Positions 1-64,000 of a DNA stretch of 64,000 bases are shown here, piece after piece (the first letter of the stretch is position 1; each line of letters begins with the position of its first letter). The stretch comes from Plantactinospora soyae (GTDB taxonomy: Bacteria > Actinomycetota > Actinomycetes > Mycobacteriales > Micromonosporaceae). Position numbers and translations under genes: made by a program. Location: contig NZ_JADBEB010000001.1 of assembly GCF_014874095.1 (NCBI RefSeq), forward strand, positions 4,464,001-4,528,000. Direction: 5' to 3'. Below the pieces are notes generated by a model. The model was not told where the DNA came from and searched no databases. It saw nothing but the letters and a program-made list of their open reading frames with translations.

Positions 1-284
1 ACCCGGTGGGTCTGCCGCAGCCGCTGCTCTTCGCCAACGGCAGCGAGGCGCAGAAGCAGGAACTCGAACTGCGGAAGGCGAACGCCAACGTCGACACCGC
101 CAACTTCGCGATCTTCGAGGCGACCCCGGTTGCGATCAAGGGTGAGCCCCGCAACGCGCAGGCGATCTACGCGGTCCTCGACGCCGCGATGTCCGGAGTA
201 CTGACGAACCCGAACTCGAACATCGACGCGCTGCTCAAGACGGCCGAAGAGAAGGTCAACCAGCTCCTGGCCGCCGAGAGCTGA
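1..284 (+). CDS. sugar ABC transporter substrate-binding protein, C-terminal end (partial)
   Basis: This is the last 94 or so codons of a gene that begins before the window. The visible helical tail (ending in KTAEEKVNQLL) resembles the C-terminus of extracellular sugar-binding proteins of family 1. The assignment rests mainly on context, because the next two genes downstream are MalF- and MalG-type permeases on the same strand. The protein would be a lipid-anchored or secreted receptor delivering a sugar to those permeases. Its signal peptide and ligand pocket lie outside the window, so the substrate cannot be inferred. Confidence 0.75.
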   Translation, partial: PVGLPQPLLFANGSEAQKQELELRKANANVDTANFAIFEATPVAIKGEPRNAQAIYAVLDAAMSGVLTNPNSNIDALLKTAEEKVNQLLAAES

Positions 285-292
285 CCCTCTGT

Positions 293-320
293 GGCGGGAG
301 CCGGCGTGCCGGCTCCCGCC
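293..320. terminator. intercistronic hairpin, 12-bp perfect stem
   Basis: A perfect 12-bp inverted repeat (GGCGGGAGCCGG / CCGGCTCCCGCC) with a 4-nt loop lies 8 bp after the binding-protein stop and 50 bp before the first permease. No T-tract follows. Hairpins at this place in sugar ABC operons commonly stabilise the upstream message or partly terminate, so that binding protein exceeds permease. That role is inferred here. Confidence 0.6.
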
Positions 321-369
321 ACCAGAGCGCACCACACCGTCGACGTCACCGACTTCCGCAGGAGTTGCC

Positions 370-1323
370 TTGGCGCTCACCACCGTCCCGGGTACCAGCA
401 GAGAATCGCCTCGCCCCGCGCCGTCGCGCCCGGCACGATCGGGTACGAGCCTCGGCCGCAAGGTACGGGACAACCTCACCGGGCACACGTTCCTGATCGG
501 GGCCGTGGTCTGCTTCGCCGTCTTCTCCTGGTACCCGATGATCCGCGGCATCGTCATGAGCTTCCAGCGCACCCGGCGGGGCGAGACCACCTGGGTCGGC
601 TGGGAGAACTACTCCCGCATCATCGACGACCCGAGCTTCCTGACCGCCTGGAAGAACACGTTCTACTTCACGGTTCTCGCGCTCGTCCTCGGCTACGCGG
701 TGCCGTTCTTCGTGGCGATCCTGCTCAACGAGTTCCGCCACGCCAAGGGGTACCTGCGGATCCTGGTCTACCTGCCGGTGATGCTGCCGCCGGCCTCGGC
801 GCTCTTCCTCTTCAAGTACTACGCGTACGACCCCAGCGAGGCGGGACTCTTCAACGCGATCCTCAAGGCGCTGCACCTGCCGACCTCGCAGTGGATGCAG
901 TCCCCCGAGATGACGATGCCGGCGATGGTGGTCGCGTCGACCTGGATGAACATGGGCAGCGCGGTGCTGATCTACCTGGCGGCGCTACAGAACATCCCCG
1001 GCGAACTCTACGAGGCGGCCGAGCTCGACGGCGCCGGGATCTGGCGGCGGATCGTGAACGTGACGATCCCGCAGACCCGGCTGATCCTCGCGCTCCTGGC
1101 GATGCTCCAGATCGTCGCCACCATGCAGCTCTTCATCGAGCCGCTGATCCTCGCCAACGGTGCGGGCGCGGAGGACTCCGCGACCTCGGTGGCGTACCTC
1201 ATCTACCAGCACGGGTTCTTCCAGAACGACCTCAACGGTGCTGCGGCGCTCGGGGTGATCATGCTCGTGGTGCTGGCCGGCTTCTCCGCCGTCTACGTGC
1301 GGCTGACCTCGAAACAGGACTAG
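370..1323 (+). CDS. sugar ABC transporter permease, MalF type
   Basis: This is a 317-residue integral membrane protein of the binding-protein-dependent transport family. It has about six hydrophobic segments and an EAA-type loop near residue 216 (EAAELDGAGIWRRI) that contacts the ATPase. The chosen start is TTG at 370, preceded by AGGAG at 360-364. It forms the translocation pore with the protein encoded 12 bp downstream. No ATPase gene is present, which fits actinomycete systems that share a distant MsiK-type ATPase. The substrate is unknown. Confidence 0.9.
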   Translation: MALTTVPGTSRESPRPAPSRPARSGTSLGRKVRDNLTGHTFLIGAVVCFAVFSWYPMIRGIVMSFQRTRRGETTWVGWENYSRIIDDPSFLTAWKNTFYFTVLALVLGYAVPFFVAILLNEFRHAKGYLRILVYLPVMLPPASALFLFKYYAYDPSEAGLFNAILKALHLPTSQWMQSPEMTMPAMVVASTWMNMGSAVLIYLAALQNIPGELYEAAELDGAGIWRRIVNVTIPQTRLILALLAMLQIVATMQLFIEPLILANGAGAEDSATSVAYLIYQHGFFQNDLNGAAALGVIMLVVLAGFSAVYVRLTSKQD

Positions 1324-1335
1324 GACGGGCCACCA

Positions 1336-2223
1336 ATGGCACAGGACTCCGGGACCCGGACCCTCATCTCGCACGCCCAGCTCCGGCGCGGGCGCGGCAA
1401 GTTCCTCTACTGGACGCTGCTCGCCGTCGTCGTCGTGGTGTTCACGCTCGTCTTCCTCGGGCCGCTGTACTGGATGGTCACCGGTGCGCTGAAGTCCGGT
1501 CAGGAGATCGCGCAGACCCCGCCGTCGCTGTTCCCGAAGGACCCCCAGCCGCAGAACTACATCGACGCGTGGAACAACCTCGACCTCGCCAAGCTGCTCT
1601 TCAACACGTTCTACTACGCGGCCGGCGCGCTGGTGTTCCAGCTCGTCCTCGACACCGCCGCGGCGTACAGCCTGTCGAAGCTCCGACCGATCTTCGGCAA
1701 CGCGATCCTCGGCCTGATGCTGGCGACGCTGATGATCCCGGCGATGGTGCTCATCGTCCCGCAGTACGTGACCGTGATCGACCTGCCGATCGTGCACATC
1801 AACCTGCTCGACTCGCCCTTCGTGATCTGGCTGCCCCTGGTCGCGAACGCGTTCAACATCTTCCTGCTGAAACGGTTCTTCGACTCGATCCCGGAGGAGC
1901 TGATGTCGGCGGCCGTGATGGACGGGGCGACGCCGCTGCGTACGCTCTGGTCGATCATCCTGCCGATGTCGCGCCCCATCCTCGGCGTCGTCTCGATCTT
2001 CGCCGTGACGGCGGTCTGGAAGGACTTCCTCTGGCCGAAGCTGGTCATGCCGTCGCCCGAGACCCGGACGGTCAGCGTCGGCATCTACGCCTTCGCCGGC
2101 GGTACGCCGATGAACGTCGTGATCGCCGCCTCGGTCATCGCCGCGATCCCGACCGTCATCATCTTCCTGCTCTTCCAGCGGAACATCATGTCCGGCCTGA
2201 CCACCGGCAGCCTCAAGGGATAG
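1336..2223 (+). CDS. sugar ABC transporter permease, MalG type
   Basis: This 295-residue permease follows the MalF-type gene after 12 bp and completes the pore. A hydrophobic segment near residues 30-50 opens the protein. The cytoplasmic EAA-like loop reads SAAVMDGATPLRTLWSIILP, which is typical of the carbohydrate uptake-1 family. It is the last gene of the operon; the following gene on the strand encodes an unrelated exported protein. Without the full binding protein the transported sugar cannot be named. Confidence 0.9.
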   Translation: MAQDSGTRTLISHAQLRRGRGKFLYWTLLAVVVVVFTLVFLGPLYWMVTGALKSGQEIAQTPPSLFPKDPQPQNYIDAWNNLDLAKLLFNTFYYAAGALVFQLVLDTAAAYSLSKLRPIFGNAILGLMLATLMIPAMVLIVPQYVTVIDLPIVHINLLDSPFVIWLPLVANAFNIFLLKRFFDSIPEELMSAAVMDGATPLRTLWSIILPMSRPILGVVSIFAVTAVWKDFLWPKLVMPSPETRTVSVGIYAFAGGTPMNVVIAASVIAAIPTVIIFLLFQRNIMSGLTTGSLKG

Positions 2224-2374
2224 CCAGCGGTTGGGCGCAAGCCGCGTCGAGTGGCTCAGCCGAAGGTTGGACCGGGCGGGCATCCCCGGCCACCAATGGA
2301 CGATGTGGGCGAACCGGTCATCACCGTACGGTCGATCGCATCCAATCCGGCGAAGCGATAGCGAGGTGTTCCTG

Positions 2375-2887
2375 ATGCCCGGAGACGACGACATGATTCC
2401 CGGACACGACCGGCGGCGGTTCCTGGGGCGTACGGCCGGTGCCGGCGCGGTGGCGATCGGTGCGGCGATGGCGGCGAGCGGGTTGGCAGAGGCTTCCCCA
2501 CCCGACCATCGACAGCCGGACAGCCCGGTCGTGGGTACCTGGCGCGGCGTCGTCACATTGCCGCACGAGGAGGAGGTGGCCCTGCTCACGTTCCTGCCGG
2601 GCGGCTTCTTCCTCTCCTTCGCCCAGGGGATCCACATCGCCACGGGGCGGTGGAGGGCCACCGGGCGACGCACGGTCACGTTCACCCTGTGGCAGGTGCT
2701 GCCGGACGACCTGAAGGGGTTGCCGCTGCGTTACAACGGCGAGGTCCGGGCCCTGCACCACGCAGAGGTACGCGGCGACGAGCTGACCAGCGAGGGCACC
2801 TACCGGGGGCTCGACATCGACGGCAACGAGACCGGCCGGGGACCGGTGTCCGCCCGGGCCACCCGGTTCGACATCGGCACGTTCTGA
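2375..2887 (+). CDS. Tat-exported small hypothetical protein
   Basis: A 170-residue protein starts with a twin-arginine signal (HDRRRFLGR, then a hydrophobic Ala/Gly-rich stretch ending near ASGLAEA). The mature part of about 130 residues is rich in short beta-type segments (VGTWRGVVTLP, GRWRATGRRTVTFTLW, DELTSEGTYRG), compatible with a small calycin-like barrel. I do not recognise a named family. ATG at 2375 is chosen. ATG at 2393, 8 bp after GGAG, is an equally good start and keeps the whole signal peptide. It converges on the response-regulator gene across a palindromic terminator. Confidence 0.7.
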   Translation: MPGDDDMIPGHDRRRFLGRTAGAGAVAIGAAMAASGLAEASPPDHRQPDSPVVGTWRGVVTLPHEEEVALLTFLPGGFFLSFAQGIHIATGRWRATGRRTVTFTLWQVLPDDLKGLPLRYNGEVRALHHAEVRGDELTSEGTYRGLDIDGNETGRGPVSARATRFDIGTF

Positions 2888-2897
2888 GCCGCCGGGC

Positions 2898-2927
2898 GGA
2901 CCGGACCGGACCGGTCCGGTCCGGTCC
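2898..2927. terminator. 30-bp perfect palindrome between convergent genes
   Basis: Three GGACC units run into three GGTCC units, forming 15-bp arms with no loop, between the stop at 2887 and the opposing stop at 2935. The placement suits a bidirectional terminator. The 5-bp periodicity suggests it grew by slippage. Confidence 0.5.
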
Positions 2928-2934
2928 AGTCCGG

Positions 2935-3585
2935 TCAGCGGACCAGACCGGCGCGGTACGCCAGGATCGCCGCCTGCACCCGGTTCGTCAGTTGGAGCTT
3001 GGCGAGGAGCCGACTGATATGGCTCTTCACGGTGGCTTCGCTCAGGTACAGCCGCTGGCCGATGTCGCGGTTCGTGAGGCCCTCGCCGAGCGCGACGAGC
3101 ACCTCCCGCTCCTTGCCGGTGAGCACGTCGAGCCGCTTGAGCGCCTCCTGGCGGCGCGGGTTGGCCGGCTCGGCGAACCGTTGCAGCAACTTGCGGGTGA
3201 CCTGCGGCGACAGCATCGCGTCCCCGGCGGCGGCGCTGCGTACCGCGGCGGCCATCTGATCGGCGGTGGCGTCCTTGAGCAGAAAACCGACCGCGCCGTG
3301 CCGCAGCGCGGTCGCCACGTACTCGTCGAGGTCGAAGGTGGTCAGCACGACCACCTTCGGCGGTGCCGCGAACCGGGACAGCGCGGCCGTCGCGCCGAGT
3401 CCATCGGCGCGGGGCATCCGGATGTCCATCAGCACCACGTCGGGGCGCAACTCGTACGCCTGCCGTACGGCCTCGTCCCCGTTGCCGGCCTCGCCGACCA
3501 CCTCGATGTCGTCGTACGCGTCCATGATGGTGCGGAGCATCGCTCGGACCATCCACTCGTCGTCCACGACCAGCAGCCGGATCAC
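2935..3585 (-). CDS. NarL/LuxR-family response regulator
   Basis: A 216-residue two-domain regulator. The receiver domain (1-120) has the acidic pocket VVDDE and the phospho-acceptor Asp54 in VVLMDIRMPRADG. A LuxR-type helix-turn-helix fills residues 150-212 (LTGKEREVLVALGEGLTNRDIG, then SEATVKSHISRLL). The GTG start overlaps the TGA stop of the kinase gene by 4 bp (GTGA), so the pair is probably translationally coupled. Its targets are unknown; the divergent membrane-protein gene beyond the kinase is a natural candidate. Confidence 0.93.
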   Translation of the reverse strand: MIRLLVVDDEWMVRAMLRTIMDAYDDIEVVGEAGNGDEAVRQAYELRPDVVLMDIRMPRADGLGATAALSRFAAPPKVVVLTTFDLDEYVATALRHGAVGFLLKDATADQMAAAVRSAAAGDAMLSPQVTRKLLQRFAEPANPRRQEALKRLDVLTGKEREVLVALGEGLTNRDIGQRLYLSEATVKSHISRLLAKLQLTNRVQAAILAYRAGLVR

Positions 3586-4745
3586 GACAGCACCTCCAGG
3601 TCCGGGCCTGTCACCGGTAGCCGGGCCGACACCTCGAACCCACCGCTGTCCAGGCGACGGGTGCCCAGCGTGCCGCCGACCAGCCGGACGCGTTCGGCGA
3701 TACCGAGCAGCCCGTGCCCACCGCCCGGTGCCACCCCCGGTGCCCTGGTGCCGCCGTCGTCGCGGACCACCAGCCGGAGTCCGTCCCCGTCCGACTTGAG
3801 CACCACGCTGGTCCGGGCGTCGTACGCATGCTTGTGCACGTTCGTCAGCGCCTCCTGCACCACCCGGTAGATCGCGTGCTGTACCAGGGCCGGGGCGGTG
3901 AGCCCGGCGGAGACGGAGAGTTCGACGGTGTGCCCGAGCGCTCGGGAGGCGTCCACCAGCTCGGGCAGGTCACCGATGCCGGGCTGCGGGCGCAGCGGCG
4001 CGGCGGCACCGTCGCGCAGCACGCCGACCAGGGTGCGCAACTCGGCCAGCGCCTCCCGGCCGATGCCCTGGATCCGGCCGGCGATGGCCACCGCGTCCCG
4101 ACCCCGCGCCGACTCGAGCGCGGTGGCGTGCAGCACCATCAGCGCCACCCGATGGGTTACCACGTCGTGCATGTCCCGGGCGATCTGGGCCCGCTCCTGC
4201 GCCCGGGCCTGGTCGATCCGGAGCCGTTCCTCGCGCGCGTTGCGCCGGACCCGCTCCTCCAGGTTCGCCAGCACCTCCCGGCGGGACGTCAGGTAGAGGC
4301 CCACCAGGACCGGCAGGATGCTGAGGGCGACACTGAGCGGTACGCCCGCGTCGCCGCCGTTGGACCGCCAGATCGGCCAGGCCGTAGCGGCCACCATCAG
4401 GGCGGTGAGCGGGAACCGCAGCCAGGTCCGGCGCAGGTGGGCACCGACGGAGAACTGCGCCAGTAGCAACCCCGGCCACGCCCCCACGACGATCCAGCAG
4501 AGCAGCGCGGAGCCGTACAGCAGCAGTGGCCGGTCGCGCCGGACCAGCACGGCGAGTCCGCTGAGCAACCCGAGGGCCAGGTTGACCACCAGCGGGGCGC
4601 GGTGGTTGACGATGGGGGAGCCGTTGAACAGCCCGGACTGGAGCCCGTCCCACGCACCGGCGAGTACGCAGACCGCAGCGAGCGTCAGGTCCACTGCGCG
4701 GCGCTGGCGAGGGCCCATGCCGGAGAAGTCTATGCAGGTCGCCAT
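3582..4745 (-). CDS. sensor histidine kinase, NarL-partner type
   Basis: A 387-residue kinase with four or more N-terminal membrane segments, a HisKA_3 dimerisation motif (QIARDMHDVVTHRV, with the phosphorylatable His) and a C-terminal ATPase domain (VVQEALTNVHKHA; GGHGLLGIAERVRLVGG). The reading frame stays open upstream to 4829, but ATG at 4745 has GAGGTGG four bases before it and is chosen. The protein autophosphorylates and signals to the adjacent regulator. The membrane region is short of extracytoplasmic loops, so the stimulus may be sensed in or at the membrane. Confidence 0.9.
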   Translation of the reverse strand: MATCIDFSGMGPRQRRAVDLTLAAVCVLAGAWDGLQSGLFNGSPIVNHRAPLVVNLALGLLSGLAVLVRRDRPLLLYGSALLCWIVVGAWPGLLLAQFSVGAHLRRTWLRFPLTALMVAATAWPIWRSNGGDAGVPLSVALSILPVLVGLYLTSRREVLANLEERVRRNAREERLRIDQARAQERAQIARDMHDVVTHRVALMVLHATALESARGRDAVAIAGRIQGIGREALAELRTLVGVLRDGAAAPLRPQPGIGDLPELVDASRALGHTVELSVSAGLTAPALVQHAIYRVVQEALTNVHKHAYDARTSVVLKSDGDGLRLVVRDDGGTRAPGVAPGGGHGLLGIAERVRLVGGTLGTRRLDSGGFEVSARLPVTGPDLEVLS

Positions 4746-4872
4746 GGTGCCACCTCGGCCGTTGGACTCATCCGAAAGTAGTGCCGGGGTACCGGCAACA
4801 CACGACCATCGAGTGGCGCTTCGAATCACGTCGGCCGATGGCCGGCGGTTCGGTCGTACCTAGCGTCGAGGC

Positions 4873-5736
4873 ATGTCTTCCGATGTCCTACCCGAGGCCG
4901 CCGACCGGTCCACCCGTACTGCCGTTCCGACGCTGCACTGGCTCTTCGTCGGCTTCGCCGCGCTGACCGTCGGGATGCTGCTGAACGGCTCCGACGCTGC
5001 CCCACTCCGGGCGGCAGCGCTGTTCGGCTACCCGGTGGCGGCGGTGCTGTCGGTGGTCGCCGCGCTGGGCGGGCCGGAGCGCGGGCGCCGGATCGCCATC
5101 GTGCTGCACCTGGTCCTGGCGCCGGCGCAGTTCGTCTTCAGCATCCCGGCCCCGATCGCGCTGCTCGGCATTCCGCTGTCGCTGACGATCCTGGCGCTCA
5201 GCCGGCCGAGATTTCCCCGGATGGCGCCCCGGACCCGGAAGGTCTGGCTGACCCTGCACGTCGGGTTCAGCGTGGGCTGGCTCGGCGTGGGGCTCACCAT
5301 GACGGTACTGGCGATCCTCGGCACCACCACCGACTCGCACACGCTCCGGCACGGCGTCTACGAGGTGTTGCACGTGGTGGACCTTGCGGCGGCGATCCCG
5401 TCGATGTTCCTGTCCATCATCACCGGCCTGGTCGTCTCACTCGGTACGAAGTGGGGCCTGGTCCGGCACTGGTGGGTGCTGGCCAAGTTCGCCATCTCGG
5501 TGAGCATCCCGCTGCTAGCCGGCACCGTGGAGAGCGCGCTCGCCGACGAGTTGGCCCGGCGTACGGTCGAGCCGACCGGGGTGCCGGGAAGCAGCGGGGT
5601 GGCGCTGGCGGCCTGCCTGGCCGCGTTCACCGTCGCGCTGTGGGTCGCCACCGTGCTGTCCGTGGTCAAGCCGGCGAACCGAACCCGTTGGGGCCGGGCG
5701 GCCGAGGCGCGGGAGCGGGCGACGCGCAGGGGCTGA
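4873..5736 (+). CDS. multi-pass membrane protein, DUF2269-like
   Basis: A 287-residue protein with about seven hydrophobic segments and a basic C-terminal tail (RWGRAAEARERATRRG). The central part (KVWLTLHVGFSVGWLGVGL, then HVVDLAAAIPSMFLSIITGL) resembles the small predicted membrane proteins often labelled DUF2269, which have conserved His residues within the membrane. It is transcribed divergently from the two-component pair with about 130 bp between starts, so it may be regulated by that pair. No enzymatic function can be assigned. Confidence 0.75.
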   Translation: MSSDVLPEAADRSTRTAVPTLHWLFVGFAALTVGMLLNGSDAAPLRAAALFGYPVAAVLSVVAALGGPERGRRIAIVLHLVLAPAQFVFSIPAPIALLGIPLSLTILALSRPRFPRMAPRTRKVWLTLHVGFSVGWLGVGLTMTVLAILGTTTDSHTLRHGVYEVLHVVDLAAAIPSMFLSIITGLVVSLGTKWGLVRHWWVLAKFAISVSIPLLAGTVESALADELARRTVEPTGVPGSSGVALAACLAAFTVALWVATVLSVVKPANRTRWGRAAEARERATRRG

Positions 5737-5767
5737 CAGACAGGTCGGGGCCGAAGCGGTCGGGGGG

Positions 5768-6154
5768 TCAGGCGACTCGGAGCCGGGTTACGGATGCCAA
5801 CCGGGTGCTGTCGACGGCACCGGTGACCTCGTTGGGACGGTCGATTGGCGGCGACGTCGACTCCGCCGCACCGACACCTGCCGGGTCCGGCGCGTCCGCC
5901 TCCGGAGTCGGCCCATCCGACGGCCCGGCGGTGACGGTCGAGTCGACGGACGTCAGGATCTCGTCGAGCGTCGAGGCGAGCCTGCGCGCGTCACCGACGT
6001 CCAGCCGGAAGGATCCCCGGCACACCGGTCCGAGCCACAGGGACATCACGACGGTGCCACGCTCGCTGTGATAACTGACCCGCATCGTCCGGTCGCCGCC
6101 GCGCGTATCAGTGAACAGATCACCGAAGCTCGGCATCGGCAGTACCTCGCTCAT
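5768..6154 (-). CDS. small hypothetical protein
   Basis: A 128-residue protein with a folded-looking first half (FGDLFTDTRGGDRTMRVSYH, GTVVMSLWLGPVCRGSFRLD, DARRLASTLDEILTSVD) and a Pro/Asp/Ser-rich tail. The beta-strand/helix pattern is seen in small uncharacterised actinobacterial proteins. I do not recognise a family. ATG at 6154 is used; ATG at 6136 has a better-spaced GAGG. The gene diverges from the SARP regulator across about 125 bp and converges on the membrane-protein gene. Confidence 0.6.
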   Translation of the reverse strand: MSEVLPMPSFGDLFTDTRGGDRTMRVSYHSERGTVVMSLWLGPVCRGSFRLDVGDARRLASTLDEILTSVDSTVTAGPSDGPTPEADAPDPAGVGAAESTSPPIDRPNEVTGAVDSTRLASVTRLRVA

Positions 6155-6280
6155 GGTTCCAGGATGCGCGAAGAGCGGTCGGCTGGGAAGGGCCGACAAC
6201 CGGGGAGCGGGCCCGGGCCGGGGTCCCGTCGGTGGGTCGACCCCTTGCCTCGGTACCCGCCGCACGCCACGCTGTTAGGC

Positions 6281-9200
6281 ATGGGGGACGGCATGACCGT
6301 AGCTCGGGAGGACCTTTCCGGCGCGCCTTCCGGTGCTGTGGGCGGTGACGGCGGTGACGCCGTACGGGTGGAGATCCTCGGGTCGGTACGGGCGTGGCGC
6401 GGCGAGCGCCTCATCGCCTTCTCCTCGCCCGGTCAGCGCACGGTTCTCGGCCTGCTGGCTCTCGCGGCGGGCCGGCCGATGACCCGAGCGGAGATCATCG
6501 ACACGCTCTGGGACGACAGCCGGTCGCCACCGACCGCGACGAACATCATCCAGACCCACGTCAAGAACCTCCGTCGCCTGCTCGAACCCGGTCGCCCGAC
6601 CCATACCCGCAGCGCCGTCCTGCCCCGGATCGGGGACGGGTACGCGATGGCCGTACCGGCGCAGAACCTCGATCTGCTCCTCTTCCGTCAACTCGCCGGC
6701 ACGGCCGCCGAGGCACAGCGTCGGGGTGACCCGTCCAGCGCGGCCCGACTGTGGCAGCGGGCGTTGGCGCTCTGGCGTGGTGCGCCGCTCGTCGACGTCC
6801 CGTTGCTGGCCCGGCATCCGAAGGTCATCGCGCTGCTGGAGGAGCGGCGGGCGGCGGTGACCCGGTACGGCGAGGTCATGATCGCCATCGGCCGGGCGGC
6901 GGACGTGCTGCCGGCGCTGGAGGAGGCCGCCGGGCAGAGCCCGCTCGACGAGACGGCCCAGGGCCTGTTGATCCGGGCCTACCACGCCATGGGGCGGCGG
7001 GACCGGGCCGTCTCCGCCTTCCGGGAGGTCCGTCGGCGGCTCGTCGAGGAGTTGGGGGTCGAACCCGGACCCGAGCTGACCGGTGCCTATCGCGCCGCGC
7101 TGCGTACCCGGGACCAGGGCACGCCAGCTCCGGCCCAGCCGGCCGGGCGGCCGCAGGCGGAACCGGTCCGAAAGTCCGGCCCCGCGCAGCTTCCCGCGGA
7201 CGTGTCCGGCTTCATCGGACGCTCGGCCGAGGTGTCCATGTTGGACCGGCTGCTGCTGCGGCCGCCGGAGGAGGGCTCCGCGGAACCGTCCGCGGTACCG
7301 ACGGTCGTGCTGTCCGGCACCGCCGGGGTGGGGAAGACCGCCCTCGCGCTGCGCTGGGGCCACCGCGCCCGACACCGGTTCCCCGACGGGCAGCTCTACG
7401 TGAACCTCCGTGGCTACGACATCGCCCAGCCGATGCCACCACGGGAGGCACTGGCCGGGTTCGTCCGCGCCCTGGGTGTGCCCGGCAGCGAGGTCCCGTT
7501 CGACCTCGACGAGTGCGCCGCGCGGTACCGCAGCCAACTGGACGGCCGGCGGATGCTGATCGTCCTGGACAACGCGGCATCGGTGGAGCAGGTACGCCCA
7601 CTGCTTCCGGGCAGCGCCTCCTGTGCCGTACTGGTCACCAGCCGGGACACCCTCGCCGGCCTGGTCGCCCGGGACGGCGCGGACCGGATCGGACTCGACC
7701 TGCTCTCCACCGCCGACTCCGTCGAACTGCTCTGGCGGACTCTCGGTGAACGGGTCGCCCGGGAGTCCGAGGCTGCCGCCGCACTCGCCGGTCGCTGCGC
7801 GCGGCTGCCGCTGGCCCTGCGGGTCGCCGCCGAACTCATCCTCACCCGGCCGAGCGCGCCGCTGGCCGTACTGGTCCGGGAACTGGCCGACGAGCAGGGT
7901 CGGCTCCACCTGCTCGACGCCGGTGGCGATCCACGGACCGGAGTCCGGGCGGTGCTGTCCTGGTCGTACCGGCAACTGGCGCCGGCCACCGCGCGGGCCT
8001 TCCGGATGCTGGGCCTGCACCCGGGGCCGGACATCGACCGGTACGCGGCAGCCGCCTTCCTCGGCACCGAACCCGAGCCGGCCCGACAACTGCTCGACAC
8101 GCTCGCCCGGGCACACCTCGTGCAGCCCGAGGGCGATCAGCGGTACGCCTTCCACGACCTGCTCCGCGCGTACGCGGCCGAACGCTCGGCGGCCGACGAG
8201 TCACCGGCCGAGGCCGATGCCGCCCTGGACCGCCTGTTCGACTACGAACTCTTCGCCGTGGCGGCGGCGATGGACATGTTGTACCCGGCGGAGCGGCACC
8301 GCCGCCCACAGGTCGGTACGCCGTCGGTGACCCCGGCACCGATCACGGATCCGCAGGCCGCCCGGGAGTGGCTGGACGCCGAACGGGCGACCCTGGTCGC
8401 GACGGCGGTCCGGGCAGCCGAACGCGGCCGGCCCTCGCACGCCATCCGGATGACCCTGACGATGCTGCGGTACCTGGAGAGCGGCGGCTACTTCGCCGAG
8501 GCCGAACGGATGCACGAGCACGCCCTGGACGCGGCGCGGAACACCGGTGACCGGATCACCGAGGCGCACCTGTTGACCGGGCTCGCCGTGATGTGCGCCC
8601 AGCAGGGCCGCTACGCCCCCGCGATCGAGCGCCTGCGCCGGGCGGTCCTGCTCTGCCGCGAGTACGGCGACAGCGCGGGTGAGGCCCGGGCGCTGGGCAA
8701 CCTCGGCCACGTCCACCAGCGCCAGGGCCGGTACGCGGAGGCCGCTGTGGCGCTGCGGGACGCCCTGCTGCTGTGCCGGCGGGTCGGTGACCGGGCCGGC
8801 GAGACCCGGGCGGCGGGCAACCTCGGCCATGTGCTGCTGCGGCAGGGCGGCTACCGCGAGGCGGCGGTCCATCTGCGGAGCTCCGCGATCCTGTGCCAAC
8901 GGATCGGGGACACCACCGGAGAGGCGTACGCGCTGGCCAGCCTCGGTGAGCTGCACGTGCGCGTCGGACGGCTGCCGAGGGCCGCCAGCCGGTACCAGCG
9001 GTCACTGGCGCTGTTCGAGGCGGTCGGGGACCGGGCCGGGGAGGCGCACGCCCTGGACGGTCTCGGTCGGGTCCGGCTCCGGCAGGACGACCACGCCGCC
9101 GCGCTGATCGCCATCGAGCAGGCGCTCACCCTGCTGCGCCGGGTCGGTGAACGGGCCGGCGAGGCGTCGTCGACCAACAGCCTCGGTGAGTTGCTGTACC

Positions 9201-9445
9201 GCCTCGGCCAGCCCGTACGGGCGCGGTCGGAGCACTCCACCGCGCTCACCCTGGCCAGCGAGATCGGGGACCCGTACGAGCAGGCCCGGGCGCACGCCGG
9301 ACTGGCTCGGGCGTACCGGGCGACCGGTGACCTCGAAGGTGCCGCGACGCACTGCAACTCGGCGAACGCGCTGTACCTGATGCTCGGGGTGCCCGAGGCG
9401 ACCGAGTGCCGCGAGGAGCTGGCCATCCTCGACCGTCAGGCCTGA
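6281..9445 (+). CDS. SARP-family transcriptional regulator with NB-ARC and TPR domains (AfsR-like)
   Basis: About 1054 residues. An OmpR-type winged helix (about 28-115; RTVLGLLALAAGRPMTRAEI) is followed by a bacterial transcriptional activator domain (about 120-265). An NB-ARC ATPase module carries the P-loop GTAGVGKTAL near residue 346 and a LIVLDN Walker B. The C-terminal third is TPR repeats, each about 40 residues (LGNLGHVHQRQGRYAEAA and variants). ATG at 6281 is chosen; ATG at 6293 follows a GGGGGA and is an alternative. Such proteins usually activate secondary-metabolite or developmental genes. The prenyltransferase unit just downstream is a plausible but unproven target. Confidence 0.92.
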   Translation: MGDGMTVAREDLSGAPSGAVGGDGGDAVRVEILGSVRAWRGERLIAFSSPGQRTVLGLLALAAGRPMTRAEIIDTLWDDSRSPPTATNIIQTHVKNLRRLLEPGRPTHTRSAVLPRIGDGYAMAVPAQNLDLLLFRQLAGTAAEAQRRGDPSSAARLWQRALALWRGAPLVDVPLLARHPKVIALLEERRAAVTRYGEVMIAIGRAADVLPALEEAAGQSPLDETAQGLLIRAYHAMGRRDRAVSAFREVRRRLVEELGVEPGPELTGAYRAALRTRDQGTPAPAQPAGRPQAEPVRKSGPAQLPADVSGFIGRSAEVSMLDRLLLRPPEEGSAEPSAVPTVVLSGTAGVGKTALALRWGHRARHRFPDGQLYVNLRGYDIAQPMPPREALAGFVRALGVPGSEVPFDLDECAARYRSQLDGRRMLIVLDNAASVEQVRPLLPGSASCAVLVTSRDTLAGLVARDGADRIGLDLLSTADSVELLWRTLGERVARESEAAAALAGRCARLPLALRVAAELILTRPSAPLAVLVRELADEQGRLHLLDAGGDPRTGVRAVLSWSYRQLAPATARAFRMLGLHPGPDIDRYAAAAFLGTEPEPARQLLDTLARAHLVQPEGDQRYAFHDLLRAYAAERSAADESPAEADAALDRLFDYELFAVAAAMDMLYPAERHRRPQVGTPSVTPAPITDPQAAREWLDAERATLVATAVRAAERGRPSHAIRMTLTMLRYLESGGYFAEAERMHEHALDAARNTGDRITEAHLLTGLAVMCAQQGRYAPAIERLRRAVLLCREYGDSAGEARALGNLGHVHQRQGRYAEAAVALRDALLLCRRVGDRAGETRAAGNLGHVLLRQGGYREAAVHLRSSAILCQRIGDTTGEAYALASLGELHVRVGRLPRAASRYQRSLALFEAVGDRAGEAHALDGLGRVRLRQDDHAAALIAIEQALTLLRRVGERAGEASSTNSLGELLYRLGQPVRARSEHSTALTLASEIGDPYEQARAHAGLARAYRATGDLEGAATHCNSANALYLMLGVPEATECREELAILDRQA

Positions 9446-9487
9446 GCGGCCCGACCCCCGGTCCGGTCCCGCCCCGGACCACGTCCC

Positions 9488-10327
9488 TCAGTGCGACGTT
9501 CCCAGTTGTCCGCGCCACTGGCGCAGGGCGGCGACCAGTTCGGCCGGCGCGCCCGCCTGACCCAGACGCCGGGTCTGATCCTCGACGTAGCGCCGATAGA
9601 GGTGCACGAGACCCGCGGCCAGCAGCGGCGCGGCCTGGGCCGGGTCCAGCGGCTGTCCTGCCCGGACCTGGGCGGCCAGCCGGACCAGCGGGGTCGCGAT
9701 GGCCTGCGGCTGGGCCAGGTACCACGCGATGGCCTCGTCGTTGGTGGCGGCACGTCCCATGGTCATCGTGTTGGAGTAGAGAAACCGGACCGGGAACAGT
9801 ACGGCCTTGGTGAACCAGACGGGGTCCGCCAGGAGCCGGCGAGGTCGGTGGAGTTCGGCGGTCACCTCGTCGGTCGCCAGGACCTTGACGGCGAACTCGG
9901 CGCTGTCGACGAGCAGCTCGTCGGCGGTCGGGACGGCGACCTGCGGGGCCACCTCGGAGCCGAGCAGCAGGACCCCCTGCTCGGCCAGGTCGAGACGGTC
10001 GATGACGGGGAACCGCCCGTCGTGGTGGCCCCGGCGCAGCGCGGGCAGGGAGGCCCAGAACACGGAGAGCTTGCGGTGCAACGCACCACGCTGGCCCAGG
10101 GTCTGGCAGGTCTGCGCGACGGTCTCGGTGTCGCCGCCGCGGGTCTCGGTGATGACGACGGCCAGGTCGATGTCGCTGACCGCAGGGGCGTAGCCGCCGT
10201 GCGCGAGGCTGCCCAGGGCGTAGGCGGCGAGAAAGCGGTCGGCGAACACCTTCTGGAAGTCGTGGGCGCAGTCCAGCGCGACTGCCCGCGCCGCAGCCGC
10301 CGGGCCGTGCCCATCGACCGTACTCAC
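9488..10327 (-). CDS. nucleotidyltransferase-fold protein
   Basis: A 279-residue protein. Near its N-terminus it has the polymerase-beta-type motif GSLAHGGYAPAVSDIDLAVV, where the G-S and D-x-D residues would bind nucleotide and metals. A helical C-terminal half follows (VWFTKAVLFPVRFLYSNTMT, EAIAWYLAQPQ). The frame continues far upstream, but GTG at 10327 overlaps the TGA stop of the prenyltransferase-diiron gene by 4 bp (GTGA), which marks the real start and implies coupling. Relatives transfer NMP to small molecules or proteins, or act as antitoxin-like folds; which applies here is unknown. Confidence 0.85.
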   Translation of the reverse strand: MSTVDGHGPAAAARAVALDCAHDFQKVFADRFLAAYALGSLAHGGYAPAVSDIDLAVVITETRGGDTETVAQTCQTLGQRGALHRKLSVFWASLPALRRGHHDGRFPVIDRLDLAEQGVLLLGSEVAPQVAVPTADELLVDSAEFAVKVLATDEVTAELHRPRRLLADPVWFTKAVLFPVRFLYSNTMTMGRAATNDEAIAWYLAQPQAIATPLVRLAAQVRAGQPLDPAQAAPLLAAGLVHLYRRYVEDQTRRLGQAGAPAELVAALRQWRGQLGTSH

Positions 10328-12030
10328 GCGGCGGTGTCGCGCAGGGCGCACTCGGCGATGCGGTCGGAGACGACGGTGATGACCTGCCAGGCGCGATCCA
10401 GTACGACCAGCACGTCGTCCACGGCCCAGTCGGTGCGCTGCCGCAGGATCTGGTACCCCATGTCGAGGTGCTCGACGTCGGCCTCGTCGTGCAGGTCGAA
10501 GTACGGGTCGTCGGGGAAGGCCCGCACGCCGGCCTTGCTGAGCGAGAGGCTGCCGGCCTCCAGGGCCAGGTGCGCGAGCACCACGCGCTGCACCCCCGGA
10601 AGCGTGGCGAACTGGTCGACGAACCAGGACGCGCCCGCTTCGATGACGGGATCCCAGACCTCTCGCTGGTCCTCCGCCCGGCTCCGGGCCAGGATGGCGT
10701 CGTGGCCGATCTCCTCCTGCTGGTGTTCCAGGGCGAGCTTTCGTAGGGCCGGGTCGGCCTCGTAGATGACCCGGGCGCTGATCATGCGCTGGAAGGCGTT
10801 CGACCACGGCTGGAGGTACGTCAGGACCGCCTTCTTCGTGGTGTCCGGGGTTGCCTCGTCCGACAGCAGACGGATGAGGCGGGACGACTCGTACTGCTCT
10901 TGCCGCGCGGTGTTGTAGTCGGCGACGCGTTGCAGGGCCGGGTGGCTCACGGTGGGCTCCTTAGCTACGAGCACGCCGGGTCGGGACGCGACCGGCGTGG
11001 GGGCTGACTGGTCGTAGACGGGGAAACGGAAGTAGGTGGTGATGTCGTCGTGGCGTCGCGCGGCCCGGTGGCTGACGAGTTCGAGTACGCCCCGACTGCC
11101 CGCCAGCGCGGTGGCGACGGCCTGCAACGGCCGAGGGTCCACGCCCTGACTGCGCAGCAGGTTCGCGGCGCGGTCCACCGCTTCCGCGTTGCCGGACGCC
11201 AGACTCGACATCCGCAGGTACGTCGTGGACTCGGCGGCCCGGCCCAGGCCGGATCGGAACGCCAGACAGGTCAGCGCCTCCGCACCGGCATCGGCCCGCG
11301 CGCCGGCGAGCGTCCGGTACGCGGCCAGCGCGCCGTCGGTGTCGTGGTCCAGCGCCACCGACGCCATCCGGTTCAGCTCGTCGATGTCGGCCCCGTGGTT
11401 CCGATAGTAGATCTTGGCGCGGGACTCCTGCGTGTCAGCGAGGTCGAGGCCGAGGAACTCGATCTCCCGTCGGCCGGCCTGGCCGTCTTCCTCCACCCGC
11501 CGGTGGGCGTCCTCCCACGCCTGCGCCATACCCAGTCGTTCCATTGCCCGAGTCAGCGCGGAAAAGCGCTGCTCGACCGGCCAGGAGTACAAACCGAAAT
11601 ACGCTTTGTAGACCACTCGCCCGGGTGGACGCCACGCCATCGAGTACCACAGAGGCGCCGTCGCGAAGACCTCCCTGACCTGACCGAACCGACGTGAGTC
11701 CGCAGTCAGGGCGGGCCATACGCTATTCGCGTCGGACAGGCAGTCGAACAACACCCGCAGTTCAGGGCGTCCTCCCGACCAGTTCATTGACATTTCTGCC
11801 GGGAACCCGTCCGCGGCGACAAACGACGGTTGGCCGGGCGCGTCCCCAATCCGCTCGCCAGCCCACGCCGGAAGCAGTTTGCGCAGCTCCTGAGTGGTTT
11901 GCGCGGCCTGCCCGGCGGGCACCGCGAGGGCCTCGCACGCACTGGCCCACAAGCCACACAGGAACTCGTCGAATCGCAGATCCCGGACGTGGGAGCCCTT
12001 CAGCCATGGGGCGCTCACCACCCGGTCCAC
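10324..12030 (-). CDS. DMATS-type aromatic prenyltransferase fused to a haem-oxygenase-like diiron (HDO) domain
   Basis: A 568-residue two-domain protein. Residues 1-340 match the bacterial indole/aromatic prenyltransferase (DMATS, ABBA-fold) family: FPAEMSMNWSGGRPELRV (76-93), YKAYFGLY (141-148), RAKIYYRNHGA (204-214), TCLAFRSGLG (254-263) and a closing TYFRFPVYD (332-340). Residues 365-560 are all-helical and carry E439-x3-H443, E491 and H514-x3-D518-x2-H521, the ligand pattern of haem-oxygenase-like diiron oxidases. GTG at 12030 directly abuts a GAGG; GTG at 12021 is better spaced. Prediction: prenylation of an aromatic substrate plus an O2-dependent step. Assignment of the first Glu ligand is uncertain. 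Confidence 0.85.
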   Translation of the reverse strand: MDRVVSAPWLKGSHVRDLRFDEFLCGLWASACEALAVPAGQAAQTTQELRKLLPAWAGERIGDAPGQPSFVAADGFPAEMSMNWSGGRPELRVLFDCLSDANSVWPALTADSRRFGQVREVFATAPLWYSMAWRPPGRVVYKAYFGLYSWPVEQRFSALTRAMERLGMAQAWEDAHRRVEEDGQAGRREIEFLGLDLADTQESRAKIYYRNHGADIDELNRMASVALDHDTDGALAAYRTLAGARADAGAEALTCLAFRSGLGRAAESTTYLRMSSLASGNAEAVDRAANLLRSQGVDPRPLQAVATALAGSRGVLELVSHRAARRHDDITTYFRFPVYDQSAPTPVASRPGVLVAKEPTVSHPALQRVADYNTARQEQYESSRLIRLLSDEATPDTTKKAVLTYLQPWSNAFQRMISARVIYEADPALRKLALEHQQEEIGHDAILARSRAEDQREVWDPVIEAGASWFVDQFATLPGVQRVVLAHLALEAGSLSLSKAGVRAFPDDPYFDLHDEADVEHLDMGYQILRQRTDWAVDDVLVVLDRAWQVITVVSDRIAECALRDTAA

Positions 12031-12265
12031 CCTCGATGATCCGAGTTCATCGGCCTACAGTGACCCACCGAACCGGGAGTGTCAATGAAGTCGAAGATGC
12101 GCGCATCCGCGCTTCCGTCAATATGATCAACATCACAGATGTGGCCGGCTACAGCGCAGAGTGACATTGTCTGGCTTAGATGCTTCTACCAATGTCCCGG
12201 ACTCATTACGTGAAGTGCGGATACGCCATGACCGATCGCCGACGGCGAATGCTCCGGGGTACGAA

Positions 12266-12451
12266 ATGATCACCCAGAGCGATCAACATCCCTCCCCGGT
12301 CGACGCCGACGCCGATGCTGCGACCGGGATCGGGGACCGGGGTCTTGACGCCGACGCGGATGACGATCACGACGAGGATGCGGATGCCGATGCCGATGAC
12401 GCCGACGACCGGCTCGCCGGGGAGCGCGAGGTGGAGGCCGGACAGGCGTAG
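12266..12451 (+). CDS. doubtful Asp/Ala-repeat small protein
   Basis: A 61-codon frame starting ATG-ATC at 12266 encodes a very acidic low-complexity peptide dominated by Asp-Ala repeats (DADADDDHDEDADADADD). It lacks aromatic residues and has only a weak purine-rich stretch upstream. It lies divergent to the prenyltransferase gene. It could be a real acidic peptide or just a GC-rich simple repeat with an open frame; I lean to the latter. Confidence 0.25.
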   Translation: MITQSDQHPSPVDADADAATGIGDRGLDADADDDHDEDADADADDADDRLAGEREVEAGQA

Positions 12452-12490
12452 GTCGGACAGGCGTACCGGGAGCCGTTGACGGAAGGCGTC

Positions 12491-12517
12491 ACCGAGGGGC
12501 GTTCACGCCTCCCCGGT
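12491..12517. terminator. imperfect hairpin downstream of the conservon
   Basis: ACCGAGGGGCGT and ACGCCTCCCCGGT pair with one offset around a 2-nt loop, immediately beyond the stop of the conservon GTPase gene (minus strand, 12525). It probably terminates the conservon transcript. No T-tract is present. Confidence 0.4.
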
Positions 12518-12524
12518 GCCCGCC

Positions 12525-13079
12525 TCAGGTGCTGACCGGCAGGCGTGCCATGGCGTGCCGCACCAGCTCGATCAGCGCCTTCTTGCTGGACGACCGGTCC
12601 CTGGCATCGCACCACAGGAGCGGAACGCTCGGGTCCAGCTTCAACGCCGTACGGATCTCCTCTTCGCTGTACAGGCACTCGCCGTAGAACCGGTTGACGG
12701 CGGCGACGAAGGGAATGCCACGCCGCTCGAAGTAGTCGATCGCGGGAAAGCTGGTCCCGAGCCTTCTGGTGTCGACGAGCACGATCGCGCCGACCGCGCC
12801 CTGGGCGAGCTCGTCCCAGATGAACCAGAACCGGTCCTGGCCCGGTGTGCCGAAGAGGTACAGGACGACATCGGGGGTGATGGTGATGCGGCCGAAGTCG
12901 AGCGCCACGGTCGTACTCGTCTTGTCCTCCACCCCCGTTATGTCGTCCACGCCGACGCTGGCCTGGGTCAGGACCTCTTCAGTGGTCAGCGGCGGAATCT
13001 CGCTGACCGATCCGACCAAGGTGGTCTTGCCGGTGCCGAAGCCACCGGCCACGACGACCTTGACCGATTTGCGATCCAC
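12525..13079 (-). CDS. cvnD: conservon GTP-binding protein
   Basis: A 184-residue small GTPase of the Ras-like MglA/CvnD type. It has a P-loop GGFGTGKTT (12-20), the switch-II region LYLFGTPGQDRF in place of DTAGQ, and a base-recognition segment VAAVNRF. It is the last gene of a four-gene conservon (sensor, roadblock, DUF742, GTPase). Such membrane-associated complexes behave like eukaryotic G-protein relays in Streptomyces. GTG at 13079 is supported by AAGGA 9 bp upstream. Confidence 0.92.
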   Translation of the reverse strand: MDRKSVKVVVAGGFGTGKTTLVGSVSEIPPLTTEEVLTQASVGVDDITGVEDKTSTTVALDFGRITITPDVVLYLFGTPGQDRFWFIWDELAQGAVGAIVLVDTRRLGTSFPAIDYFERRGIPFVAAVNRFYGECLYSEEEIRTALKLDPSVPLLWCDARDRSSSKKALIELVRHAMARLPVST

Positions 13080-13098
13080 GTCTATCAGTCCTTCTTGT

Positions 13099-13464
13099 CT
13101 AAAGTCTTTCGAGACCGGCGAGAACCGTCTCCAGCAGCCGACGATCCGCGATCTTCCGCTGCGCGGGAGCTCCGATGCCCAGGAACCCTTGTTCGAGGAG
13201 TACGTCGACCATCACCTTCGTGATGGTGAGCGGGCGATGCAGGTACGCGCCGATCTCGGCTATGGATATCCAGCCGGAGCACCGGTTCATGATCTCCTTG
13301 TACTCCGGCTCCAACCGCGTGGTGTCGGCCGGCAGGGCGATTACCTGCGTCGCCAGGTCCAGGTTGGTGTTCCGTGGAGTCGTACGTCCGTTGACGAGGA
13401 TGTACAGCGGCACGAGCCGCCCGGCCTCGCCGTCGTCGTCGCCGTCCCACACGTCATACGTCAT
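13099..13464 (-). CDS. cvnC: conservon DUF742 protein
   Basis: A 121-residue DUF742 protein with the usual opening (an acidic patch, then AGRLVPLYILVNGRT) and a winged-helix-like body (SIAEIGAYLHRPLTITKVMV). The ATG at 13464 lies within the last codons of the roadblock gene (11 bp overlap). An upstream extension to 13506 lacks a ribosome-binding site. DUF742 proteins link the sensor and roadblock components to the GTPase; the biochemical role is not established. Confidence 0.9.
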   Translation of the reverse strand: MTYDVWDGDDDGEAGRLVPLYILVNGRTTPRNTNLDLATQVIALPADTTRLEPEYKEIMNRCSGWISIAEIGAYLHRPLTITKVMVDVLLEQGFLGIGAPAQRKIADRRLLETVLAGLERL

Positions 13465-13891
13465 GGCCTGTGCCAGGTTGGCCGGTGGGCGCCATCGCGA
13501 CGGCACGTATCTTGGTGCCGAGGTACTCGCCGATCCGGGTCACCAGGCGGCCCATCTCGTACGCGACCATTCCCATGTCGACGGACTGCTCACAGAGTAC
13601 GGCCAGCCGGGCGTTCGGTCCGGCGGCGGCGACGAACAGGGTCTGGCCGTGGTACTCGATGATCACCTGCTGGACGGGCCCGCTGTCGAAGCGGCGGCCC
13701 ATCCCGGCGGCGACGCTGTACAGCGAGGAGGCACCGGCCGACAGGAGTTCAGCGGCGTCCTGCGGCAGCGAGGTGGATTTCTGCACGATCAGTCCGTCGG
13801 TGGAGAGGACGACCGCGTAGACGACACCGGGAAGCTCGACAAGGTCGTCCAACATCCAGGTCAGGTCATTCTGCGACGTCGAGTTGGTCAT
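13454..13891 (-). CDS. cvnB: conservon roadblock/LC7 protein
   Basis: A 145-residue roadblock/LC7-fold protein (MLDDLVELPGVVYAVVLSTD, GRRFDSGPVQQVIIEYHGQT). In the MglB/CvnB family these proteins dimerise and act on the partner GTPase, probably as a GAP or scaffold. Its ATG overlaps the TGA of the sensor gene by 4 bp (ATGA) and its end overlaps the DUF742 gene, so the four proteins are made in a coupled manner. Confidence 0.92.
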   Translation of the reverse strand: MTNSTSQNDLTWMLDDLVELPGVVYAVVLSTDGLIVQKSTSLPQDAAELLSAGASSLYSVAAGMGRRFDSGPVQQVIIEYHGQTLFVAAAGPNARLAVLCEQSVDMGMVAYEMGRLVTRIGEYLGTKIRAVAMAPTGQPGTGHDV

Positions 13892-16521
13892 GCTTTTCCG
13901 CCTTGGTCAGCTTTGGTTTCTGTTTCCTCGTTGCCCGCTGCCCGGCCGGCCGCCCAGGCCTGCTGGTACTGCGAGAACCGGTTCCGGGCCTCCTCCGGCG
14001 ACCGCGCGGGCTCCGTCGGTCCCTTCGTGCCGGTACCGGGCAGGCTGTCGTCGCGCAGTTCGGGGACGAGGTGCTGTTGTGGTTGCCGGTGCGGCAGCGG
14101 CGGACGGGCGGCAGCCTGTGGGCTGGCCGCTCCGGCGGGCTTCGGGCTGGCCGTTCCGACGGACTTGGCACCGGGCGCCGGAGCGGACCTGGGGCCGCTC
14201 GGCCCGGCGGGTTTCGGGCTGGTCGTTCCGGTCTCCGCCGTACGCCTGGCGGACGGCTCCGATTGTCGAGGTGTGCTGGCGCTGCTGCTCGGTTGACGGT
14301 CGCTCATCACTCCGCCCGCGCGGTCGGGTCGTCGGCTGTCGCCGCTGTGGGGGTTGCGTAGGGTCTGGACCGATCCGTTCGAGACCATCACGCCCCCCGG
14401 GGCCGGAGCCGCGGTGCCGGGACGCGGTTCGCGGCGACCGGTGCCACCCAGCGGGGATCCCGGGGCGGCTGCCGGGGACAGCGGGGCACCCACGTCCATA
14501 CCGTCGTCGACGTTGTCGCCGGGGTCGGCGGCGATCACCCGGTCGGGCAGGAGCACGATCGCCAGCAGCCCGCCGTACGCCGAGGTGCGCAGGCTAACCC
14601 GGATGCCGTCCCGCTTGGCCAGCTCCGCCACCACGTGCAGACCGACCTGTGCGCCGTCCTTCAGCGCCGTCACGTCCGGCGTCGGCGCGGTGGACAGCAG
14701 CTCGTTCGCGCGTTCGAGCGCGTCCGGCTTCATTCCCACTCCGCCGTCTTCGATCTCCACCGCGACACCGCGCTTGACCTGGTTGCAGGTGACCCAGACC
14801 GTCGTCCCGGGCGGGGAGAACGCGAGAGCGTTGTCCAGAAGTTCGGACAGGAGGTGGATGGTTCCGGCGACCGCGTGTCCCACCAGCGCGACGTCGGGGG
14901 CGTTGCGCAGCGTGATCCGCTGGTACTGCTGTGCCTCGGCGAAGGCCGCCAACAGCACCCGGCGGACCGGCACCGGATTCTGGAAGCGCCGGCCGATCTG
15001 CCCGCCGGCCAGGATGACCAGGTTCTCCAGGAAGCGCCGGGTCTGGGTGAGCTGGTGGTTGATGTCGAAGAGTTCCGTCAGCAGCTTCTCGTCGCCGACC
15101 CGGTTCTGCAGGTCCTCGATGACCTTCAGGCCCCGCTGGAGGGGGCGCTGCGGGCGCCGCGCGACGCCCATCAGCATCGCGAGGCCGGCGGCCCGGGTCT
15201 TCGCCTCGTCGATCGCCGCCCCCGCCGCGGCCTTCAGCGACCTGTTGATGACCTCGGCGACCTGACCGATCTCGTCACTGCCGTAATCCTGGTTGGGCAA
15301 CTCGACCGCGAGGTCGACCTTTTCGCGCCGACGTAGTCGTTCCATCATCGCCGGTAGTCGTTGGTCCACCACCGACGCGGCGTCCTTGCCCAGCCGGGCG
15401 AGGCGGACGGAGAGCGCCTGGTCCACCAGGACCTGCGACTGGCGGATCGCCCAGACGATGGCGGCGATCGCGATGGACAACGCGATGAGACTGCCCAGCG
15501 ACGCGGTCAGCAGCTGGTTGTTACCGGTACGCAGCGTCTCTGCCGAGACCCGGTCCGCCTGGACGATGCTCATATTGATCAGCTCGTCGGAGACCTGGCG
15601 CGTGATCGTCTCCCAGCGAGCCCGGTTCAGGGGCACGCTGCGGGGTACGCCGTTCTGCCATGCCCCGGCGGCGACGAGCGCGTTCTCCGCGGCGACGAGC
15701 TCCTTCCAGGGCTCGCTCGCCACGATGGTCTCGAAACGCTTGCGGACCTCCGGTTCCAGCTGCGGCGCGACGTTGGCCAGCGCGAAATGGTAGGCGCCGA
15801 TCAGTTTCACGAACTCGAGATGGTCCTGCTGGTTGAGCTGGCGCGAGCTGAAGGCGCCGTCAATGGTGGACCCGGCCCGGGACATCAGGTCACTGGCCCG
15901 GAACGCGTCCGTCGCGGTGAGGCCGCCCAGGGACGCGGCCACGTCGGGCACGATCCGGGCCTGGGTGTCGAAGAGGTTCGTCGCGGCGTCCAGCAGGTTG
16001 TTGTAGTAATCGTAGATCCGTTGCCCACCGACCGACCGCGAATCGATCGTGCTCCGTACGCTCGGCAACTGGTCCAGGTAGTCGGTCAGCGTCCGCCACC
16101 GCGTCTCAATGGACTGGGGAGCATTCGCCAACGCCGCATTGGCGGCGGTACGCAGCGCGGACAGGCGCTGATCGGTCTGTTCCCGTTGGCCGATCAGCGC
16201 CTGGAGGTCCCTCGACGGCTGGGCCAGATAGGCGACGCTCAACCGCCGTTCCTGTTGGACCGAGGCCAGGGCGGGAACCGCGGGAATCGACACGTTGCGG
16301 ACGCTGTTGGCGACTGTTCGGTTGTAGAAGCCCTGGAAGACGAGGTATCCGGACGCCACGAGCCAGAGCGCCAGGGCGACGACGCCCGGGATGAGAACCA
16401 GCCTGATGACGCGCCGTTTGATGGACTGCTGCCGGCCACGGCGCCGACTCGACGCTGTCGACTGATTGCGGTTATCCGAATCAGGTTGCCTGCTTGCGTG
16501 GTCGGCCTGGTTATGCGCCAA
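13888..16521 (-). CDS. cvnA: conservon sensor histidine-kinase-like protein
   Basis: An 877-residue membrane sensor. A basic N-terminus precedes a membrane segment (about 38-62), then a nitrate-sensor-like (NIT) extracytoplasmic helical domain, a second membrane segment (about 333-352), a HAMP-like linker and a histidine-kinase-like ATPase domain (LLSELLDNALAFSPP; IEDGGVGMKPDALERANELL). The dimerisation helix reads GVARRPQRPLQRGLKVI and lacks a clear phosphorylatable His, as in other conservon sensors. The last 200 residues are a Pro/Ser/Ala-rich disordered tail. No cytochrome P450 (CvnE) follows the set. Confidence 0.92.
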   Translation of the reverse strand: MAHNQADHASRQPDSDNRNQSTASSRRRGRQQSIKRRVIRLVLIPGVVALALWLVASGYLVFQGFYNRTVANSVRNVSIPAVPALASVQQERRLSVAYLAQPSRDLQALIGQREQTDQRLSALRTAANAALANAPQSIETRWRTLTDYLDQLPSVRSTIDSRSVGGQRIYDYYNNLLDAATNLFDTQARIVPDVAASLGGLTATDAFRASDLMSRAGSTIDGAFSSRQLNQQDHLEFVKLIGAYHFALANVAPQLEPEVRKRFETIVASEPWKELVAAENALVAAGAWQNGVPRSVPLNRARWETITRQVSDELINMSIVQADRVSAETLRTGNNQLLTASLGSLIALSIAIAAIVWAIRQSQVLVDQALSVRLARLGKDAASVVDQRLPAMMERLRRREKVDLAVELPNQDYGSDEIGQVAEVINRSLKAAAGAAIDEAKTRAAGLAMLMGVARRPQRPLQRGLKVIEDLQNRVGDEKLLTELFDINHQLTQTRRFLENLVILAGGQIGRRFQNPVPVRRVLLAAFAEAQQYQRITLRNAPDVALVGHAVAGTIHLLSELLDNALAFSPPGTTVWVTCNQVKRGVAVEIEDGGVGMKPDALERANELLSTAPTPDVTALKDGAQVGLHVVAELAKRDGIRVSLRTSAYGGLLAIVLLPDRVIAADPGDNVDDGMDVGAPLSPAAAPGSPLGGTGRREPRPGTAAPAPGGVMVSNGSVQTLRNPHSGDSRRPDRAGGVMSDRQPSSSASTPRQSEPSARRTAETGTTSPKPAGPSGPRSAPAPGAKSVGTASPKPAGAASPQAAARPPLPHRQPQQHLVPELRDDSLPGTGTKGPTEPARSPEEARNRFSQYQQAWAAGRAAGNEETETKADQGGKA

Positions 16522-17096
16522 CTTCTATCCAATCATGGGCAGCCCGGAAGAACCAGCAGGCGAAACACTGCTGGCGAACGCCGATCTGTGTGCAACCCTA
16601 CCGGTGTGTCCGCTCTGGCACTAGCCCGCCCGAACCGTCGCTCCGGAGGGCAGTTGTTTGTACTGGTCAGCCTGGCGTCATTGCCATTAGCTACTAATCG
16701 ACTACGCGGTGCCCGTACTAACCGGGATGTCGCACACTACCGTTCGTCCGTGCCGATTCGAGTCTACGATCCGCGACAACATAGTCACGAACTGGCCCTC
16801 GCTGAGGCGACGAAAGGGCTTTGCCGGCTTCGATCCGTGTTCGGTTGGTGGATCGGAGCGGCGGAAACGAAGGCCAATACTGGGCAACGCTGCCGGAAAC
16901 CGAGGATGTCGAGGGGTGGGGTGGGGCTGTCGAGGGTTCGTACGTCCTCTGTGGACGAACAGTACCCGAGGATCGGACCGCCACTACTCCGACCACCGGC
17001 CGGGCACTACTCCACCGTCCGGATGGCGACTGCTCCATCCCCCGACGGACTCACCCGGCCAGGTGTCGGTAGGCGGTCGATTGTGGACGGCCCGGG
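16522..17096. other. intergenic region upstream of the conservon
   Basis: About 575 bp without a convincing gene. It is locally richer in A/T (for example CATTAGCTACTAATCGACTA near 16683-16702) and should contain the conservon promoter. Short open frames exist (such as 16821-17072 on the plus strand), but their third-position GC is low for this genome, so I do not call them. Confidence 0.6.
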
Positions 17097-17444
17097 TCAT
17101 GCGGCGCCGGTGTTCACCACGCAGCACAGATTGTCGTCCGGATCGGCGAGCACGACGAAATTCGCGTCGTCGGGATAGCCCCACGGAACGCGTCGGGCAC
17201 CGAGCGAGATCAGCCGTTCGACCTCCACCCGCTGCTCGATCTCGTCGGCGACGTGCAGATCGAGGTGCGTCGAGTCGGTCTCGTCGAGGGTGATGGCCGG
17301 CCCGTTCCCGTCCGGCGGCACCAGCACCGGGGAGTCGTCGCCGATCGGGCCGTCGCGCAGGACGTACTCCCACGCGCCGGTCCAGAACCGCGCGGCCCGG
17401 TGGACGTCGGCGACGTGTAGGACCACTGTTCCGATCCGCACCAT
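17097..17444 (-). CDS. VOC-family (glyoxalase/bleomycin-resistance fold) protein
   Basis: A 115-residue single vicinal-oxygen-chelate domain with both beta-alpha-beta-beta-beta halves: VRIGTVVLHVADVHRAARFW at the start and THLDLHVADEIEQRVEVERL midway. It ends with the NFVVLADPDDNLCCVV strand typical of the fold. Candidate metal ligands are His9, the His in HLDLHV and a late acidic residue. Such small VOC proteins can be lyases, isomerases or drug-binding proteins; the context does not discriminate. Confidence 0.85.
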   Translation of the reverse strand: MVRIGTVVLHVADVHRAARFWTGAWEYVLRDGPIGDDSPVLVPPDGNGPAITLDETDSTHLDLHVADEIEQRVEVERLISLGARRVPWGYPDDANFVVLADPDDNLCCVVNTGAA

Positions 17445-17528
17445 GGCGTCCAGTATCGGGGACCGGGGTACGGCCTGCCGGGCGTGCGTCCGCCGGGCGT
17501 GCGTCCGCCCAGCGGCCGTCAGCCGGGT

Positions 17529-18284
17529 TCAGCCCAGGCCCGCCACGATCGCCCGGGCCACCGGCGAGGGGTCGGTGCCGTCCAGGACGAACCCGTCGGG
17601 AACGTCCACCCCGGGCTGGGCGAGCATCCGGGGCGTGGTACCCCGGTGCGGCCAGGTCGCGGTGTGCACGATGAAGGGGTGGCACAGGTAGACGTCGCCG
17701 GCCCGGCCGGTGGCCTCCGCCGTACGACGGCAGAACACCGACGCTTGCAGCCGCTCGGCGACCGCTCCGCCGCCCATCCCCGCCTCGCCGGCCGGGGCGA
17801 GGACCCGGGCCGCGTACGGGTGGGAGCCCACCACGAGCCGGGTCGGCGCGTCGTCGGGGCCGACGTCGGAGAAGAGGAACAGCGCCAGGAGACCCCGGCC
17901 CCGGGAACGTACATTGGTCCAGTACTCGTCGCCGCCCCACCAGTTGCCCTCGATGTGGTGGCCCACGTCGCCGGGGTACTCCTCGGACGGAAACCGCACC
18001 GGTACGCTGCCGCCCACACCCGTACGCCGGGTCCAGCGCCCCGGACCGATCAGCGTGTCGTACGCCTCGACGAGCGCCGGTGACGCCCCGGCGGCCGTGA
18101 ACGGTGCCCCCTCGGGGCAGTCGACGTGGACGCAGGGGCGGGCCCAGGTGCTCCGGTCCGGTTCGGATATCCCGTGCTCGGCCAGCGCCTCCCAGATCAG
18201 GCGCCGGCAGCCGGCGGCGGTCTCCGGCTCGAAGGCACCGCGTACGGCCACGAAGCCGTCCCGTACGAAGGCGTCGACGTCCAT
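17529..18284 (-). CDS. phytanoyl-CoA dioxygenase (PhyH)-family oxygenase
   Basis: A 251-residue Fe(II)/2-oxoglutarate-type oxygenase. MDVDAFVRDGFVAVRGAF is the classic PhyH opening. The facial triad appears to be His110-x-Glu112 (GHHIEGNWW) and His207 (IVHTATWPHRG), with Arg219 available for 2-oxoglutarate. Glu in place of the usual Asp in the H-x-D motif is noteworthy. The frame stays open upstream, overlapping the phospholipase-like gene, but ATG at 18284 starts the family-like N-terminus. Its substrate is unknown; relatives hydroxylate secondary metabolites or lipids. Confidence 0.85.
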   Translation of the reverse strand: MDVDAFVRDGFVAVRGAFEPETAAGCRRLIWEALAEHGISEPDRSTWARPCVHVDCPEGAPFTAAGASPALVEAYDTLIGPGRWTRRTGVGGSVPVRFPSEEYPGDVGHHIEGNWWGGDEYWTNVRSRGRGLLALFLFSDVGPDDAPTRLVVGSHPYAARVLAPAGEAGMGGGAVAERLQASVFCRRTAEATGRAGDVYLCHPFIVHTATWPHRGTTPRMLAQPGVDVPDGFVLDGTDPSPVARAIVAGLG

Positions 18285-18333
18285 CCATCCAGTGTGGTTC
18301 CCCCGTCCGCTCGACGCACCCGGGTTTCCGGCC

Positions 18334-19914
18334 CTACCAGGTGCCGGCGCGACGGTCCCGCCAGGCCCGGCCGTCCGGGTCGTAGACCAGCCGGTAGGCC
18401 GGGACCGCCCAGAGTCGCTGCCGCCACGGCAGCCGGTTGGTCTCGTGCGGCAGCAGCCGACCCGGCGGGCGGGGACCGACGCGCCCGCCCCGGTGCCAGT
18501 CCCGCAACGCGTCGGCGGCGGCGCTGATGGCGCGTACCGCCGAATCCGGGTCCAGCAGGTCCTGGTCGTCGTCGGTCCGGTCGAGGTGCTCCCGCCAGAG
18601 CGCCAGCCGCAGGTCGCGGGGGAACCGCCGGGCTCCGTCGCCGAGCCCGGCCGGATCCTCCGGCGTACGCCCGTCGTGGGTGTCGTCCAGCACCGCACAG
18701 GAGAGTTCGCTGTCGTGGGTCCACGACCGGCGGTTGAAGTTGTCGCTGCCGACGCTGCACCAGACGTCGTCGACCACACAGACCTTGGCGTGGACGTAGA
18801 CCGGGGTACCGGCGTGGTTCTCCACGTCGAAGACGTGCACCCGGTCGGCGGCGGCGGCCCGGCACAGCGCGATCGCCTGCTCCCGGCCGACCTGGTTGGG
18901 GGGCAGGGCGAGCCGACCGTCCACGTCCGGATGCCGGGGTACGACCGCGACCAGGTGCAGTCCGGGGTTGTCCCGCAGCGCGTCGGCGAACAACTGCGCC
19001 ACCTCTTTGGACCACAGATACTGGTCCTCCAGGTAGATGAGCCGGCGAGCCCGCTGGATCGCCTTCGTGTAGCCCCGGGCGACGGTCTGCTCACCACGCC
19101 CCGCGAAGCCGTACGCTGGTCGCATCGCCGGATAGGTCCGCAGTACCTGGACCCGGTGCGGCCCGCACGGCGGCGGGTCGGGTGGCTGCGGCGGCAGGCG
19201 GTCGGCGTGCAGGTCGGCGCCGCGCAGCCGGTCCCGGATGGTGCTGATCGGCCCGTGCTGGTCCAGGGGTGCCGGATCGGTCCAGCGCTCCCGAAAGGTG
19301 AGGTCCAGCGCGCCGACGACCGGTCCGCGCAGCGCCAGCTGCACGTCGTGCCAGGGCGGATGGTCGCCGTACGCCCGGGCCATCGCCACCGCCTGCGGGT
19401 CGCCCCGGTGGTCGGCGTCGTCGCGTCGGCTGTGGCACAGGTCGATGCCGCCGGCGAACGCGATGTCCCGCTCCGGCCGGCCCGGATGCCGGAGTACGAC
19501 CAGCTTCTGGTGGTGTGAGCCGCCCCGCCGGACGCGCTGGTCCAGCAGCACCTCGCCGCCGGCCGCCTTGACCGCGTCGCCGAGGTGCCGGTTCTCCTCC
19601 TCGCTGTACGCCAGCTTGTCCAGATGTGAGCGCCAGATCAGCCCCTTGACCACCACCCCGCGCCGGGCGGCGTCGGCCAGCAGCTCGGCGATGGTCGGCC
19701 CGGCGTCGCGGAGCCGTTCGTCCGGGTCACCGCGCCAGTCGGTGAAGAACAGGTGGTCGCCCGCGCGCAGCTCCCGCACCTGCGAGACCAGCCGGTCGAA
19801 GTACGTCGCCCCGTGGATCAGTGGTTCGACGAGGTTGCCGTCGCACGAGGCGGGCAGCGAAGAGTCGGGATTACCGCGCTCCGCCGCAGTGAGGAACCAG
19901 TCCTGCGGTTGCAC
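18334..19914 (-). CDS. phospholipase D-like protein (two HKD motifs)
   Basis: A 526-residue protein with two phospholipase-D motifs, HHQKLVVL followed by a Gly-rich strand in the first half, and VHAKVCVVDDVWCSVGSDNF in the second. The two His residues form the paired active site of the superfamily. The spacing and overall size match actinobacterial PLD-family proteins acting on phospholipids or cardiolipin-type substrates. No signal peptide is evident, so it may be cytoplasmic. GTG at 19914 is chosen because AGAGGGG precedes it and the longer upstream frame has no homology-like features. Confidence 0.88.
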   Translation of the reverse strand: MQPQDWFLTAAERGNPDSSLPASCDGNLVEPLIHGATYFDRLVSQVRELRAGDHLFFTDWRGDPDERLRDAGPTIAELLADAARRGVVVKGLIWRSHLDKLAYSEEENRHLGDAVKAAGGEVLLDQRVRRGGSHHQKLVVLRHPGRPERDIAFAGGIDLCHSRRDDADHRGDPQAVAMARAYGDHPPWHDVQLALRGPVVGALDLTFRERWTDPAPLDQHGPISTIRDRLRGADLHADRLPPQPPDPPPCGPHRVQVLRTYPAMRPAYGFAGRGEQTVARGYTKAIQRARRLIYLEDQYLWSKEVAQLFADALRDNPGLHLVAVVPRHPDVDGRLALPPNQVGREQAIALCRAAAADRVHVFDVENHAGTPVYVHAKVCVVDDVWCSVGSDNFNRRSWTHDSELSCAVLDDTHDGRTPEDPAGLGDGARRFPRDLRLALWREHLDRTDDDQDLLDPDSAVRAISAAADALRDWHRGGRVGPRPPGRLLPHETNRLPWRQRLWAVPAYRLVYDPDGRAWRDRRAGTW

Positions 19915-20073
19915 GGGACCCCTCTCGGTAGCTGATGTCCCCACCGTAGGACGGCACCCGGCCCGCCGCATCCCGATCCAGCGGGTACGTGATCGCCGGA
20001 ACACCGATGAGTTTTCTTGCGAGCCGCCGTCTTTATCGGGTAGGCCGGAATCTGAACTCGACGGAGGTACCTC

Positions 20074-20616
20074 ATGGCCAAGCTGCTGTACTCGGCCACC
20101 ATGTCGGTGGACGGCTTCATCGCCGGTCCCGGTGGTGACATGTCCTGGATGACCGAGTACCTCGGGCCCAACCCGGCGGTGGACGAGTTGATCCCCCGGA
20201 TCGGCGCGCTGCTCGTCGGCGCCCGCACCTTCGGCGGTGACGACCCGTACAGGGACACGCCGCAGGAGGGGGAGGCGTTCGGCGGCGGGTGGAGCGGGCC
20301 GCAGTTCGTGCTCACCCACCATGCCCCGGAGGTCCCGGTCCCGGACGTCACCTTCGTCGGCGACCTGGAGACCGGTGTCAACGCCGCCAAGGCCGCGGCG
20401 GGGGAGCGGTACGTCAACGTCCTCGGCGCCGACATCGCCCGGCAGTGCCTGGCGGCGGGAGTGCTCGACGAGATCTTCATATCCGTCGCGCCGGTCCTGC
20501 TCGGCGACGGTGTACGCCTCTTCGATCAGCCGGGTGGGCGCACCGTGAAGCTGGAACGCCTCAGCCTGCCCGCCGCGCCGGAGGCGACGAACGTCTGGCT
20601 GCGCGTGGTCGGCTGA
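20074..20616 (+). CDS. dihydrofolate reductase-family protein (RibD C-terminal fold)
   Basis: A 180-residue protein beginning AKLLYSATMSVDGFIAGPGG, the typical start of the small RibD/DHFR-like reductases common in actinomycetes. It includes LLVGARTFGGDDPY (cofactor region) and YVNVLGADIARQCLAAGVLDE (Rossmann-like turn and helix). It is predicted to be an NADPH-dependent reductase of unknown substrate. A strong GGAGGTACCTC precedes ATG 20074. It is divergent from the phospholipase-like gene and convergent with the MMPL gene. Confidence 0.9.
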   Translation: MAKLLYSATMSVDGFIAGPGGDMSWMTEYLGPNPAVDELIPRIGALLVGARTFGGDDPYRDTPQEGEAFGGGWSGPQFVLTHHAPEVPVPDVTFVGDLETGVNAAKAAAGERYVNVLGADIARQCLAAGVLDEIFISVAPVLLGDGVRLFDQPGGRTVKLERLSLPAAPEATNVWLRVVG

Positions 20617-20640
20617 CGCCGGACGCCCGACGACGGCTGC

Positions 20641-20744
20641 CCGGTCGATCGCTGCGGGCGCCCGGTCGATCACGACGCTGCTCGGCCGATCATGATGCTG
20701 CTCGGCCGATCACTACGGCTGCTCGGCCGACCGCTGCGGGTGGT
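20641..20744. repeat. imperfect 20-21-bp tandem repeats at the 3' end of the MMPL gene
   Basis: Five units beginning CCGGTCGATC or CGGCCGA(T/C)C follow one another (20641, 20662, 20683, 20703, 20724) and fade into the MMPL coding sequence. The 21-bp period equals seven codons, so the C-terminal tail of the transporter (ending QRSAEQP) is itself part of the array. Confidence 0.7.
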
Positions 20745-22869
20745 CGGCCGAGTCGGTCGGCGTGCGGCCGGTGTCCTCGTGCCCCGGCCACCAGGCGGCG
20801 TGACCGAGCAGCGCGGTGAGGGCCGGGGTGAGGAACAGCGACATCACGAAGGCGACGATGGCGATGCCGCAGGAGATGGCGAAGCCCATCTGGGTCAGGG
20901 TGCTGTTGCCGGCCAGCATGAGTGAGGCGAACGTACCCGCGAGGATGAGGCCGGCGGCGGCGACCGTCGGTCCGGCGTGCCGGATCGCCATGCTGGCGGC
21001 GTCGCGGGGGCTGCGGCCCTCGCGGGCCTCCTCCCGGAGCCGGGCGATCATCAGGATGTTGTAGTCGGTGCCGAGCGCGACGACGAAGAGGTACATGATC
21101 ACCGGGAGAATGAAGATCAGGCCGGGCTCGCCGAGGCCGATCTGGAAGATCAGTACGGTGGCGCCGAGGGTCGCCGCGAAGCCGAGGCCGACCGAGAGCA
21201 TCAGGTACCAGGGCGCGACGACACTGCGTAGCAGCAGTCCCAATATGATCATGATGAGGATGGCGGCGACCGGGAACACGACCGCGTAGTCGCGGTCGAC
21301 CGCTGCCTGGATGTCGACGAAGACCGCCGTGATGCCGCCGACGAAGGCGGTCGTCCCGTCGGGTGCCGCCGCGTGCGCGGTACGCCGCAGTGGGCCGTCG
21401 ACGGTCCGTAGCGCGGCGGCGGACTGTGGCGTGTCCGCGAGGGTCACCTGGAAGTTCGCGACGGTCCGGTCCGGTGACAGGGCCGGTACGCCGACCTGCC
21501 CGACGCCCGGCACCCGGGTCAACTCGCCCCGGTACGCGTCGAGCTGGCCGGCCGGCAGCGGGCCGCCGGTGTCGGAGCGCAGGAACACGTTCGACGGCTC
21601 GGTCGCGCCGGCCGGCAGGCCCTTGAGCAGTTCCCTGCTCCAGACGTTGGACTCCGATTCGGTCGCGGTCGATCCGCTGCTCAGGTCGAAGTTGGGGTGG
21701 AAACCGAACGCGAAGACCGCGAGTACGACAAGCGCTCCGCCGGACACCGCCGCGTACACCGCCGGGCGCCGGCCCAGCGAGCGGCCGATCGCGGCGAACC
21801 GTGCGCCGCGCGGCTCGTCGCGCCACGCCTTAGACGGCCAGAACACCTTCGTGCCGAGCAGCGACACCACCGCCGGGATGAGGGTGAGGCCGGCGAGCAG
21901 GGTGGTGGCGACCGCGATCGCCAGGGCGGGCCCGAGCGAGCGGAACAGGCCGAGTGTCGACAGGGCCAGGGCCAGGAAGGCGATGATGACCGCACCGGCG
22001 GCGGAGGCGATGGCCTCGCCGGCCCGGGCGACCGCGCTGACCATCGCCGTCTTCGAGTCCTCGCCCAGCCGCAACCGTTCGCGGTAGCGGAACATCAGGA
22101 AGAGGATGTAGTCGGTGCCGACCCCGAACAGCACGACGATCAGCATCGCGCTCACCGAACTGTCGGTCTTCAGGTCGAACGCGTCGTTGGCCCAGGCGAT
22201 CAGGCCGGTCGCGATCTGCGACACCAGTCCGATGATGACCACCGGCAGGAGCGCGATGATCGGGCTCCGGAAGATGATCAGCAGCAGGATCAGGATGAGG
22301 CCGATCGTGGCGACCCCGATGATCAGGTTGGCCCGCTCTCCGGAGTTCTGGGCGTCGAGGGCCTGCGCGGCCGTACCCGTGATGCCGGCCTTGAGGTCGG
22401 AGCCGTCGAGCTGGGCCGGCAGCGCGTCCCGCAACCGCTGCACCGCGTCGGCCTGTGCCTGGTCCGCGGCGCTGCGCTGCGGCGTCAACTGCACCGCGAT
22501 GATCTGGATCGACCGGTTCGGCGACGGTGGGGTCGGAAGGAGGGCCAGGACGTCCGGAATCCGTTGCCCGCCGAGCGCCTGCGCGATCGCCGCGACCTTT
22601 GCCGCGTCGGCGTCGGTCAGCGGCGTGTCGTCCATCCGCTCGAAGACGATGATCGCTGCCGGCGTCGTCGCCTGCGGAAACGCCTTCCGCTGTAGTTCCG
22701 CCGCGCGGATCGACTCGTAGTGCGAGGGCAGGAAGGACGCCTCGTCGGTGGTGGCGGTCAGCGTGGGCGCGAGACCGATCACCGCTCCTCCGGCGATCAC
22801 CCAGGCCACGATCACCCAGATCGGATGGTGGACCACGAACCGTCCCACAGCGGCGAACACCAGCGGCAC
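20713..22869 (-). CDS. MMPL-family (RND) membrane transporter
   Basis: A 718-residue transporter with the two-fold RND/MMPL plan. An opening transmembrane helix (FAAVGRFVVHHPIWVIVAWV) precedes a large extracytoplasmic domain, then five helices. The second half repeats this pattern. GVGTDYILFLMFRYRERL and ALGTDYNILMIARLREEA are the paired helix-4/10 Asp-Tyr motifs that carry protons. The family exports lipids, siderophores or drugs. No TetR regulator is adjacent. GTG at 22869 is weakly supported by GAAGAG directly before it. Confidence 0.92.
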   Translation of the reverse strand: MPLVFAAVGRFVVHHPIWVIVAWVIAGGAVIGLAPTLTATTDEASFLPSHYESIRAAELQRKAFPQATTPAAIIVFERMDDTPLTDADAAKVAAIAQALGGQRIPDVLALLPTPPSPNRSIQIIAVQLTPQRSAADQAQADAVQRLRDALPAQLDGSDLKAGITGTAAQALDAQNSGERANLIIGVATIGLILILLLIIFRSPIIALLPVVIIGLVSQIATGLIAWANDAFDLKTDSSVSAMLIVVLFGVGTDYILFLMFRYRERLRLGEDSKTAMVSAVARAGEAIASAAGAVIIAFLALALSTLGLFRSLGPALAIAVATTLLAGLTLIPAVVSLLGTKVFWPSKAWRDEPRGARFAAIGRSLGRRPAVYAAVSGGALVVLAVFAFGFHPNFDLSSGSTATESESNVWSRELLKGLPAGATEPSNVFLRSDTGGPLPAGQLDAYRGELTRVPGVGQVGVPALSPDRTVANFQVTLADTPQSAAALRTVDGPLRRTAHAAAPDGTTAFVGGITAVFVDIQAAVDRDYAVVFPVAAILIMIILGLLLRSVVAPWYLMLSVGLGFAATLGATVLIFQIGLGEPGLIFILPVIMYLFVVALGTDYNILMIARLREEAREGRSPRDAASMAIRHAGPTVAAAGLILAGTFASLMLAGNSTLTQMGFAISCGIAIVAFVMSLFLTPALTALLGHAAWWPGHEDTGRTPTDSADHPQRSAEQP

Positions 22870-23080
22870 CTCTTCGTGATAGGCGAGTCTCCCTCCGTGA
22901 TCAACCTAAACGCTTGATTGCCCGCAGATAGGACAAATGGCTGGGGTGCCGTCGACCGGGGCGCCGTGATCGGTCCCACCGATGCCACCGGCCGGGCCCG
23001 GCCAGCCGTCGGCCGGCAGCGGACGTACCGCCGGTGGCCGGCCGGCAGCGGGCGCGCGGCCCGCCACCGGCCGGCTGTGG

Positions 23081-24814
23081 CTATCCGTTCGTCGGCGGGC
23101 CGCTCGGCACCGACGTCGAGCCGATCGGGTTGAGCAGCTCGGCCTTGCCCTCGAAGGCGAAGAGGAGCAGGTCGACCATGCGGAAGGTCTCGTCGTCCGG
23201 GCCGAGCGAGGGCCGCCAGGACGGGTCACGCAGGACCGAGATCCGGCTGCCCTGCATGGCCCGGTGGAACACCTCGGCGACGATCCGTGCCCCGACGCCG
23301 TCGAGCCGGCCACCGTTGAACTCGGCCTCCCGCAGGATGTAGAACCACAGCGGGGTGTTGGTGGTCAGCGCCTCCTTCTGCTCGTCGGTCAGGTCGTCCA
23401 GGCTGGCGCCGCCCCGGCCGTTCAGGATCTCGTCGGGCTTGAGCGGCACCATGTCGAACAGTTCGGCCATCTGCTGGCCACTGGCGAGCCGGACCATGAC
23501 GGCCCGGGTGAGGTTGCGGAAGGCGAGGTTCAGCTCGATCTCGGGGGGTGCGGTGCCGTGCCCGCCGAAGGATCCGAGCGGCAGGTTCCGCAGCGGATCC
23601 ACCAGTTGGGTGTCGATCCGGCGGGTCAGGTTCAGCCCCGGGCCCTCGGTCGCCGGATCCACCACGAGATCGTCCCGGCCGGCCTCGGCGAAGTCGTACA
23701 GCCGACGGAAGTCCGCGATCCAGTTGGTGGGCAGGCGTTCGAACGAACCGGACTCGGGATCGGCGATGGTGCCGTCCGCGGAGAGGATTCCGCTGGTACC
23801 GGAGAACTGGAACAGCAGTTGCAGGGTGCCCGCCGGCAGACCGGTGTCGGTCCCGGTGCGGAAGATCCGGTTCCAGTCGTAGACCTCCCGGATCATGCTG
23901 TGCCCGAGCCGGTAGGCGGCGACGGAGAACTCGATCGGCATGGTCGGCCGGTCGCCCGGCTGCACCCACTTGCCCCGGCGCCGCCGGTTGTAGCCGGGTG
24001 ACACCTCGAAGAACCGCCGCCCGTTGGTGAACACGTCGTCCACCACCGCCGGATTGACGATCCGGGGCAGGAAATCGTGCCAGAGCATCCACTGGTAGTG
24101 CTTCACCACCACGGAGCGGGCGGCCCGGAACAGCGCCTGACCGGACAGGCCGCCCGAGGCCAACTGGTCGACGACCCGGTTGTGGAACCGGATGAACGCC
24201 AGATGGGTCTGCGCGACGGCCAGGTTCTCGTCGTTGCGGGCGTCCGGGATCACCGCGGCCCGCCGTTCCCGCTTCGTCGAGCCCTGCCCCGACCGGGGCA
24301 GGTCGAACCCGGTCAGGTCCCGGTCCGCGGCGGGGTCCACCGGTGGCGGTGGCGGTCCGGAGACCGCCGCCGTGCTGCCCACCTTCAGGTGTATCCCGTC
24401 CTCGGCGTAGAAGACCTTGTCGTGCTTGTCGTCGGGGCCGCGGCCGTACAGGGAGTCGAGGTCGAGCGCGGGTGAACGGCCCTGGAGGAGGTCGTCCACC
24501 GAGACGTCCGAACCTAGCGCCGCGGCCGTGGCGTCCATCGTCAGGTCGTGGTCGACGAACTGCCCGAGGTACGTGTACCCGGCGGGGACCGCCGGCTCCG
24601 CCGAGTCGACGGACTGGCCCGCGACCATTGCCCGGGCCAGGGCCGCGCGCACTTCCTCCGGAAGTTGCACACCCTTCGGCCCGAGTCGGGAGAACCGGAA
24701 CTTGCGCAGTTCCGCCGTTGTCGAAGGTCGTCTCGCTGCTGGCTCGTGCTGTTCGTCGAAGGCGAGCAATCCCTCACCCTCGACGAGGTAGTCCTCCCGC
24801 ATGTGCCGTTTCAT
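23081..24814 (-). CDS. animal-type haem peroxidase (peroxidase-cyclooxygenase superfamily)
   Basis: A 577-residue protein of the animal haem-peroxidase superfamily. YLGQFVDHDLTMD (83-95) gives the distal His89 flanked by Asp residues, including the calcium and haem-ester-type positions. IPDARNDENLAVAQTHLAF holds the catalytic Arg and Asn. AYRLGHSMIREVYDW gives the proximal His. No signal peptide is seen, so the enzyme may be cytoplasmic or leave by another route. ATG 24814 follows GAGGGAGGA. It is monocistronic; predicted activity is oxidation of halides or phenols with H2O2. Confidence 0.9.
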   Translation of the reverse strand: MKRHMREDYLVEGEGLLAFDEQHEPAARRPSTTAELRKFRFSRLGPKGVQLPEEVRAALARAMVAGQSVDSAEPAVPAGYTYLGQFVDHDLTMDATAAALGSDVSVDDLLQGRSPALDLDSLYGRGPDDKHDKVFYAEDGIHLKVGSTAAVSGPPPPPVDPAADRDLTGFDLPRSGQGSTKRERRAAVIPDARNDENLAVAQTHLAFIRFHNRVVDQLASGGLSGQALFRAARSVVVKHYQWMLWHDFLPRIVNPAVVDDVFTNGRRFFEVSPGYNRRRRGKWVQPGDRPTMPIEFSVAAYRLGHSMIREVYDWNRIFRTGTDTGLPAGTLQLLFQFSGTSGILSADGTIADPESGSFERLPTNWIADFRRLYDFAEAGRDDLVVDPATEGPGLNLTRRIDTQLVDPLRNLPLGSFGGHGTAPPEIELNLAFRNLTRAVMVRLASGQQMAELFDMVPLKPDEILNGRGGASLDDLTDEQKEALTTNTPLWFYILREAEFNGGRLDGVGARIVAEVFHRAMQGSRISVLRDPSWRPSLGPDDETFRMVDLLLFAFEGKAELLNPIGSTSVPSGPPTNG

Positions 24815-25123
24815 CAGTCGTTCCTCCCTCGTGAGGACCGGCTTGCGGACCTGGCCGCCACACGGGGGAAATCACCGACAATGATCGGGTGCACGCCAAA
24901 TCAGGACGTGCGTCAGCCGGATCGGAGCCCCCGTGAACGCCCGCGATCTGCGCGGACCAGTCGACCTGGTTCGGTGCTCGCCGCCGGTCTCAGTCGACTG
25001 ACTCCAGACTCCGTCGCGCAATTCGGATCGTCCACCTACTGTCACCGATACGACCACAGAGACGCGATTGTCACTGTACGAATTCTGATCCTGACTATAC
25101 GAGCTGAATCAATATATTCGCGC
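24815..25123. other. intergenic region between peroxidase and RamB-like genes
   Basis: About 310 bp with no convincing frame. The distal end (25060-25125) is A/T-rich for this genome (GAATTCTGATCCTGACTATACGAGC is typical, and then AATCAATATATTCG). It contains the peroxidase promoter and the 3' flank of the RamB-like gene. Confidence 0.55.
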
Positions 25124-26521
25124 CTATGTTGCCTGCTCTTTCAGCGGGTACGGGATGAAAGTGCTGCGATTTTCGTCCAGATCGAGGCGACGGCTGATCG
25201 GCGCGGCGGCCCGCTGCGGACAGGTCATCCGGGTGCAGGTCTTGCAGCCGGGCCCGATCGGGGTGGCCGCCTCCGTCGCGTGCAGGTCCATCCCGGCCGA
25301 GTAGACGAGCCGCCCGGCGTGCCGGGTCTCGCAGCCCAGCCCGATCGCGAAGACCTTGCCGGGCTGGCCGTAGCCGCCGTGGTGCCGGGTGACCGTACGG
25401 GCGATCCACAGGTAGCGCTGACCGTCCGGCATCGCCGCGATCTGCGTCATGACCCGACCCGGTGCGCTGAACGCCTCGTAAACGTTCCAGAGTGGACAGG
25501 TCCCGCCGGAGCGGGAGAACGGGAAGCCCGTCGCCGACTGGCGCTTGGACATGTTGCCGGCCCGGTCGACCCGGACGAACGAGAACGGCACCCCGCGCGC
25601 CTTTGGACGTTGCAGGGTGCTCAACCGGTGGCAGATGCTCTCCCAGCCCATCGCGAAGTGGTCGGTGAGCAGTTCTATGTCGTACCGCAGCGTCTCGGCG
25701 GCCGCCAGAAACTCCCGGTACGGCAATATCAGCGCGGCGGCGAAGTAGTTGGCCAACCCGACCCGCATGAGAATCTGTGTCTGCAGGTCGTCGAACTTCT
25801 CCTCCTCGATGATTTCGTCGATGACGTCGGCGTATTCCAGCAGGGCGATCTGGGCACCCATCCGGATCGCCTCCTGACCGGCCCGCAGCGAGGTCGACAG
25901 GTGCAGGGTGCGGGTTTCCGGGCGGTACCGGTGCAGCTCGCCGGCGAGCGAGTCGGTGTCCTGCCGGACGATCCGGATGCCATGCCGCTGCGCCAGTCGG
26001 TCGTTCAGGGCCAGTCGGCTCTCGCCCCGGCGTACCCCCAGCTCGGCCGCCAGGGCCTCGGCCGCCTCGTCCAGGTCCGGCACGTAGTTCTGCCGGCGGT
26101 AGAAGAAGTCGCTCACCTGGTCGTGCGGGCTCCGCCCGGCCACCAACTCGCGGTCACCGACCACCTCGGCCAGCTGGTCGTTGGCCTGCCGGTAGCGCCG
26201 GTAGAGGTCGATCACCGCCTCCGCCACCTCGGGCAGCCGGGTGGCGAGTTCCGTCAGGTCGGGCAGGGCGGCCCGGGTGGGCAGCGCCTCCCGGAGCTGC
26301 GCCACCAGCCGGGGCGTGTCGTGCGGGGCGAAGTACGCGGTGTCGACGCCGAACACCTCGGTGATCCGGATCAGTACGGCGACGGTCAACGGCCGGGAGT
26401 CGTGTTCGATCTGGTTCAGGTAGCTGGGGGAGATGGCGAGCTGCCGGGCGAGTTCGATCTGACTGACGCCGTGCTCCTCGCGCAACCGGCGCAGTCGCGC
26501 GCCCGCGAACGTCTTGACCAT
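25124..26521 (-). CDS. ramB: RamB-like regulator (XRE helix-turn-helix plus ScfR domains)
   Basis: A 465-residue regulator. An XRE helix-turn-helix lies at 5-60 (LREEHGVSQIELARQLAISP). A central ImmA/IrrE-like region contains the frame of the family, and a C-terminal short-chain-fatty-acyl regulator domain ends with a Cys cluster (CKTCTRMTCPQR). RamB proteins control acetate and glyoxylate-cycle genes in Corynebacterium and Mycobacterium. The divergent neighbours here are isocitrate lyase and malate synthase, which strongly supports the name. ATG 26521 is preceded by GAAGGGAG; the longer upstream frame runs through promoter-like DNA. Confidence 0.9.
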   Translation of the reverse strand: MVKTFAGARLRRLREEHGVSQIELARQLAISPSYLNQIEHDSRPLTVAVLIRITEVFGVDTAYFAPHDTPRLVAQLREALPTRAALPDLTELATRLPEVAEAVIDLYRRYRQANDQLAEVVGDRELVAGRSPHDQVSDFFYRRQNYVPDLDEAAEALAAELGVRRGESRLALNDRLAQRHGIRIVRQDTDSLAGELHRYRPETRTLHLSTSLRAGQEAIRMGAQIALLEYADVIDEIIEEEKFDDLQTQILMRVGLANYFAAALILPYREFLAAAETLRYDIELLTDHFAMGWESICHRLSTLQRPKARGVPFSFVRVDRAGNMSKRQSATGFPFSRSGGTCPLWNVYEAFSAPGRVMTQIAAMPDGQRYLWIARTVTRHHGGYGQPGKVFAIGLGCETRHAGRLVYSAGMDLHATEAATPIGPGCKTCTRMTCPQRAAAPISRRLDLDENRSTFIPYPLKEQAT

Positions 26522-26550
26522 GGCGACTCCCTTCGCCTGATTCCGACACA

Positions 26551-26566
26551 TTAACACATCTGTTAA
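26551..26566. promoter_or_regulatory. palindrome TTAACA-n4-TGTTAA, operator candidate
   Basis: A perfect inverted repeat of six bases around CATC lies 30 bp upstream of the ramB-like start, inside the divergent control region with aceA. It is the most A/T-rich part of the region. It suits an autoregulatory or global-regulator site; the cognate protein is not known. Confidence 0.5.
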
Positions 26567-26574
26567 GAACGCCA

Positions 26575-26590
26575 TTCGCAAGTTCGCAAA
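26575..26590. promoter_or_regulatory. direct repeat TTCGCAAG-TTCGCAAA, RamB-box-like
   Basis: Two tandem 8-bp units give AAGTTCGCAAAACT, which resembles the A/T-rich GTTTGCAAA-type boxes described for RamB of Corynebacterium. It lies between the RamB-like regulator and aceA, about 125 bp upstream of the aceA start. The site assignment is by resemblance and position. Confidence 0.5.
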
Positions 26591-26714
26591 ACTGCGCGCC
26601 GACTTTTCAAAAATTGGCTGTTTCCGTATCTCGACGCTCCGAACGGGACCGTGCGATCGTTCCGACAGAAGCGAGAGGGCCGGCACGAGAAGACAGAGCC
26701 CGGAGGAGGAACCG

Positions 26715-27982
26715 ATGAGTACGTCAGCGGAGCAGTTGCGTACCGAATGGGCCACCGACCCGCGCTGGCGGGGGGTGGAGCGGACCTACCGCGCCGAGGA
26801 CGTCGTCCGGCTGCGCGGTGCGGTCCAGGAGGAGCACACGCTCGCCCGGCGGGGAGCCGAGCGGCTGTGGCGACTTCTGCACGAGGAGGAGTACGTCCAC
26901 GCGCTCGGCGCGCTCACCGGCAACCAGGCGGTGCAGATGGTCCGGGCCGGGCTGAAGGCGATCTACCTGTCCGGCTGGCAGGTCGCCGCCGACGGCAACC
27001 TCGCCGGGCAGACGTACCCGGACCAGAGCCTCTATCCGGCCAACTCGGTGCCGGCGGTGGTACGCCGGATCAACAACGCGCTGCTGCGCGCCGGACAGAT
27101 CAGCACCGCGGAGGGGGGCGCGACCGGGCCCGACTGGCTCGCCCCGATCGTCGCCGACGCGGAGGCCGGGTTCGGCGGCGTGCTCAACGCGTACGAGCTG
27201 ATGAGCGCGATGATCGCGGCCGGCGCGGCCGGTGTGCACTGGGAGGACCAGCTCGCATCGGAGAAGAAGTGCGGCCACCTCGGCGGCAAGGTGCTGATCC
27301 CGACCGGGCAGCACGTGCGGACCCTCAACGCCGCCCGGCTCGCCGCCGACGTCGCCGGCATCCCGTCGGTGATCGTCGCCCGCACCGACGCGCACGCCGC
27401 CACGCTGCTCACCACCGACACCGACGAGCGGGACCAGGAATTCACCACCGGCGAACGGACCGCCGAGGGCTTCTACCGGGTACGCAACGGAATCGCGCCG
27501 TGCATCGCCCGTGGCCTCGCGTACGCCCCGCACGCCGACCTGCTCTGGATGGAGACCAGCACTCCGGACCTCACCGTCGCCCGCCGGTTCGCCGAGGCGA
27601 TCAAGGCGCGGTACCCGGACCAGTTGCTCGCGTACAACTGCTCGCCGTCGTTCAACTGGCGGAAGCACCTCGACGACGACGCGATCGCCAAGTTCCAGCG
27701 CGAACTCGGGCACCTGGGGTACGCGTTCCAGTTCATCACGCTGGCCGGCTTCCACGCCCTCAACTACTCGATGTACGACCTGGCCCGGGGCTACGCCGCC
27801 GAGGGCATGCCGGCTTACGTCTCCTTGCAGGAGCGGGAGTTCGCCGCCGAGGCCGACGGATACACGGCGGTCAAGCACCAGCGTGAGGTCGGCACCGGCT
27901 ACTTCGACCTGATCAGTACGGTGCTCAACCCCGCGGCCGAGACGACCGCGCTGCGTGGCTCGACCGAAGAGGAGCAGTTCCG

Positions 27983-27986
<4 letters not shown>
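26715..27986 (+). CDS. aceA: isocitrate lyase
   Basis: A 423-residue isocitrate lyase, the first enzyme of the glyoxylate shunt (isocitrate to glyoxylate plus succinate). It shows the signature [11 protein letters not shown] with the catalytic Cys186, GVHWEDQL for metal binding, and the usual [14 protein letters not shown] and YNCSPSFNW strands. The length matches the prokaryotic short form. A strong GGAGGAGGA stands before ATG 26715. It is the first gene of an operon with malate synthase and is divergent from its likely regulator. Confidence 0.97.
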
Positions 27987-29596
<1,610 letters not shown>

Positions 29597-29606
29597 TCGG
29601 GTGGGG

Positions 29607-30872
29607 TCAGCCGGTGACCTGTTCGGTGGTGGAGGTCTGCGGGATGTTGACGACGAGGTCGTAGGCGTCCAGGATCGGCGCCTCCTGGTAGGTGTCCATC
29701 AGGCGGATCCTGTCGGGCCCGGCGACCCGGCCCCGCGCCGGGCGCAGGTCGACGATCCTCGGTCCGGACGCTCCGGTGAAGGCCGCCTCGACGCTGTCGT
29801 CCGCCGGGGATGCCAGCTCCGTGGCGATGATGTCGACCCCGCCGGGCGCGTCCGGATTGCGTCGGCGCGTCGACGTCCGGCCCGCCGAGCAGGTCGCCGC
29901 GACCGCGAGGTAGTTGCCGCCGAGGCGGTGTGCCAGGTGGTGGCCCATCGCGGACAACCCGAACCCGGGCGCGACGACCGGGGTCCGTTGGAGGTGGCTG
30001 TTGTGCGCGCCGAGAACGATCTTCGTGTCGGGGCCGAGCTGGTCGAGCAGCCAGAACACCGTTTCGGCCATGCCCCGGTCACGTGCGGCGACCTTCGGGT
30101 GGGAGGCGCCGGGGACGAGGTGGCCGACGTACCCGCGCAGCGCCTGATCCAGCAGGCAGGTCAGCCGTACCTCGTGCCGGGCGATCCGGTACGCCTCGAC
30201 ACCGGAGACCTGGCAGAAGTCCACTTCCAGGGCGTCGAAACGGCCGGCGAGTTCCGCCAACAGCGCGGTGATGCCGTCCCGGTCGGCTACGTCAAGTTGC
30301 GCGTACGCCTGGTACGCGGCCATCGAGTGCTCGCCCGCGTACTTCTGCACCCGCACCAGTAGTCGGTCGACCAGCGGGACCGCGTCGGGGTCGACAGCGC
30401 CGAGGTACCGCCCGATGTTCTCCAGCGCCGGCACCGGTGACGCGGTCGAGCCGGGTACGTCCACCCCGAAGAACCGCAGTGGCGTTCCGGCGGTGCCGTT
30501 GTGCTGACGCATCCACGCCAGCTGGGCACGCATCTCCGGACAACGGCCCATCGTGTACGTGATGTTCCGCTCGGAGAGCGTCCGTAGCTCGCCGGGGCCG
30601 CCGCGCACCCACGCGTCGACGGCCAGCCCCTCGCTGAATCCGGACTCCATCGCGAACACGGTGAACCCGCACCGCTCCACCAGGAAGCGCAGCAGCCGGT
30701 GTCGCCACTGGTAGAACTCCCGCACCAGGTGGGCGTTCTCGCCGATCGCGACCACCCGCGCGTCGCGGAAGAGGGCGACCAGCGGTTCGAGGTCGTCCAG
30801 TGGGGCGTCCGGGTCAACCGTCGCGAGCGGTACGGCATGCTCGGCGACGTAGGCGTTGAAGGTAGCTGGCAT
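29607..30872 (-). CDS. erythromycin esterase-family protein
   Basis: A 421-residue protein of the erythromycin-esterase superfamily. GENAH (44-48) contains the catalytic Glu45 and His48 of the family. FAMESGFSEGLAVDAWVRGG follows, and later KIVLGAHNSHLQR supplies further active-site His residues. Members hydrolyse macrolide lactones or act on other cyclic or succinoglycan-type substrates. It might confer self-resistance, but no macrolide cluster is visible. It is convergent with aceB (10 bp between the stops). Confidence 0.88.
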   Translation of the reverse strand: MPATFNAYVAEHAVPLATVDPDAPLDDLEPLVALFRDARVVAIGENAHLVREFYQWRHRLLRFLVERCGFTVFAMESGFSEGLAVDAWVRGGPGELRTLSERNITYTMGRCPEMRAQLAWMRQHNGTAGTPLRFFGVDVPGSTASPVPALENIGRYLGAVDPDAVPLVDRLLVRVQKYAGEHSMAAYQAYAQLDVADRDGITALLAELAGRFDALEVDFCQVSGVEAYRIARHEVRLTCLLDQALRGYVGHLVPGASHPKVAARDRGMAETVFWLLDQLGPDTKIVLGAHNSHLQRTPVVAPGFGLSAMGHHLAHRLGGNYLAVAATCSAGRTSTRRRNPDAPGGVDIIATELASPADDSVEAAFTGASGPRIVDLRPARGRVAGPDRIRLMDTYQEAPILDAYDLVVNIPQTSTTEQVTG

Positions 30873-30907
30873 CCGGGCACGATATCGGCTGGAACAGCGG
30901 CGGCGCC

Positions 30908-30935
30908 GGGGCCCCAGCCCTTCGGCTGGCGCCCC
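30908..30935. terminator. hairpin after the helix-hairpin-helix gene
   Basis: GGGGC-C-CCAGCC and GGCTGG-C-GCCCC pair with one internal mismatch around CTTC. It lies about 40 bp beyond the stop of the minus-strand gene at 30976 and probably terminates it before the esterase gene. Confidence 0.5.
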
Positions 30936-30975
30936 GACGCCGGGCTACGGCCGACAGTTCGGCCGGGGAAGGTGC

Positions 30976-31200
30976 CTACTCGCCGTTCTCGGCGAGCTGG
31001 ACGAGCGCGCTGGCGGTACGGAAGTACTGGCTCCGGCCAAGGTCGCCGATGGTCTTGATGCCGAGGGCCTCCTTGAGGTGCGTCGCGGCCCGCTCGCTGA
31101 CGCCGGCCAGCGCGGCGACCGGGGCGTCGACGAGTTCGGCCAGGCTCTTGTCCTGGTACTCCTTGTCGACCAGCTTGACGAGGTTGGCGGTTACCGGCAC
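30976..31200 (-). CDS. small helix-hairpin-helix protein
   Basis: A 74-residue helical protein (ASLAELVDAPVAALAGVSE-like, then LKEALGIKTIGDLGRSQYF) carrying a helix-hairpin-helix-type pattern, in which a Leu-x-x-Ala-x-Gly-Val turn leads to a Gly-Ile-x-Thr-Ile-x-Asp-Leu turn. GTG at 31200 is chosen because GGGAG lies 6 bp upstream; the frame is open further but without coding character. Such short HhH proteins can bind DNA or stack in complexes. I do not recognise a named family. Confidence 0.65.
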   Translation of the reverse strand: MPVTANLVKLVDKEYQDKSLAELVDAPVAALAGVSERAATHLKEALGIKTIGDLGRSQYFRTASALVQLAENGE

Positions 31201-31675
31201 GAGTGCTCCCAGTGAGTCGTCGGTCCGGCACGGCGCCGGACCCATCCGACATTGTTCCATATTGGACGGAACCGTCACCGACGCCCCACCCCACTGTCCT
31301 AGGACGCTGTACGGGTGGTGGCCCGAGTAGATCTTGACGATCTCTCGCTGTTCACACCACAAAAAGTCGTCAACATCTCGATGAACTCCGCGAGGCGGTA
31401 CTCGATGGCGGCACGCCTCAGTCGTGGCGGGGTCGGCGTGCTGGTCCGTTTGGGTGCTATTCCTGGATGTTATCGATACGTGCGGCCGCGCCTTGTCGGA
31501 TCAACGATTCGTGTCACCCCGGTGGCACCGAGCCCTATCGCGCGACGGCCGAGCGGCCCATCCTAGTTCCGTGATCCGGTGAATCCGTGCCGCAGCCAGA
31601 TCCGTCGCGCGGTCAGGTCCGCTGTCTCAGTCAGCCGTCGCCAGGTTGTCCGGTCAACAAGGGAGAGCCCACATC
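31201..31675. other. intergenic region between divergent genes
   Basis: About 475 bp separate the helix-hairpin-helix gene from the divergent Tat-exported repeat protein. Lower-GC patches (around 31360-31400 and 31455-31475) are likely promoter DNA. An 83-codon frame at 31315-31566 has no ribosome-binding site and poor codon bias and is not called. Confidence 0.55.
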
Positions 31676-32323
31676 ATGGATAAATCTGATCAGGTCCCTC
31701 GATGGACTCGTCGATCGGTCCTCACCAGGACCGCTGGTCTGGGCGTGGCAGCCACCGTCCTCGCCACCGTGGGCACCGGTTCCCCGGCGTCCGCCTGGAC
31801 GAACACCACACACTCCCCGTACCGGTTCTGCGGCGACTGCTTCGTGATGTTCTACTGGGGCCTTGCTCCCAGCGGGCACTGTCCGGCGACGGGATATCCG
31901 CACCGTCAGGTCGGCTGGTTCTTCATGATCCCGTTCGGGGGCGGCTGGACGCCCACCGACCAGCCCGACTGGCGGTGGTGCCGGAACTGTTTCGGGCTGT
32001 TCTTCAATGGCTTCTGGCCGGACCGTGGTCGTTGCATCGGCACCAACATCGAGAACATTCCGCACCGGACGGGTTCCACCTTCCCGTACAACTACGTACT
32101 GCCGCACGACATCGGGGAGCCGCCGGGCACCCAGGCGAACTGGGAGTTCTGCATCAACTGCTTCCAGCTGTTCTTCAACGGCTGGGCGCCACAGCGGGGA
32201 GTGTGTTTTGCCTACGGCGGGCCGCACGTTCCGGACCCGAACGCGTTCCACTTCGCCATCCCAGTCTCCAGCTACGAGTCCGGGCGCGGTCTGCGCGACC
32301 TCTCACCCGGGTTCGAGCCCTAG
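31676..32323 (+). CDS. Tat-exported protein with three Cys/Trp repeats
   Basis: A 215-residue protein. WTRRSVLTRTAGLGVAATVL is a twin-arginine signal with cleavage near PASA. The mature part consists of three repeats of about 45-50 residues, each following the pattern (W/Y)-x-(F/W)-C-x2-C-F-x2-F-(Y/F)-x-G-x2-P-x2-G-x-C, then a His and an aromatic end. Each repeat has three Cys and a conserved His, suggesting zinc knuckles or disulphides outside the cell. GGGAGAG precedes ATG 31676. I do not recognise a function. Its stop codon overlaps that of the opposing GH20 gene. Confidence 0.8.
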   Translation: MDKSDQVPRWTRRSVLTRTAGLGVAATVLATVGTGSPASAWTNTTHSPYRFCGDCFVMFYWGLAPSGHCPATGYPHRQVGWFFMIPFGGGWTPTDQPDWRWCRNCFGLFFNGFWPDRGRCIGTNIENIPHRTGSTFPYNYVLPHDIGEPPGTQANWEFCINCFQLFFNGWAPQRGVCFAYGGPHVPDPNAFHFAIPVSSYESGRGLRDLSPGFEP

Positions 32324-34071
32324 CTCTGGTGGACGTTGCGGGTGAGAGTGGCGAGTTCGGCCTCGCGGTCGGCGCGCTCGCGGGGCCAGCCCGCCGCGTC
32401 CGGCCGGCGCTGCCAGGGCAGCGGGCCGGCGGGCCGGCGGTACTCGACACCGAGGGCGTCCAACCGGTGCAGGTGCGCGGCGAGGCGCCGCGCGAAGTCG
32501 TCCTCGGGAACCCGAGAGGGCGTCGGCGTCGCATCCGCTGACGGGGCCGGGGCCGGGGACGGGGCCGGGGACGGCAACGGCAACGGCAACGGGGGCGGGG
32601 GCGGGGACGCGGGCGACCAGACCGCCTCGGCGAACGCGGACAGCCGGGGAAAGGCCAGGTAGTCGAGCCCGCGCGGGCTGTCGGCATGTTCGGTCCAGAG
32701 GTTGCACTGCGCCCCGAGGATCCGGTCCCGCAACTCGGCCGGCAGCGCGGCGGGCACCGGCTCGAAGGCCCGGACGTCCGCGACGGTGAGCACCGTACCG
32801 ACCGGGATCGGCTCGTCCGGACCGTCGGACTGCCGGTAGTCCAGGTAGGCGGCGGTGTCCCAGCAGGCCACCACCTCATGCCCGGCGCGGGCCGCCGCGA
32901 CCGCCAACGCCGGACCGCGCCAGGCGGCGACCGTCGCGCCGGGCGGAAGTTCGCCCTCCAGGATCTCGTCCCAGCCGAACAGGGTTCGACCGCTGGCGGC
33001 GAGATGCTGCTGAAACTGCCGGACGAACCAACTCTGCAACTCGTCCTCGTCGCGCAACCCGAGTTCCCGCCGCCGGGCCTGGGCGGCCGGGCTGGCCCGC
33101 CACTCGTCCTTCACGCACTCGTCGCCGCCGATCCCGATATGCCGGCTCGGGAAGAGTTCCATCACCTCGTCCAGCACGTGCCGGAAGAACGCGATGGTCT
33201 CGTCGGAGACGTTCAGCACCCGGCGGGAGACCCCCCAGCGGGTACCGACCGCGACCGGCTCGCCCGGGTTGTTGCCCAGTTCCGGGTACGCGGCGATGGC
33301 GGCCTGGGTGTGGCCGGGCAGGTCGATCTCGGGTACGACGGTGACGAACCGTTCCGCCGCGTACGTGACGATCTCCCGGATGTCGTCCTGGCTGTAGTAG
33401 CCGCCGTGCGGCCGGCCGTCGAACCGCTCGTGCTGACGTGACCCGACCATCGACTCGGTACGCCACCCGCCGACCTCGGTCAGTCGGGGGTACCGCCGGA
33501 TCTGCACCCGCCAGCCCTGGTCGTCGGTCAAATGCAGGTGCAGCACGTTCAGCTTGTGCGCGGCGAGCAGGTCGACGAGGCGCAGTACCCCGGCGACCGG
33601 CAGGAAGTGTCGGGCGACGTCGAGCATGCAGCCCCGCCAGCCGAAGCGGGGCGCGTCGGTGATCTCGACGCCCGGCACGGTCCACGGGCCGGCGGTCACC
33701 GGCGCGCGGCGGTACACGGCCGGCGGCAGGAGTTGCCGCAGGGTCTGGGCACCGTAGAAGACACCGGCCGGCGAGCCACCGGCGATGGCGATCCCGTCGG
33801 GGCGTACCCGCAGGTGGTAGCCCTCGGCGGGAAGTGCCGGGTCGACGGTGAGGGTGATGCCGCCGGTCCCGTCGGGCGCGCCACCCCCGTGTGCGGCGCT
33901 GTCGACGGGACCGGCGGGGCCGGGAAACGGCAGGCCGGTGGCGGCGGAGAGCACGGTCCGCAGCCAGCGCGCCACCCCGGCACAGGCCGGGTCCGTGCCG
34001 AGGGTCGTCGCCGCGTCGATGGTGAAGGGACCCGAGCCGGTACGCGCGACGGCGACCGGCCGCGGCAGCAT
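32320..34071 (-). CDS. beta-N-acetylhexosaminidase, GH20, cytoplasmic
   Basis: A 583-residue GH20 enzyme with an N-terminal GH20b domain (to about 130) and a TIM barrel. HLHLTDDQGWR (178-188) leads the barrel, and Asp317-Glu318 in GIGGDECVKDEW is the catalytic polarising/acid pair of substrate-assisted catalysis. No signal peptide is present, so it should cleave imported N-acetylhexosaminides. A Pro-rich low-complexity insert (about 487-521) interrupts the C-terminal part. The ATG overlaps the upstream permease stop by one base (TGATG). It closes the ABC operon. Confidence 0.92.
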   Translation of the reverse strand: MLPRPVAVARTGSGPFTIDAATTLGTDPACAGVARWLRTVLSAATGLPFPGPAGPVDSAAHGGGAPDGTGGITLTVDPALPAEGYHLRVRPDGIAIAGGSPAGVFYGAQTLRQLLPPAVYRRAPVTAGPWTVPGVEITDAPRFGWRGCMLDVARHFLPVAGVLRLVDLLAAHKLNVLHLHLTDDQGWRVQIRRYPRLTEVGGWRTESMVGSRQHERFDGRPHGGYYSQDDIREIVTYAAERFVTVVPEIDLPGHTQAAIAAYPELGNNPGEPVAVGTRWGVSRRVLNVSDETIAFFRHVLDEVMELFPSRHIGIGGDECVKDEWRASPAAQARRRELGLRDEDELQSWFVRQFQQHLAASGRTLFGWDEILEGELPPGATVAAWRGPALAVAAARAGHEVVACWDTAAYLDYRQSDGPDEPIPVGTVLTVADVRAFEPVPAALPAELRDRILGAQCNLWTEHADSPRGLDYLAFPRLSAFAEAVWSPASPPPPPLPLPLPSPAPSPAPAPSADATPTPSRVPEDDFARRLAAHLHRLDALGVEYRRPAGPLPWQRRPDAAGWPRERADREAELATLTRNVHQS

Positions 34072-34904
34072 CACTCCTTCACCGCCCCGCCGAGACCGGA
34101 GACCAGCCGGCGCCGGACGAAGATGAAGAAGACCAGCACCGGAATGGTCATCAGGGTGGAGGCGGCCATGATCCCGCCCCAGTCGTTCTCGTCCGGCTTG
34201 AAGAACACCAGCAACGCGGCCGGCAGGGTCTGGTTCTCGGTGGCGCTGATGATGAACGTCTTCGCGAACAGGAAGTCGTTCCACGCGAGGATGAAGGAGA
34301 AGACGCTGGTCGCGGCCAGGCCGGGCGCGATCAGCGGGAACAGCACGCGCCACAGGATGGTGAACCGGGAGGCACCATCCATGATGGCCGCCTCCTCCAC
34401 CTCCTTCGGCACCGCCGCCACGAAACCGCGCAGCATCCAGATCGCGAACGGCAGGCTGAAGGCGACCTGTACCAGGATCAGCGAACCGAGGGTGTTCAGC
34501 CCGACGCCCGGTACCGTCCGGCCGAGGTCGCGGATCTGGAAGAACAGCGGAATGCTCAGCGCCTCCACCGGCACCATCTGGGCGATCAGGAACAGCACCA
34601 GGATGGTGGTCCGGGTACGGAACCGGTAGCGGGTCAGCGCCACCGCGGCCAGGAACGCGATCAGCGCGCTCAGCGCGACCACGGCCAGCGCGACGACCAC
34701 GCTGTTCAGGAAGTACCGGCCGAACCCGCTGACTCCGAGCGCCGACCGGAAGTGGTCCAGGGTCGGATGCAGCGTCCACGGGCGGGGATCGGCGGACAGG
34801 ATCTCGCCGGTCGGCTTCAGCGCCGACAGCACCATCCAGTAGATCGGGAACACCGTCAGCAGGGCGACCAGGATCGCCACCCCGTCGGCGACGCGACGAC
34901 GCAT
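34071..34904 (-). CDS. sugar ABC transporter permease, MalG type
   Basis: A 277-residue inner-membrane permease with about six hydrophobic segments and the EAA loop EEAAIMDGASRFTILWRVLF. It pairs with the upstream MalF-type permease; its ATG overlaps that gene's stop by one base. The downstream gene is a cytoplasmic hexosaminidase, which suggests the pore imports chitobiose-like or other amino-sugar oligomers. This substrate is inferred from context only. Confidence 0.92.
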   Translation of the reverse strand: MRRRVADGVAILVALLTVFPIYWMVLSALKPTGEILSADPRPWTLHPTLDHFRSALGVSGFGRYFLNSVVVALAVVALSALIAFLAAVALTRYRFRTRTTILVLFLIAQMVPVEALSIPLFFQIRDLGRTVPGVGLNTLGSLILVQVAFSLPFAIWMLRGFVAAVPKEVEEAAIMDGASRFTILWRVLFPLIAPGLAATSVFSFILAWNDFLFAKTFIISATENQTLPAALLVFFKPDENDWGGIMAASTLMTIPVLVFFIFVRRRLVSGLGGAVKE

Positions 34905-35800
34905 CAGAGCACCTCCCCGGTGCGGCGCAGGGCGCGCAGGTAGAAGAGGGTGACCACGAGCAGGATCACCGTCATCACGATGCCGATCGCCGAGCCCAGG
35001 CCGTACTGGGCGGAGGCGAAGGCCTTCTGGTACGCGTACACGTTGAGCACCATGTTCTGGCCGGCGATGCCGCCGCCCCGGGTCATCACGTAGATCTGGG
35101 TGAACACCTTGAAGTCCCAGATGATCGACTGGATCACCACGATCGTGATGAGCGGGCGCAGTATCGGCGCGGTGACCCGGCGGAACGTGGTGAAGGCGCT
35201 CGCCCCGTCCAGCGCCGCCGCCTCCAGCACGGCACCGGGGACGGCCTGGATCCCGGCGTACAGGGTGATCATCACGAACGGGAAGGAGTGCCAGACCACC
35301 ACCGCGCCGACCAGTGCGAAGGCCACGTTCCGGTCGTAGAGCCAGTTGTAGCCGTCCAGGCCCAGGACCTCGTTGACCAGGCCGAGATTGCTGTCGAACA
35401 GGAACGTCCAGACGACCGAGCCGGTCATCGCGGGCGCGGCCCAGGCGGTCAGGGCGGCGAACGACAGCACCGTCCGGGCCACCCGGCCGATCCGGGTCAT
35501 CAGCACCGCCAGCGCGGCGCCGAGGGCGAGCGTCACCAGCACACAGCCGGCGGCGAAGAGCACCGTCTGGTTGAGCACGCTCCAGAACGTCGGATCGCCG
35601 AACAGGGTACGGAAGTTGCCCGTCCCCACGAACCGGGCCGGCTCACCGCCGCTGACCTGTGGTTGCCCGTACTCGAAGGTGGAGAGCAGGCCGAGTTGGT
35701 ACAGCGGGTACGCGAACATCGGCACGAGGACGGCGAGCGCCGGCAGCAGCAGCCACAGGGGCGTCAACCGCTGCCGGCGGTTCGTTACGGACGACGACAC
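34904..35800 (-). CDS. sugar ABC transporter permease, MalF type
   Basis: A 298-residue permease (WLLLPALAVLVPMFAYPLYQ as first membrane segment; EAAALDGASAFTTFRRVTAP as the EAA loop). GTG at 35800 is chosen, 5 bp after the TAG of the binding-protein gene; a far longer frame reading back through the binding protein is an overlap artefact. It sits second in the binding protein - MalF - MalG - GH20 operon. As elsewhere in the window, no ATPase gene is encoded locally. Confidence 0.9.
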   Translation of the reverse strand: MSSSVTNRRQRLTPLWLLLPALAVLVPMFAYPLYQLGLLSTFEYGQPQVSGGEPARFVGTGNFRTLFGDPTFWSVLNQTVLFAAGCVLVTLALGAALAVLMTRIGRVARTVLSFAALTAWAAPAMTGSVVWTFLFDSNLGLVNEVLGLDGYNWLYDRNVAFALVGAVVVWHSFPFVMITLYAGIQAVPGAVLEAAALDGASAFTTFRRVTAPILRPLITIVVIQSIIWDFKVFTQIYVMTRGGGIAGQNMVLNVYAYQKAFASAQYGLGSAIGIVMTVILLVVTLFYLRALRRTGEVL

Positions 35801-35805
35801 CGTCG

Positions 35806-37092
35806 CTACTTCCCGAGCGCCGTACTGATCTGGGTGTTCGCCTCGGCAGCCGCGCCGTCGACCGTCGCCTTGCCGGTGATCACCTTCTGCAGCATGTTCG
35901 GCAGGATCTTCTCGGCGTCGATCGTGGTCCACGCCTTGTCGACCGGGACGAACTTCGTACCGGCGTCCATCGTGTCGATGAACGGCTTCAGGAACGGCTC
36001 CTTGGCGGTCACCTCGGCCCGGCCCGACTTCATCGCCGGTACGAAGCCCATCGCGTCGTACAGCTTGAGGGTGTACTTCTTGCCCGCCAGCAGGTGCATG
36101 AACTCGACGGCGAGGCTGCGGTGCGTGGTGGAGCGGAAGACGCCGAGGCTGCTGCCGCCGGCGAAGGCGGGTGCGATCGATCCCGGCCTGGCGCCGGGCA
36201 GTGGTACGACGCCGTACTTCCCCTTGACCGCGCCGGCCTCCACGGCGGAGCGGTTGAAGTTGCCCAGGATCGCCATTCCGGCCCGGCCGGCGGCGAACGC
36301 CTCGACGGTGCCGCCACCGGTCAGGTCGACGCACTGCTGTGCCGGGCAGATGTCGGCGCCGAACAGGTCGGTGTACGCCTTGATCCCGGCCTTGGCCGCC
36401 GGCGAGTCGATGGCCGCCGTGTACTTGCCGCCGGAGTTGGTGGCGATGTCACCGCCGGCGTCCCAGACGAACGGCAGGGCGCCGAAGGTGTAGAGCCCGC
36501 CGACGGCGATCCCGAGCATCTCGTTGCGTTCGGCCCGGATCTTCTTGGCGGTGCTGACGAGTTCGGCGTACGAGGTGGGTGGGGTCAGGCCGAGCTGGGT
36601 GAAGACATCGGTGCGGTAGTAGAGCGCCCGTACCCCGATCCACCACGGCACGCCGTACGCCTTGTCGCCGACGGTCACCGTTCCGACCAGGTCGGCCGGC
36701 AGGTCGGCGCCCTCGGACCAGGACCTGTTCTCCGCGGTGACGTCGGCCATGCCGTTCGAGGCGACGAAGCCGGCCAGGTCGGTGTTGCCGACCTCGGTCA
36801 CGTCGGGCGCGCTCGCCGGGTCGTTGAGCGCACCCTTGTACTTCTCGGCCCGGGTGTCGGTGGCCAGGTAGCTGACGTCGACCTTGACATCTTTGTGCGC
36901 GGCGGTGAACTCGGCGATCGCCTCGTTGACGACCGCCTCCTTGGCGGTGCGGTTGGCTTCGTCGAAGAGCCAGACCCGCAGCGTGCCGGTCTTGGCGTCG
37001 GTGCTGTCGGCGGGCTGGTCGGTGGAAGGTGCGCAGGCACCGGCGCCCAGGGCGAGCGCGAGCAGCGCGGGAAGGGCCAGGAGTTTCCGCAC
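35806..37092 (-). CDS. sugar ABC transporter substrate-binding lipoprotein
   Basis: A 428-residue family-1 extracellular binding protein. LLALPALLALALGAGAC ends in a lipobox with the lipid-anchored Cys20. The mature part has GTLRVWLFDEANRTAKEAVV at its first lobe and FAAGRAGMAILGNFNRSAV, the typical hinge/loading segment. GTG 37092 follows GGAGAGAG. It is the first gene of the operon and lies downstream of a motif shared with the regulator gene promoter (37118-37131). The ligand is likely an amino-sugar oligosaccharide, inferred from the linked GH20 enzyme. Confidence 0.92.
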   Translation of the reverse strand: MRKLLALPALLALALGAGACAPSTDQPADSTDAKTGTLRVWLFDEANRTAKEAVVNEAIAEFTAAHKDVKVDVSYLATDTRAEKYKGALNDPASAPDVTEVGNTDLAGFVASNGMADVTAENRSWSEGADLPADLVGTVTVGDKAYGVPWWIGVRALYYRTDVFTQLGLTPPTSYAELVSTAKKIRAERNEMLGIAVGGLYTFGALPFVWDAGGDIATNSGGKYTAAIDSPAAKAGIKAYTDLFGADICPAQQCVDLTGGGTVEAFAAGRAGMAILGNFNRSAVEAGAVKGKYGVVPLPGARPGSIAPAFAGGSSLGVFRSTTHRSLAVEFMHLLAGKKYTLKLYDAMGFVPAMKSGRAEVTAKEPFLKPFIDTMDAGTKFVPVDKAWTTIDAEKILPNMLQKVITGKATVDGAAAEANTQISTALGK

Positions 37093-37117
37093 GGGCTCTC
37101 TCCTCGAATAACGAGCT

Positions 37118-37131
37118 AGGTTCGTAATTAG
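37118..37131 (+). promoter_or_regulatory. AGGTTCGTAATTAG, operator candidate (copy 1)
   Basis: This 14-bp sequence lies 26 bp upstream of the binding-protein start, within an A/T-rich patch. It matches 12 of 14 bases with AGGTTCGAAAGTAG at 40238-40251, upstream of the regulator gene. Position and recurrence suggest a shared operator. Confidence 0.45.
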
Positions 37132-37262
37132 GTCGATATGGATGTCCTACAGGCTGGGCTCCCCGCAGCGCCGCGTCAAGTCACAATTTCCCTGCTCAGA
37201 GCCACTTTGTGGGCATGCCGGCGGGCCGCCCGGCAGCGCCGGACGGCGGGTCGCCGACGCGG

Positions 37263-37643
37263 TCAGTCGCCCAGGTACAGCACGGCGTCGATCTCGATGT
37301 CGAAGCCCTTGAGCGCGACCGGCAGCGTGGTCCGGGCCGGCAGGTTCTCGGTGCCGAAGAACTCGACGTAGATCTCGTTCATCGCCGGGAAGTCGGCGAA
37401 GTCCCGCAGGTACACGCCGACCCGGACGGCCTTGTCGAGGTTGCCGCCGGCCGCCTCGGCCACCTTGGCCAGGTTGGTGAACGCGGCCCGCGCCTGCGCC
37501 GCGAAGTCGCCCCGGACCCACGTTCCGTCCGGCAGCACCGGGCAGGCCCCGGCCAGGTAGACGTGGTCACCGGCGATCACCGCGTGCGAGTACGGCCCTC
37601 CGGGCGGGGCCGCCTGGTCGGATACGACGATCTTCTTGGACAT
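37263..37643 (-). CDS. ridA: RidA-family enamine/imine deaminase
   Basis: A 126-residue RidA/YjgF protein (GGPYSHAVIAGDHVYLAGAC, then a late LPVALKGFDIEIDAVLYL). Members hydrolyse reactive 2-aminoacrylate released by PLP enzymes such as serine dehydratases. The canonical Arg near residue 105 is replaced: ENLPARTTLPVAL keeps an Arg just before the conserved strand. GGAGGTTGAGTC precedes ATG 37643, 3 bp after the amidohydrolase stop. Pairing with the D-serine-dehydratase-like gene at 40401 fits this clearing role. Confidence 0.9.
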   Translation of the reverse strand: MSKKIVVSDQAAPPGGPYSHAVIAGDHVYLAGACPVLPDGTWVRGDFAAQARAAFTNLAKVAEAAGGNLDKAVRVGVYLRDFADFPAMNEIYVEFFGTENLPARTTLPVALKGFDIEIDAVLYLGD

Positions 37644-37646
37644 GAC

Positions 37647-38933
37647 TCAACCTCCGTGTCGGGGAAACTGTTCGGCGAGCCCGTCCGGGCCCACCAGGGG
37701 CGGGGTCAGCAGGTGGCGTACCGCGCGTTCCCGGTCGGCCAGGGCGTGCCGCTGGGCGTCGGTGAGCGGGATCCACGGCGGTACGGGTTGGGGCAGTCGG
37801 GGTGGCAACGGCCGGCCGGCCCGGTACGTCACCTCGTTCACCAGTCGGGTCGGCGAGTGGCGGCGCTGCCCGTGCACGTCGACGTACTCGAACCGGCCGT
37901 CCTGAACGGCGAAGACCGCGATGTCGGCCGGTGCGCCGACGCCGAGCGTGCCGACGCCACCGGTCAGCCCCAGCGCCCTGGCCGGTCCCACGGTCGTCGC
38001 GGCCACCACCTGCGGCAGGCTCATCCCGACGGCGAGCATCTTGGCCATCGTGGTGGGCAGGTCGAACGCGGGACCGTGCAGCGACCTGGCGTGCAGGTCG
38101 GTGGAGACGGCGTGCGGCGGCATGTCGGCCGCCAACTGCGCCTCGAGTACGTCGAAGGCGAACCCGCCGGAGCCGTGCCCGATGTCGAACAGCACCCCCG
38201 CCTGGTACGCCTCCTTCGCGGCCGGGTCGAATCCGTCCGGTCCGGCGGCGATGCCGCTGGCACAGTGCGTGATGATGTCGCCGGGTCGCAGCAGCGGCAG
38301 CATCTGCGCGATCGTCGGCGGACCGGCGCCGATGTGCACCATCACCGGCAGTTCGCCGGCCTGCGCCGCCTCGACCGCCCGGCGCAGCGGGGTCAGGCCG
38401 TGCGCGCCGACGTTGTGCCGGTCCATCCGTACCTTGATCCCGACGATCGTCTTCCGGTGCTTCCGGACGGTCGCGACGGCCAGCTCGACGTCGCAGTTGG
38501 CCAGCTCCCGGGACTCGCCGACGGGCGCGATCAGTCCCACCGCGGAGATGTTCAGCAGCGCCGGCACCCGCACCCGGTAGCCGGCCGAGGCGGCGGCGAA
38601 GGCCGGGAACGAGTACGCCCCGGCCGAGCCGGCGTCCACCCAGGTGGTCACGCCGGAGCGCCAGGCCACCGGGTCGGGGTCGATGCCCCAGTACGTCGCG
38701 CCCGGGTACACGTGTGAGTGCAGGTCGACCAGGCCCGGGGTGACCAGCCGGCCGGTCACGTCGGTGACCTCGGCGGCGGCGTCGTGGGGCAGGTCCGGCG
38801 CCACCATCGCGATCCGGCCGTCGCGGACCGCGACGTCGTGCCGGCCGGTCCGGCCGCTGCCCGGATCGAGCAGGTCTCCACCGGTGAGCAGCAGGTCCCA
38901 CCGGACCCCCTGGCCGCCGCGTTGCTCAGTCAT
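37647..38933 (-). CDS. COG3964-type amidohydrolase/deacetylase
   Basis: A 428-residue metal-dependent amidohydrolase. GLVDLHSHVYPGATYWGI carries the H-x-H metal motif; VMVHIGAGPP, IITHCASG and STDLHARSL follow as later barrel-strand His/Asp sites. The architecture matches the COG3964 group, whose tested members hydrolyse acylated D-configured acids. It overlaps the regulator gene by 4 bp (ATGA) and precedes ridA. It may deacylate N-acyl-D-amino acids before the dehydratase, which is inference from the cluster. Confidence 0.85.
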   Translation of the reverse strand: MTEQRGGQGVRWDLLLTGGDLLDPGSGRTGRHDVAVRDGRIAMVAPDLPHDAAAEVTDVTGRLVTPGLVDLHSHVYPGATYWGIDPDPVAWRSGVTTWVDAGSAGAYSFPAFAAASAGYRVRVPALLNISAVGLIAPVGESRELANCDVELAVATVRKHRKTIVGIKVRMDRHNVGAHGLTPLRRAVEAAQAGELPVMVHIGAGPPTIAQMLPLLRPGDIITHCASGIAAGPDGFDPAAKEAYQAGVLFDIGHGSGGFAFDVLEAQLAADMPPHAVSTDLHARSLHGPAFDLPTTMAKMLAVGMSLPQVVAATTVGPARALGLTGGVGTLGVGAPADIAVFAVQDGRFEYVDVHGQRRHSPTRLVNEVTYRAGRPLPPRLPQPVPPWIPLTDAQRHALADRERAVRHLLTPPLVGPDGLAEQFPRHGG

Positions 38934-40228
38934 CGGGCCTCGATCGCGGTGCCGATGCGCAGCCGGTAGAGCCGGGCGGGGCGGCCCTTGCGGTGCAGTT
39001 GCGTGCTGCCCTCCACCTCGACCAGTCCGGAGTCGCTCAGCTTGCGGATCAGGCGCCGGCCGCTGGGATCGGTGATGCCGAGCTGGGAGGCGAGGTCGCT
39101 GGGAGAGATGGCCCGGCCCTCCAGGGTCCGCTCGATGGCGGCCAGCCGGGACAGCGTCGCCGCGCTCAGTCCCACCTCGCCGGCCAGTTGTTCCAGTTCG
39201 ACGCCGTGTTCCCGGTAGGTGAAGGCGACCGCCGACCCGGCCGGGCCCATCGGGCCGATGATGACTCCGCTGTCCTCGATCAGGTACGCGCCGGGCGTCT
39301 CCTCCTGCTCGGCCCGGGTCGCCGCGCGTTCGGCCAGGTGCAGGCAGCTCCGGGCGGACGCGCCCACGCCGAAGCCGGCGACGACCCGGATCCCGAGGGT
39401 CTCCTGCGCCTGGCCGAGCGCGGGCAGCGACACCCAGCCGCTGGTCGCCTGCTCGAAGAGTGCCTGGTGGGCGAAGACCACCACTCCGCGCCGGCCCCGG
39501 TTCTCTATCCAGGCGTCGCCGAACTCCGGCGTGTTCAGGAGCAGGTTCATCAGGCCCACCCGGGCCCGGTCCAGGTCGAGCTGTGGGCCGGCCTTGCCGA
39601 CCAGGAAGACACCGGCGGCGAAGCGCAGCGCGCTGGCCTGTTTGGACTGCACCCGCAGGGCCAGCTCGTGCAGTTGGGCGCGCAGCGTGGCGGGTCCGGG
39701 CAGGCCACCGAGCACCCGGGTACTGCCCTGGAGCTGTGCCGCGACCGCGGTACGCAGGCTGATCACGTACTCGGCGCCGGTTCGGGTCAGTGCCGAGTGG
39801 TGGAACGCCACGATCTCGGCCACGCTCTGTTCCGGGTCGTACGGCAGGCAGCTGATCTGCTTCGGGTCCAGTTCCAGGGCCTGGACGACCTCGTCGACCG
39901 TCCGCGCGTCGTACGTGTCGATGCTGACCGGGGTGGGACGCCAGCCGCGTGCCAACGCCTTGAACAGGGCCAGTGACAGGTCCAGCCCGGCCGAGCGGAG
40001 GATGGCGACGAGCAGGTCTGGGGGGAGCAGGTCACGGCACTTGGCGTACGGGACGGGGCCGAGCAGCAGGCCGTCGACGTGCTGCCGGGCGAGCAGACCG
40101 GCGACGAGCCGCCGTACCACGTCCTCGTGCTCGTAGACGACCCACTCCAGGGTCACCCCGGCCAGAGTGCGGGCCGCGTCCTCGAACACGGCGCGGTGGC
40201 TGGCGTGGATGACCAGACCAATCACCAT
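38930..40228 (-). CDS. transcriptional regulator, PrpR-like sensor plus winged helix
   Basis: A 432-residue protein. The first half (VIGLVIHASHRAVFEDAART, then ARQHVDGLLLGPVPYAKC) resembles the ligand-sensing Rossmann-like PrpR N-terminal domain. The C-terminal 110 residues form a winged helix (SDLASQLGITDPSGRRLIRK, then LHRKGRPARLYRL). I do not know a characterised homologue. ATG 40228 has GGAG 5 bp upstream. It heads the regulator - amidohydrolase - ridA unit, divergent from the deaminase gene, and probably controls both sides. Confidence 0.75.
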   Translation of the reverse strand: MVIGLVIHASHRAVFEDAARTLAGVTLEWVVYEHEDVVRRLVAGLLARQHVDGLLLGPVPYAKCRDLLPPDLLVAILRSAGLDLSLALFKALARGWRPTPVSIDTYDARTVDEVVQALELDPKQISCLPYDPEQSVAEIVAFHHSALTRTGAEYVISLRTAVAAQLQGSTRVLGGLPGPATLRAQLHELALRVQSKQASALRFAAGVFLVGKAGPQLDLDRARVGLMNLLLNTPEFGDAWIENRGRRGVVVFAHQALFEQATSGWVSLPALGQAQETLGIRVVAGFGVGASARSCLHLAERAATRAEQEETPGAYLIEDSGVIIGPMGPAGSAVAFTYREHGVELEQLAGEVGLSAATLSRLAAIERTLEGRAISPSDLASQLGITDPSGRRLIRKLSDSGLVEVEGSTQLHRKGRPARLYRLRIGTAIEAR

Positions 40229-40237
40229 CGGCGCTCC

Positions 40238-40251
40238 AGGTTCGAAAGTAG
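40238..40251 (+). promoter_or_regulatory. AGGTTCGAAAGTAG, operator candidate (copy 2)
   Basis: This copy lies 10 bp upstream of the regulator start, in the 172-bp divergent region shared with the deaminase gene. The two differences from copy 1 (37118-37131) are at positions 8 and 11. A second GTTCG follows after one more base pair step, hinting at a direct-repeat site. Confidence 0.45.
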
Positions 40252-40400
40252 TTCGTTTCCCAGTGACGCGGACAGCCTGGGCCTTCAGGGCCGGGTCCGT
40301 CAAGCCTTCTGCGCAGGTCCGGCCGGCGGTTGACGTGAAGTTCGTGATCAGGCAGGCTCGGCAGCCAACAGCGAGCCACATCCGAACATGCGGGAGAGCC

Positions 40401-41645
40401 GTGCTCCGCGATCAGCTCGACGAGCCTGCCCTCGACTGGCGGGCCAAGGGATTCTGGCAGCCCGGTCCGCCGGTGTCGTCCGCCGACTTCGCCGCCGCCG
40501 GCCACCGCCTGTTCGGCGGCGCCGTGAGCTGGCCGGTGCTGGTGGCCCGGTCCACCGCCATCGCGCACAACATCGACACGATGGCCGCGTTCTGCGCCCG
40601 GCACGGCTTCTCGTTCGCCCCGCACGGCAAGACCACCATGGCGCCGGCGCTGTTCGCCGCGCAGCTCGCCGCCGGTGCCTGGGCGGTCACCGTGGCCACC
40701 GCCAACCAACTGCTCGCCTGCCGTGCCTTCGGCGTACCCCGGGTGCTGCTGGCCAACCAGCTCCTCGATCCGGTGCCACTGCGCTGGCTGGCCGGCGAAC
40801 TCGACCACGGGTTCGAGGCACTGTTCTACGTGGACTCGGTCGCTGGGGTCGAGGCGATCGGCGCCGCCCTCGCCGACCAGCCGGGCACCGCGCCGGTACG
40901 CGTACTCGCCGAACTCGGGCATCCGGGTGGCCGGACCGGCTGCCGTACGGTCGACCAGCTGGTCGAGGTCGCCGAGGCGGTCGCCGGCACCGCCCGGGTA
41001 CGCCTGGACGGCGTCAGCGGATACGAGGGTGGCCTGCCCGACGCTCCCGCGGTCACGGCGTACCTGGGGCGGATCCGGGAGGCGACGATCCGGCTGGCCG
41101 ACCGGGGGCTGCTGGCGCCGGAGGTGATCGTGAGTGCCGGCGGGAGCGCCTGGTTCGACATCATGGCCGACCAGCTCGGCGGCGCCTGGCTACCCGGTCA
41201 CGACCTGCGGGTGGTGCTGCGCAGCGGCGCGTACGTCACCCACGACCACGGCTTCTACGCCGAGCACACGCCGTTCCGCCGGGTACCCGACGAGGGGGCG
41301 CTGCACCAGGCGCTGGAGATCTGGGCGCAGGTGACGTCCACTCCGGAACCGGGACTGGCGATCGTCGGAATGGGCAAGCGGGACGCCCCGTACGACGAGG
41401 GCCTGCCGGTCCCGCTGCGGATCCGGCGTACCTTCGGCGTGGTCGACGCCGCCGAGGGGCTGAGCGTGACCCGGCTCAACGACCAGCACGCGTACCTCCG
41501 GGTGCCGCCGGAGGTCGTGGTCCGCCCCGGTGACCTGGTCTGCTTCGGCATCTCCCATCCGTGCACCGCCTTCGACAAGTGGCGGACCATCCCGGTTGTC
41601 GACGACGACGACACGATCGTGGACGTCCTGCACACCTACTTCTGA
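40401..41645 (+). CDS. PLP-dependent D-amino-acid deaminase (D-serine dehydratase-like)
   Basis: A 414-residue enzyme of the alanine-racemase-fold D-serine dehydratase/D-threonine aldolase family. Lys77 in FAPHGKTTMAP would bind PLP. His386 and Cys388 in SHPCTAFDKW match the zinc site of eukaryotic-type D-serine dehydratases. GTG 40401 follows GGGAGAG; the longer frame upstream has no support. It would convert D-serine or a related D-amino acid to the 2-oxo acid plus ammonia through an enamine that RidA can clear. Its last 10 bp overlap the opposing hydrolase gene. Confidence 0.9.
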   Translation: MLRDQLDEPALDWRAKGFWQPGPPVSSADFAAAGHRLFGGAVSWPVLVARSTAIAHNIDTMAAFCARHGFSFAPHGKTTMAPALFAAQLAAGAWAVTVATANQLLACRAFGVPRVLLANQLLDPVPLRWLAGELDHGFEALFYVDSVAGVEAIGAALADQPGTAPVRVLAELGHPGGRTGCRTVDQLVEVAEAVAGTARVRLDGVSGYEGGLPDAPAVTAYLGRIREATIRLADRGLLAPEVIVSAGGSAWFDIMADQLGGAWLPGHDLRVVLRSGAYVTHDHGFYAEHTPFRRVPDEGALHQALEIWAQVTSTPEPGLAIVGMGKRDAPYDEGLPVPLRIRRTFGVVDAAEGLSVTRLNDQHAYLRVPPEVVVRPGDLVCFGISHPCTAFDKWRTIPVVDDDDTIVDVLHTYF

Positions 41646-42523
41646 GCGTCCGCCGGGTCGCGGTCGGCCCGGAGGAAGTCGAGGAGGGCTCCGGCCAGCT
41701 GTACCGGTGCCTCCTCGGCCATGTGGTGGCCGGAGTCGATCTCGACGGTCTGCACCTCGTCGGCCCAGTTCCGCCAGATGGCGGCCGGATCGCCGTACAG
41801 CTCGACCATGTCGTCCCGGGTCGACCAGCCGAACAGGACGGGGCAGCCGATCCGGCGGCCGGCGGCCCGGTCGGCGTCGTCGGCGGCGCGGTCCACGCCC
41901 AGTCCGGCCCGGTAGTCCTCGCACATCGCGTGCACCGTCGCCGGATCGTGGATGGCCGCCCGGTAGTCCTGGTACGCCTCCGCGCCCATCTGCTCGGCGC
42001 TGCCCCGGTACCAGGCGTCCGGGTCGGCGTTGATCACCCGCTCGGCCGGCTTGGCGGTCTGGCCGAGGAAGAACCAGTGCCACCAGGAGCTGGCGAACTT
42101 CGCATCGGCCCGGGCCAGCGCCTCGCCGATGGGTACCCCGTCGAGCACGGCGAGCCGGGTCACCGCAGCCGGATGGTCCAGTGCCAGCCGCTGGGCGACG
42201 TACGAGCCCCGGTCGTGCCCGACCACGGCGAACCGCTCGTGCCCGAGGGCACGCATCAGGGCGACGCCGTCCCGGGCCATCGCCCGCTTGGAGTACGTCG
42301 AGTGGTCGTCGACGGTCGGCGGCTTCGTCGACTGCCCGTACCCGCGCAGGTCGGGGCAGACCACCACATGCCCGTGGGCGAGCAGCGGCGCGACCCGGTG
42401 CCAGGTGACGTGGGTACGCGGATGGCCGTGCAGCAGCAGCACCGGGGGACCGTCGCCACCGTGCCGTACCCGCAGCTCCACGTCGCCGACATCGATCCGG
42501 TCCAGGGTGAATCCGTCGAACAT
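41636..42523 (-). CDS. alpha/beta hydrolase, haloacetate dehalogenase-like
   Basis: A 295-residue alpha/beta-hydrolase close in layout to fluoroacetate dehalogenases: HGHPRTHVTWHRVAP (oxyanion loop), GHDRGSYVAQRLALDHP with the nucleophile Asp, WWHWFFLGQ (halide-binding His-Trp), EDYRAGLGVD (Tyr) and SGHHMAEEAP with the catalytic His. The second Arg that grips the substrate carboxylate in the dehalogenase motif D-R-G-x-R is Tyr here, so the substrate may differ. It could instead be an epoxide hydrolase-type enzyme. It converges with and overlaps the deaminase gene. Confidence 0.82.
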   Translation of the reverse strand: MFDGFTLDRIDVGDVELRVRHGGDGPPVLLLHGHPRTHVTWHRVAPLLAHGHVVVCPDLRGYGQSTKPPTVDDHSTYSKRAMARDGVALMRALGHERFAVVGHDRGSYVAQRLALDHPAAVTRLAVLDGVPIGEALARADAKFASSWWHWFFLGQTAKPAERVINADPDAWYRGSAEQMGAEAYQDYRAAIHDPATVHAMCEDYRAGLGVDRAADDADRAAGRRIGCPVLFGWSTRDDMVELYGDPAAIWRNWADEVQTVEIDSGHHMAEEAPVQLAGALLDFLRADRDPADAQK

Positions 42524-43008
42524 GATCCGTTGCCTTCCCCGTGGCCGGCCGGGGCGAAACCTCGGCGGGCGCGGCGGGCCGTGGCCGCCGACGATCCAAA
42601 CTGTCCGAAACGCGGTCTACTTTCCGTGGATTGCAGCCAACTTTTGCATGTGCAGACCAAAGTTGCTGAGCTTCTCTCTTCTTTTCTCGCGACGCAGCCT
42701 CTAGCGTGTGTCTATCCGTAACAGAGACGAACGCTGATCGTCATATTCCGTTGGGCCCCCGCCCGGCGGAGCTTACGAAGGTGTCCCGGCCGCCACAGCC
42801 GGAACGCCCCTCCCCGCGCGCCGCGGGTGGCACGCCGGCGCGCCCGTCAGGTTGTTTCGCGCCCTCGCAGGACCGATCGGCAACGCGACAGCGGCGTTGG
42901 CCGGTTCGCCGCGCGCACCGAGGGCATGGCGTGAATCGATCCACACACCGGGCGGCCCCACACCGCCCGGACTCGGGGCGGCTCCGGCCGCCCGGAAAGG
43001 CGTGGGAC
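42524..43008. other. intergenic region between divergent hydrolase and TIM-barrel genes
   Basis: About 485 bp. The part from 42590 to 42740 is A/T-richer and includes an inverted repeat at 42634-42668. The part nearer the TIM-barrel gene is GC-rich with open but unconvincing frames in continuity with it. I see no separate gene. Confidence 0.55.
42634..42668. promoter_or_regulatory. inverted repeat with TGCATGTGCA core
   Basis: CAGC-c-AACTTT pairs with AAAGTTGCTG across a 14-nt centre containing TGCATGTGCA. The core is one base from the centre (TGCACGTGCA) of the long palindrome at 56946-56977. It may be an operator for the divergent genes; the protein is unknown. Confidence 0.35.
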
Positions 43009-44112
43009 ATGACCAGAACAGACCAGCCGATGGACCCAGCGGCCCGGCGACACCTCACCCGGCGGAGCATCCTCGCCGCCACGGCGGGCGCGGCGGCAGC
43101 GCTCAGCGCGGTCGGCGCCAACGTGGTGCGGACCGAGAAGCCGGCGATCGCGCACGGCCAGCTCAGGGCCGAGCCGCTGATCCCGTCCCGGAACCGCGGA
43201 ATCATTCTCTACAGTGTCCGGGACCGCATCTCGGCCGCCCCGGACGACAGCGGCGTCCCGTACGGCTTCGAGCGGGTGCTCGCCCGGGTCGCCGAACTCG
43301 GCTACAAGGAGGTCGAGTTCGCCGGCTACACCCAGAACACCGCGATCCTGGGCCGGCAGATCACCCCGGCGGAGATCCGGAAGATCCTCGACGACAACGG
43401 GCTGGTGGCCAACGGGACGCACGCCTCGATCAACCCGGCCACGTTCGAGGAGCAGATGGACATCGCCGAGACGCTCGGAATGGAGCACATCGGCACCGGC
43501 AGCGACCCGACGAACTCGTCGTACACCTCGGACTGGGACGCGGCCGCGGACGTCTGGAACGAGCTCGGCCGGCAGGCCCGGCGGCGTGGGCTGCGGCTCT
43601 ACACGCACAACCACGACGCGGCGTACTCCTTCCTGCTCGACGCGGGACCGCTGGACGCGGGCGGGAAGCCGACCCGCTCCTCGGGCACCCGCCGGCTGGA
43701 GTACTTCTTCCGGAAGACCGACCCGAGGTACGTCTTCTTCGAGCTGGACATCTACTGGGCCTACGTCGCCCGGTTCAAGCACCAGAAGTACGTCGACCGG
43801 TACGGCCGCGAGAAGACCGACCTGTTCGACCCGGTCCTCAACGTGGTGGCGCAGAGCAAGCGCTTCCCGCTGTTCCACGCCAAGGACGGCAACCGGAACA
43901 GCGCGCTGGCCAACGGATACGAGATGACGCCGCTGGGCGAGGGTGACATCAACTTCCAGCAGTTCTTCCAGACCATCGGGGACGAGGACTACCGGCACGC
44001 CAACTGGGAGCAGGACAGCGCACCCGGCGGTGCCGCCAACCCCGGCCAGTCGCTGGACTTCGCCGCGCTCAGCTACACCAACATGTCGGAGCTGACCATC
44101 TACCGTCGCTGA
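43009..44112 (+). CDS. Tat-exported sugar phosphate isomerase/epimerase-like TIM-barrel protein
   Basis: A 367-residue protein. HLTRRSILAATAGAAAALSA is a twin-arginine signal. The mature part is an AP-endonuclease-2/xylose-isomerase-like barrel: LAELGYKEVEFAGYTQ-like strand 2, NGLVANGTHASINPATFEEQ, MEHIGTGSDP, YTHNHDAAY and FHAKDGNRNS supply metal ligands (Glu, His, Asp). Such exported proteins often act on 3-keto or otherwise modified sugars. It lies 160 bp upstream of the ThuA/PQQ-dehydrogenase-type gene in the same direction. ATG 43009 is used because it starts the Tat signal. Confidence 0.88.
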   Translation: MTRTDQPMDPAARRHLTRRSILAATAGAAAALSAVGANVVRTEKPAIAHGQLRAEPLIPSRNRGIILYSVRDRISAAPDDSGVPYGFERVLARVAELGYKEVEFAGYTQNTAILGRQITPAEIRKILDDNGLVANGTHASINPATFEEQMDIAETLGMEHIGTGSDPTNSSYTSDWDAAADVWNELGRQARRRGLRLYTHNHDAAYSFLLDAGPLDAGGKPTRSSGTRRLEYFFRKTDPRYVFFELDIYWAYVARFKHQKYVDRYGREKTDLFDPVLNVVAQSKRFPLFHAKDGNRNSALANGYEMTPLGEGDINFQQFFQTIGDEDYRHANWEQDSAPGGAANPGQSLDFAALSYTNMSELTIYRR

Positions 44113-44118
44113 CCGTCC

Positions 44119-44148
44119 GGGCGGGGCGCGACGGCGTCCGCCCCGCCC
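44119..44148. terminator. hairpin after the TIM-barrel gene
   Basis: GGGCGGGGCG and CGCCCCGCCC form a 10-bp stem around CGACGGCGTC, which can pair internally. It starts 7 bp after the stop at 44112, without a T-tract. Confidence 0.55.
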
Positions 44149-44273
44149 GTTCCGACAGCCACCTCCCGCGAACCACCGACCGCACCCCCCCCGGGCTCCC
44201 CGGCGGACGTGGCACCGCGCCGGGGCACGAGCGTGTTCCTGCCCGCACGACCGTGTACCAAGACGGAGGAAAC

Positions 44274-47200
44274 ATGCAAGCGATCCTGCGCCGCTGGCTG
44301 ACCGTTCTGGCGGCAACCGCGACGATCATTCCCCTGACCACCGCCGCACCGGCCGCCGCCGTACCCGATCCCGGCCCGGCGGCCGGCTCGGGCGAGACCC
44401 TCGTCGCCCGCGAGAACGGCCCGGCCGCGCTCCGGTCCCAGGCCCGGGCGCCCCGCGACTACGGCGTGCTGGTCTTCACCAAGACCGCCGGCGCGCGCCG
44501 GGCGTCCATCGCCGACGGCGTACGGGCGATCCGCGACCTCGGCCGGGAGAACGACTTCACCGTCACCGTCACCCAGGACTCCGGTGCGTTCACCGAACAG
44601 AACCTGGCCCGCTACCGTACGGTGATCTTCCTCAACACCACCGGGGACATCCTCAACGCCACCCAGGAGACCGCCTTCGAGCGGTACGTCAAGGCCGGCG
44701 GCGGGTACGCCGGGGTGCACGCGGCGGCCGAGACCGAGCCGGACTGGCCGTTCTACCAGAGCCTGCTCGGCGCGAAGGCGACCGGCGCGTCCGGTGTGGA
44801 GCCGGGCAACATCGACGTCGCCGACCGGGCGCACCCGTCGACCGAGACCGTGCCGCGCACGCTGACCCTGACCGAGGAGTGGTACAACTTCTCCGCCAAC
44901 GTCCGGGGCACCGCGCACGTGCTGGCCACCGCCGACGAGCGGAGCTTCGCCGGTGGCGGCATGGGCTTCGACCACCCGATCGCCTGGTGCAAGGACTACC
45001 AGGGCGGACGGTCGTGGTACACCGGGCTCGGCCACTCGATCGAGACGTACCGGTCGAACGCCTTCACCAAGCACCTGCTCGGCGGCATCCAGTGGGCCGC
45101 CGGAGTGGTCGAGGGCGACTGCGGCGCGACCGTGACCGGCAACTACGAGAAGGTCACCCTCAACGACGAGCCGGGCGAGCCGATGTCGCTGGCGGTGCTG
45201 CCGGACGGCCGGGTGCTGCACAACACCCGGGGCGGCCAGATCCGGCTCTACGACCCCGCCTCCGGGGCCAGCCCGGTGATCGCGACGATCCCGGTCTACA
45301 GCCACGACGAGGACGGTCTGCAGACCGTTGCGATCGACCCCGACTTCGCCACCAACAACTGGGTCTACCTCTTCTACTCGCCGCCGCTTTCCACCCCGGT
45401 CGACAATCCGGCGACGCCCGGCGTCAACGAGGGCGACGCGCCGGCCACCAGCACCGATCCGACGGTCTGGGACAAGTTCAAGGGCTACAACCAGCTCTCC
45501 CGGGTCAAGATGGTGCAGGGCGCGACGCCGCACCTGGACATGAGCACCGAGCAGCAGATCCTGCGGGTGGACGTGGACCGGGGCATCTGCTGCCACGTCG
45601 CCGGCAAGGTGAAGTTCGACGCCAAGGGACTGCTCTACCTGATCACCGGTGACGACACCAACGCGGGCGGCTCGGACGGCTTCGTACCGATCAACGAGTC
45701 GCCGACCCAGGGTCCGGGGTACGACGCCCAGCGCTCCGCCGGCAACACCAACGACCTGCGCGGCAAGCTGCTGCGGATCAAGGTGAAGCCGAACGGGACG
45801 TACACCAGCCCGGCCGGGAACCTCTTCCCCGAGGCGCAGGACCACGCGGGCAAGACCCGTCCGGAGATCTTCCTGATGGGGCTGCGCAACCCGTTCCGGT
45901 ACGACGTCGACGCCTCCGGCCGGGTGTACGTCGGGGACTACTCGCCGGACAGCCGTACGTCGAGCCCGACCCGTGGACCGGAGGGCACCGGGCGCTGGTT
46001 CTCGACCAACAAGGCCGGCAACTACGGCTGGCCGTACTGCTACTCGCCGGCGTTGCCGTACGTCGACTACGACTTCGCCACCCGGACCTCCGGAGCGCCG
46101 TTCAACTGCGGTGCCCCGGTCAACGACTCGCCCCGGAACACGGGTCTGACGGTGCTGCCGGCCGTACAGCAGCCGCAGTTCTGGTACACCTACGAGGCCC
46201 GTACCCCGTGCCCCGGCGCCTACCTGGAGACGCCGCCGACCAGTTGCGACTTCAAGTGGCCGGTGGTCGGCACCGGTGGGGTGGGACCGCACGGCGGCCC
46301 GATCTACTCGTACGACCCGGCGTCGACCTCGGAGACGAAGTTCCCCGAGTACTACCACGACGCCGTGGTGTTCGGTGAGTTCACCCGGGACAAGATCTTC
46401 ATGATGCGGACCGACGGCAAGGGCAACCTGGCCGGGGTCGAGCAACTGCTGCCCGGGTTCGTCTTCGACAACCCGATGGAGATGGAGTTCGGCCCGGACG
46501 GCAGCCTCTACCTGCTGGAGTACGGCGACGGCTTCTTCACCGCCAACCCGGACGCCCAGCTCTCGGTGATCCGGTACGTGAAGGGCAAGCGGTCGCCGGT
46601 CGCGGTGCTCAACGCCAGCCCGACCTCCGGGCAGGCGCCGCTGACGGTGAACTTCTCGGCCGCCGGCTCGCACGACCCGGACCCGGGCGAGTCCATCTCG
46701 TACGCCTGGGACTTCACCAGCGACGGTACGGTCGACTCGGCCGACCCGAGCACGTCGTACACGTACACCGCGAACGGGACGTACACCGCCCGGTTGACGG
46801 TGACCGACTCCAGCGGCAGGACGGGAGTGCTGACCCGGGTCATCACGGTCGGCAACACCGCGCCGACGGTGACGGTGACCAGCCCGGTCGCGGGTTCCTT
46901 CTTCAACTGGGGTGACCAGATCCCGTACACGGTGACGGTCACCGACCCGGAGGACGGCACCATCGACTGCTCGCGGGTGACGGTCAGCTTCGTACTCGGG
47001 CACGACACCCACGGCCACGAGCACGGCTCGACCACCGGCTGCACCGGAACGTTGCAGTCCCCGGCCGACGGTGCCGACCATGCCGGCGGCTACCTGTACG
47101 GCGGGATCAGCGCCTCGTACACCGATCTCGGCGGTGGCGGCCAGCCGGCGCTGACCACGGTGAACCAGGTCGTCGTCCAGACGCCCCGGCAGCAGGCCGA

Positions 47201-47597
47201 GTTCGCCCAGGTACGGCAGAACGTCACCATCGCCAACACCAGCGACGCCGGTGGCGGTCAGCACGTCAACGGGATCGACGCGGGTGACCACATCGCGTTC
47301 GACCCGATCAACCTGGGTGACGCCAGCGCGGTCACGTTCCGGGTCTCGGGCGGCTCGGCGGCCACCGCCGGTACGCCCCGGGCCACGGTCGAGCTGCGGC
47401 TCGACTCGCCGACCGGCCCGTTGGTCGGCACCGCCACGCTGAATGCGACGACCGGCAACAACGACTGGTCCAGCCAGAGCCTGCCGGTCGACCAGCCGGC
47501 CGGTGGACACCGGCTCTACCTGGTCTTCCAACCGGTCGCCGGTGGTCCGACCACCGGCCTGGTCAACCTCAACTGGGTGGAGTTCACCGCTAAGTAG
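44274..47597 (+). CDS. secreted ThuA - sorbosone/glucose dehydrogenase-type propeller - PKD - CBM6 protein
   Basis: A 1107-residue secreted protein. A Sec signal (LTVLAATATIIPLTTAAPAA) is followed by a ThuA-like domain (about 62-285; GGGYAGVHAAAETEP). Next is a six-bladed propeller of the soluble PQQ glucose/sorbosone dehydrogenase type (about 290-755; GLLYLITGDDTNAGG, GNYGWPYCY), then a PKD domain (about 780-858; SYAWDFTSDGTVDSADPSTS) and a CBM6-like domain (about 980-1107). GGAGGAAAC precedes ATG 44274. It probably oxidises or binds sugars outside the cell. PQQ use is inferred only. It ends at a strong dispersed-type terminator. Confidence 0.9.
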   Translation: MQAILRRWLTVLAATATIIPLTTAAPAAAVPDPGPAAGSGETLVARENGPAALRSQARAPRDYGVLVFTKTAGARRASIADGVRAIRDLGRENDFTVTVTQDSGAFTEQNLARYRTVIFLNTTGDILNATQETAFERYVKAGGGYAGVHAAAETEPDWPFYQSLLGAKATGASGVEPGNIDVADRAHPSTETVPRTLTLTEEWYNFSANVRGTAHVLATADERSFAGGGMGFDHPIAWCKDYQGGRSWYTGLGHSIETYRSNAFTKHLLGGIQWAAGVVEGDCGATVTGNYEKVTLNDEPGEPMSLAVLPDGRVLHNTRGGQIRLYDPASGASPVIATIPVYSHDEDGLQTVAIDPDFATNNWVYLFYSPPLSTPVDNPATPGVNEGDAPATSTDPTVWDKFKGYNQLSRVKMVQGATPHLDMSTEQQILRVDVDRGICCHVAGKVKFDAKGLLYLITGDDTNAGGSDGFVPINESPTQGPGYDAQRSAGNTNDLRGKLLRIKVKPNGTYTSPAGNLFPEAQDHAGKTRPEIFLMGLRNPFRYDVDASGRVYVGDYSPDSRTSSPTRGPEGTGRWFSTNKAGNYGWPYCYSPALPYVDYDFATRTSGAPFNCGAPVNDSPRNTGLTVLPAVQQPQFWYTYEARTPCPGAYLETPPTSCDFKWPVVGTGGVGPHGGPIYSYDPASTSETKFPEYYHDAVVFGEFTRDKIFMMRTDGKGNLAGVEQLLPGFVFDNPMEMEFGPDGSLYLLEYGDGFFTANPDAQLSVIRYVKGKRSPVAVLNASPTSGQAPLTVNFSAAGSHDPDPGESISYAWDFTSDGTVDSADPSTSYTYTANGTYTARLTVTDSSGRTGVLTRVITVGNTAPTVTVTSPVAGSFFNWGDQIPYTVTVTDPEDGTIDCSRVTVSFVLGHDTHGHEHGSTTGCTGTLQSPADGADHAGGYLYGGISASYTDLGGGGQPALTTVNQVVVQTPRQQAEFAQVRQNVTIANTSDAGGGQHVNGIDAGDHIAFDPINLGDASAVTFRVSGGSAATAGTPRATVELRLDSPTGPLVGTATLNATTGNNDWSSQSLPVDQPAGGHRLYLVFQPVAGGPTTGLVNLNWVEFTAK

Positions 47598-47601
47598 AAA
47601 A

Positions 47602-47655
47602 GTTAGGAAGGGCCCCCGCCTATCGTTTTTTGTATAGGCGGGGGCCCTTCCTAAC
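47602..47655. terminator. 22-bp perfect-stem terminator, dispersed hairpin copy 1
   Basis: The left arm (47602-47623, starting GTTAGGAAGGGCCCCCGCC) and the right arm (47634-47655, ending GGGCCCTTCCTAAC) are perfect 22-bp complements. The 10-nt loop contains six T. It starts 5 bp after the stop of the ThuA-type gene. A near-identical element follows the xylanase gene at 58389-58440. Confidence 0.85.
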
Positions 47656-47861
47656 GTCCCCAGGGGTCGGTGTCGCCGGTGACGTCCCGGGTGCGGCCTG
47701 GCCGGCGGCCTGGCCCGGCCCGCCGAACGTGCTGCGGCGGACGACCTCCAGGGCTGAGACCGGTGCCGGGAAGCCCTCGCCGACGGCGTCCTCGGCCCGC
47801 GCCGATCGTTCGCCTATAGGAGGAGCGACCGGAGCTTCGGGGAGTGGGGGGCGGCTGCTCG

Positions 47862-49040
47862 ATGGCGGGCGAGGATACGGCGGCACTGATACGGCAACCC
47901 GACGCGCCGAAGCGGGCGACCCTGCTGGAACTCCTGCTGGACGTGGTCTACGTCGCGGCCCTCGCCCTCATCTCGATGCGGCTGGCGAGCGACGTGACCT
48001 GGCTCGGCGGGGTGCGGGTGCTGGTGCTGCTGATGGCGATCTGGTGGATCTGGTCGATCACCGCGCTGCTGACCGACTTCTACAACCCGGAGCAACTCAG
48101 GATCCAGCTCGTCGTCGCCTGGGCCATGCTCGGCAGCGTCGTGATGACGGCCGCGATCCCGCACGCGTTCATCGACCACGGCTGGCTGTTCGCCGGGATG
48201 TACGTCGCGATCCACGTCGGACGCGGAATCATGCTGGTGTCCCTGCTACGCGGACACGAGGCCCAGGCCCGTGCCACCCGGTTCCTCGTCTGGTTCGTCG
48301 TCTCCGGTACGGCCTGGATCGCCGGAGCCTTCCTGCCGAACCCGCTGCGGCTCCTGCTCTGGGGCATCGCCCTGATGATCGACTACATCGGCGGGGCACT
48401 GCGGTATCCCTCGCCTCGGCTCGGCCGGGTGCCGCTGGCCCAGTACGACAAGGGGAGCGAGCACCTCGGCGAGCGGTACCAGCAGTTCATCATTCTCGCC
48501 CTCGGCGACATCATCCTGGTGCCGGTGCTCCAGAACGACGGGCGTGGCTTCACCGCGGGTCGGCTGGGTGGACTGCTGCTGGCATTCGCCACGATGCTCC
48601 TGCTCTGGCACATCTACGTCTACCGGGCCGGTGCGTTCCTACAGGTGGCGATCACCAAGCGGCCCGGCCGGGCGACCCGCTGGGCGCCGTACACCCATCT
48701 GCTCATGGTGGCCGGAATCGTGTCGACCGCCGCCGGGTTCGAACTTGTGATCAATGGGAACAGGACCCGGGCGGGGCTGGGCTGGGTGCTGGTGGTGGTT
48801 GGCGGGCCGACCCTGTTCCTGATCGGGCGAACGATCTTCGAGTACGAGATCTTCGGCAGGTTCTCCTGGTCCCGGCTGCTCTGGGTGCTCGTACTGGTCG
48901 GGCTGACGCCGCTGGTCGCGTCCCGCCCCCTGATCCTCGCCGCCTCCGTCACCGGCGCCGCCCTGCTCGGCGTCGGCCTGTCGGACGCGGTCCGGGCGAA
49001 GGGGCGGCCGTCGCCGGTCGAGCGCTCCGAGCAGCCGTGA
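47862..49040 (+). CDS. low-temperature-requirement A (LtrA)-family membrane protein
   Basis: A 392-residue multi-pass membrane protein of the LtrA family: KRATLLELLLDVVYVAALAL (the E-x3-D-x2-Y motif of the first helix), later ERYQQFIILALGDIILVPVL and ten or so hydrophobic segments in total. The Gly-Glu of the usual A-L-G-E motif is Gly-Asp here. The biochemical role of LtrA proteins is not established. ATG 47862 is used, although GTG at 47844 would add six residues. Confidence 0.85.
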   Translation: MAGEDTAALIRQPDAPKRATLLELLLDVVYVAALALISMRLASDVTWLGGVRVLVLLMAIWWIWSITALLTDFYNPEQLRIQLVVAWAMLGSVVMTAAIPHAFIDHGWLFAGMYVAIHVGRGIMLVSLLRGHEAQARATRFLVWFVVSGTAWIAGAFLPNPLRLLLWGIALMIDYIGGALRYPSPRLGRVPLAQYDKGSEHLGERYQQFIILALGDIILVPVLQNDGRGFTAGRLGGLLLAFATMLLLWHIYVYRAGAFLQVAITKRPGRATRWAPYTHLLMVAGIVSTAAGFELVINGNRTRAGLGWVLVVVGGPTLFLIGRTIFEYEIFGRFSWSRLLWVLVLVGLTPLVASRPLILAASVTGAALLGVGLSDAVRAKGRPSPVERSEQP

Positions 49041-49212
49041 CCCGCCCCCGGCCCACGCCGGGGCGACCAACTGCTCCGTCTCCCTGACTGTTCCGCTGTT
49101 TGCCGATTTGGCAACGGCGCTTGTCGAATCCGGGATTCCGGACGGACAGTCGAGGCGGGTGGCCGGCCGGCTGGTCCGGGCGGCACCCGAACGGGACGAG
49201 GAGGGCACGGAG

Positions 49213-50286
49213 ATGGACAGGACATACGACGTACTGGTGGTGGGCGGTGGCGCGGCCGGACTGAGCGCCGGGTTGGCCCTGGCCCGGGCCCGTCGCGCGG
49301 TACTGGTGGTCGACGCCGGTGCACCCCGCAACGCCCCGGCCGGCCACGTGCACAACTACCTGGGCCGGGAGGGTACGCCGCCGGGCGAACTGCTGGCCGT
49401 CGGACGCGCGGAGCTGGCCGGGTACGGCGGCGAGGTCATGTCCGGCCGGGCCGTACGCGCCGAGTCGCTGGACGGCCGGCCGTCCGGTCCCGGCTTCCGG
49501 GTCGAACTCGCCGACGGTCGATCCGTGCTGGCGCGGCGACTGCTGATGGCCACCGGTCTGGTGGACGAGTTGCCGGATATCCCGGGGCTGCACCAGCGGT
49601 GGGGTCGGGAGGTGCTGCACTGCCCGTACTGCCACGGCTGGGAGGTCCGGGACCAGGCGATCGGCGTCCTGGCCACCGGCCCGATGGCGACGCACCAGGC
49701 CCTGCTGTTCCGGCAGTGGAGCCCGGACGTGACGCTCTTCCAGCACACCGCCGCCCCGCCAAGCGCGGACGAGCGGGAGCAGCTCGCCGCCCGGGGGATT
49801 CCGGTGGTGACGGGCGAGGTCGTGGGGCTGGAGCTGACCGACGACGGGCTCACCGGTGTCCGGCTGCGCTCGGGACAGGTCGTCCCGCGCCAGGCCCTGA
49901 CGGTGATGCCACGGTTCACCGCCCGCGCCGACCTGCTCGCCCCACTCGGGCTGGCACCGACCGAGCTGCGGGTCGACGGGTACGTCGTGGGCAGCTACGT
50001 ACCCGCCGATCCGACCGGTGCGACCGCGATCCCCGGCGTCTGGGTGGCCGGCAACGTGGCGGACGTCCGGGCAGGGGTGATCAACGCCGCCGCGGCCGGC
50101 CTGAACGTCGCCGCGGCGGTCAATGCCGACCTCGTCGCCGAGGACACCCGGCGGGCGGTGGCGGAGCACCGGCGCGGATCCGGCACGCCCGCCGGGTCGG
50201 CCGGCGCGTCGGCGGAGCCCTTCTCGGCCGAACACGAGCGGGAGCTGTCCGAGCGGGTGCTCGGGGACCGCCGGCACGGCTGGTGA
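49213..50286 (+). CDS. thioredoxin reductase-like FAD/NAD(P) oxidoreductase
   Basis: A 357-residue flavoprotein. YDVLVVGGGAAGLSAGLALA binds FAD; Cys136-x2-Cys139 in LHCPYCHGWEV is the redox pair; IPGVWVAGNVADVRAGVINA is the second FAD motif. The NAD(P)-binding glycine motif is weak (GVLATGPMATHQ). This fits the low-molecular-weight TrxR-like group that works with unknown partners in actinomycetes. A 40-residue charged tail (FSAEHERELSERVLGDRR) extends beyond the usual end. GAGGAGG precedes ATG 49213. Confidence 0.88.
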   Translation: MDRTYDVLVVGGGAAGLSAGLALARARRAVLVVDAGAPRNAPAGHVHNYLGREGTPPGELLAVGRAELAGYGGEVMSGRAVRAESLDGRPSGPGFRVELADGRSVLARRLLMATGLVDELPDIPGLHQRWGREVLHCPYCHGWEVRDQAIGVLATGPMATHQALLFRQWSPDVTLFQHTAAPPSADEREQLAARGIPVVTGEVVGLELTDDGLTGVRLRSGQVVPRQALTVMPRFTARADLLAPLGLAPTELRVDGYVVGSYVPADPTGATAIPGVWVAGNVADVRAGVINAAAAGLNVAAAVNADLVAEDTRRAVAEHRRGSGTPAGSAGASAEPFSAEHERELSERVLGDRRHGW

Positions 50287-50386
50287 GCCGATCCGGCACC
50301 GGGGCGGCCGGCCGGGCAGCGTCGACGACGGTGTGCTCCGGGCGAGTGGGCGTCCGCGACGGATCGGCGGTGCCGCCACGATGGCG

Positions 50387-52102
50387 TCAGTCGACCGGTG
50401 GTGGCGGCACCCGTTCCCGACCGTCCGGGGCCCGGCCGTCCGCGTCGGGCGTACCGGCTGGGTCCCCGCCTTCGGCGGTGTCGGTCCGGGATCCGTTCCC
50501 GGCGGGGGTGGCGCTGGACCTGTCCTCGGTGGCGTTGGCGCTGGGCTGGTCCTCGGTGGCGTCGGTCCGGGGCTCGGTCCCGGTGGTGCCGGCCGGCCGG
50601 CCGGCTTCCGCGGCCAGGGCCCGACGCCGCCGGAGCAGCCGGAATCCGACGGGTGCGAGCAGGGCCAGCACGGTCGCCACGAACAGCGTTCCGGAGATCG
50701 GGCGGGTGACGAAGCCGGTCGGGTCACCATCGAAGATCCGCATCGACTGCCGGAACGCGGTCTCCAGGAGGCTGCCGAGGACGAACGCCAGCACCATCGG
50801 GCCGGGTTCGAAGCCGGTCTTCTTCATCAGGTACCCGACCACACCGAAGAAGATCACCAACAGCATGTCGAAGGTGCTGTTGTTGACGGTGTAGACGCCG
50901 AGCATCGTCACCATCACCACGATCGGGGCGAGGATGCTGTCGCGTACCGACACGAGCCGGACGAAGACGCCCACCAGCGGAACGCTGAGGATCAGCAGGA
51001 ATATGTTGCCGATGTACATCGAGTCGACAACGCCCCAGAAGACCTCGGGATTCTCGTTGATCAGGCGGGGGCCGGGCGGGATCCCCTGGAGCAGCAGCGC
51101 GCCGAAGATCAGCGCCATCACCGGATTGGTCGGGATGCCCAGCGTCAGCAGCGGAATGAACGACGACGTCGCCGCCGCGTTGTTCGCGCTCTCCGGCGCC
51201 GCCACACCCTCGATGGCGCCCCGGCCGAAACGTTCCGGCGTCTTGCTGCGGCGCTTCTCCAGGCCGTACGCCGCCATCGACGACAGCACACCGCCGCCGC
51301 CGGGCAGCAGGCCGATGACGAAACCGACCACCGAGCCCCGGCCCACCGCTCCGCGCGACTGCCGCCAGTCCGCGCGGGACGGCCACACGTTGCTGACCGT
51401 CGGCTTCGGCAGCTTGTTCCGGGCCCGGTGTTCGAGGTGGTACAGGATCTCGCCGAGCCCGAACAGACCCATCGCGAGGGCGACGAAGTCGACGCCGTCG
51501 GCCAGGTTGATGCTGCCGAACGTGAACCGTGGCGAGGCGAACAGCGGATCCGGCCCCATCGCGGCGAGCAGCAGGCCGAGCGCGGCGGCGGCCAGGCTCT
51601 TCGCGGTCGACACCGTGCCGAGGGTGGCGACCAGCAGGATCCCCATCGCGGCCAGTACGGCGTTCTCCGGCGGCCCGAACCCGAGCGAGAACCGGGCCAG
51701 CAGTGGGGCGATCAGGGTCAGCCCGATGATGCTGACCGTGCCGCCGATGAACGATCCGATGGCGGCGATGCCGAGCGCCGAACCGGCCCGGCCCTGCCGC
51801 GCCATCTGGTACCCGTCGATGGTGGTGATGACGGTGGCCGCCTCGCCGGGCAGCCGCAGCAGGACCGAGGTGATCGTGCCGCCGTACATCGCGCCGTAGT
51901 AGATGCCGGCGAGGAGGATGATCGCCGATTCGGCCGGGATCTCGTACGTGATCGGCAGCAGCAGGGCGATCGTCGCGACCGGTCCGAGGCCCGGCAGGAC
52001 GCCGATCACCATTCCGATCACGACACCGGCGAGGACGTACAGCAGATTGACCGGGGTGAACACCACCCCGAAGCCGGAGAGGACGGGGTCGAAATAGTCC
52101 AC
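50387..52102 (-). CDS. tctA: tripartite tricarboxylate transporter, large membrane subunit
   Basis: A 571-residue membrane protein of the TctA family, with about twelve membrane segments and the Gly-rich motif GVLPGLGPVATIALLLPIT near residue 40, which is repeated inverted-like later (GLLPGGGGVLSSMAAYGLE). The last 60 residues form a Thr/Ala/Asp-rich cytoplasmic tail not usual in the family. GTG 52102 follows directly after the tctB stop. With TctB and TctC it imports citrate or other carboxylates driven by an ion gradient. Confidence 0.93.
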   Translation of the reverse strand: MDYFDPVLSGFGVVFTPVNLLYVLAGVVIGMVIGVLPGLGPVATIALLLPITYEIPAESAIILLAGIYYGAMYGGTITSVLLRLPGEAATVITTIDGYQMARQGRAGSALGIAAIGSFIGGTVSIIGLTLIAPLLARFSLGFGPPENAVLAAMGILLVATLGTVSTAKSLAAAALGLLLAAMGPDPLFASPRFTFGSINLADGVDFVALAMGLFGLGEILYHLEHRARNKLPKPTVSNVWPSRADWRQSRGAVGRGSVVGFVIGLLPGGGGVLSSMAAYGLEKRRSKTPERFGRGAIEGVAAPESANNAAATSSFIPLLTLGIPTNPVMALIFGALLLQGIPPGPRLINENPEVFWGVVDSMYIGNIFLLILSVPLVGVFVRLVSVRDSILAPIVVMVTMLGVYTVNNSTFDMLLVIFFGVVGYLMKKTGFEPGPMVLAFVLGSLLETAFRQSMRIFDGDPTGFVTRPISGTLFVATVLALLAPVGFRLLRRRRALAAEAGRPAGTTGTEPRTDATEDQPSANATEDRSSATPAGNGSRTDTAEGGDPAGTPDADGRAPDGRERVPPPPVD

Positions 52103-52612
52103 TCAGAACGCCAATCTCGGTAACGGGACACCCAGGCCGGTGATGAACAGCAAATAGAGCACCAGGGTGGTGGAGGCGCTGACGGCGGCGGTGACCAGCC
52201 AGGACTCCCGGCCGAGTACCTTCAGCCAGAGCACCATGACCAGCAGGGTCGGTATCTCGAAGCCGATCCGGGTGATCAACAGGACGAAGACGACCAGGCC
52301 GGCGAGGCCCACGGCGATCCCGATCGCGCCCCGGCTGAACTGTTCGGCGTCCCGCGCCCCGCGCTCGAAGATCAGCGTCCACGAACCGGCGCCGACCAGC
52401 AGCAGACTGGCCAGCGCCGGCCACAGACCCGGTCCGGCCTCCACCGGCGTGCCGAGCGAGAGCGAGACCGAGTACGCCAGGCAGGCGAGCCCCAGCGCTA
52501 TCGGCACCACGGCGGCAACGAGTTGCCCCAGCGGCCCGGCGGGCGGGATGTCGGTCGGCATCGCCTCCGGCAGGGCCGGCAACGGCTCCTCGTCGGTTTC
52601 CGCCCGACTCAT
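52103..52612 (-). CDS. tctB: tripartite tricarboxylate transporter, small membrane subunit
   Basis: A 169-residue TctB-type protein with four hydrophobic segments (LVAAVVPIALGLACLAYSVS, then two central helices and YLLFITGLGVPLP at the end). It assists TctA and is encoded between tctC and tctA, overlapping tctC by 4 bp (ATGA) and abutting tctA. Sequence conservation in this subunit is low; gene order supports the call. Confidence 0.88.
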   Translation of the reverse strand: MSRAETDEEPLPALPEAMPTDIPPAGPLGQLVAAVVPIALGLACLAYSVSLSLGTPVEAGPGLWPALASLLLVGAGSWTLIFERGARDAEQFSRGAIGIAVGLAGLVVFVLLITRIGFEIPTLLVMVLWLKVLGRESWLVTAAVSASTTLVLYLLFITGLGVPLPRLAF

Positions 52613-53634
52613 TTCGGTTGGAGTCCGAACCGGTCGATCAGCAGTTTGTACCGGTCGAAGTCACCCTTGATCTTGCTGGCCACCTCGCTGCCCTCGACCT
52701 CGAACTGGTCGATGAAGTTCTTCTTCAGGAAGGCCTCGTACTCCGGGTCCTTGACCGCCTCGCGGAACGCCTTCTGTAGCGCGGTCACCGCGTCGGCGGA
52801 GATCGACTTTGGTCCGGCGATGAACCGCGCCTGGTCGACGGTGAGGTCGAAGCCCTTCTCCTTCGCGGTCGGCAGGTCCGGCAAGGACGGGCTGCGCTGC
52901 TGGCTGAACACCCCGAGCCAGCGCAGTTCCCCGGACTCCACCAGCCGCATCGACTCGGCCGGCTGGGATGCGCCGATGTCCACCTGCTTGCCGAGTACGG
53001 CGGTGACCGCCGGCCCGCCCCCGCCGAACGGGACGTCGGTGGCGTTGATGCCGGCGAGCTTGTAGAAGGCGGTCTGCGCGAAGTACGCCCCGGTGCCGAC
53101 GCCCGAGTGCCCGTACGTGATCCGCCGCCCGCTGTTCTTGAGCGCGATCACGTCGTCGAGGGTCTTGAACGGGGAGTCCTTGTGCGCGACGAGGACGATG
53201 TTCTCGACCGTCAGCCCGATGACCACACCCAGGTCGTCGAGCGAGACCGTGTCGGCGTTCCTGACCAACTGTGGAGTGAGCGTGAACAGCGAACTCGGCG
53301 GGAAGCCGATCGTGTAGCCGTCGCCCTGGGCGGCGGCCACCTCCTTGGTGCCGACGGCGGCGGCCGCGCCGTCCCGGTTGACGATCACCATCGAGTGGCC
53401 GAGCGGCTTCTCGATCGCCTTGCCGAGCGTCCGGGCGATGAGGTCGGTGCTGCCGCCCGGCGCGAACGGCACGATCAGCTCGACCGATCGTTGCGGGTAC
53501 GCCGAGCCGCCCTCACCGTCACCGCCGCCGGTCTGCACACCGCACCCTGCGAGGAACGTTCCCGCGCCGAGCCCCACACCCAGTCTCAGGGCGGCACGCC
53601 TGTTCACGGCGTGCCCCAAAGCCGAATCGGTCAC
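52609..53634 (-). CDS. tctC: tripartite tricarboxylate transporter binding lipoprotein (Bug family)
   Basis: A 341-residue solute-binding lipoprotein. VNRRAALRLGVGLGAGTFLAGC combines a possible Tat motif with a lipobox; the Cys is about residue 31. The mature part is a Bug-type fold (YPQRSVELIVPFAPGGSTD, with the ligand-binding PGG; later ITYGHSGVGTGAYFAQ). GTG 53634 follows GGGAGG. It is the first gene of the tctCBA operon, and no TctDE two-component pair is present. The bound carboxylate is unknown. Confidence 0.93.
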   Translation of the reverse strand: MTDSALGHAVNRRAALRLGVGLGAGTFLAGCGVQTGGGDGEGGSAYPQRSVELIVPFAPGGSTDLIARTLGKAIEKPLGHSMVIVNRDGAAAAVGTKEVAAAQGDGYTIGFPPSSLFTLTPQLVRNADTVSLDDLGVVIGLTVENIVLVAHKDSPFKTLDDVIALKNSGRRITYGHSGVGTGAYFAQTAFYKLAGINATDVPFGGGGPAVTAVLGKQVDIGASQPAESMRLVESGELRWLGVFSQQRSPSLPDLPTAKEKGFDLTVDQARFIAGPKSISADAVTALQKAFREAVKDPEYEAFLKKNFIDQFEVEGSEVASKIKGDFDRYKLLIDRFGLQPK

Positions 53635-53791
53635 TGGTTCCTCCCTGGCGGTTCAGGTTGGAGATCTTGTCCGGGAAAACGTGTCACCTTGATACCCGCC
53701 GATCTTCGGGCTGTCAATCAAAGCGGTGGCATCCGGACCGAAGTGGACGCAATGTGGGCGACATTCACTCCATACGCAGCATTTACCGCGG

Positions 53792-55288
53792 TCAACCCGA
53801 GACGGGCTCGCCCTCACGGCTTCCCGCAGCCGGTGTGCCCGGGGTGGAACGCCCGGTCCGGCGGCGTACGGCGGTGACGACCAGGTCGACGGCGAGGAAG
53901 CCGAGCAGGGTGGCACCGAGTACCGGCAGCGCCACCCCGACCGCGATGGTGGACAGCACGCCGACGAGCAGGAGCGGCCACCGCAGCAGTCGCCATCCGC
54001 CGCGGGCCGGTGGGACACCGACCGGAGCACGCCGGTCGGCCCGGACCGGGCGCCGCTGCCACCACATCCGGTAGCCCCAGACGATCACGCAGAGCAGGCC
54101 GACGGCGAGTGCGGCCAGCAGGATCTGGTTGACGATGCCGAACAGGTATCCCATGTGGGCCTGCACGCCGAGCTTGGACAGCTGCGAGAGCAGTGGCCAG
54201 TCCGCGAAGTCGCTCCGGGCGACCACGCCGGTGGCCGGGTCGACCACGATCCGGTCCAGGCGTACCGGCCACGAGCGGTCGTCCTCGGCGACCAGCCAGC
54301 CCTGCCCGGCCCCGGTGGGCACGGTGATGTCGACCGGCCCGGTGATCCCGGCCGCCCCGGCGTGCCGGAGCACCGCGTCGACGGCCGTGACGTCCACTGC
54401 GTCGCCCGTTCCGACCGCGCCCCCGTGGTGTCCGCCACCGGTGGTCGGGGACGGCGGTGCGCCCGGCAGCGTGGTGTCCAGGGTCGGGCTGTGCGCCTGG
54501 AGGGCGGACAGCGCGGTGCTGAAGTTCGCGCCGGCCCAGCGCGACCAGGTCAGCCCGGTCGCGGACAGGAAGATCAGGCCGATCGCGAGCCACACCCCGA
54601 GAGAGGCGTGCCAACCCCGGGTCCGCCGTACGCCCCGGGCGGTGAGGTCCGGCAGCAGGAGCCGACGGGTGCGGCGGCGTACGGTCCACTGCCGGTGCAG
54701 CCACAGGGTGAGGCCGCCGAGCACCAGTACCCACAGCCAACTCGCGGCGACCTCGGAGTAGACCCGGCCGACGGCGCCGAGGTGCAGGTTGCGGTGCAGG
54801 TCGTCGATCCAGGTCATCAGCGGGGTCTCGCCGAACCAGGTGACGAGGGTGCCCCGGATCCGCAGGGTGTACGGATCCACGTAGACGGTGTGTTGCCGGT
54901 CGCCCAGCTCCGGCAGGTTGAAGACGACCCGGGTGGTGGCGTCCGGGGTGGCGGCCGGCAGGACCGAGGCCAGGGTGCCGTCCGGATGTGCGGCGACCGC
55001 CGCCGCCACCTGCGCGGACACCGGGTTCGCCTGGTCGCCGACCTGCGCCACCCGCAACTCGTTCCGGTAGACCAGCGAGTCGAGTTGCGGGGTGAACACG
55101 AACGCGAGGCCGCTCAGCGCGGCCACGGCCAGGAACGGGGCGACGAGGATTCCGGCGTAGAAGTGCAGCCGGGTGATCAACGGGATGGGTGACCACGACC
55201 GTCGGGGCGCGGCCGCCGGGGGCCGGGCCGGTTCGGGCGGAGCGTCCGGGGCAACCCCGATCGACACGTCGGATGGCGTCATGGACAC
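53792..55288 (-). CDS. PepSY-associated membrane protein
   Basis: A 498-residue protein of the PepSY-TM family: ITRLHFYAGILVAPFLAVAA opens the first membrane segment with its conserved His, and DDLHRNLHLGAVGRVYSEVA and WHASLGVWLAIGLIFLSATG carry further membrane-proximal His residues. A PepSY-like domain lies in the extracytoplasmic loop (RIVVDPATGVVARSDFADWP). The family is linked to iron-siderophore reduction and haem or Cu handling. GTG 55288 has GGGAG 7 bp upstream. No siderophore receptor is adjacent. Confidence 0.88.
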   Translation of the reverse strand: MSMTPSDVSIGVAPDAPPEPARPPAAAPRRSWSPIPLITRLHFYAGILVAPFLAVAALSGLAFVFTPQLDSLVYRNELRVAQVGDQANPVSAQVAAAVAAHPDGTLASVLPAATPDATTRVVFNLPELGDRQHTVYVDPYTLRIRGTLVTWFGETPLMTWIDDLHRNLHLGAVGRVYSEVAASWLWVLVLGGLTLWLHRQWTVRRRTRRLLLPDLTARGVRRTRGWHASLGVWLAIGLIFLSATGLTWSRWAGANFSTALSALQAHSPTLDTTLPGAPPSPTTGGGHHGGAVGTGDAVDVTAVDAVLRHAGAAGITGPVDITVPTGAGQGWLVAEDDRSWPVRLDRIVVDPATGVVARSDFADWPLLSQLSKLGVQAHMGYLFGIVNQILLAALAVGLLCVIVWGYRMWWQRRPVRADRRAPVGVPPARGGWRLLRWPLLLVGVLSTIAVGVALPVLGATLLGFLAVDLVVTAVRRRTGRSTPGTPAAGSREGEPVSG

Positions 55289-55425
55289 AGTTGGCTCCCT
55301 GTCAAGGCGGTGGCGCAGCGGGCGCGGACGGTCGAGACTCGACCGTCTGCAGGATCAGTCGCTCCACCGGGTCGACAAGTTCCCGGTCAATTCATAGACG
55401 TGAATGTATGCCGCGTTCGCCTCCG

Positions 55426-55521
55426 GCCCGGCCGCCCCGCCACCGTGCAGCCCGGCCGCCCCGCCACCGTGCAGCCCGGCCGCCCCGCCACCGTGCAGCC
55501 CCGCCGCCGCGACGCCGTGCC
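55426..55521. repeat. 24-bp tandem repeats
   Basis: Three identical 24-bp units (55426, 55450, 55474), each beginning GCCCGGCCGCCCCGCCACCG, are followed by a fourth degenerate unit (55498-55521). They lie downstream of the BtuF-like gene (minus strand) and upstream of the PepSY promoter. Confidence 0.85.
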
Positions 55522-55530
55522 GGCCCGCCG

Positions 55531-55623
55531 CCGCGCCGTCACCGTGACGCCCCGCCGCCCGCCGCGCCGTCACCGTGACGCCCCGCCGCCCGCCGCGCCG
55601 CCACCGTGACGCCCCGCTGCCGA
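55531..55623. repeat. 31-bp tandem repeats with internal hairpin
   Basis: Two identical 31-bp units (55531, 55562) and a diverged third (55593) each contain GTCACCGTGAC or a close variant, which can fold into a small hairpin. The 31-bp period is not a multiple of three, which argues against coding. Confidence 0.8.
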
Positions 55624-55649
55624 GCCGCCCCGCCGCCGTGCCGGCCGGG

Positions 55650-56534
55650 TCAGGCGACCCGGGCGATCGCCCCGACGGGTGGCTCCGGCACGGCACCCGG
55701 GTGCAGGATGGCGGCGATCGCCTCGACCCCGTCGACGAGGCGGGGGCCGGGACGTACCACCAGGCCGTCCGCGTCGACCGCCCACACCGGGACACCCGGA
55801 AGCCGCTCCGCGACGATCCGGGCCTGTCCGGCCGCGCCGTCGAGGTGGAAGCCGCACGGCGTGACGAGGACGAGGTCCGGCGCGGCGTCGGTGAACTCCT
55901 GCCAGGTGGTCTCCACCGACCTGGCACCCGGTCGAGCGGCCACCGGCTCGCCGCCGGCGGCCCGGACCAGATCGGGTACCCAGTGCCCGGCGGTGAAGGG
56001 CGGCTCGACCCACTCCACGACCGCGACCCGGGGCCGTGGCCGGTCCCGGACGGCCGAGGCGACCGCCGCGAGCCGGGACCGGAGATCGGCGACCAGCCGC
56101 TCGGCCCGATCGGGTACGCCGGTCCGGTCACCGACCGCGACGATGGTGTCGAGGACCTCGTCCAACGTGTACGGGTCGAGGGACAGCACGTCCGCCCGGC
56201 AGCCGAGGTAGTCGAGGGCGTTCTCGACGTGGTCCGACGGCAGGGCGCAGACCCGGCACAGGTCCTGGGTCAGGATCAGCTCCGGCGCGAGACCGGCCAG
56301 CGCGTCGGCGTGCAGGGTGTACAGGTCGGCACCTGCCGCGAGTTGCTCCTTCACGTAGCCGTCGATCTCGCCCGGCGTCATGCCCCGGGTGTCCCGACCG
56401 CCCACCACGACGGCCTTGTCGGTACGGGCGGACGGCGGCTCGTCGCACTCGAAGGTCACGCCCACGAGATCGTTCCCGAGCCCGAGGGCGTAGACGATCT
56501 CCGTCGCGGACGGCAGCAACGACACCAGGCGCAT
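55650..56534 (-). CDS. BtuF-like cobalamin/corrinoid-binding protein without signal peptide
   Basis: A 294-residue class-III periplasmic-binding-protein fold: MRLVSLLPSATEIVYALGLG is the BtuF-type start; LILTQDLCRVCALPSDHVEN and RVAVVEWVEPPFTAGHWVPD are typical of cobalamin-binding members. No signal peptide or lipobox is present, so it may be a cytoplasmic scavenger or lack a leader, as in many actinobacterial homologues. No btuCD permease or ATPase is adjacent. The frame is open upstream to 56873, but ATG 56534 starts the conserved region. Confidence 0.85.
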   Translation of the reverse strand: MRLVSLLPSATEIVYALGLGNDLVGVTFECDEPPSARTDKAVVVGGRDTRGMTPGEIDGYVKEQLAAGADLYTLHADALAGLAPELILTQDLCRVCALPSDHVENALDYLGCRADVLSLDPYTLDEVLDTIVAVGDRTGVPDRAERLVADLRSRLAAVASAVRDRPRPRVAVVEWVEPPFTAGHWVPDLVRAAGGEPVAARPGARSVETTWQEFTDAAPDLVLVTPCGFHLDGAAGQARIVAERLPGVPVWAVDADGLVVRPGPRLVDGVEAIAAILHPGAVPEPPVGAIARVA

Positions 56535-56602
56535 GCGCCTATCGTGCCTGTTCGGAGGTGGCCCGCCGGACCCGCCCCCGGCTCGGCGGCGTCCCCGACC
56601 GG

Positions 56603-56914
56603 TCAACCGAGGGGTTCCGTCGGCCGGGTCGGTCCGGCGGTTTCCATGTCGCCGGGGTTGGCGGGTTCCCCCGGCGGGGTCGTCAGGAGCCGGCGCACGA
56701 TCTCGCCGGCCAGGGTGATGGCCGCGGTGCCCGCCATGATGGCGACGGCCGACTGGTCGAGCAGGGCCGCCCCGATGGAGAGTCCCACCAGCAGCAGTTC
56801 GATCCCGAGCAGGACCACGGCCACCGACGTTGCCGGCCCGCCGTGGCCGGGAGGGCGGCTTCCCGGTCCACAACAGTCGTTCGAGACCGGGTGGCGGCGC
56901 CGCACGCTAGACAT
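56603..56914 (-). CDS. small two-helix membrane protein
   Basis: A 103-residue protein with two hydrophobic segments (SVAVVLLGIELLLVGLSIGA and SAVAIMAGTAAITLAGEIVR) between a basic, Cys-containing N-terminus and a Pro-rich C-terminal tail. I do not recognise a family. It is transcribed from the region containing the 32-bp palindrome, divergently from the xylanase gene, and lies 68 bp upstream of the BtuF-like gene on the same strand. Confidence 0.6.
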   Translation of the reverse strand: MSSVRRRHPVSNDCCGPGSRPPGHGGPATSVAVVLLGIELLLVGLSIGAALLDQSAVAIMAGTAAITLAGEIVRRLLTTPPGEPANPGDMETAGPTRPTEPLG

Positions 56915-56945
56915 AGGGCAATCATCTGGGTTCGGAGAGTGGCGC

Positions 56946-56977
56946 GCAAGTGCAAATGCACGTGCATTTGCACTTGC
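56946..56977. promoter_or_regulatory. 32-bp perfect palindrome between divergent genes
   Basis: A flawless 16-bp inverted repeat without loop, beginning GCAAGTGCAAATGCAC and reading the same on both strands, lies 31 bp from the small membrane-protein start and 127 bp from the GH10 start. It is A/T-richer than its surroundings. It is most likely an operator for a dimeric or tetrameric repressor acting on both genes. Confidence 0.7.
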
Positions 56978-57104
56978 TTAACCGTTCACGTCGCCGATGC
57001 GACCGCTCAACGCCAGATCCACCGCGACCGCCCGGGGGCACCGCACACCCCGTCGTACGGTGGCTCTTCCGTGCCGCTGGCCCCGACCGCTGGAGGATGC
57101 TTCG

Positions 57105-58391
57105 ATGCCGTTCGACCCCGAACCGCAGATCAGGCGGCACCGCAGCGCGGACGTCACGTTGACCGTCACCGAGAACGGCGTACCGGCGGCCGGCCGCGAG
57201 ATGGTGGTCGCCCAGCGCAACCACGAATTCCTCTTCGGCTGCACCGGGTTCGAGTTCATCCCGCTGGCCAACGGCGAACTTCCGGCGGAGCCGGCGACCG
57301 GTCCCGGTGGCGGGCCCGGATCACTGGGCGAGGCCGAGGCGGGGCCGGTCGAGCGGTTGGCCGAGCGCTGGCTCGACCTGTTCAACTTCGCGACGCTGCC
57401 CTTCTACTGGGGCCGCTTCGAGCCGACCCGGGGGCGGCCGGACACCGCGCGGTTGCGCGAGACGGCGCGGTGGTTCGCCGACCGGGGCTGCGTGGTCAAG
57501 GGCCATCCGCTGGCCTGGCACACGGTGAGCGCCGAGTGGCTCACCGAACTGTCCAATCCGGAGATCGTCGAGGCGCAGACCGCGCGGATCCGCCGGGAGT
57601 CGGCCGACTTCGCCGGCCTGATCGACATGTGGGACGTCATCAACGAGGTCGTGATCATGCCGATCTTCGACAAGTACGACAACGGCCTCACCCGGATCTG
57701 CCGGGAGATGGGCCGGATCCCGATGATCCGGATGGTCTTCGACGCGGCGCGGGAGGCCAACCCACAGGCCACGCTGCTGCTCAACGACTTCGACATGTCC
57801 GCCGCGTACGAGTGCCTGATCGAGGGCGTGCTCGAGGCGGGGATCACCATCGACGCGCTCGGGTTGCAGAGCCACATGCACCAGGGCTACTGGGGCGAGG
57901 AGAAGACGCTCGCCGTCCTCGACCGGTTCTCCCGGTACGGCCTGCCGATCCACTTCACCGAGACCACCATCCTCTCCGGTCAGCTCATGCCGGCCGGGAT
58001 CGAGGACCTGAACGACTACCAGGTTTCAGAGTGGCCGAGCACACCGGAGGGGGAGGAGCGGCAGGCCGACGAGATCGTCCGGCACTACCGCACCCTGCTG
58101 TCGCATCCCTCGGTACGGGCGATGACGTACTGGGGGATCGCGGACGGCGGCTGGCTGGGGGCGCCCGGCGGATTCGTCCGTACCGACGGCACGCCGAAGC
58201 CGTCGTACGAGGCACTGCACGCACTCGTCAAGGGCGACTGGTGGCTCCCGCCGACCACCTACCGCACCGACGACCGGGGCCAGCTCCGGTTCACCGCCTT
58301 CCTCGGCGAGTACGAGCTGACCGCCGCCGGCCGAACCACCACCTTCCAGCTCAACAGCCCCGGCACCGCGTCCGTCGAGGTTGAGGTGTAA
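57105..58391 (+). CDS. GH10 endo-1,4-beta-xylanase, leaderless
   Basis: A 428-residue GH10 protein. An N-terminal beta-rich segment (TENGVPAAGREMVVAQ) leads into the barrel. Strand 3 shows GHPLAWHT; Glu181 in MWDVINEVV is the acid/base and Glu286 in IHFTETTI the nucleophile. YWGIADGGWLGAPGG is the late Trp loop. There is no signal peptide, so the enzyme should be cytoplasmic and act on imported xylo-oligosaccharides. GGAGG precedes ATG 57105. It lies behind the 32-bp palindrome and is followed at once by a strong terminator. Confidence 0.93.
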   Translation: MPFDPEPQIRRHRSADVTLTVTENGVPAAGREMVVAQRNHEFLFGCTGFEFIPLANGELPAEPATGPGGGPGSLGEAEAGPVERLAERWLDLFNFATLPFYWGRFEPTRGRPDTARLRETARWFADRGCVVKGHPLAWHTVSAEWLTELSNPEIVEAQTARIRRESADFAGLIDMWDVINEVVIMPIFDKYDNGLTRICREMGRIPMIRMVFDAAREANPQATLLLNDFDMSAAYECLIEGVLEAGITIDALGLQSHMHQGYWGEEKTLAVLDRFSRYGLPIHFTETTILSGQLMPAGIEDLNDYQVSEWPSTPEGEERQADEIVRHYRTLLSHPSVRAMTYWGIADGGWLGAPGGFVRTDGTPKPSYEALHALVKGDWWLPPTTYRTDDRGQLRFTAFLGEYELTAAGRTTTFQLNSPGTASVEVEV

Positions 58392-58440
58392 GGAAGGGCC
58401 CCTTCCTATCGCTTTTTGTAGAAGAAGGGGCCCTTCCTAA
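58389..58440. terminator. strong hairpin terminator, dispersed hairpin copy 2
   Basis: GGAAGGGCCCCTTC (58392-58405) pairs perfectly with GAAGGGGCCCTTCC (58424-58437), with flanking TAA/TTA bases partly extending the stem and a loop containing five T. It overlaps the GH10 stop codon. The flanks and loop (TATCGCTTTTTGTA) match those of the element at 47602-47655. Confidence 0.85.
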
Positions 58441-58457
58441 CCGGGGGGATCGGCGGG

Positions 58458-60008
58458 CTACTCGCCGGAGGGGGCGGTAAGTGCGACGCCGAGCCGGACC
58501 GGGGCGCCGAAGTTCGGCGTACCGTCGCTGTTCCAGGTGAACTTCTGGGCCCGGGTCGAGCGGTTCATGTCGCAACCGCCACCGGCCGACTCGTTGCCGT
58601 GGTAGACGATCCAGTCCTCGGTCCCGTCCGGGGACTTGAAGAAGCCGTTGTGGCCCGGCGCGAAGACGCTGTTGGCGTCGCTGCGCTGGAACACCGGGTT
58701 CGGGCTCTTCGTCCAGGATGACGCGGTCAGCGGATTGCTGCCGGTGAGGGTGAGCAGGCCGAGCTTGTAGTCCGGTCCCCAGCAGGCACTCGCGGAGTAG
58801 ACGATCATCGTCCGGCCGTTCCGGTAGAGCGGCTCGGGCCCCTCCGCGACCGGATGGGTCTGCCGCTCCCAGCTCAGCGTGGGCGAGGTCAGCCGGACCC
58901 GGGATCCGCTCAGGGTCCAGGGATTGCTCATCGGGGTGATGAACAGACTCTGGCCGTAGCTGCCGCCGGCGTTGTAGGTGCCCAGAAGATAGAGGCTGTT
59001 GTTCACCCGCAGCACGCTGGCGTCGAGCTGCCAGTCACTGCCCAGGTCGGCCTTGAAGGTGTACGGCCCCATCGGGTCGGTGCCGGCACTCTCCAGTACG
59101 TGCAACCGCTGGGTCGGATTGAAGTCGCTGACGTTCTGCCCGGCGACGTAGTACATGTACCACCGTTGGCCGTTCGGGCCGTTGATCAGGTGAAACTCCG
59201 GTGCCCACATGTTGCAGCAGCCGTTCGCCCGCCCGGAGAGGTTGAAGACCACCTGGTCGGGGGCGCTGGCCAGACCGGCGAGGGTCTGCGACCGGCGCAT
59301 GGTGATCGTGGAGTTCCAGGTGGTCGTCGCCAGGTAGTAGTACCCGTTGTGCTGCTGGAGCCATGGATCCGGCCCGTTGCGTTTGATCGGGTTGGTGAAG
59401 GTGCCGGAGCCGCCGGGGGCGGTGGGGGTCGGGGTACCGCCGACCGAGCCCACATTGATCATCTGCCACTGCTGGTTGGCGCCGCCGAGGTCCTGGTACT
59501 GCGAGACCATCGCACCGTCGGCGGTGGACCACTCCCAGACGTCGAGCGCCTTGCCGCTGCTCCGGTTGACCAGCCGTACGTAGCCGTCGGCCGAGTCGGC
59601 CAGCCGGAAGTGCTGGCGGGTGCTGCCGTTGTCGGCGTTCTGCACCAACTGCACGCCGTCGTTGGAGTTGGGCAGTTCGAGGACCTTGCCGCTGTGCCGG
59701 GACTGCACCCGATAGTAGCCGCCGCCGGCGTCGAGGAACCGCCACTGCTGCCAGGCGCCGTCGTTGCGGGCGTACTGGTTGATCGGCGCGCCGTCGGTGG
59801 TGGCCAGGTTGTAGACGTCGAGGGCCTTGCTGCTGTTCCGGTTGACCAGCACGTAGTAGACGTTCGGATCGGCGGTCGCCGCGTTGGCCGTCGGGCCGGC
59901 GACCAGCACGCCGGCGGCGACGACCACGGTGGCGACGCCGACGGCGAGCCCGGCTCGCCAACCTCGCCAGCGGGTCCGGTCGGGCCGGCTCTCCCGGGTC
60001 GGTGTCAT
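58458..60008 (-). CDS. secreted ricin-lectin - GH43 glycosidase
   Basis: A 516-residue secreted protein. A long basic start and hydrophobic segment (GLAVGVATVVVAAGVLVAGP) form the signal. Residues about 47-185 are a ricin-type beta-trefoil (QQWRFLDAGGGYYRVQSRHS, NQQWQMINVG). A Thr/Pro linker leads to a GH43 five-bladed propeller with base Asp in NGPDPWLQ and acid Glu in AEGPEPLYR. The propeller suits alpha-L-arabinofuranosidase or related activity. ATG 60008 follows GGGAG. It is second in an operon behind the other ricin-GH43 gene. Confidence 0.9.
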   Translation of the reverse strand: MTPTRESRPDRTRWRGWRAGLAVGVATVVVAAGVLVAGPTANAATADPNVYYVLVNRNSSKALDVYNLATTDGAPINQYARNDGAWQQWRFLDAGGGYYRVQSRHSGKVLELPNSNDGVQLVQNADNGSTRQHFRLADSADGYVRLVNRSSGKALDVWEWSTADGAMVSQYQDLGGANQQWQMINVGSVGGTPTPTAPGGSGTFTNPIKRNGPDPWLQQHNGYYYLATTTWNSTITMRRSQTLAGLASAPDQVVFNLSGRANGCCNMWAPEFHLINGPNGQRWYMYYVAGQNVSDFNPTQRLHVLESAGTDPMGPYTFKADLGSDWQLDASVLRVNNSLYLLGTYNAGGSYGQSLFITPMSNPWTLSGSRVRLTSPTLSWERQTHPVAEGPEPLYRNGRTMIVYSASACWGPDYKLGLLTLTGSNPLTASSWTKSPNPVFQRSDANSVFAPGHNGFFKSPDGTEDWIVYHGNESAGGGCDMNRSTRAQKFTWNSDGTPNFGAPVRLGVALTAPSGE

Positions 60009-60081
60009 GGGGTACTCCCTACGTTTCGGGGACGGGTCGGAGCTCTTTCGGGGAACGGGGCGGTCTCCCGTGGGGTCGGGG

Positions 60082-61620
60082 TCAGTAGACGAAGGGCCAA
60101 CCGGCCGAGTCGTAGCCGATCTGGTTGATGCCGAGCAGCGACGCGCCGTTGTTCGCGTAGTAGTGGTAGACGAGGGCGTCCCCGCTGGTGTCCGGCAGCA
60201 CCGTCTGGTGGCCGGGGCCGTGGATGCTGCCGTGTGAGGCGAGGACCTGGGTGCCGCCGCCCGAGGTCAACGCGGTGCCGTTCCGGTCGACGAACGGACC
60301 GGTCACGCTGGTGGAGCGGCCCACCATCACCCGGTACGTGCTGGACGCGCCCTGGCAGCAGCGGTCGAAGGAGACGTACAGGTAGTAGTAGTTGCCGCGT
60401 TTGAAGACCGTCGGCGCCTCGATCGCGCCGCCGTTACGGCCGGCGATGCTCCGGACGGTGCTGTCCGAGCGCTTGCCGGTGGCCGGGTCGAGGGCGACCA
60501 TCTTGAGTCCGGACCAGAACGAGCCGAAGCTCAGCCACCAGCGGCCCTGGTCGTCCACGACCAGCGCGGGGTCGATGGCGTTGAAGTTGTCCGAGCTCTG
60601 GGACTCGATCACCAGCCCCCGGTCGGTCCACGATCCGGAGTTCCCGGACGAGCTGGTGGCCAGGAAGATCGCCGAGCGGTTGGAACCGAACGTCGAGGCC
60701 GAGTAGTACAGGTAGTACTGGTTGTTGTGGAACGAGATGTCCGGCGCCCAGAGGTTGCGGCTGCCGCCGGTGTAGGGGGTGGTCCACGGTGCGCCGCCCG
60801 GGAAGACCGCTCCGGCGTTGCGGAACGTCACCCGGTCGGTCGAGGTCTTCAACGCGACGTTGTCGCCGGTGTGCGCGAGCAGGTAGCCGCCGCCGCTCGG
60901 GCGCCGGACGATGGTCGGATCGTGTACGCCGACATCGCCGGCCACCCGCTGCGGGCTCGGGTACGCGGCCGGCGGCACGCCGGGGGTCGTACTCGGGGTC
61001 GGGTTGGCGGTCGGGCCCGGTGGCGTGGTCGGGTCCCCGCCACCGACGGAGCCGACCCGGACCAGTTGCCACTGCTGGTTGGCGCCGCCCTGGTCGGCGT
61101 ACTGGCTGATTCGGCCGCCGTCGGCGGTGGACCACTCCCAGACGTCCAGGGCCTTGCTGCTCTGCCGGTTGATCAGCCGGACGTGGCCGCCGTCCGAATC
61201 GGCGAGCCGGAACTGCTGGTCGGTGCCGCCCTGGTCGGCCCACTGGATGATCTCGGCGCCGTCGGCGTTGGAGGAGTCCCGGATGTCGACGACCTTGCCG
61301 CTGTTCCGGGACCGGAGCCGGTAGTAGCCGCCGCCGGAGTCGACGAACTGCCACTGCTGCCAGGCGCCGTCGTTGCGGGCCCACTGGACGATCCGGCCAC
61401 CGTCGGCGGTGGACCGGTCGTACACCTCGAGCGCCTTGCCGCTGTGCCGGGACACGAGCACGTACCAGGCGTTGGTGTCGACGGTCGCGGCCGAGGCCGA
61501 GCGCGTCGGTAGGGCGATCGCGGCGACGACGAGCATCGCGGCGACCGCAAGTACGGCGGCGGGGCGGATGAGCCGGGGTCGGCCCCGCCCGGCTGGTTGT
61601 GGGGAAGCTGAGGCTTCCAT
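60082..61620 (-). CDS. secreted ricin-lectin - GH43 endo-arabinanase-like enzyme
   Basis: A 512-residue secreted protein: signal (VLAVAAMLVVAAIALPTRSA), ricin-type trefoil (about 45-190, with QxW repeats), Pro/Thr linker and a GH43 propeller. GVHDPTIVRR carries the base Asp; AIDPALVVDDQGRWWLSFGS the pKa-modulating Asp; GAIEAPTVFKR the acid Glu; and ASHGSIHGPGHQTVL the calcium-type His. These are typical of endo-1,5-alpha-L-arabinanases. GGAAGG precedes ATG 61620. It leads the minus-strand operon. Confidence 0.92.
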   Translation of the reverse strand: MEASASPQPAGRGRPRLIRPAAVLAVAAMLVVAAIALPTRSASAATVDTNAWYVLVSRHSGKALEVYDRSTADGGRIVQWARNDGAWQQWQFVDSGGGYYRLRSRNSGKVVDIRDSSNADGAEIIQWADQGGTDQQFRLADSDGGHVRLINRQSSKALDVWEWSTADGGRISQYADQGGANQQWQLVRVGSVGGGDPTTPPGPTANPTPSTTPGVPPAAYPSPQRVAGDVGVHDPTIVRRPSGGGYLLAHTGDNVALKTSTDRVTFRNAGAVFPGGAPWTTPYTGGSRNLWAPDISFHNNQYYLYYSASTFGSNRSAIFLATSSSGNSGSWTDRGLVIESQSSDNFNAIDPALVVDDQGRWWLSFGSFWSGLKMVALDPATGKRSDSTVRSIAGRNGGAIEAPTVFKRGNYYYLYVSFDRCCQGASSTYRVMVGRSTSVTGPFVDRNGTALTSGGGTQVLASHGSIHGPGHQTVLPDTSGDALVYHYYANNGASLLGINQIGYDSAGWPFVY

Positions 61621-61867
61621 GGCCTTCCTTCCGTCGGTCCGCCTCGGGTGCGAGGACGGCGCCGAACCGCGGAACTCCGGCGGCGGTCGCGCCGCCCCGA
61701 CCGGTCCGCGACGATCGCGCCGTGGCCGTCCGGTCCGGCGGCGTCGTGCCGGCCGCCCGATCCGGTCCCGTCCGGCGGCGGTGTCGCCGGCCGTCGCTTC
61801 GGGACCCGTCCGGTCCGGCGCCGGACGCCGGGAAGTTCCGCAGGTTGGCGTACTGGTCTGTCGGTGG

Positions 61868-61941
61868 TGGAGCGCCCTGCGTGCGGGTGATGTGGAGCGC
61901 GCCCTGCGTGCGGTGATGTGGAGCGCCCTGCGCGGTGGGTG
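61868..61941. repeat. three imperfect 23-26-bp direct repeats
   Basis: Units starting TGGAGCGC(GC)CCTGCG follow each other at 61868, 61893 and 61919. The second has a 2-bp insertion. They lie in the intergenic region and may be slippage products or protein-binding sites. Confidence 0.7.
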
Positions 61942-62050
61942 CGCTCCGGTCGCCGGCGTCGGGGGCGGTGCCGGCGGGGGCTCCGCAGGACCCGGGTACC
62001 GGCGCTCAGCCGGCGTCGTAAGGTGACATTCCGCCCGGACGTATCGATGA

Positions 62051-62064
62051 TGTTCGCGCTAACA
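62051..62064. promoter_or_regulatory. LacI-type operator-like site TGTTCGCGCTAACA
   Basis: A 14-bp near-palindrome with a central CG and only one mismatched pair. It resembles actinomycete LacI-family operators that control sugar-polymer genes. A second version lies at 62128, 77 bp further on. Confidence 0.5.
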
Positions 62065-62112
62065 CTCATCGATGTCAAGGAGGAATCCGCTTTCCTGGGA
62101 TGGCCGCGAGGC

Positions 62113-62142
62113 CTTGACTCTCATCGATGTTAGCGGTAACAC
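62113..62142 (+). promoter_or_regulatory. promoter candidate of the GH43-AbfB gene
   Basis: TTGACT (62113-62118) is a good -35 element, and TAACAC (62137-62142) 18 bp later is an acceptable -10. The operator-like site at 62128-62141 overlaps the -10, which is where a repressor would block. Confidence 0.5.
62128..62141. promoter_or_regulatory. LacI-type operator-like site TGTTAGCGGTAACA
   Basis: A 14-bp palindrome broken only at the centre (TGTTA-GCGG-TAACA). It overlaps the predicted -10. Two more GTAACA half-sites follow at 62151 and 62162, before the start at 62206. Confidence 0.55.
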
Positions 62143-62205
62143 TATCCCCCGTAACACCGAGGTAACAGAGGTACGTCCCACGGCGTCGACGAGAGGGATC
62201 CGGTC

Positions 62206-63609
62206 ATGGTGTCGATACGGCGCAGAGCACTGCCGGCGGCGCTGGGCGCCCTGCTGCTGGCCGGGAGTTGCGCGGCCGTGCTGTCCGTACCGTCGACCGC
62301 CTCGGCGGCGGAGCCCTACGCCGGCTACGTGATGGGCTACTTCACCGAGTCGCCGGGCCGGGTGGCGAACAACTACGGACTGCACCTGGCGGTCAGCTCC
62401 GACGGGCTGAACTGGACGCCGCTGAACCAGAACAACCCGGTGGTGACCCCCACCGCCGGCACCCGGGGCCTGCGTGACCCGTACATCGTGCGCCGGCAGG
62501 ACGGCACGTTCACGGTCATCGCCACCGATCTCAACGGCACCGACTTCACCCAGCAGAACCAGTACATCCACGCCTGGGACTCGCCCGACCTGCGCAGCTT
62601 CACCGGGTACCGACGACTGCGGATGCACACGATGGCGACCCACACCTGGGCGCCGGAAGCGTTCTGGGACGCCGGCCGTGGCCAGTACGGGATCATCTAC
62701 TCGGCCTACAACGGCACCCGGGACGTCTTCTACGTCAACTACACCAGCGACTTCCAGACGGTCGGTTCGGCACAGCTCTTCTTCGACCCCGGATTCAACG
62801 TGCTGGACGCCACCATGCACATCAACAACGGCACCAACTACCTGTACTACAAGCACATGGGCGACGGACGGTTGTACGGCGCCCGGTCGACCAGCCTGAA
62901 CCCGCGCAGCTTCGACCGGGGGACGTACACCGCCGGGGTGGTCAACGGCGGCATCGAGGCGCCGATCGTGGTCAAGGCCAACGACCGGAACGAGTGGTTC
63001 CTCTGGGGCGACTCCTTCTCCCCGAACAACGGCGAGCTGTACGCCTGGCGCAGCGGCAACGTCAATGCCGACAGCTGGTCACCGCTGAACAAGGCCCAGT
63101 ACACCCAGCCGCTGAACGCCAAGCACCCGACCATCATCCCGATCACCGCCACCGAGCGGACGAACCTGCTCTCCCGGTGGGGTGCGCCGAACTGGAACCG
63201 GATCAGGTCCTACAACTTCCCCGACCAGTTGATCCGGCACAGCGGCAACGTCGGGCGGATCGACCCGTACCCGTTCGACCCGTTCGCCGACGCGCAGTGG
63301 CGGCTGGTTCCCGGCCTCGCCGACTCGGCCGGGGTGTCGTTCCAGTCGGTCAACTTCCCGAGCCAGTACCTGCGGCACTCCGGCTACGCGATGGTGCTGG
63401 CGGCGAACGACGGTTCGGCCGCGTTCGCCGGGGACGCCACGTTCCACCGTACGGCCGGACTGGCCGACTCGGCGTGGACCTCGTTCCGGTCGCACAACTT
63501 CCCCGACCGCTACCTCCGGCACTCGAACTACGTACTGCGGATCGATCCCCTGTCGAGCGGTTCGGCCGCCAGCGACCGGCAGGACGCCACCTTCCAGGTC
63601 GGCTACTGA
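62206..63609 (+). CDS. secreted GH43-like enzyme with AbfB arabinose-binding domain
   Basis: A 467-residue secreted protein: signal (LPAALGALLLAGSCAAVLSV), a GH43-type propeller (about 35-330; GLRDPYIVRR with the base Asp, THTWAPEAFW, GGIEAPIVVKA with the acid Glu) and a C-terminal AbfB beta-trefoil (about 335-467) with three repeats (DQLIRHSGN, SQYLRHSGY, DRYLRHSNY) known to bind arabinofuranose side chains. It should release arabinose from arabinan or arabinoxylan. GAGAGGG stands before ATG 62206. Expression is probably arabinose-induced through the LacI-type sites. Confidence 0.92.
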   Translation: MVSIRRRALPAALGALLLAGSCAAVLSVPSTASAAEPYAGYVMGYFTESPGRVANNYGLHLAVSSDGLNWTPLNQNNPVVTPTAGTRGLRDPYIVRRQDGTFTVIATDLNGTDFTQQNQYIHAWDSPDLRSFTGYRRLRMHTMATHTWAPEAFWDAGRGQYGIIYSAYNGTRDVFYVNYTSDFQTVGSAQLFFDPGFNVLDATMHINNGTNYLYYKHMGDGRLYGARSTSLNPRSFDRGTYTAGVVNGGIEAPIVVKANDRNEWFLWGDSFSPNNGELYAWRSGNVNADSWSPLNKAQYTQPLNAKHPTIIPITATERTNLLSRWGAPNWNRIRSYNFPDQLIRHSGNVGRIDPYPFDPFADAQWRLVPGLADSAGVSFQSVNFPSQYLRHSGYAMVLAANDGSAAFAGDATFHRTAGLADSAWTSFRSHNFPDRYLRHSNYVLRIDPLSSGSAASDRQDATFQVGY

Positions 63610-63643
63610 TGCCGATCGCCGGCCCGCCAGTCGTGGAGGAGAG

Positions 63644-64000
63644 ATGACCATGCGCCGTCCCGACCCGCTTCCCGCCCCCGCCGGACCGCGCGGGCCGGGC
63701 GACCGTACCCGACGGGTGACCAGGCCGGTGGTCGCGGCCGCGACGGCGGTGTTCGCCGTGCTGGCCGGCCTGCTGCCGGCCCTGCCGACCCAGGCCGCGC
63801 CGGCGGTGAACTACACCAACCCGCTGGTCAACCAGCGGGCCGACCCGCACATCTTCAAACACACCGACGGCTACTACTACCTGACCGCCACCGTGCCGCA
63901 GTACGACCGGATCGTGCTCCGCCGCGCCACCACGCTGCAGGGGCTCTCCACCGCCGCCGAGACGACGATCTGGCGCCGGCACACCAGCGGCGAGATGGGC
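63644..64000 (+). CDS. secreted GH43-family enzyme, N-terminal part (partial)
   Basis: The gene runs off the window end after 119 codons. A basic start (RTRRVTRP) and hydrophobic stretch ending near LPTQAAPA form a signal peptide. The mature start NYTNPLVNQRADPHIFKHTD gives the first GH43 blade with the base Asp in ADPHIF, and DGYYYLTATVPQYDRIVLRR follows. ATG 63644 or ATG 63650 could start it; GGAGGA at 63635 favours 63650. It lies 34 bp after the AbfB gene and is probably co-transcribed with it. Confidence 0.85.
   Translation, partial: MTMRRPDPLPAPAGPRGPGDRTRRVTRPVVAAATAVFAVLAGLLPALPTQAAPAVNYTNPLVNQRADPHIFKHTDGYYYLTATVPQYDRIVLRRATTLQGLSTAAETTIWRRHTSGEMG

What the first reader, a model, noticed from the sequence alone, without database searches (positions are those of the whole stretch)
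9488..12030. Indole-type prenyltransferase fused to a diiron oxygenase-like domain, with a coupled nucleotidyltransferase
One 568-residue protein joins a complete DMATS-type aromatic prenyltransferase (1-340) to a haem-oxygenase-like diiron domain with metal ligands at H443, E491, H514, D518 and H521. I know each family separately but not this fusion. The stop overlaps the start of a nucleotidyltransferase-fold gene (GTGA). A prenylated aromatic compound, perhaps an amino acid, may be oxidised or cleaved in the same protein and then nucleotidylated or controlled. No PKS, NRPS or other scaffold gene is nearby, so this may be a minimal natural-product or modification system.
Basis: partly seen in the sequence, partly recalled or inferred. 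Interest (0 to 1): 0.85.

Follow-up and report, generated by a model that had tools for sequence, protein, structure and literature searches.

The report
Fused tryptophan-prenylating and diiron-oxygenase enzyme
A soil-bacterium gene joins an enzyme that most likely adds an isoprenoid group to tryptophan to a diiron oxygenase that most likely remodels the tagged amino acid; with its nucleotidyltransferase partner and a known signalling cassette it looks like an undescribed third version of a known prenyl-indole gene cluster.

Summary
Confirmed and extended. Its stop overlaps the nucleotidyltransferase (NT) start. The fusion is real (four genomes of one genus) but local: a lost PT stop. In 13 other loci PT and HDO are separate neighbours, and the HDO start codon survives inside the fused frame. 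The real unit is PT-HDO-NT: 17 of 20 HDO loci, two actinobacterial families, HDO/NT overlapping by 4 nt in 17 of 17. A conservon (sensor kinase, Roadblock, DUF742, GTPase) lies near 15 of 17, directly upstream in the window. Conservon+indole-PT clusters are published with tryptophanase (Type A) or flavin monooxygenase (Type B) as second enzyme (PMC3617294); 8 of 8 comparators are Type A and lack HDO and NT, while the 17 trios lack both known second enzymes. Ours reads as a 'Type C'. The HDO model's best PDB match is AetD, which turns tryptophan into an indole nitrile, though other proteins of the fold tie with it. Product and NT role are unproven.

The parts
10996..12030 (-). DMATS-type indole prenyltransferase domain, P0001 residues 1-345
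   Evidence: Pfam Trp_DMAT E 9.6e-9; PDB 4yl7 E 1.3e-23; Foldseek rows of the full-length model are aromatic prenyltransferases, led by 6zrx; eight positions that I recall as DMATS active-site residues (E79, K142, Y144, R204, K206, Y208, Y271, Y333) conserved in 19 of 19
10951..10995 (-). linker, residues 346-360, the former PT end and intergenic stretch
   Evidence: model pLDDT 25 and 31 for residues 341-350 and 351-360, segment 337-361 under 50; corresponds to PT end, stop codon and spacer in the split loci
10957..10962 (-). AAGGAG, Shine-Dalgarno-like, in front of the internal HDO start
   Evidence: sequence; duplex energy with the 16S tail ranks 6 of 31, 1 of 29, 1 of 26 and 3 of 37 among in-frame start codons of the four fused frames
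10324..10950 (-). haem-oxygenase-like diiron (HDO) domain, residues 361-568 and stop, internal GTG at 10950-10948; ligands E440, H443, E491, H514, D518, H521
   Evidence: alignment A1, ligands conserved in 20 of 20, fold match to AetD, HDO and TenA proteins
9488..10327 (-). nucleotidyltransferase (279 aa), weakly ANT-like, overlapping the HDO stop by 4 nt (GTGA)
   Evidence: G39, S40, D52, D54, D66, D103, D110, K174 conserved in 17 of 17
12525..13079 (-). conservon GTPase (CvnD-like)
   Evidence: Pfam ATP_bind_1 E 2.4e-31
13099..13506 (-). conservon DUF742 protein (CvnC-like)
   Evidence: Pfam DUF742 E 4.4e-22
13454..13891 (-). conservon Roadblock/LC7 protein (CvnB-like)
   Evidence: Pfam Robl_LC7 E 7e-18
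13888..16521 (-). conservon sensor kinase-like protein (CvnA-like)
   Evidence: Pfam NIT E 1e-33, HATPase_c E 2e-11
6068..9445 (+). SARP/AfsR-like regulator (BTAD, NB-ARC, TPR), convergent with NT; membership of the cluster uncertain
   Evidence: other large regulators lie near L001, L038, L099, of which only that of L099 was shown to carry a BTAD domain

Best explanation
A third type of actinobacterial conservon-linked prenyl-tryptophan cluster. The PT domain moves a dimethylallyl group from DMAPP to the indole ring of L-tryptophan (inferred from family and context). The HDO, fused here and a separate neighbouring gene elsewhere, then binds the prenyl-tryptophan by its amino-acid end at a 3His/3carboxylate diiron site and uses O2 to remodel or cleave the side chain, most likely in the manner of AetD (to a prenylated indole-3-carbonitrile) or a near variant (oxime, acetonitrile, skatole). 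HDO thereby stands where tryptophanase (Type A) or flavin monooxygenase (Type B) stands in the published clusters. The NT, whose start overlaps the HDO stop, nucleotidylates a product or intermediate, or protects the producer; the conservon senses and regulates. In this genus a lost stop codon ties PT and HDO into one chain, perhaps with a second, free HDO from the retained internal start. Shown: genes, domains, ligands, co-occurrence, overlaps, spread of the fusion. Inferred: substrate, reaction, NT role, regulation, second HDO product.
Confidence: 0.7

Rival explanations
1. HDO acts as an N-oxygenase giving an aldoxime, as the Type B flavin enzyme does, and the NT activates the oxime hydroxyl by nucleotidylation so that it is lost as the nitrile: the Type B end product by another route.
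For: Type B makes 5-dimethylallylindole-3-acetaldoxime; its dehydration to the acetonitrile only 'presumably occurs' (PMC3617294 abstract). A start codon of NT overlaps the HDO stop in 17 of 17.
Against: The N-oxygenase SznF has an extra Glu (PMC13108848, PMC11611611 passages) where ours has Phe by my placement; HrmI, however, is a 3H/3C N-oxygenase. I know no precedent for nucleotidyl activation of an oxime (recall, not searched).
Confidence: 0.12
2. The acceptor is not free tryptophan (tyrosine, an indolactam-like or another aromatic compound) and the HDO does an unrelated oxidation.
For: The PT is distant from every solved relative (20-26% to the bacterial ones in the model alignments), and these include the indolactam enzymes MpnD and TleC and DMATS1 solved with L-Tyr.
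Against: Conservon-linked relatives are tryptophan enzymes in PMC3617294, and 8 of 8 comparators carry a tryptophanase-family gene; no NRPS among the ten neighbours scanned.
Confidence: 0.15
3. The NT is a self-resistance or detoxifying enzyme like aminoglycoside nucleotidyltransferases, not a biosynthetic step (compatible with the best explanation for PT and HDO).
For: Its closest named profile and PDB matches are aminoglycoside adenylyltransferases, all weak.
Against: Overlap with HDO in 17 of 17 favours a step in the pathway; absent beside the HDO-DMATS pairs L038 and L039.
Confidence: 0.3
4. The fusion is a sequencing or assembly artefact.
For: PT and HDO are separate genes in 13 of 17 trios.
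Against: One open frame in 4 genomes, the three others 75-79% identical to the window's protein; they group in both trees.
Confidence: 0.02

Closest known systems
Conservon-linked indole prenyltransferase clusters, Type A (tryptophanase) and Type B (flavin monooxygenase, SCO7467/SCO7468), PMC3617294 (abstract, introduction, part of methods and passages seen)
   Same: Conservon beside a DMATS/IptA-like prenyltransferase and a second enzyme that acts on the tryptophan side chain
   Different: Second enzyme is a diiron HDO with a nucleotidyltransferase; the PT forms its own branch; PT and HDO are fused in this genus
AetD, tryptophan-to-nitrile HDO of aetokthonotoxin biosynthesis (PMC11611611, passages seen; PMC10654658, listing only)
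   Same: HDO fold, 3His/3carboxylate set, Phe near the place of SznF's extra Glu, best structural match
   Different: About 12% identity; ligand letters and spacing differ; brominated, not prenylated, tryptophan
SktA, 5-bromotryptophan to 5-bromoskatole (PMC13108848, passages seen)
   Same: HDO acting on a ring-modified tryptophan
   Different: No sequence or structure compared here
SznF (PMC13108848, passages seen)
   Same: HDO as one domain of a larger protein
   Different: Partner is a C-terminal cupin; extra Glu ligand
Solved bacterial DMATS enzymes: 6zrx, IptA 7w8u, S. coelicolor 5-DMATS 6zrz, MpnD 4yl7, TleC 4yzj, CymD 6os5, PriB 5inj
   Same: Fold; recalled active-site residues kept in ours
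   Different: Depositor names and chain lengths show no HDO partner; 20-26% identity in the model alignments

Membership tests
DMATS-type aromatic prenyltransferase (PF11991) | Pfam profile above curated cut-off | tested here: met
   35.5 bits against 25; the narrower NCBIfam TIGR03429 cut-off was not reached (50.7 of 163.85)
DMATS-type aromatic prenyltransferase (PF11991) | DMATS fold | tested here: met
   the 50 Foldseek rows shown for the full-length model are prenyltransferases of this kind, best E 2.5e-14
DMATS-type aromatic prenyltransferase (PF11991) | Indole-binding Glu and diphosphate-binding Lys/Arg/Tyr | tested here: met
   positions recalled, not looked up; conserved in 19 of 19
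DMATS-type aromatic prenyltransferase (PF11991) | Prenylates L-tryptophan | not testable with these tools
   needs an assay
HDO superfamily | Three His and three carboxylates on the core helices (D/E-x2-H; E; H-x3-D/E-x2-H) | tested here: met
   E440/H443, E491, H514/D518/H521; 20 of 20 loci; pattern from PMC11611611 and PMC13108848 passages
HDO superfamily | Haem-oxygenase-like helical fold | tested here: met
HDO superfamily | Pfam Haem_oxygenas_2 above cut-off | tested here: not met
   19.5 bits against 28.9; in my view a label of part of the superfamily, not its definition
HDO superfamily | Binds two metals and activates O2 | not testable with these tools
   needs spectroscopy
AetD-type tryptophan nitrile synthase | Recognisable sequence kinship, same ligand letters and spacing | tested here: not met
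   about 12% identity, no PDB sequence match, spacing differs; so only 'may work like', not 'is an AetD'
Conservon (cvn) cassette | Kinase-like, Roadblock, DUF742 and GTPase genes in a row | tested here: met
   window 12525-16521
Type A / Type B conservon-indole PT cluster | Tryptophanase or FMO as second enzyme | tested here: not met
   tryptophanase of L094 and FMO of L040 match 0 of 17 trio loci
Aminoglycoside nucleotidyltransferase (ANT) | Curated ANT model reached | tested here: not met
   16.9 of 400 and 16.6 of 193 bits

The most novel reading that the evidence does not exclude
A bifunctional enzyme that prenylates tryptophan and, with one diiron site, rearranges the prenylated side chain to a nitrile or oxime, feeding a dedicated nucleotidyltransferase that makes a nucleotide-linked prenyl-indole or drives the dehydration by nucleotidylation: an unknown class of small signalling or antibiotic molecules under conservon control.
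Probability: 0.22. Interest if true: 0.85.

Novelty: new variant of a known kind. Interest (0 to 1): 0.66.

Why it matters
If true, it is a third answer to what actinomycetes do with prenylated tryptophan, brings a probable tryptophan-type diiron oxygenase into a compact three-gene unit that is easy to express, and gives HDO enzymologists a natural PT-HDO fusion. The nucleotidyltransferase that goes with it points to chemistry for which neither published cluster type gives a model. Split, overlapping and fused forms side by side also show how an enzyme fusion can arise.

Tried and rejected

Literature searches: conservon + prenyltransferase, one paper; 'heme-oxygenase-like diiron' + prenyltransferase, none; prenyltransferase + tryptophan + heme oxygenase-like + nucleotidyltransferase, none; conservon + nucleotidyltransferase, none; dimethylallyl + tryptophan + diiron from 2019, three, off topic by title; dimethylallylindole + gene cluster, 21 papers, 20 listed, listing only; two of 'HDO superfamily', fused, genome neighborhood, 78 papers, 15 listed, none of those holding 'HDO superfamily'; AetD, nitrile, tryptophan, diiron, 9 papers, 8 listed; SktA/bromoskatole, 101 papers, 10 listed, mostly unrelated. 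'prenyl' occurs 0 times in the HDO review and in the AetD paper, 'fusion' 0 times in the review. Subscription papers are not held, so absence from print is not shown.

The internal-start test is suggestive only: the four sequences are related, the window's own site ranks 6 of 31, and 17%, 7%, 1% and 9% of all codon positions of the four frames have an upstream duplex as strong.

Full report
Observation. Window 10324-12030 on the minus strand is one open frame of 568 residues with a GTG start; its TGA overlaps the GTG of a 279-residue frame, 9488-10327. The window lies in a 9.7-Mb single-contig genome, G000.

First half. Pfam Trp_DMAT reaches 35.5 bits against a cut-off of 25; the narrower NCBIfam DMATS model stays under its cut-off. 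Phmmer against PDB sequences gives 4yl7 (E 1.3e-23), then 4yzj, 6zry, 6zrx, CymD, 7w8u and PriB. For the full-length AlphaFold2 model (3-row alignment, mean pLDDT 66.7) all 50 Foldseek rows shown are prenyltransferases of this kind, led by a 6-dimethylallyltryptophan synthase, 6zrx (E 2.5e-14), with MpnD, TleC, CymD, IptA and the S. coelicolor 5-DMATS close behind; no HDO row is among the 50. Eight residues that I recall as DMATS active-site positions are conserved in 19 of 19 prenyltransferases of HDO-linked loci.

The fusion is local. A search of 354 genomes of the family finds the fused frame in G000, G333, G334 and G337, four of the seven genomes of one genus. In L001 (Amycolatopsis sp. 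2-2), L035, L036 and L037 the prenyltransferase frame has its own stop, and HDO starts are available from 4 bases before to 48 bases after its end; in nine of nine trio loci of another family (f21) an ATG overlaps the PT stop as ATGA. The four fused proteins form one group in the PT tree (SH-aLRT 99) and in the HDO tree (94). At the codon where HDO starts in the split genomes, the fused frames of window, L032, L033 and L034 carry GTG, GTG, ATG and GTG behind purine-rich stretches, AAGGAG in the window. Their duplex with the 16S tail ranks 6 of 31, 1 of 29, 1 of 26 and 3 of 37 among in-frame start codons. A free HDO may therefore still be made beside the fusion; this is inference.

The unit is a trio. 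The HDO profile hits 8 of 354 genomes of the family (9 loci), 2 of 394 drawn across the class, one of them G000, and 10 of 394 in family f21. With L001 that makes 20 loci. PT-HDO-NT occurs in 17 of 20; L038 and L039 have HDO before a quite different DMATS and no NT; L093 has an HDO with an N-terminal cupin and no PT in the fetched stretch. An NT start codon overlaps the HDO stop by four bases, ATGA or GTGA, in 17 of 17. In L001 the NT match falls in two frames, so that NT looks broken or mis-sequenced towards its end. The NT has a G-S...D-x-D motif conserved in 17 of 17 and only weak likeness to aminoglycoside nucleotidyltransferases. In the family, relatives below E 1e-130 occur only in 7 trio genomes, the next at 6.9e-9.

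The conservon. Upstream on the same strand, about 0.5 kb from the PT start, lie GTPase, DUF742, Roadblock/LC7 and kinase-like genes. Conservon genes lie near 15 of 17 trios, in either orientation; none was found near L085 and L087. Ozaki and colleagues (PMC3617294; abstract, introduction, part of the methods and passages seen) reported that the IptA-like prenyltransferase clusters they found all had this 'conservon' and fell into Type A with tryptophanase (6-dimethylallylindole-3-carbaldehyde) and Type B with a flavin monooxygenase (5-dimethylallyltryptophan to the acetaldoxime and, presumably by dehydration, the acetonitrile).

Comparators. I fetched 8 of the 17 DMATS loci labelled 'other' in the PT tree; three of them (G342, G070, G309) already showed conservon matches in the short stretches, the other five did not. 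All 8 have the four conservon genes and a tryptophanase-family gene right after the PT, and none has HDO or NT; one (L098) also has an FMO-like match of 37%. The three checked with NCBIfam pass the tryptophanase subfamily model but not the equivalog cut-offs. The 17 trios hold neither that tryptophanase nor the FMO (0 of 17 each). Five loci whose PTs are closer to ours have an FMO gene next door (Pfam FMO-like for L040; matches to it in all 5) but no conservon in the fetched stretch, which differs from the published Type B picture. In the PT tree of 41 rows the trio PTs lie on one side of a branch (17 rows, SH-aLRT 83), next to the FMO group; the tool warns that the long branches of the FMO group and of the group with the tryptophanase-type rows meet, so the deep order is unsure. 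In the HDO tree the split-trio HDOs do not form one group and few branches are well supported. The tree used only part of the 59 genomes that matched P0001.

How it probably works. The context makes L-tryptophan the likely acceptor. In Types A and B the second enzyme attacks the side chain of the prenylated tryptophan; here the second enzyme is a diiron HDO without an extra Glu at the first iron (inferred), and two HDOs in the literature, AetD and SktA, act on ring-modified tryptophans (PMC13108848 passages). I therefore expect oxidative remodelling of the side chain, with the indole-3-carbonitrile as the single most likely product (about one in three in my judgement), then oxime/acetonitrile or skatole. 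The NT may nucleotidylate the product, activate an oxime or protect the host; its overlap with HDO favours a pathway role. One HDO-DMATS pair of another branch is followed by a DAHP synthase gene (L038), in line with an aromatic amino-acid precursor.

Verdict. The chemistry is unproven.

Noticed in passing
L093:8913-10052 (G788): A 379-aa protein with an N-terminal cupin and a C-terminal HDO-like domain (all six ligands kept), followed by a 690-aa protein with an aminotransferase domain; reminiscent of SznF with the domains in the other order.
   Followed up: partly
L038:5854-9178 (G004): HDO gene, then a divergent DMATS gene, then a DAHP synthase gene: a separate HDO-DMATS pairing without NT or conservon.
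   Followed up: partly
L039:8754-11456 (G003): Methyltransferase, HDO and divergent DMATS genes in a row; the same genome also carries a full trio elsewhere (L035).
   Followed up: partly
L001:9698-10517: The NT of Amycolatopsis sp. 2-2 matches in two frames, so it is broken or mis-sequenced towards its end.
   Followed up: no
L086, L087, L088, L089, L090, L091, L092: A 443-448 aa gene on the strand opposite to the PT, one family in all seven loci, close upstream of the trio; the L089 member matches cytochrome P450 weakly (E 0.00096, below cut-off), a relative in L093 clearly (E 2.3e-15).
   Followed up: partly
window 6068-9445 +: Large SARP/AfsR-like regulator convergent with the NT; a related 1019-1060 aa gene also lies near the Type A loci L099 and L100 (BTAD domain shown for L099).
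   Followed up: partly
L040-L044: DMATS + FMO gene pairs without a conservon in the fetched stretch, beside glycosyltransferase, dioxygenase and FAD-oxidase genes (domains scanned in L040 only).
   Followed up: partly
window about 17529-18300 -: Reading the frame by eye suggests a phytanoyl-CoA dioxygenase-like protein beside a glyoxalase-like gene (17097-17444); not scanned.
   Followed up: no
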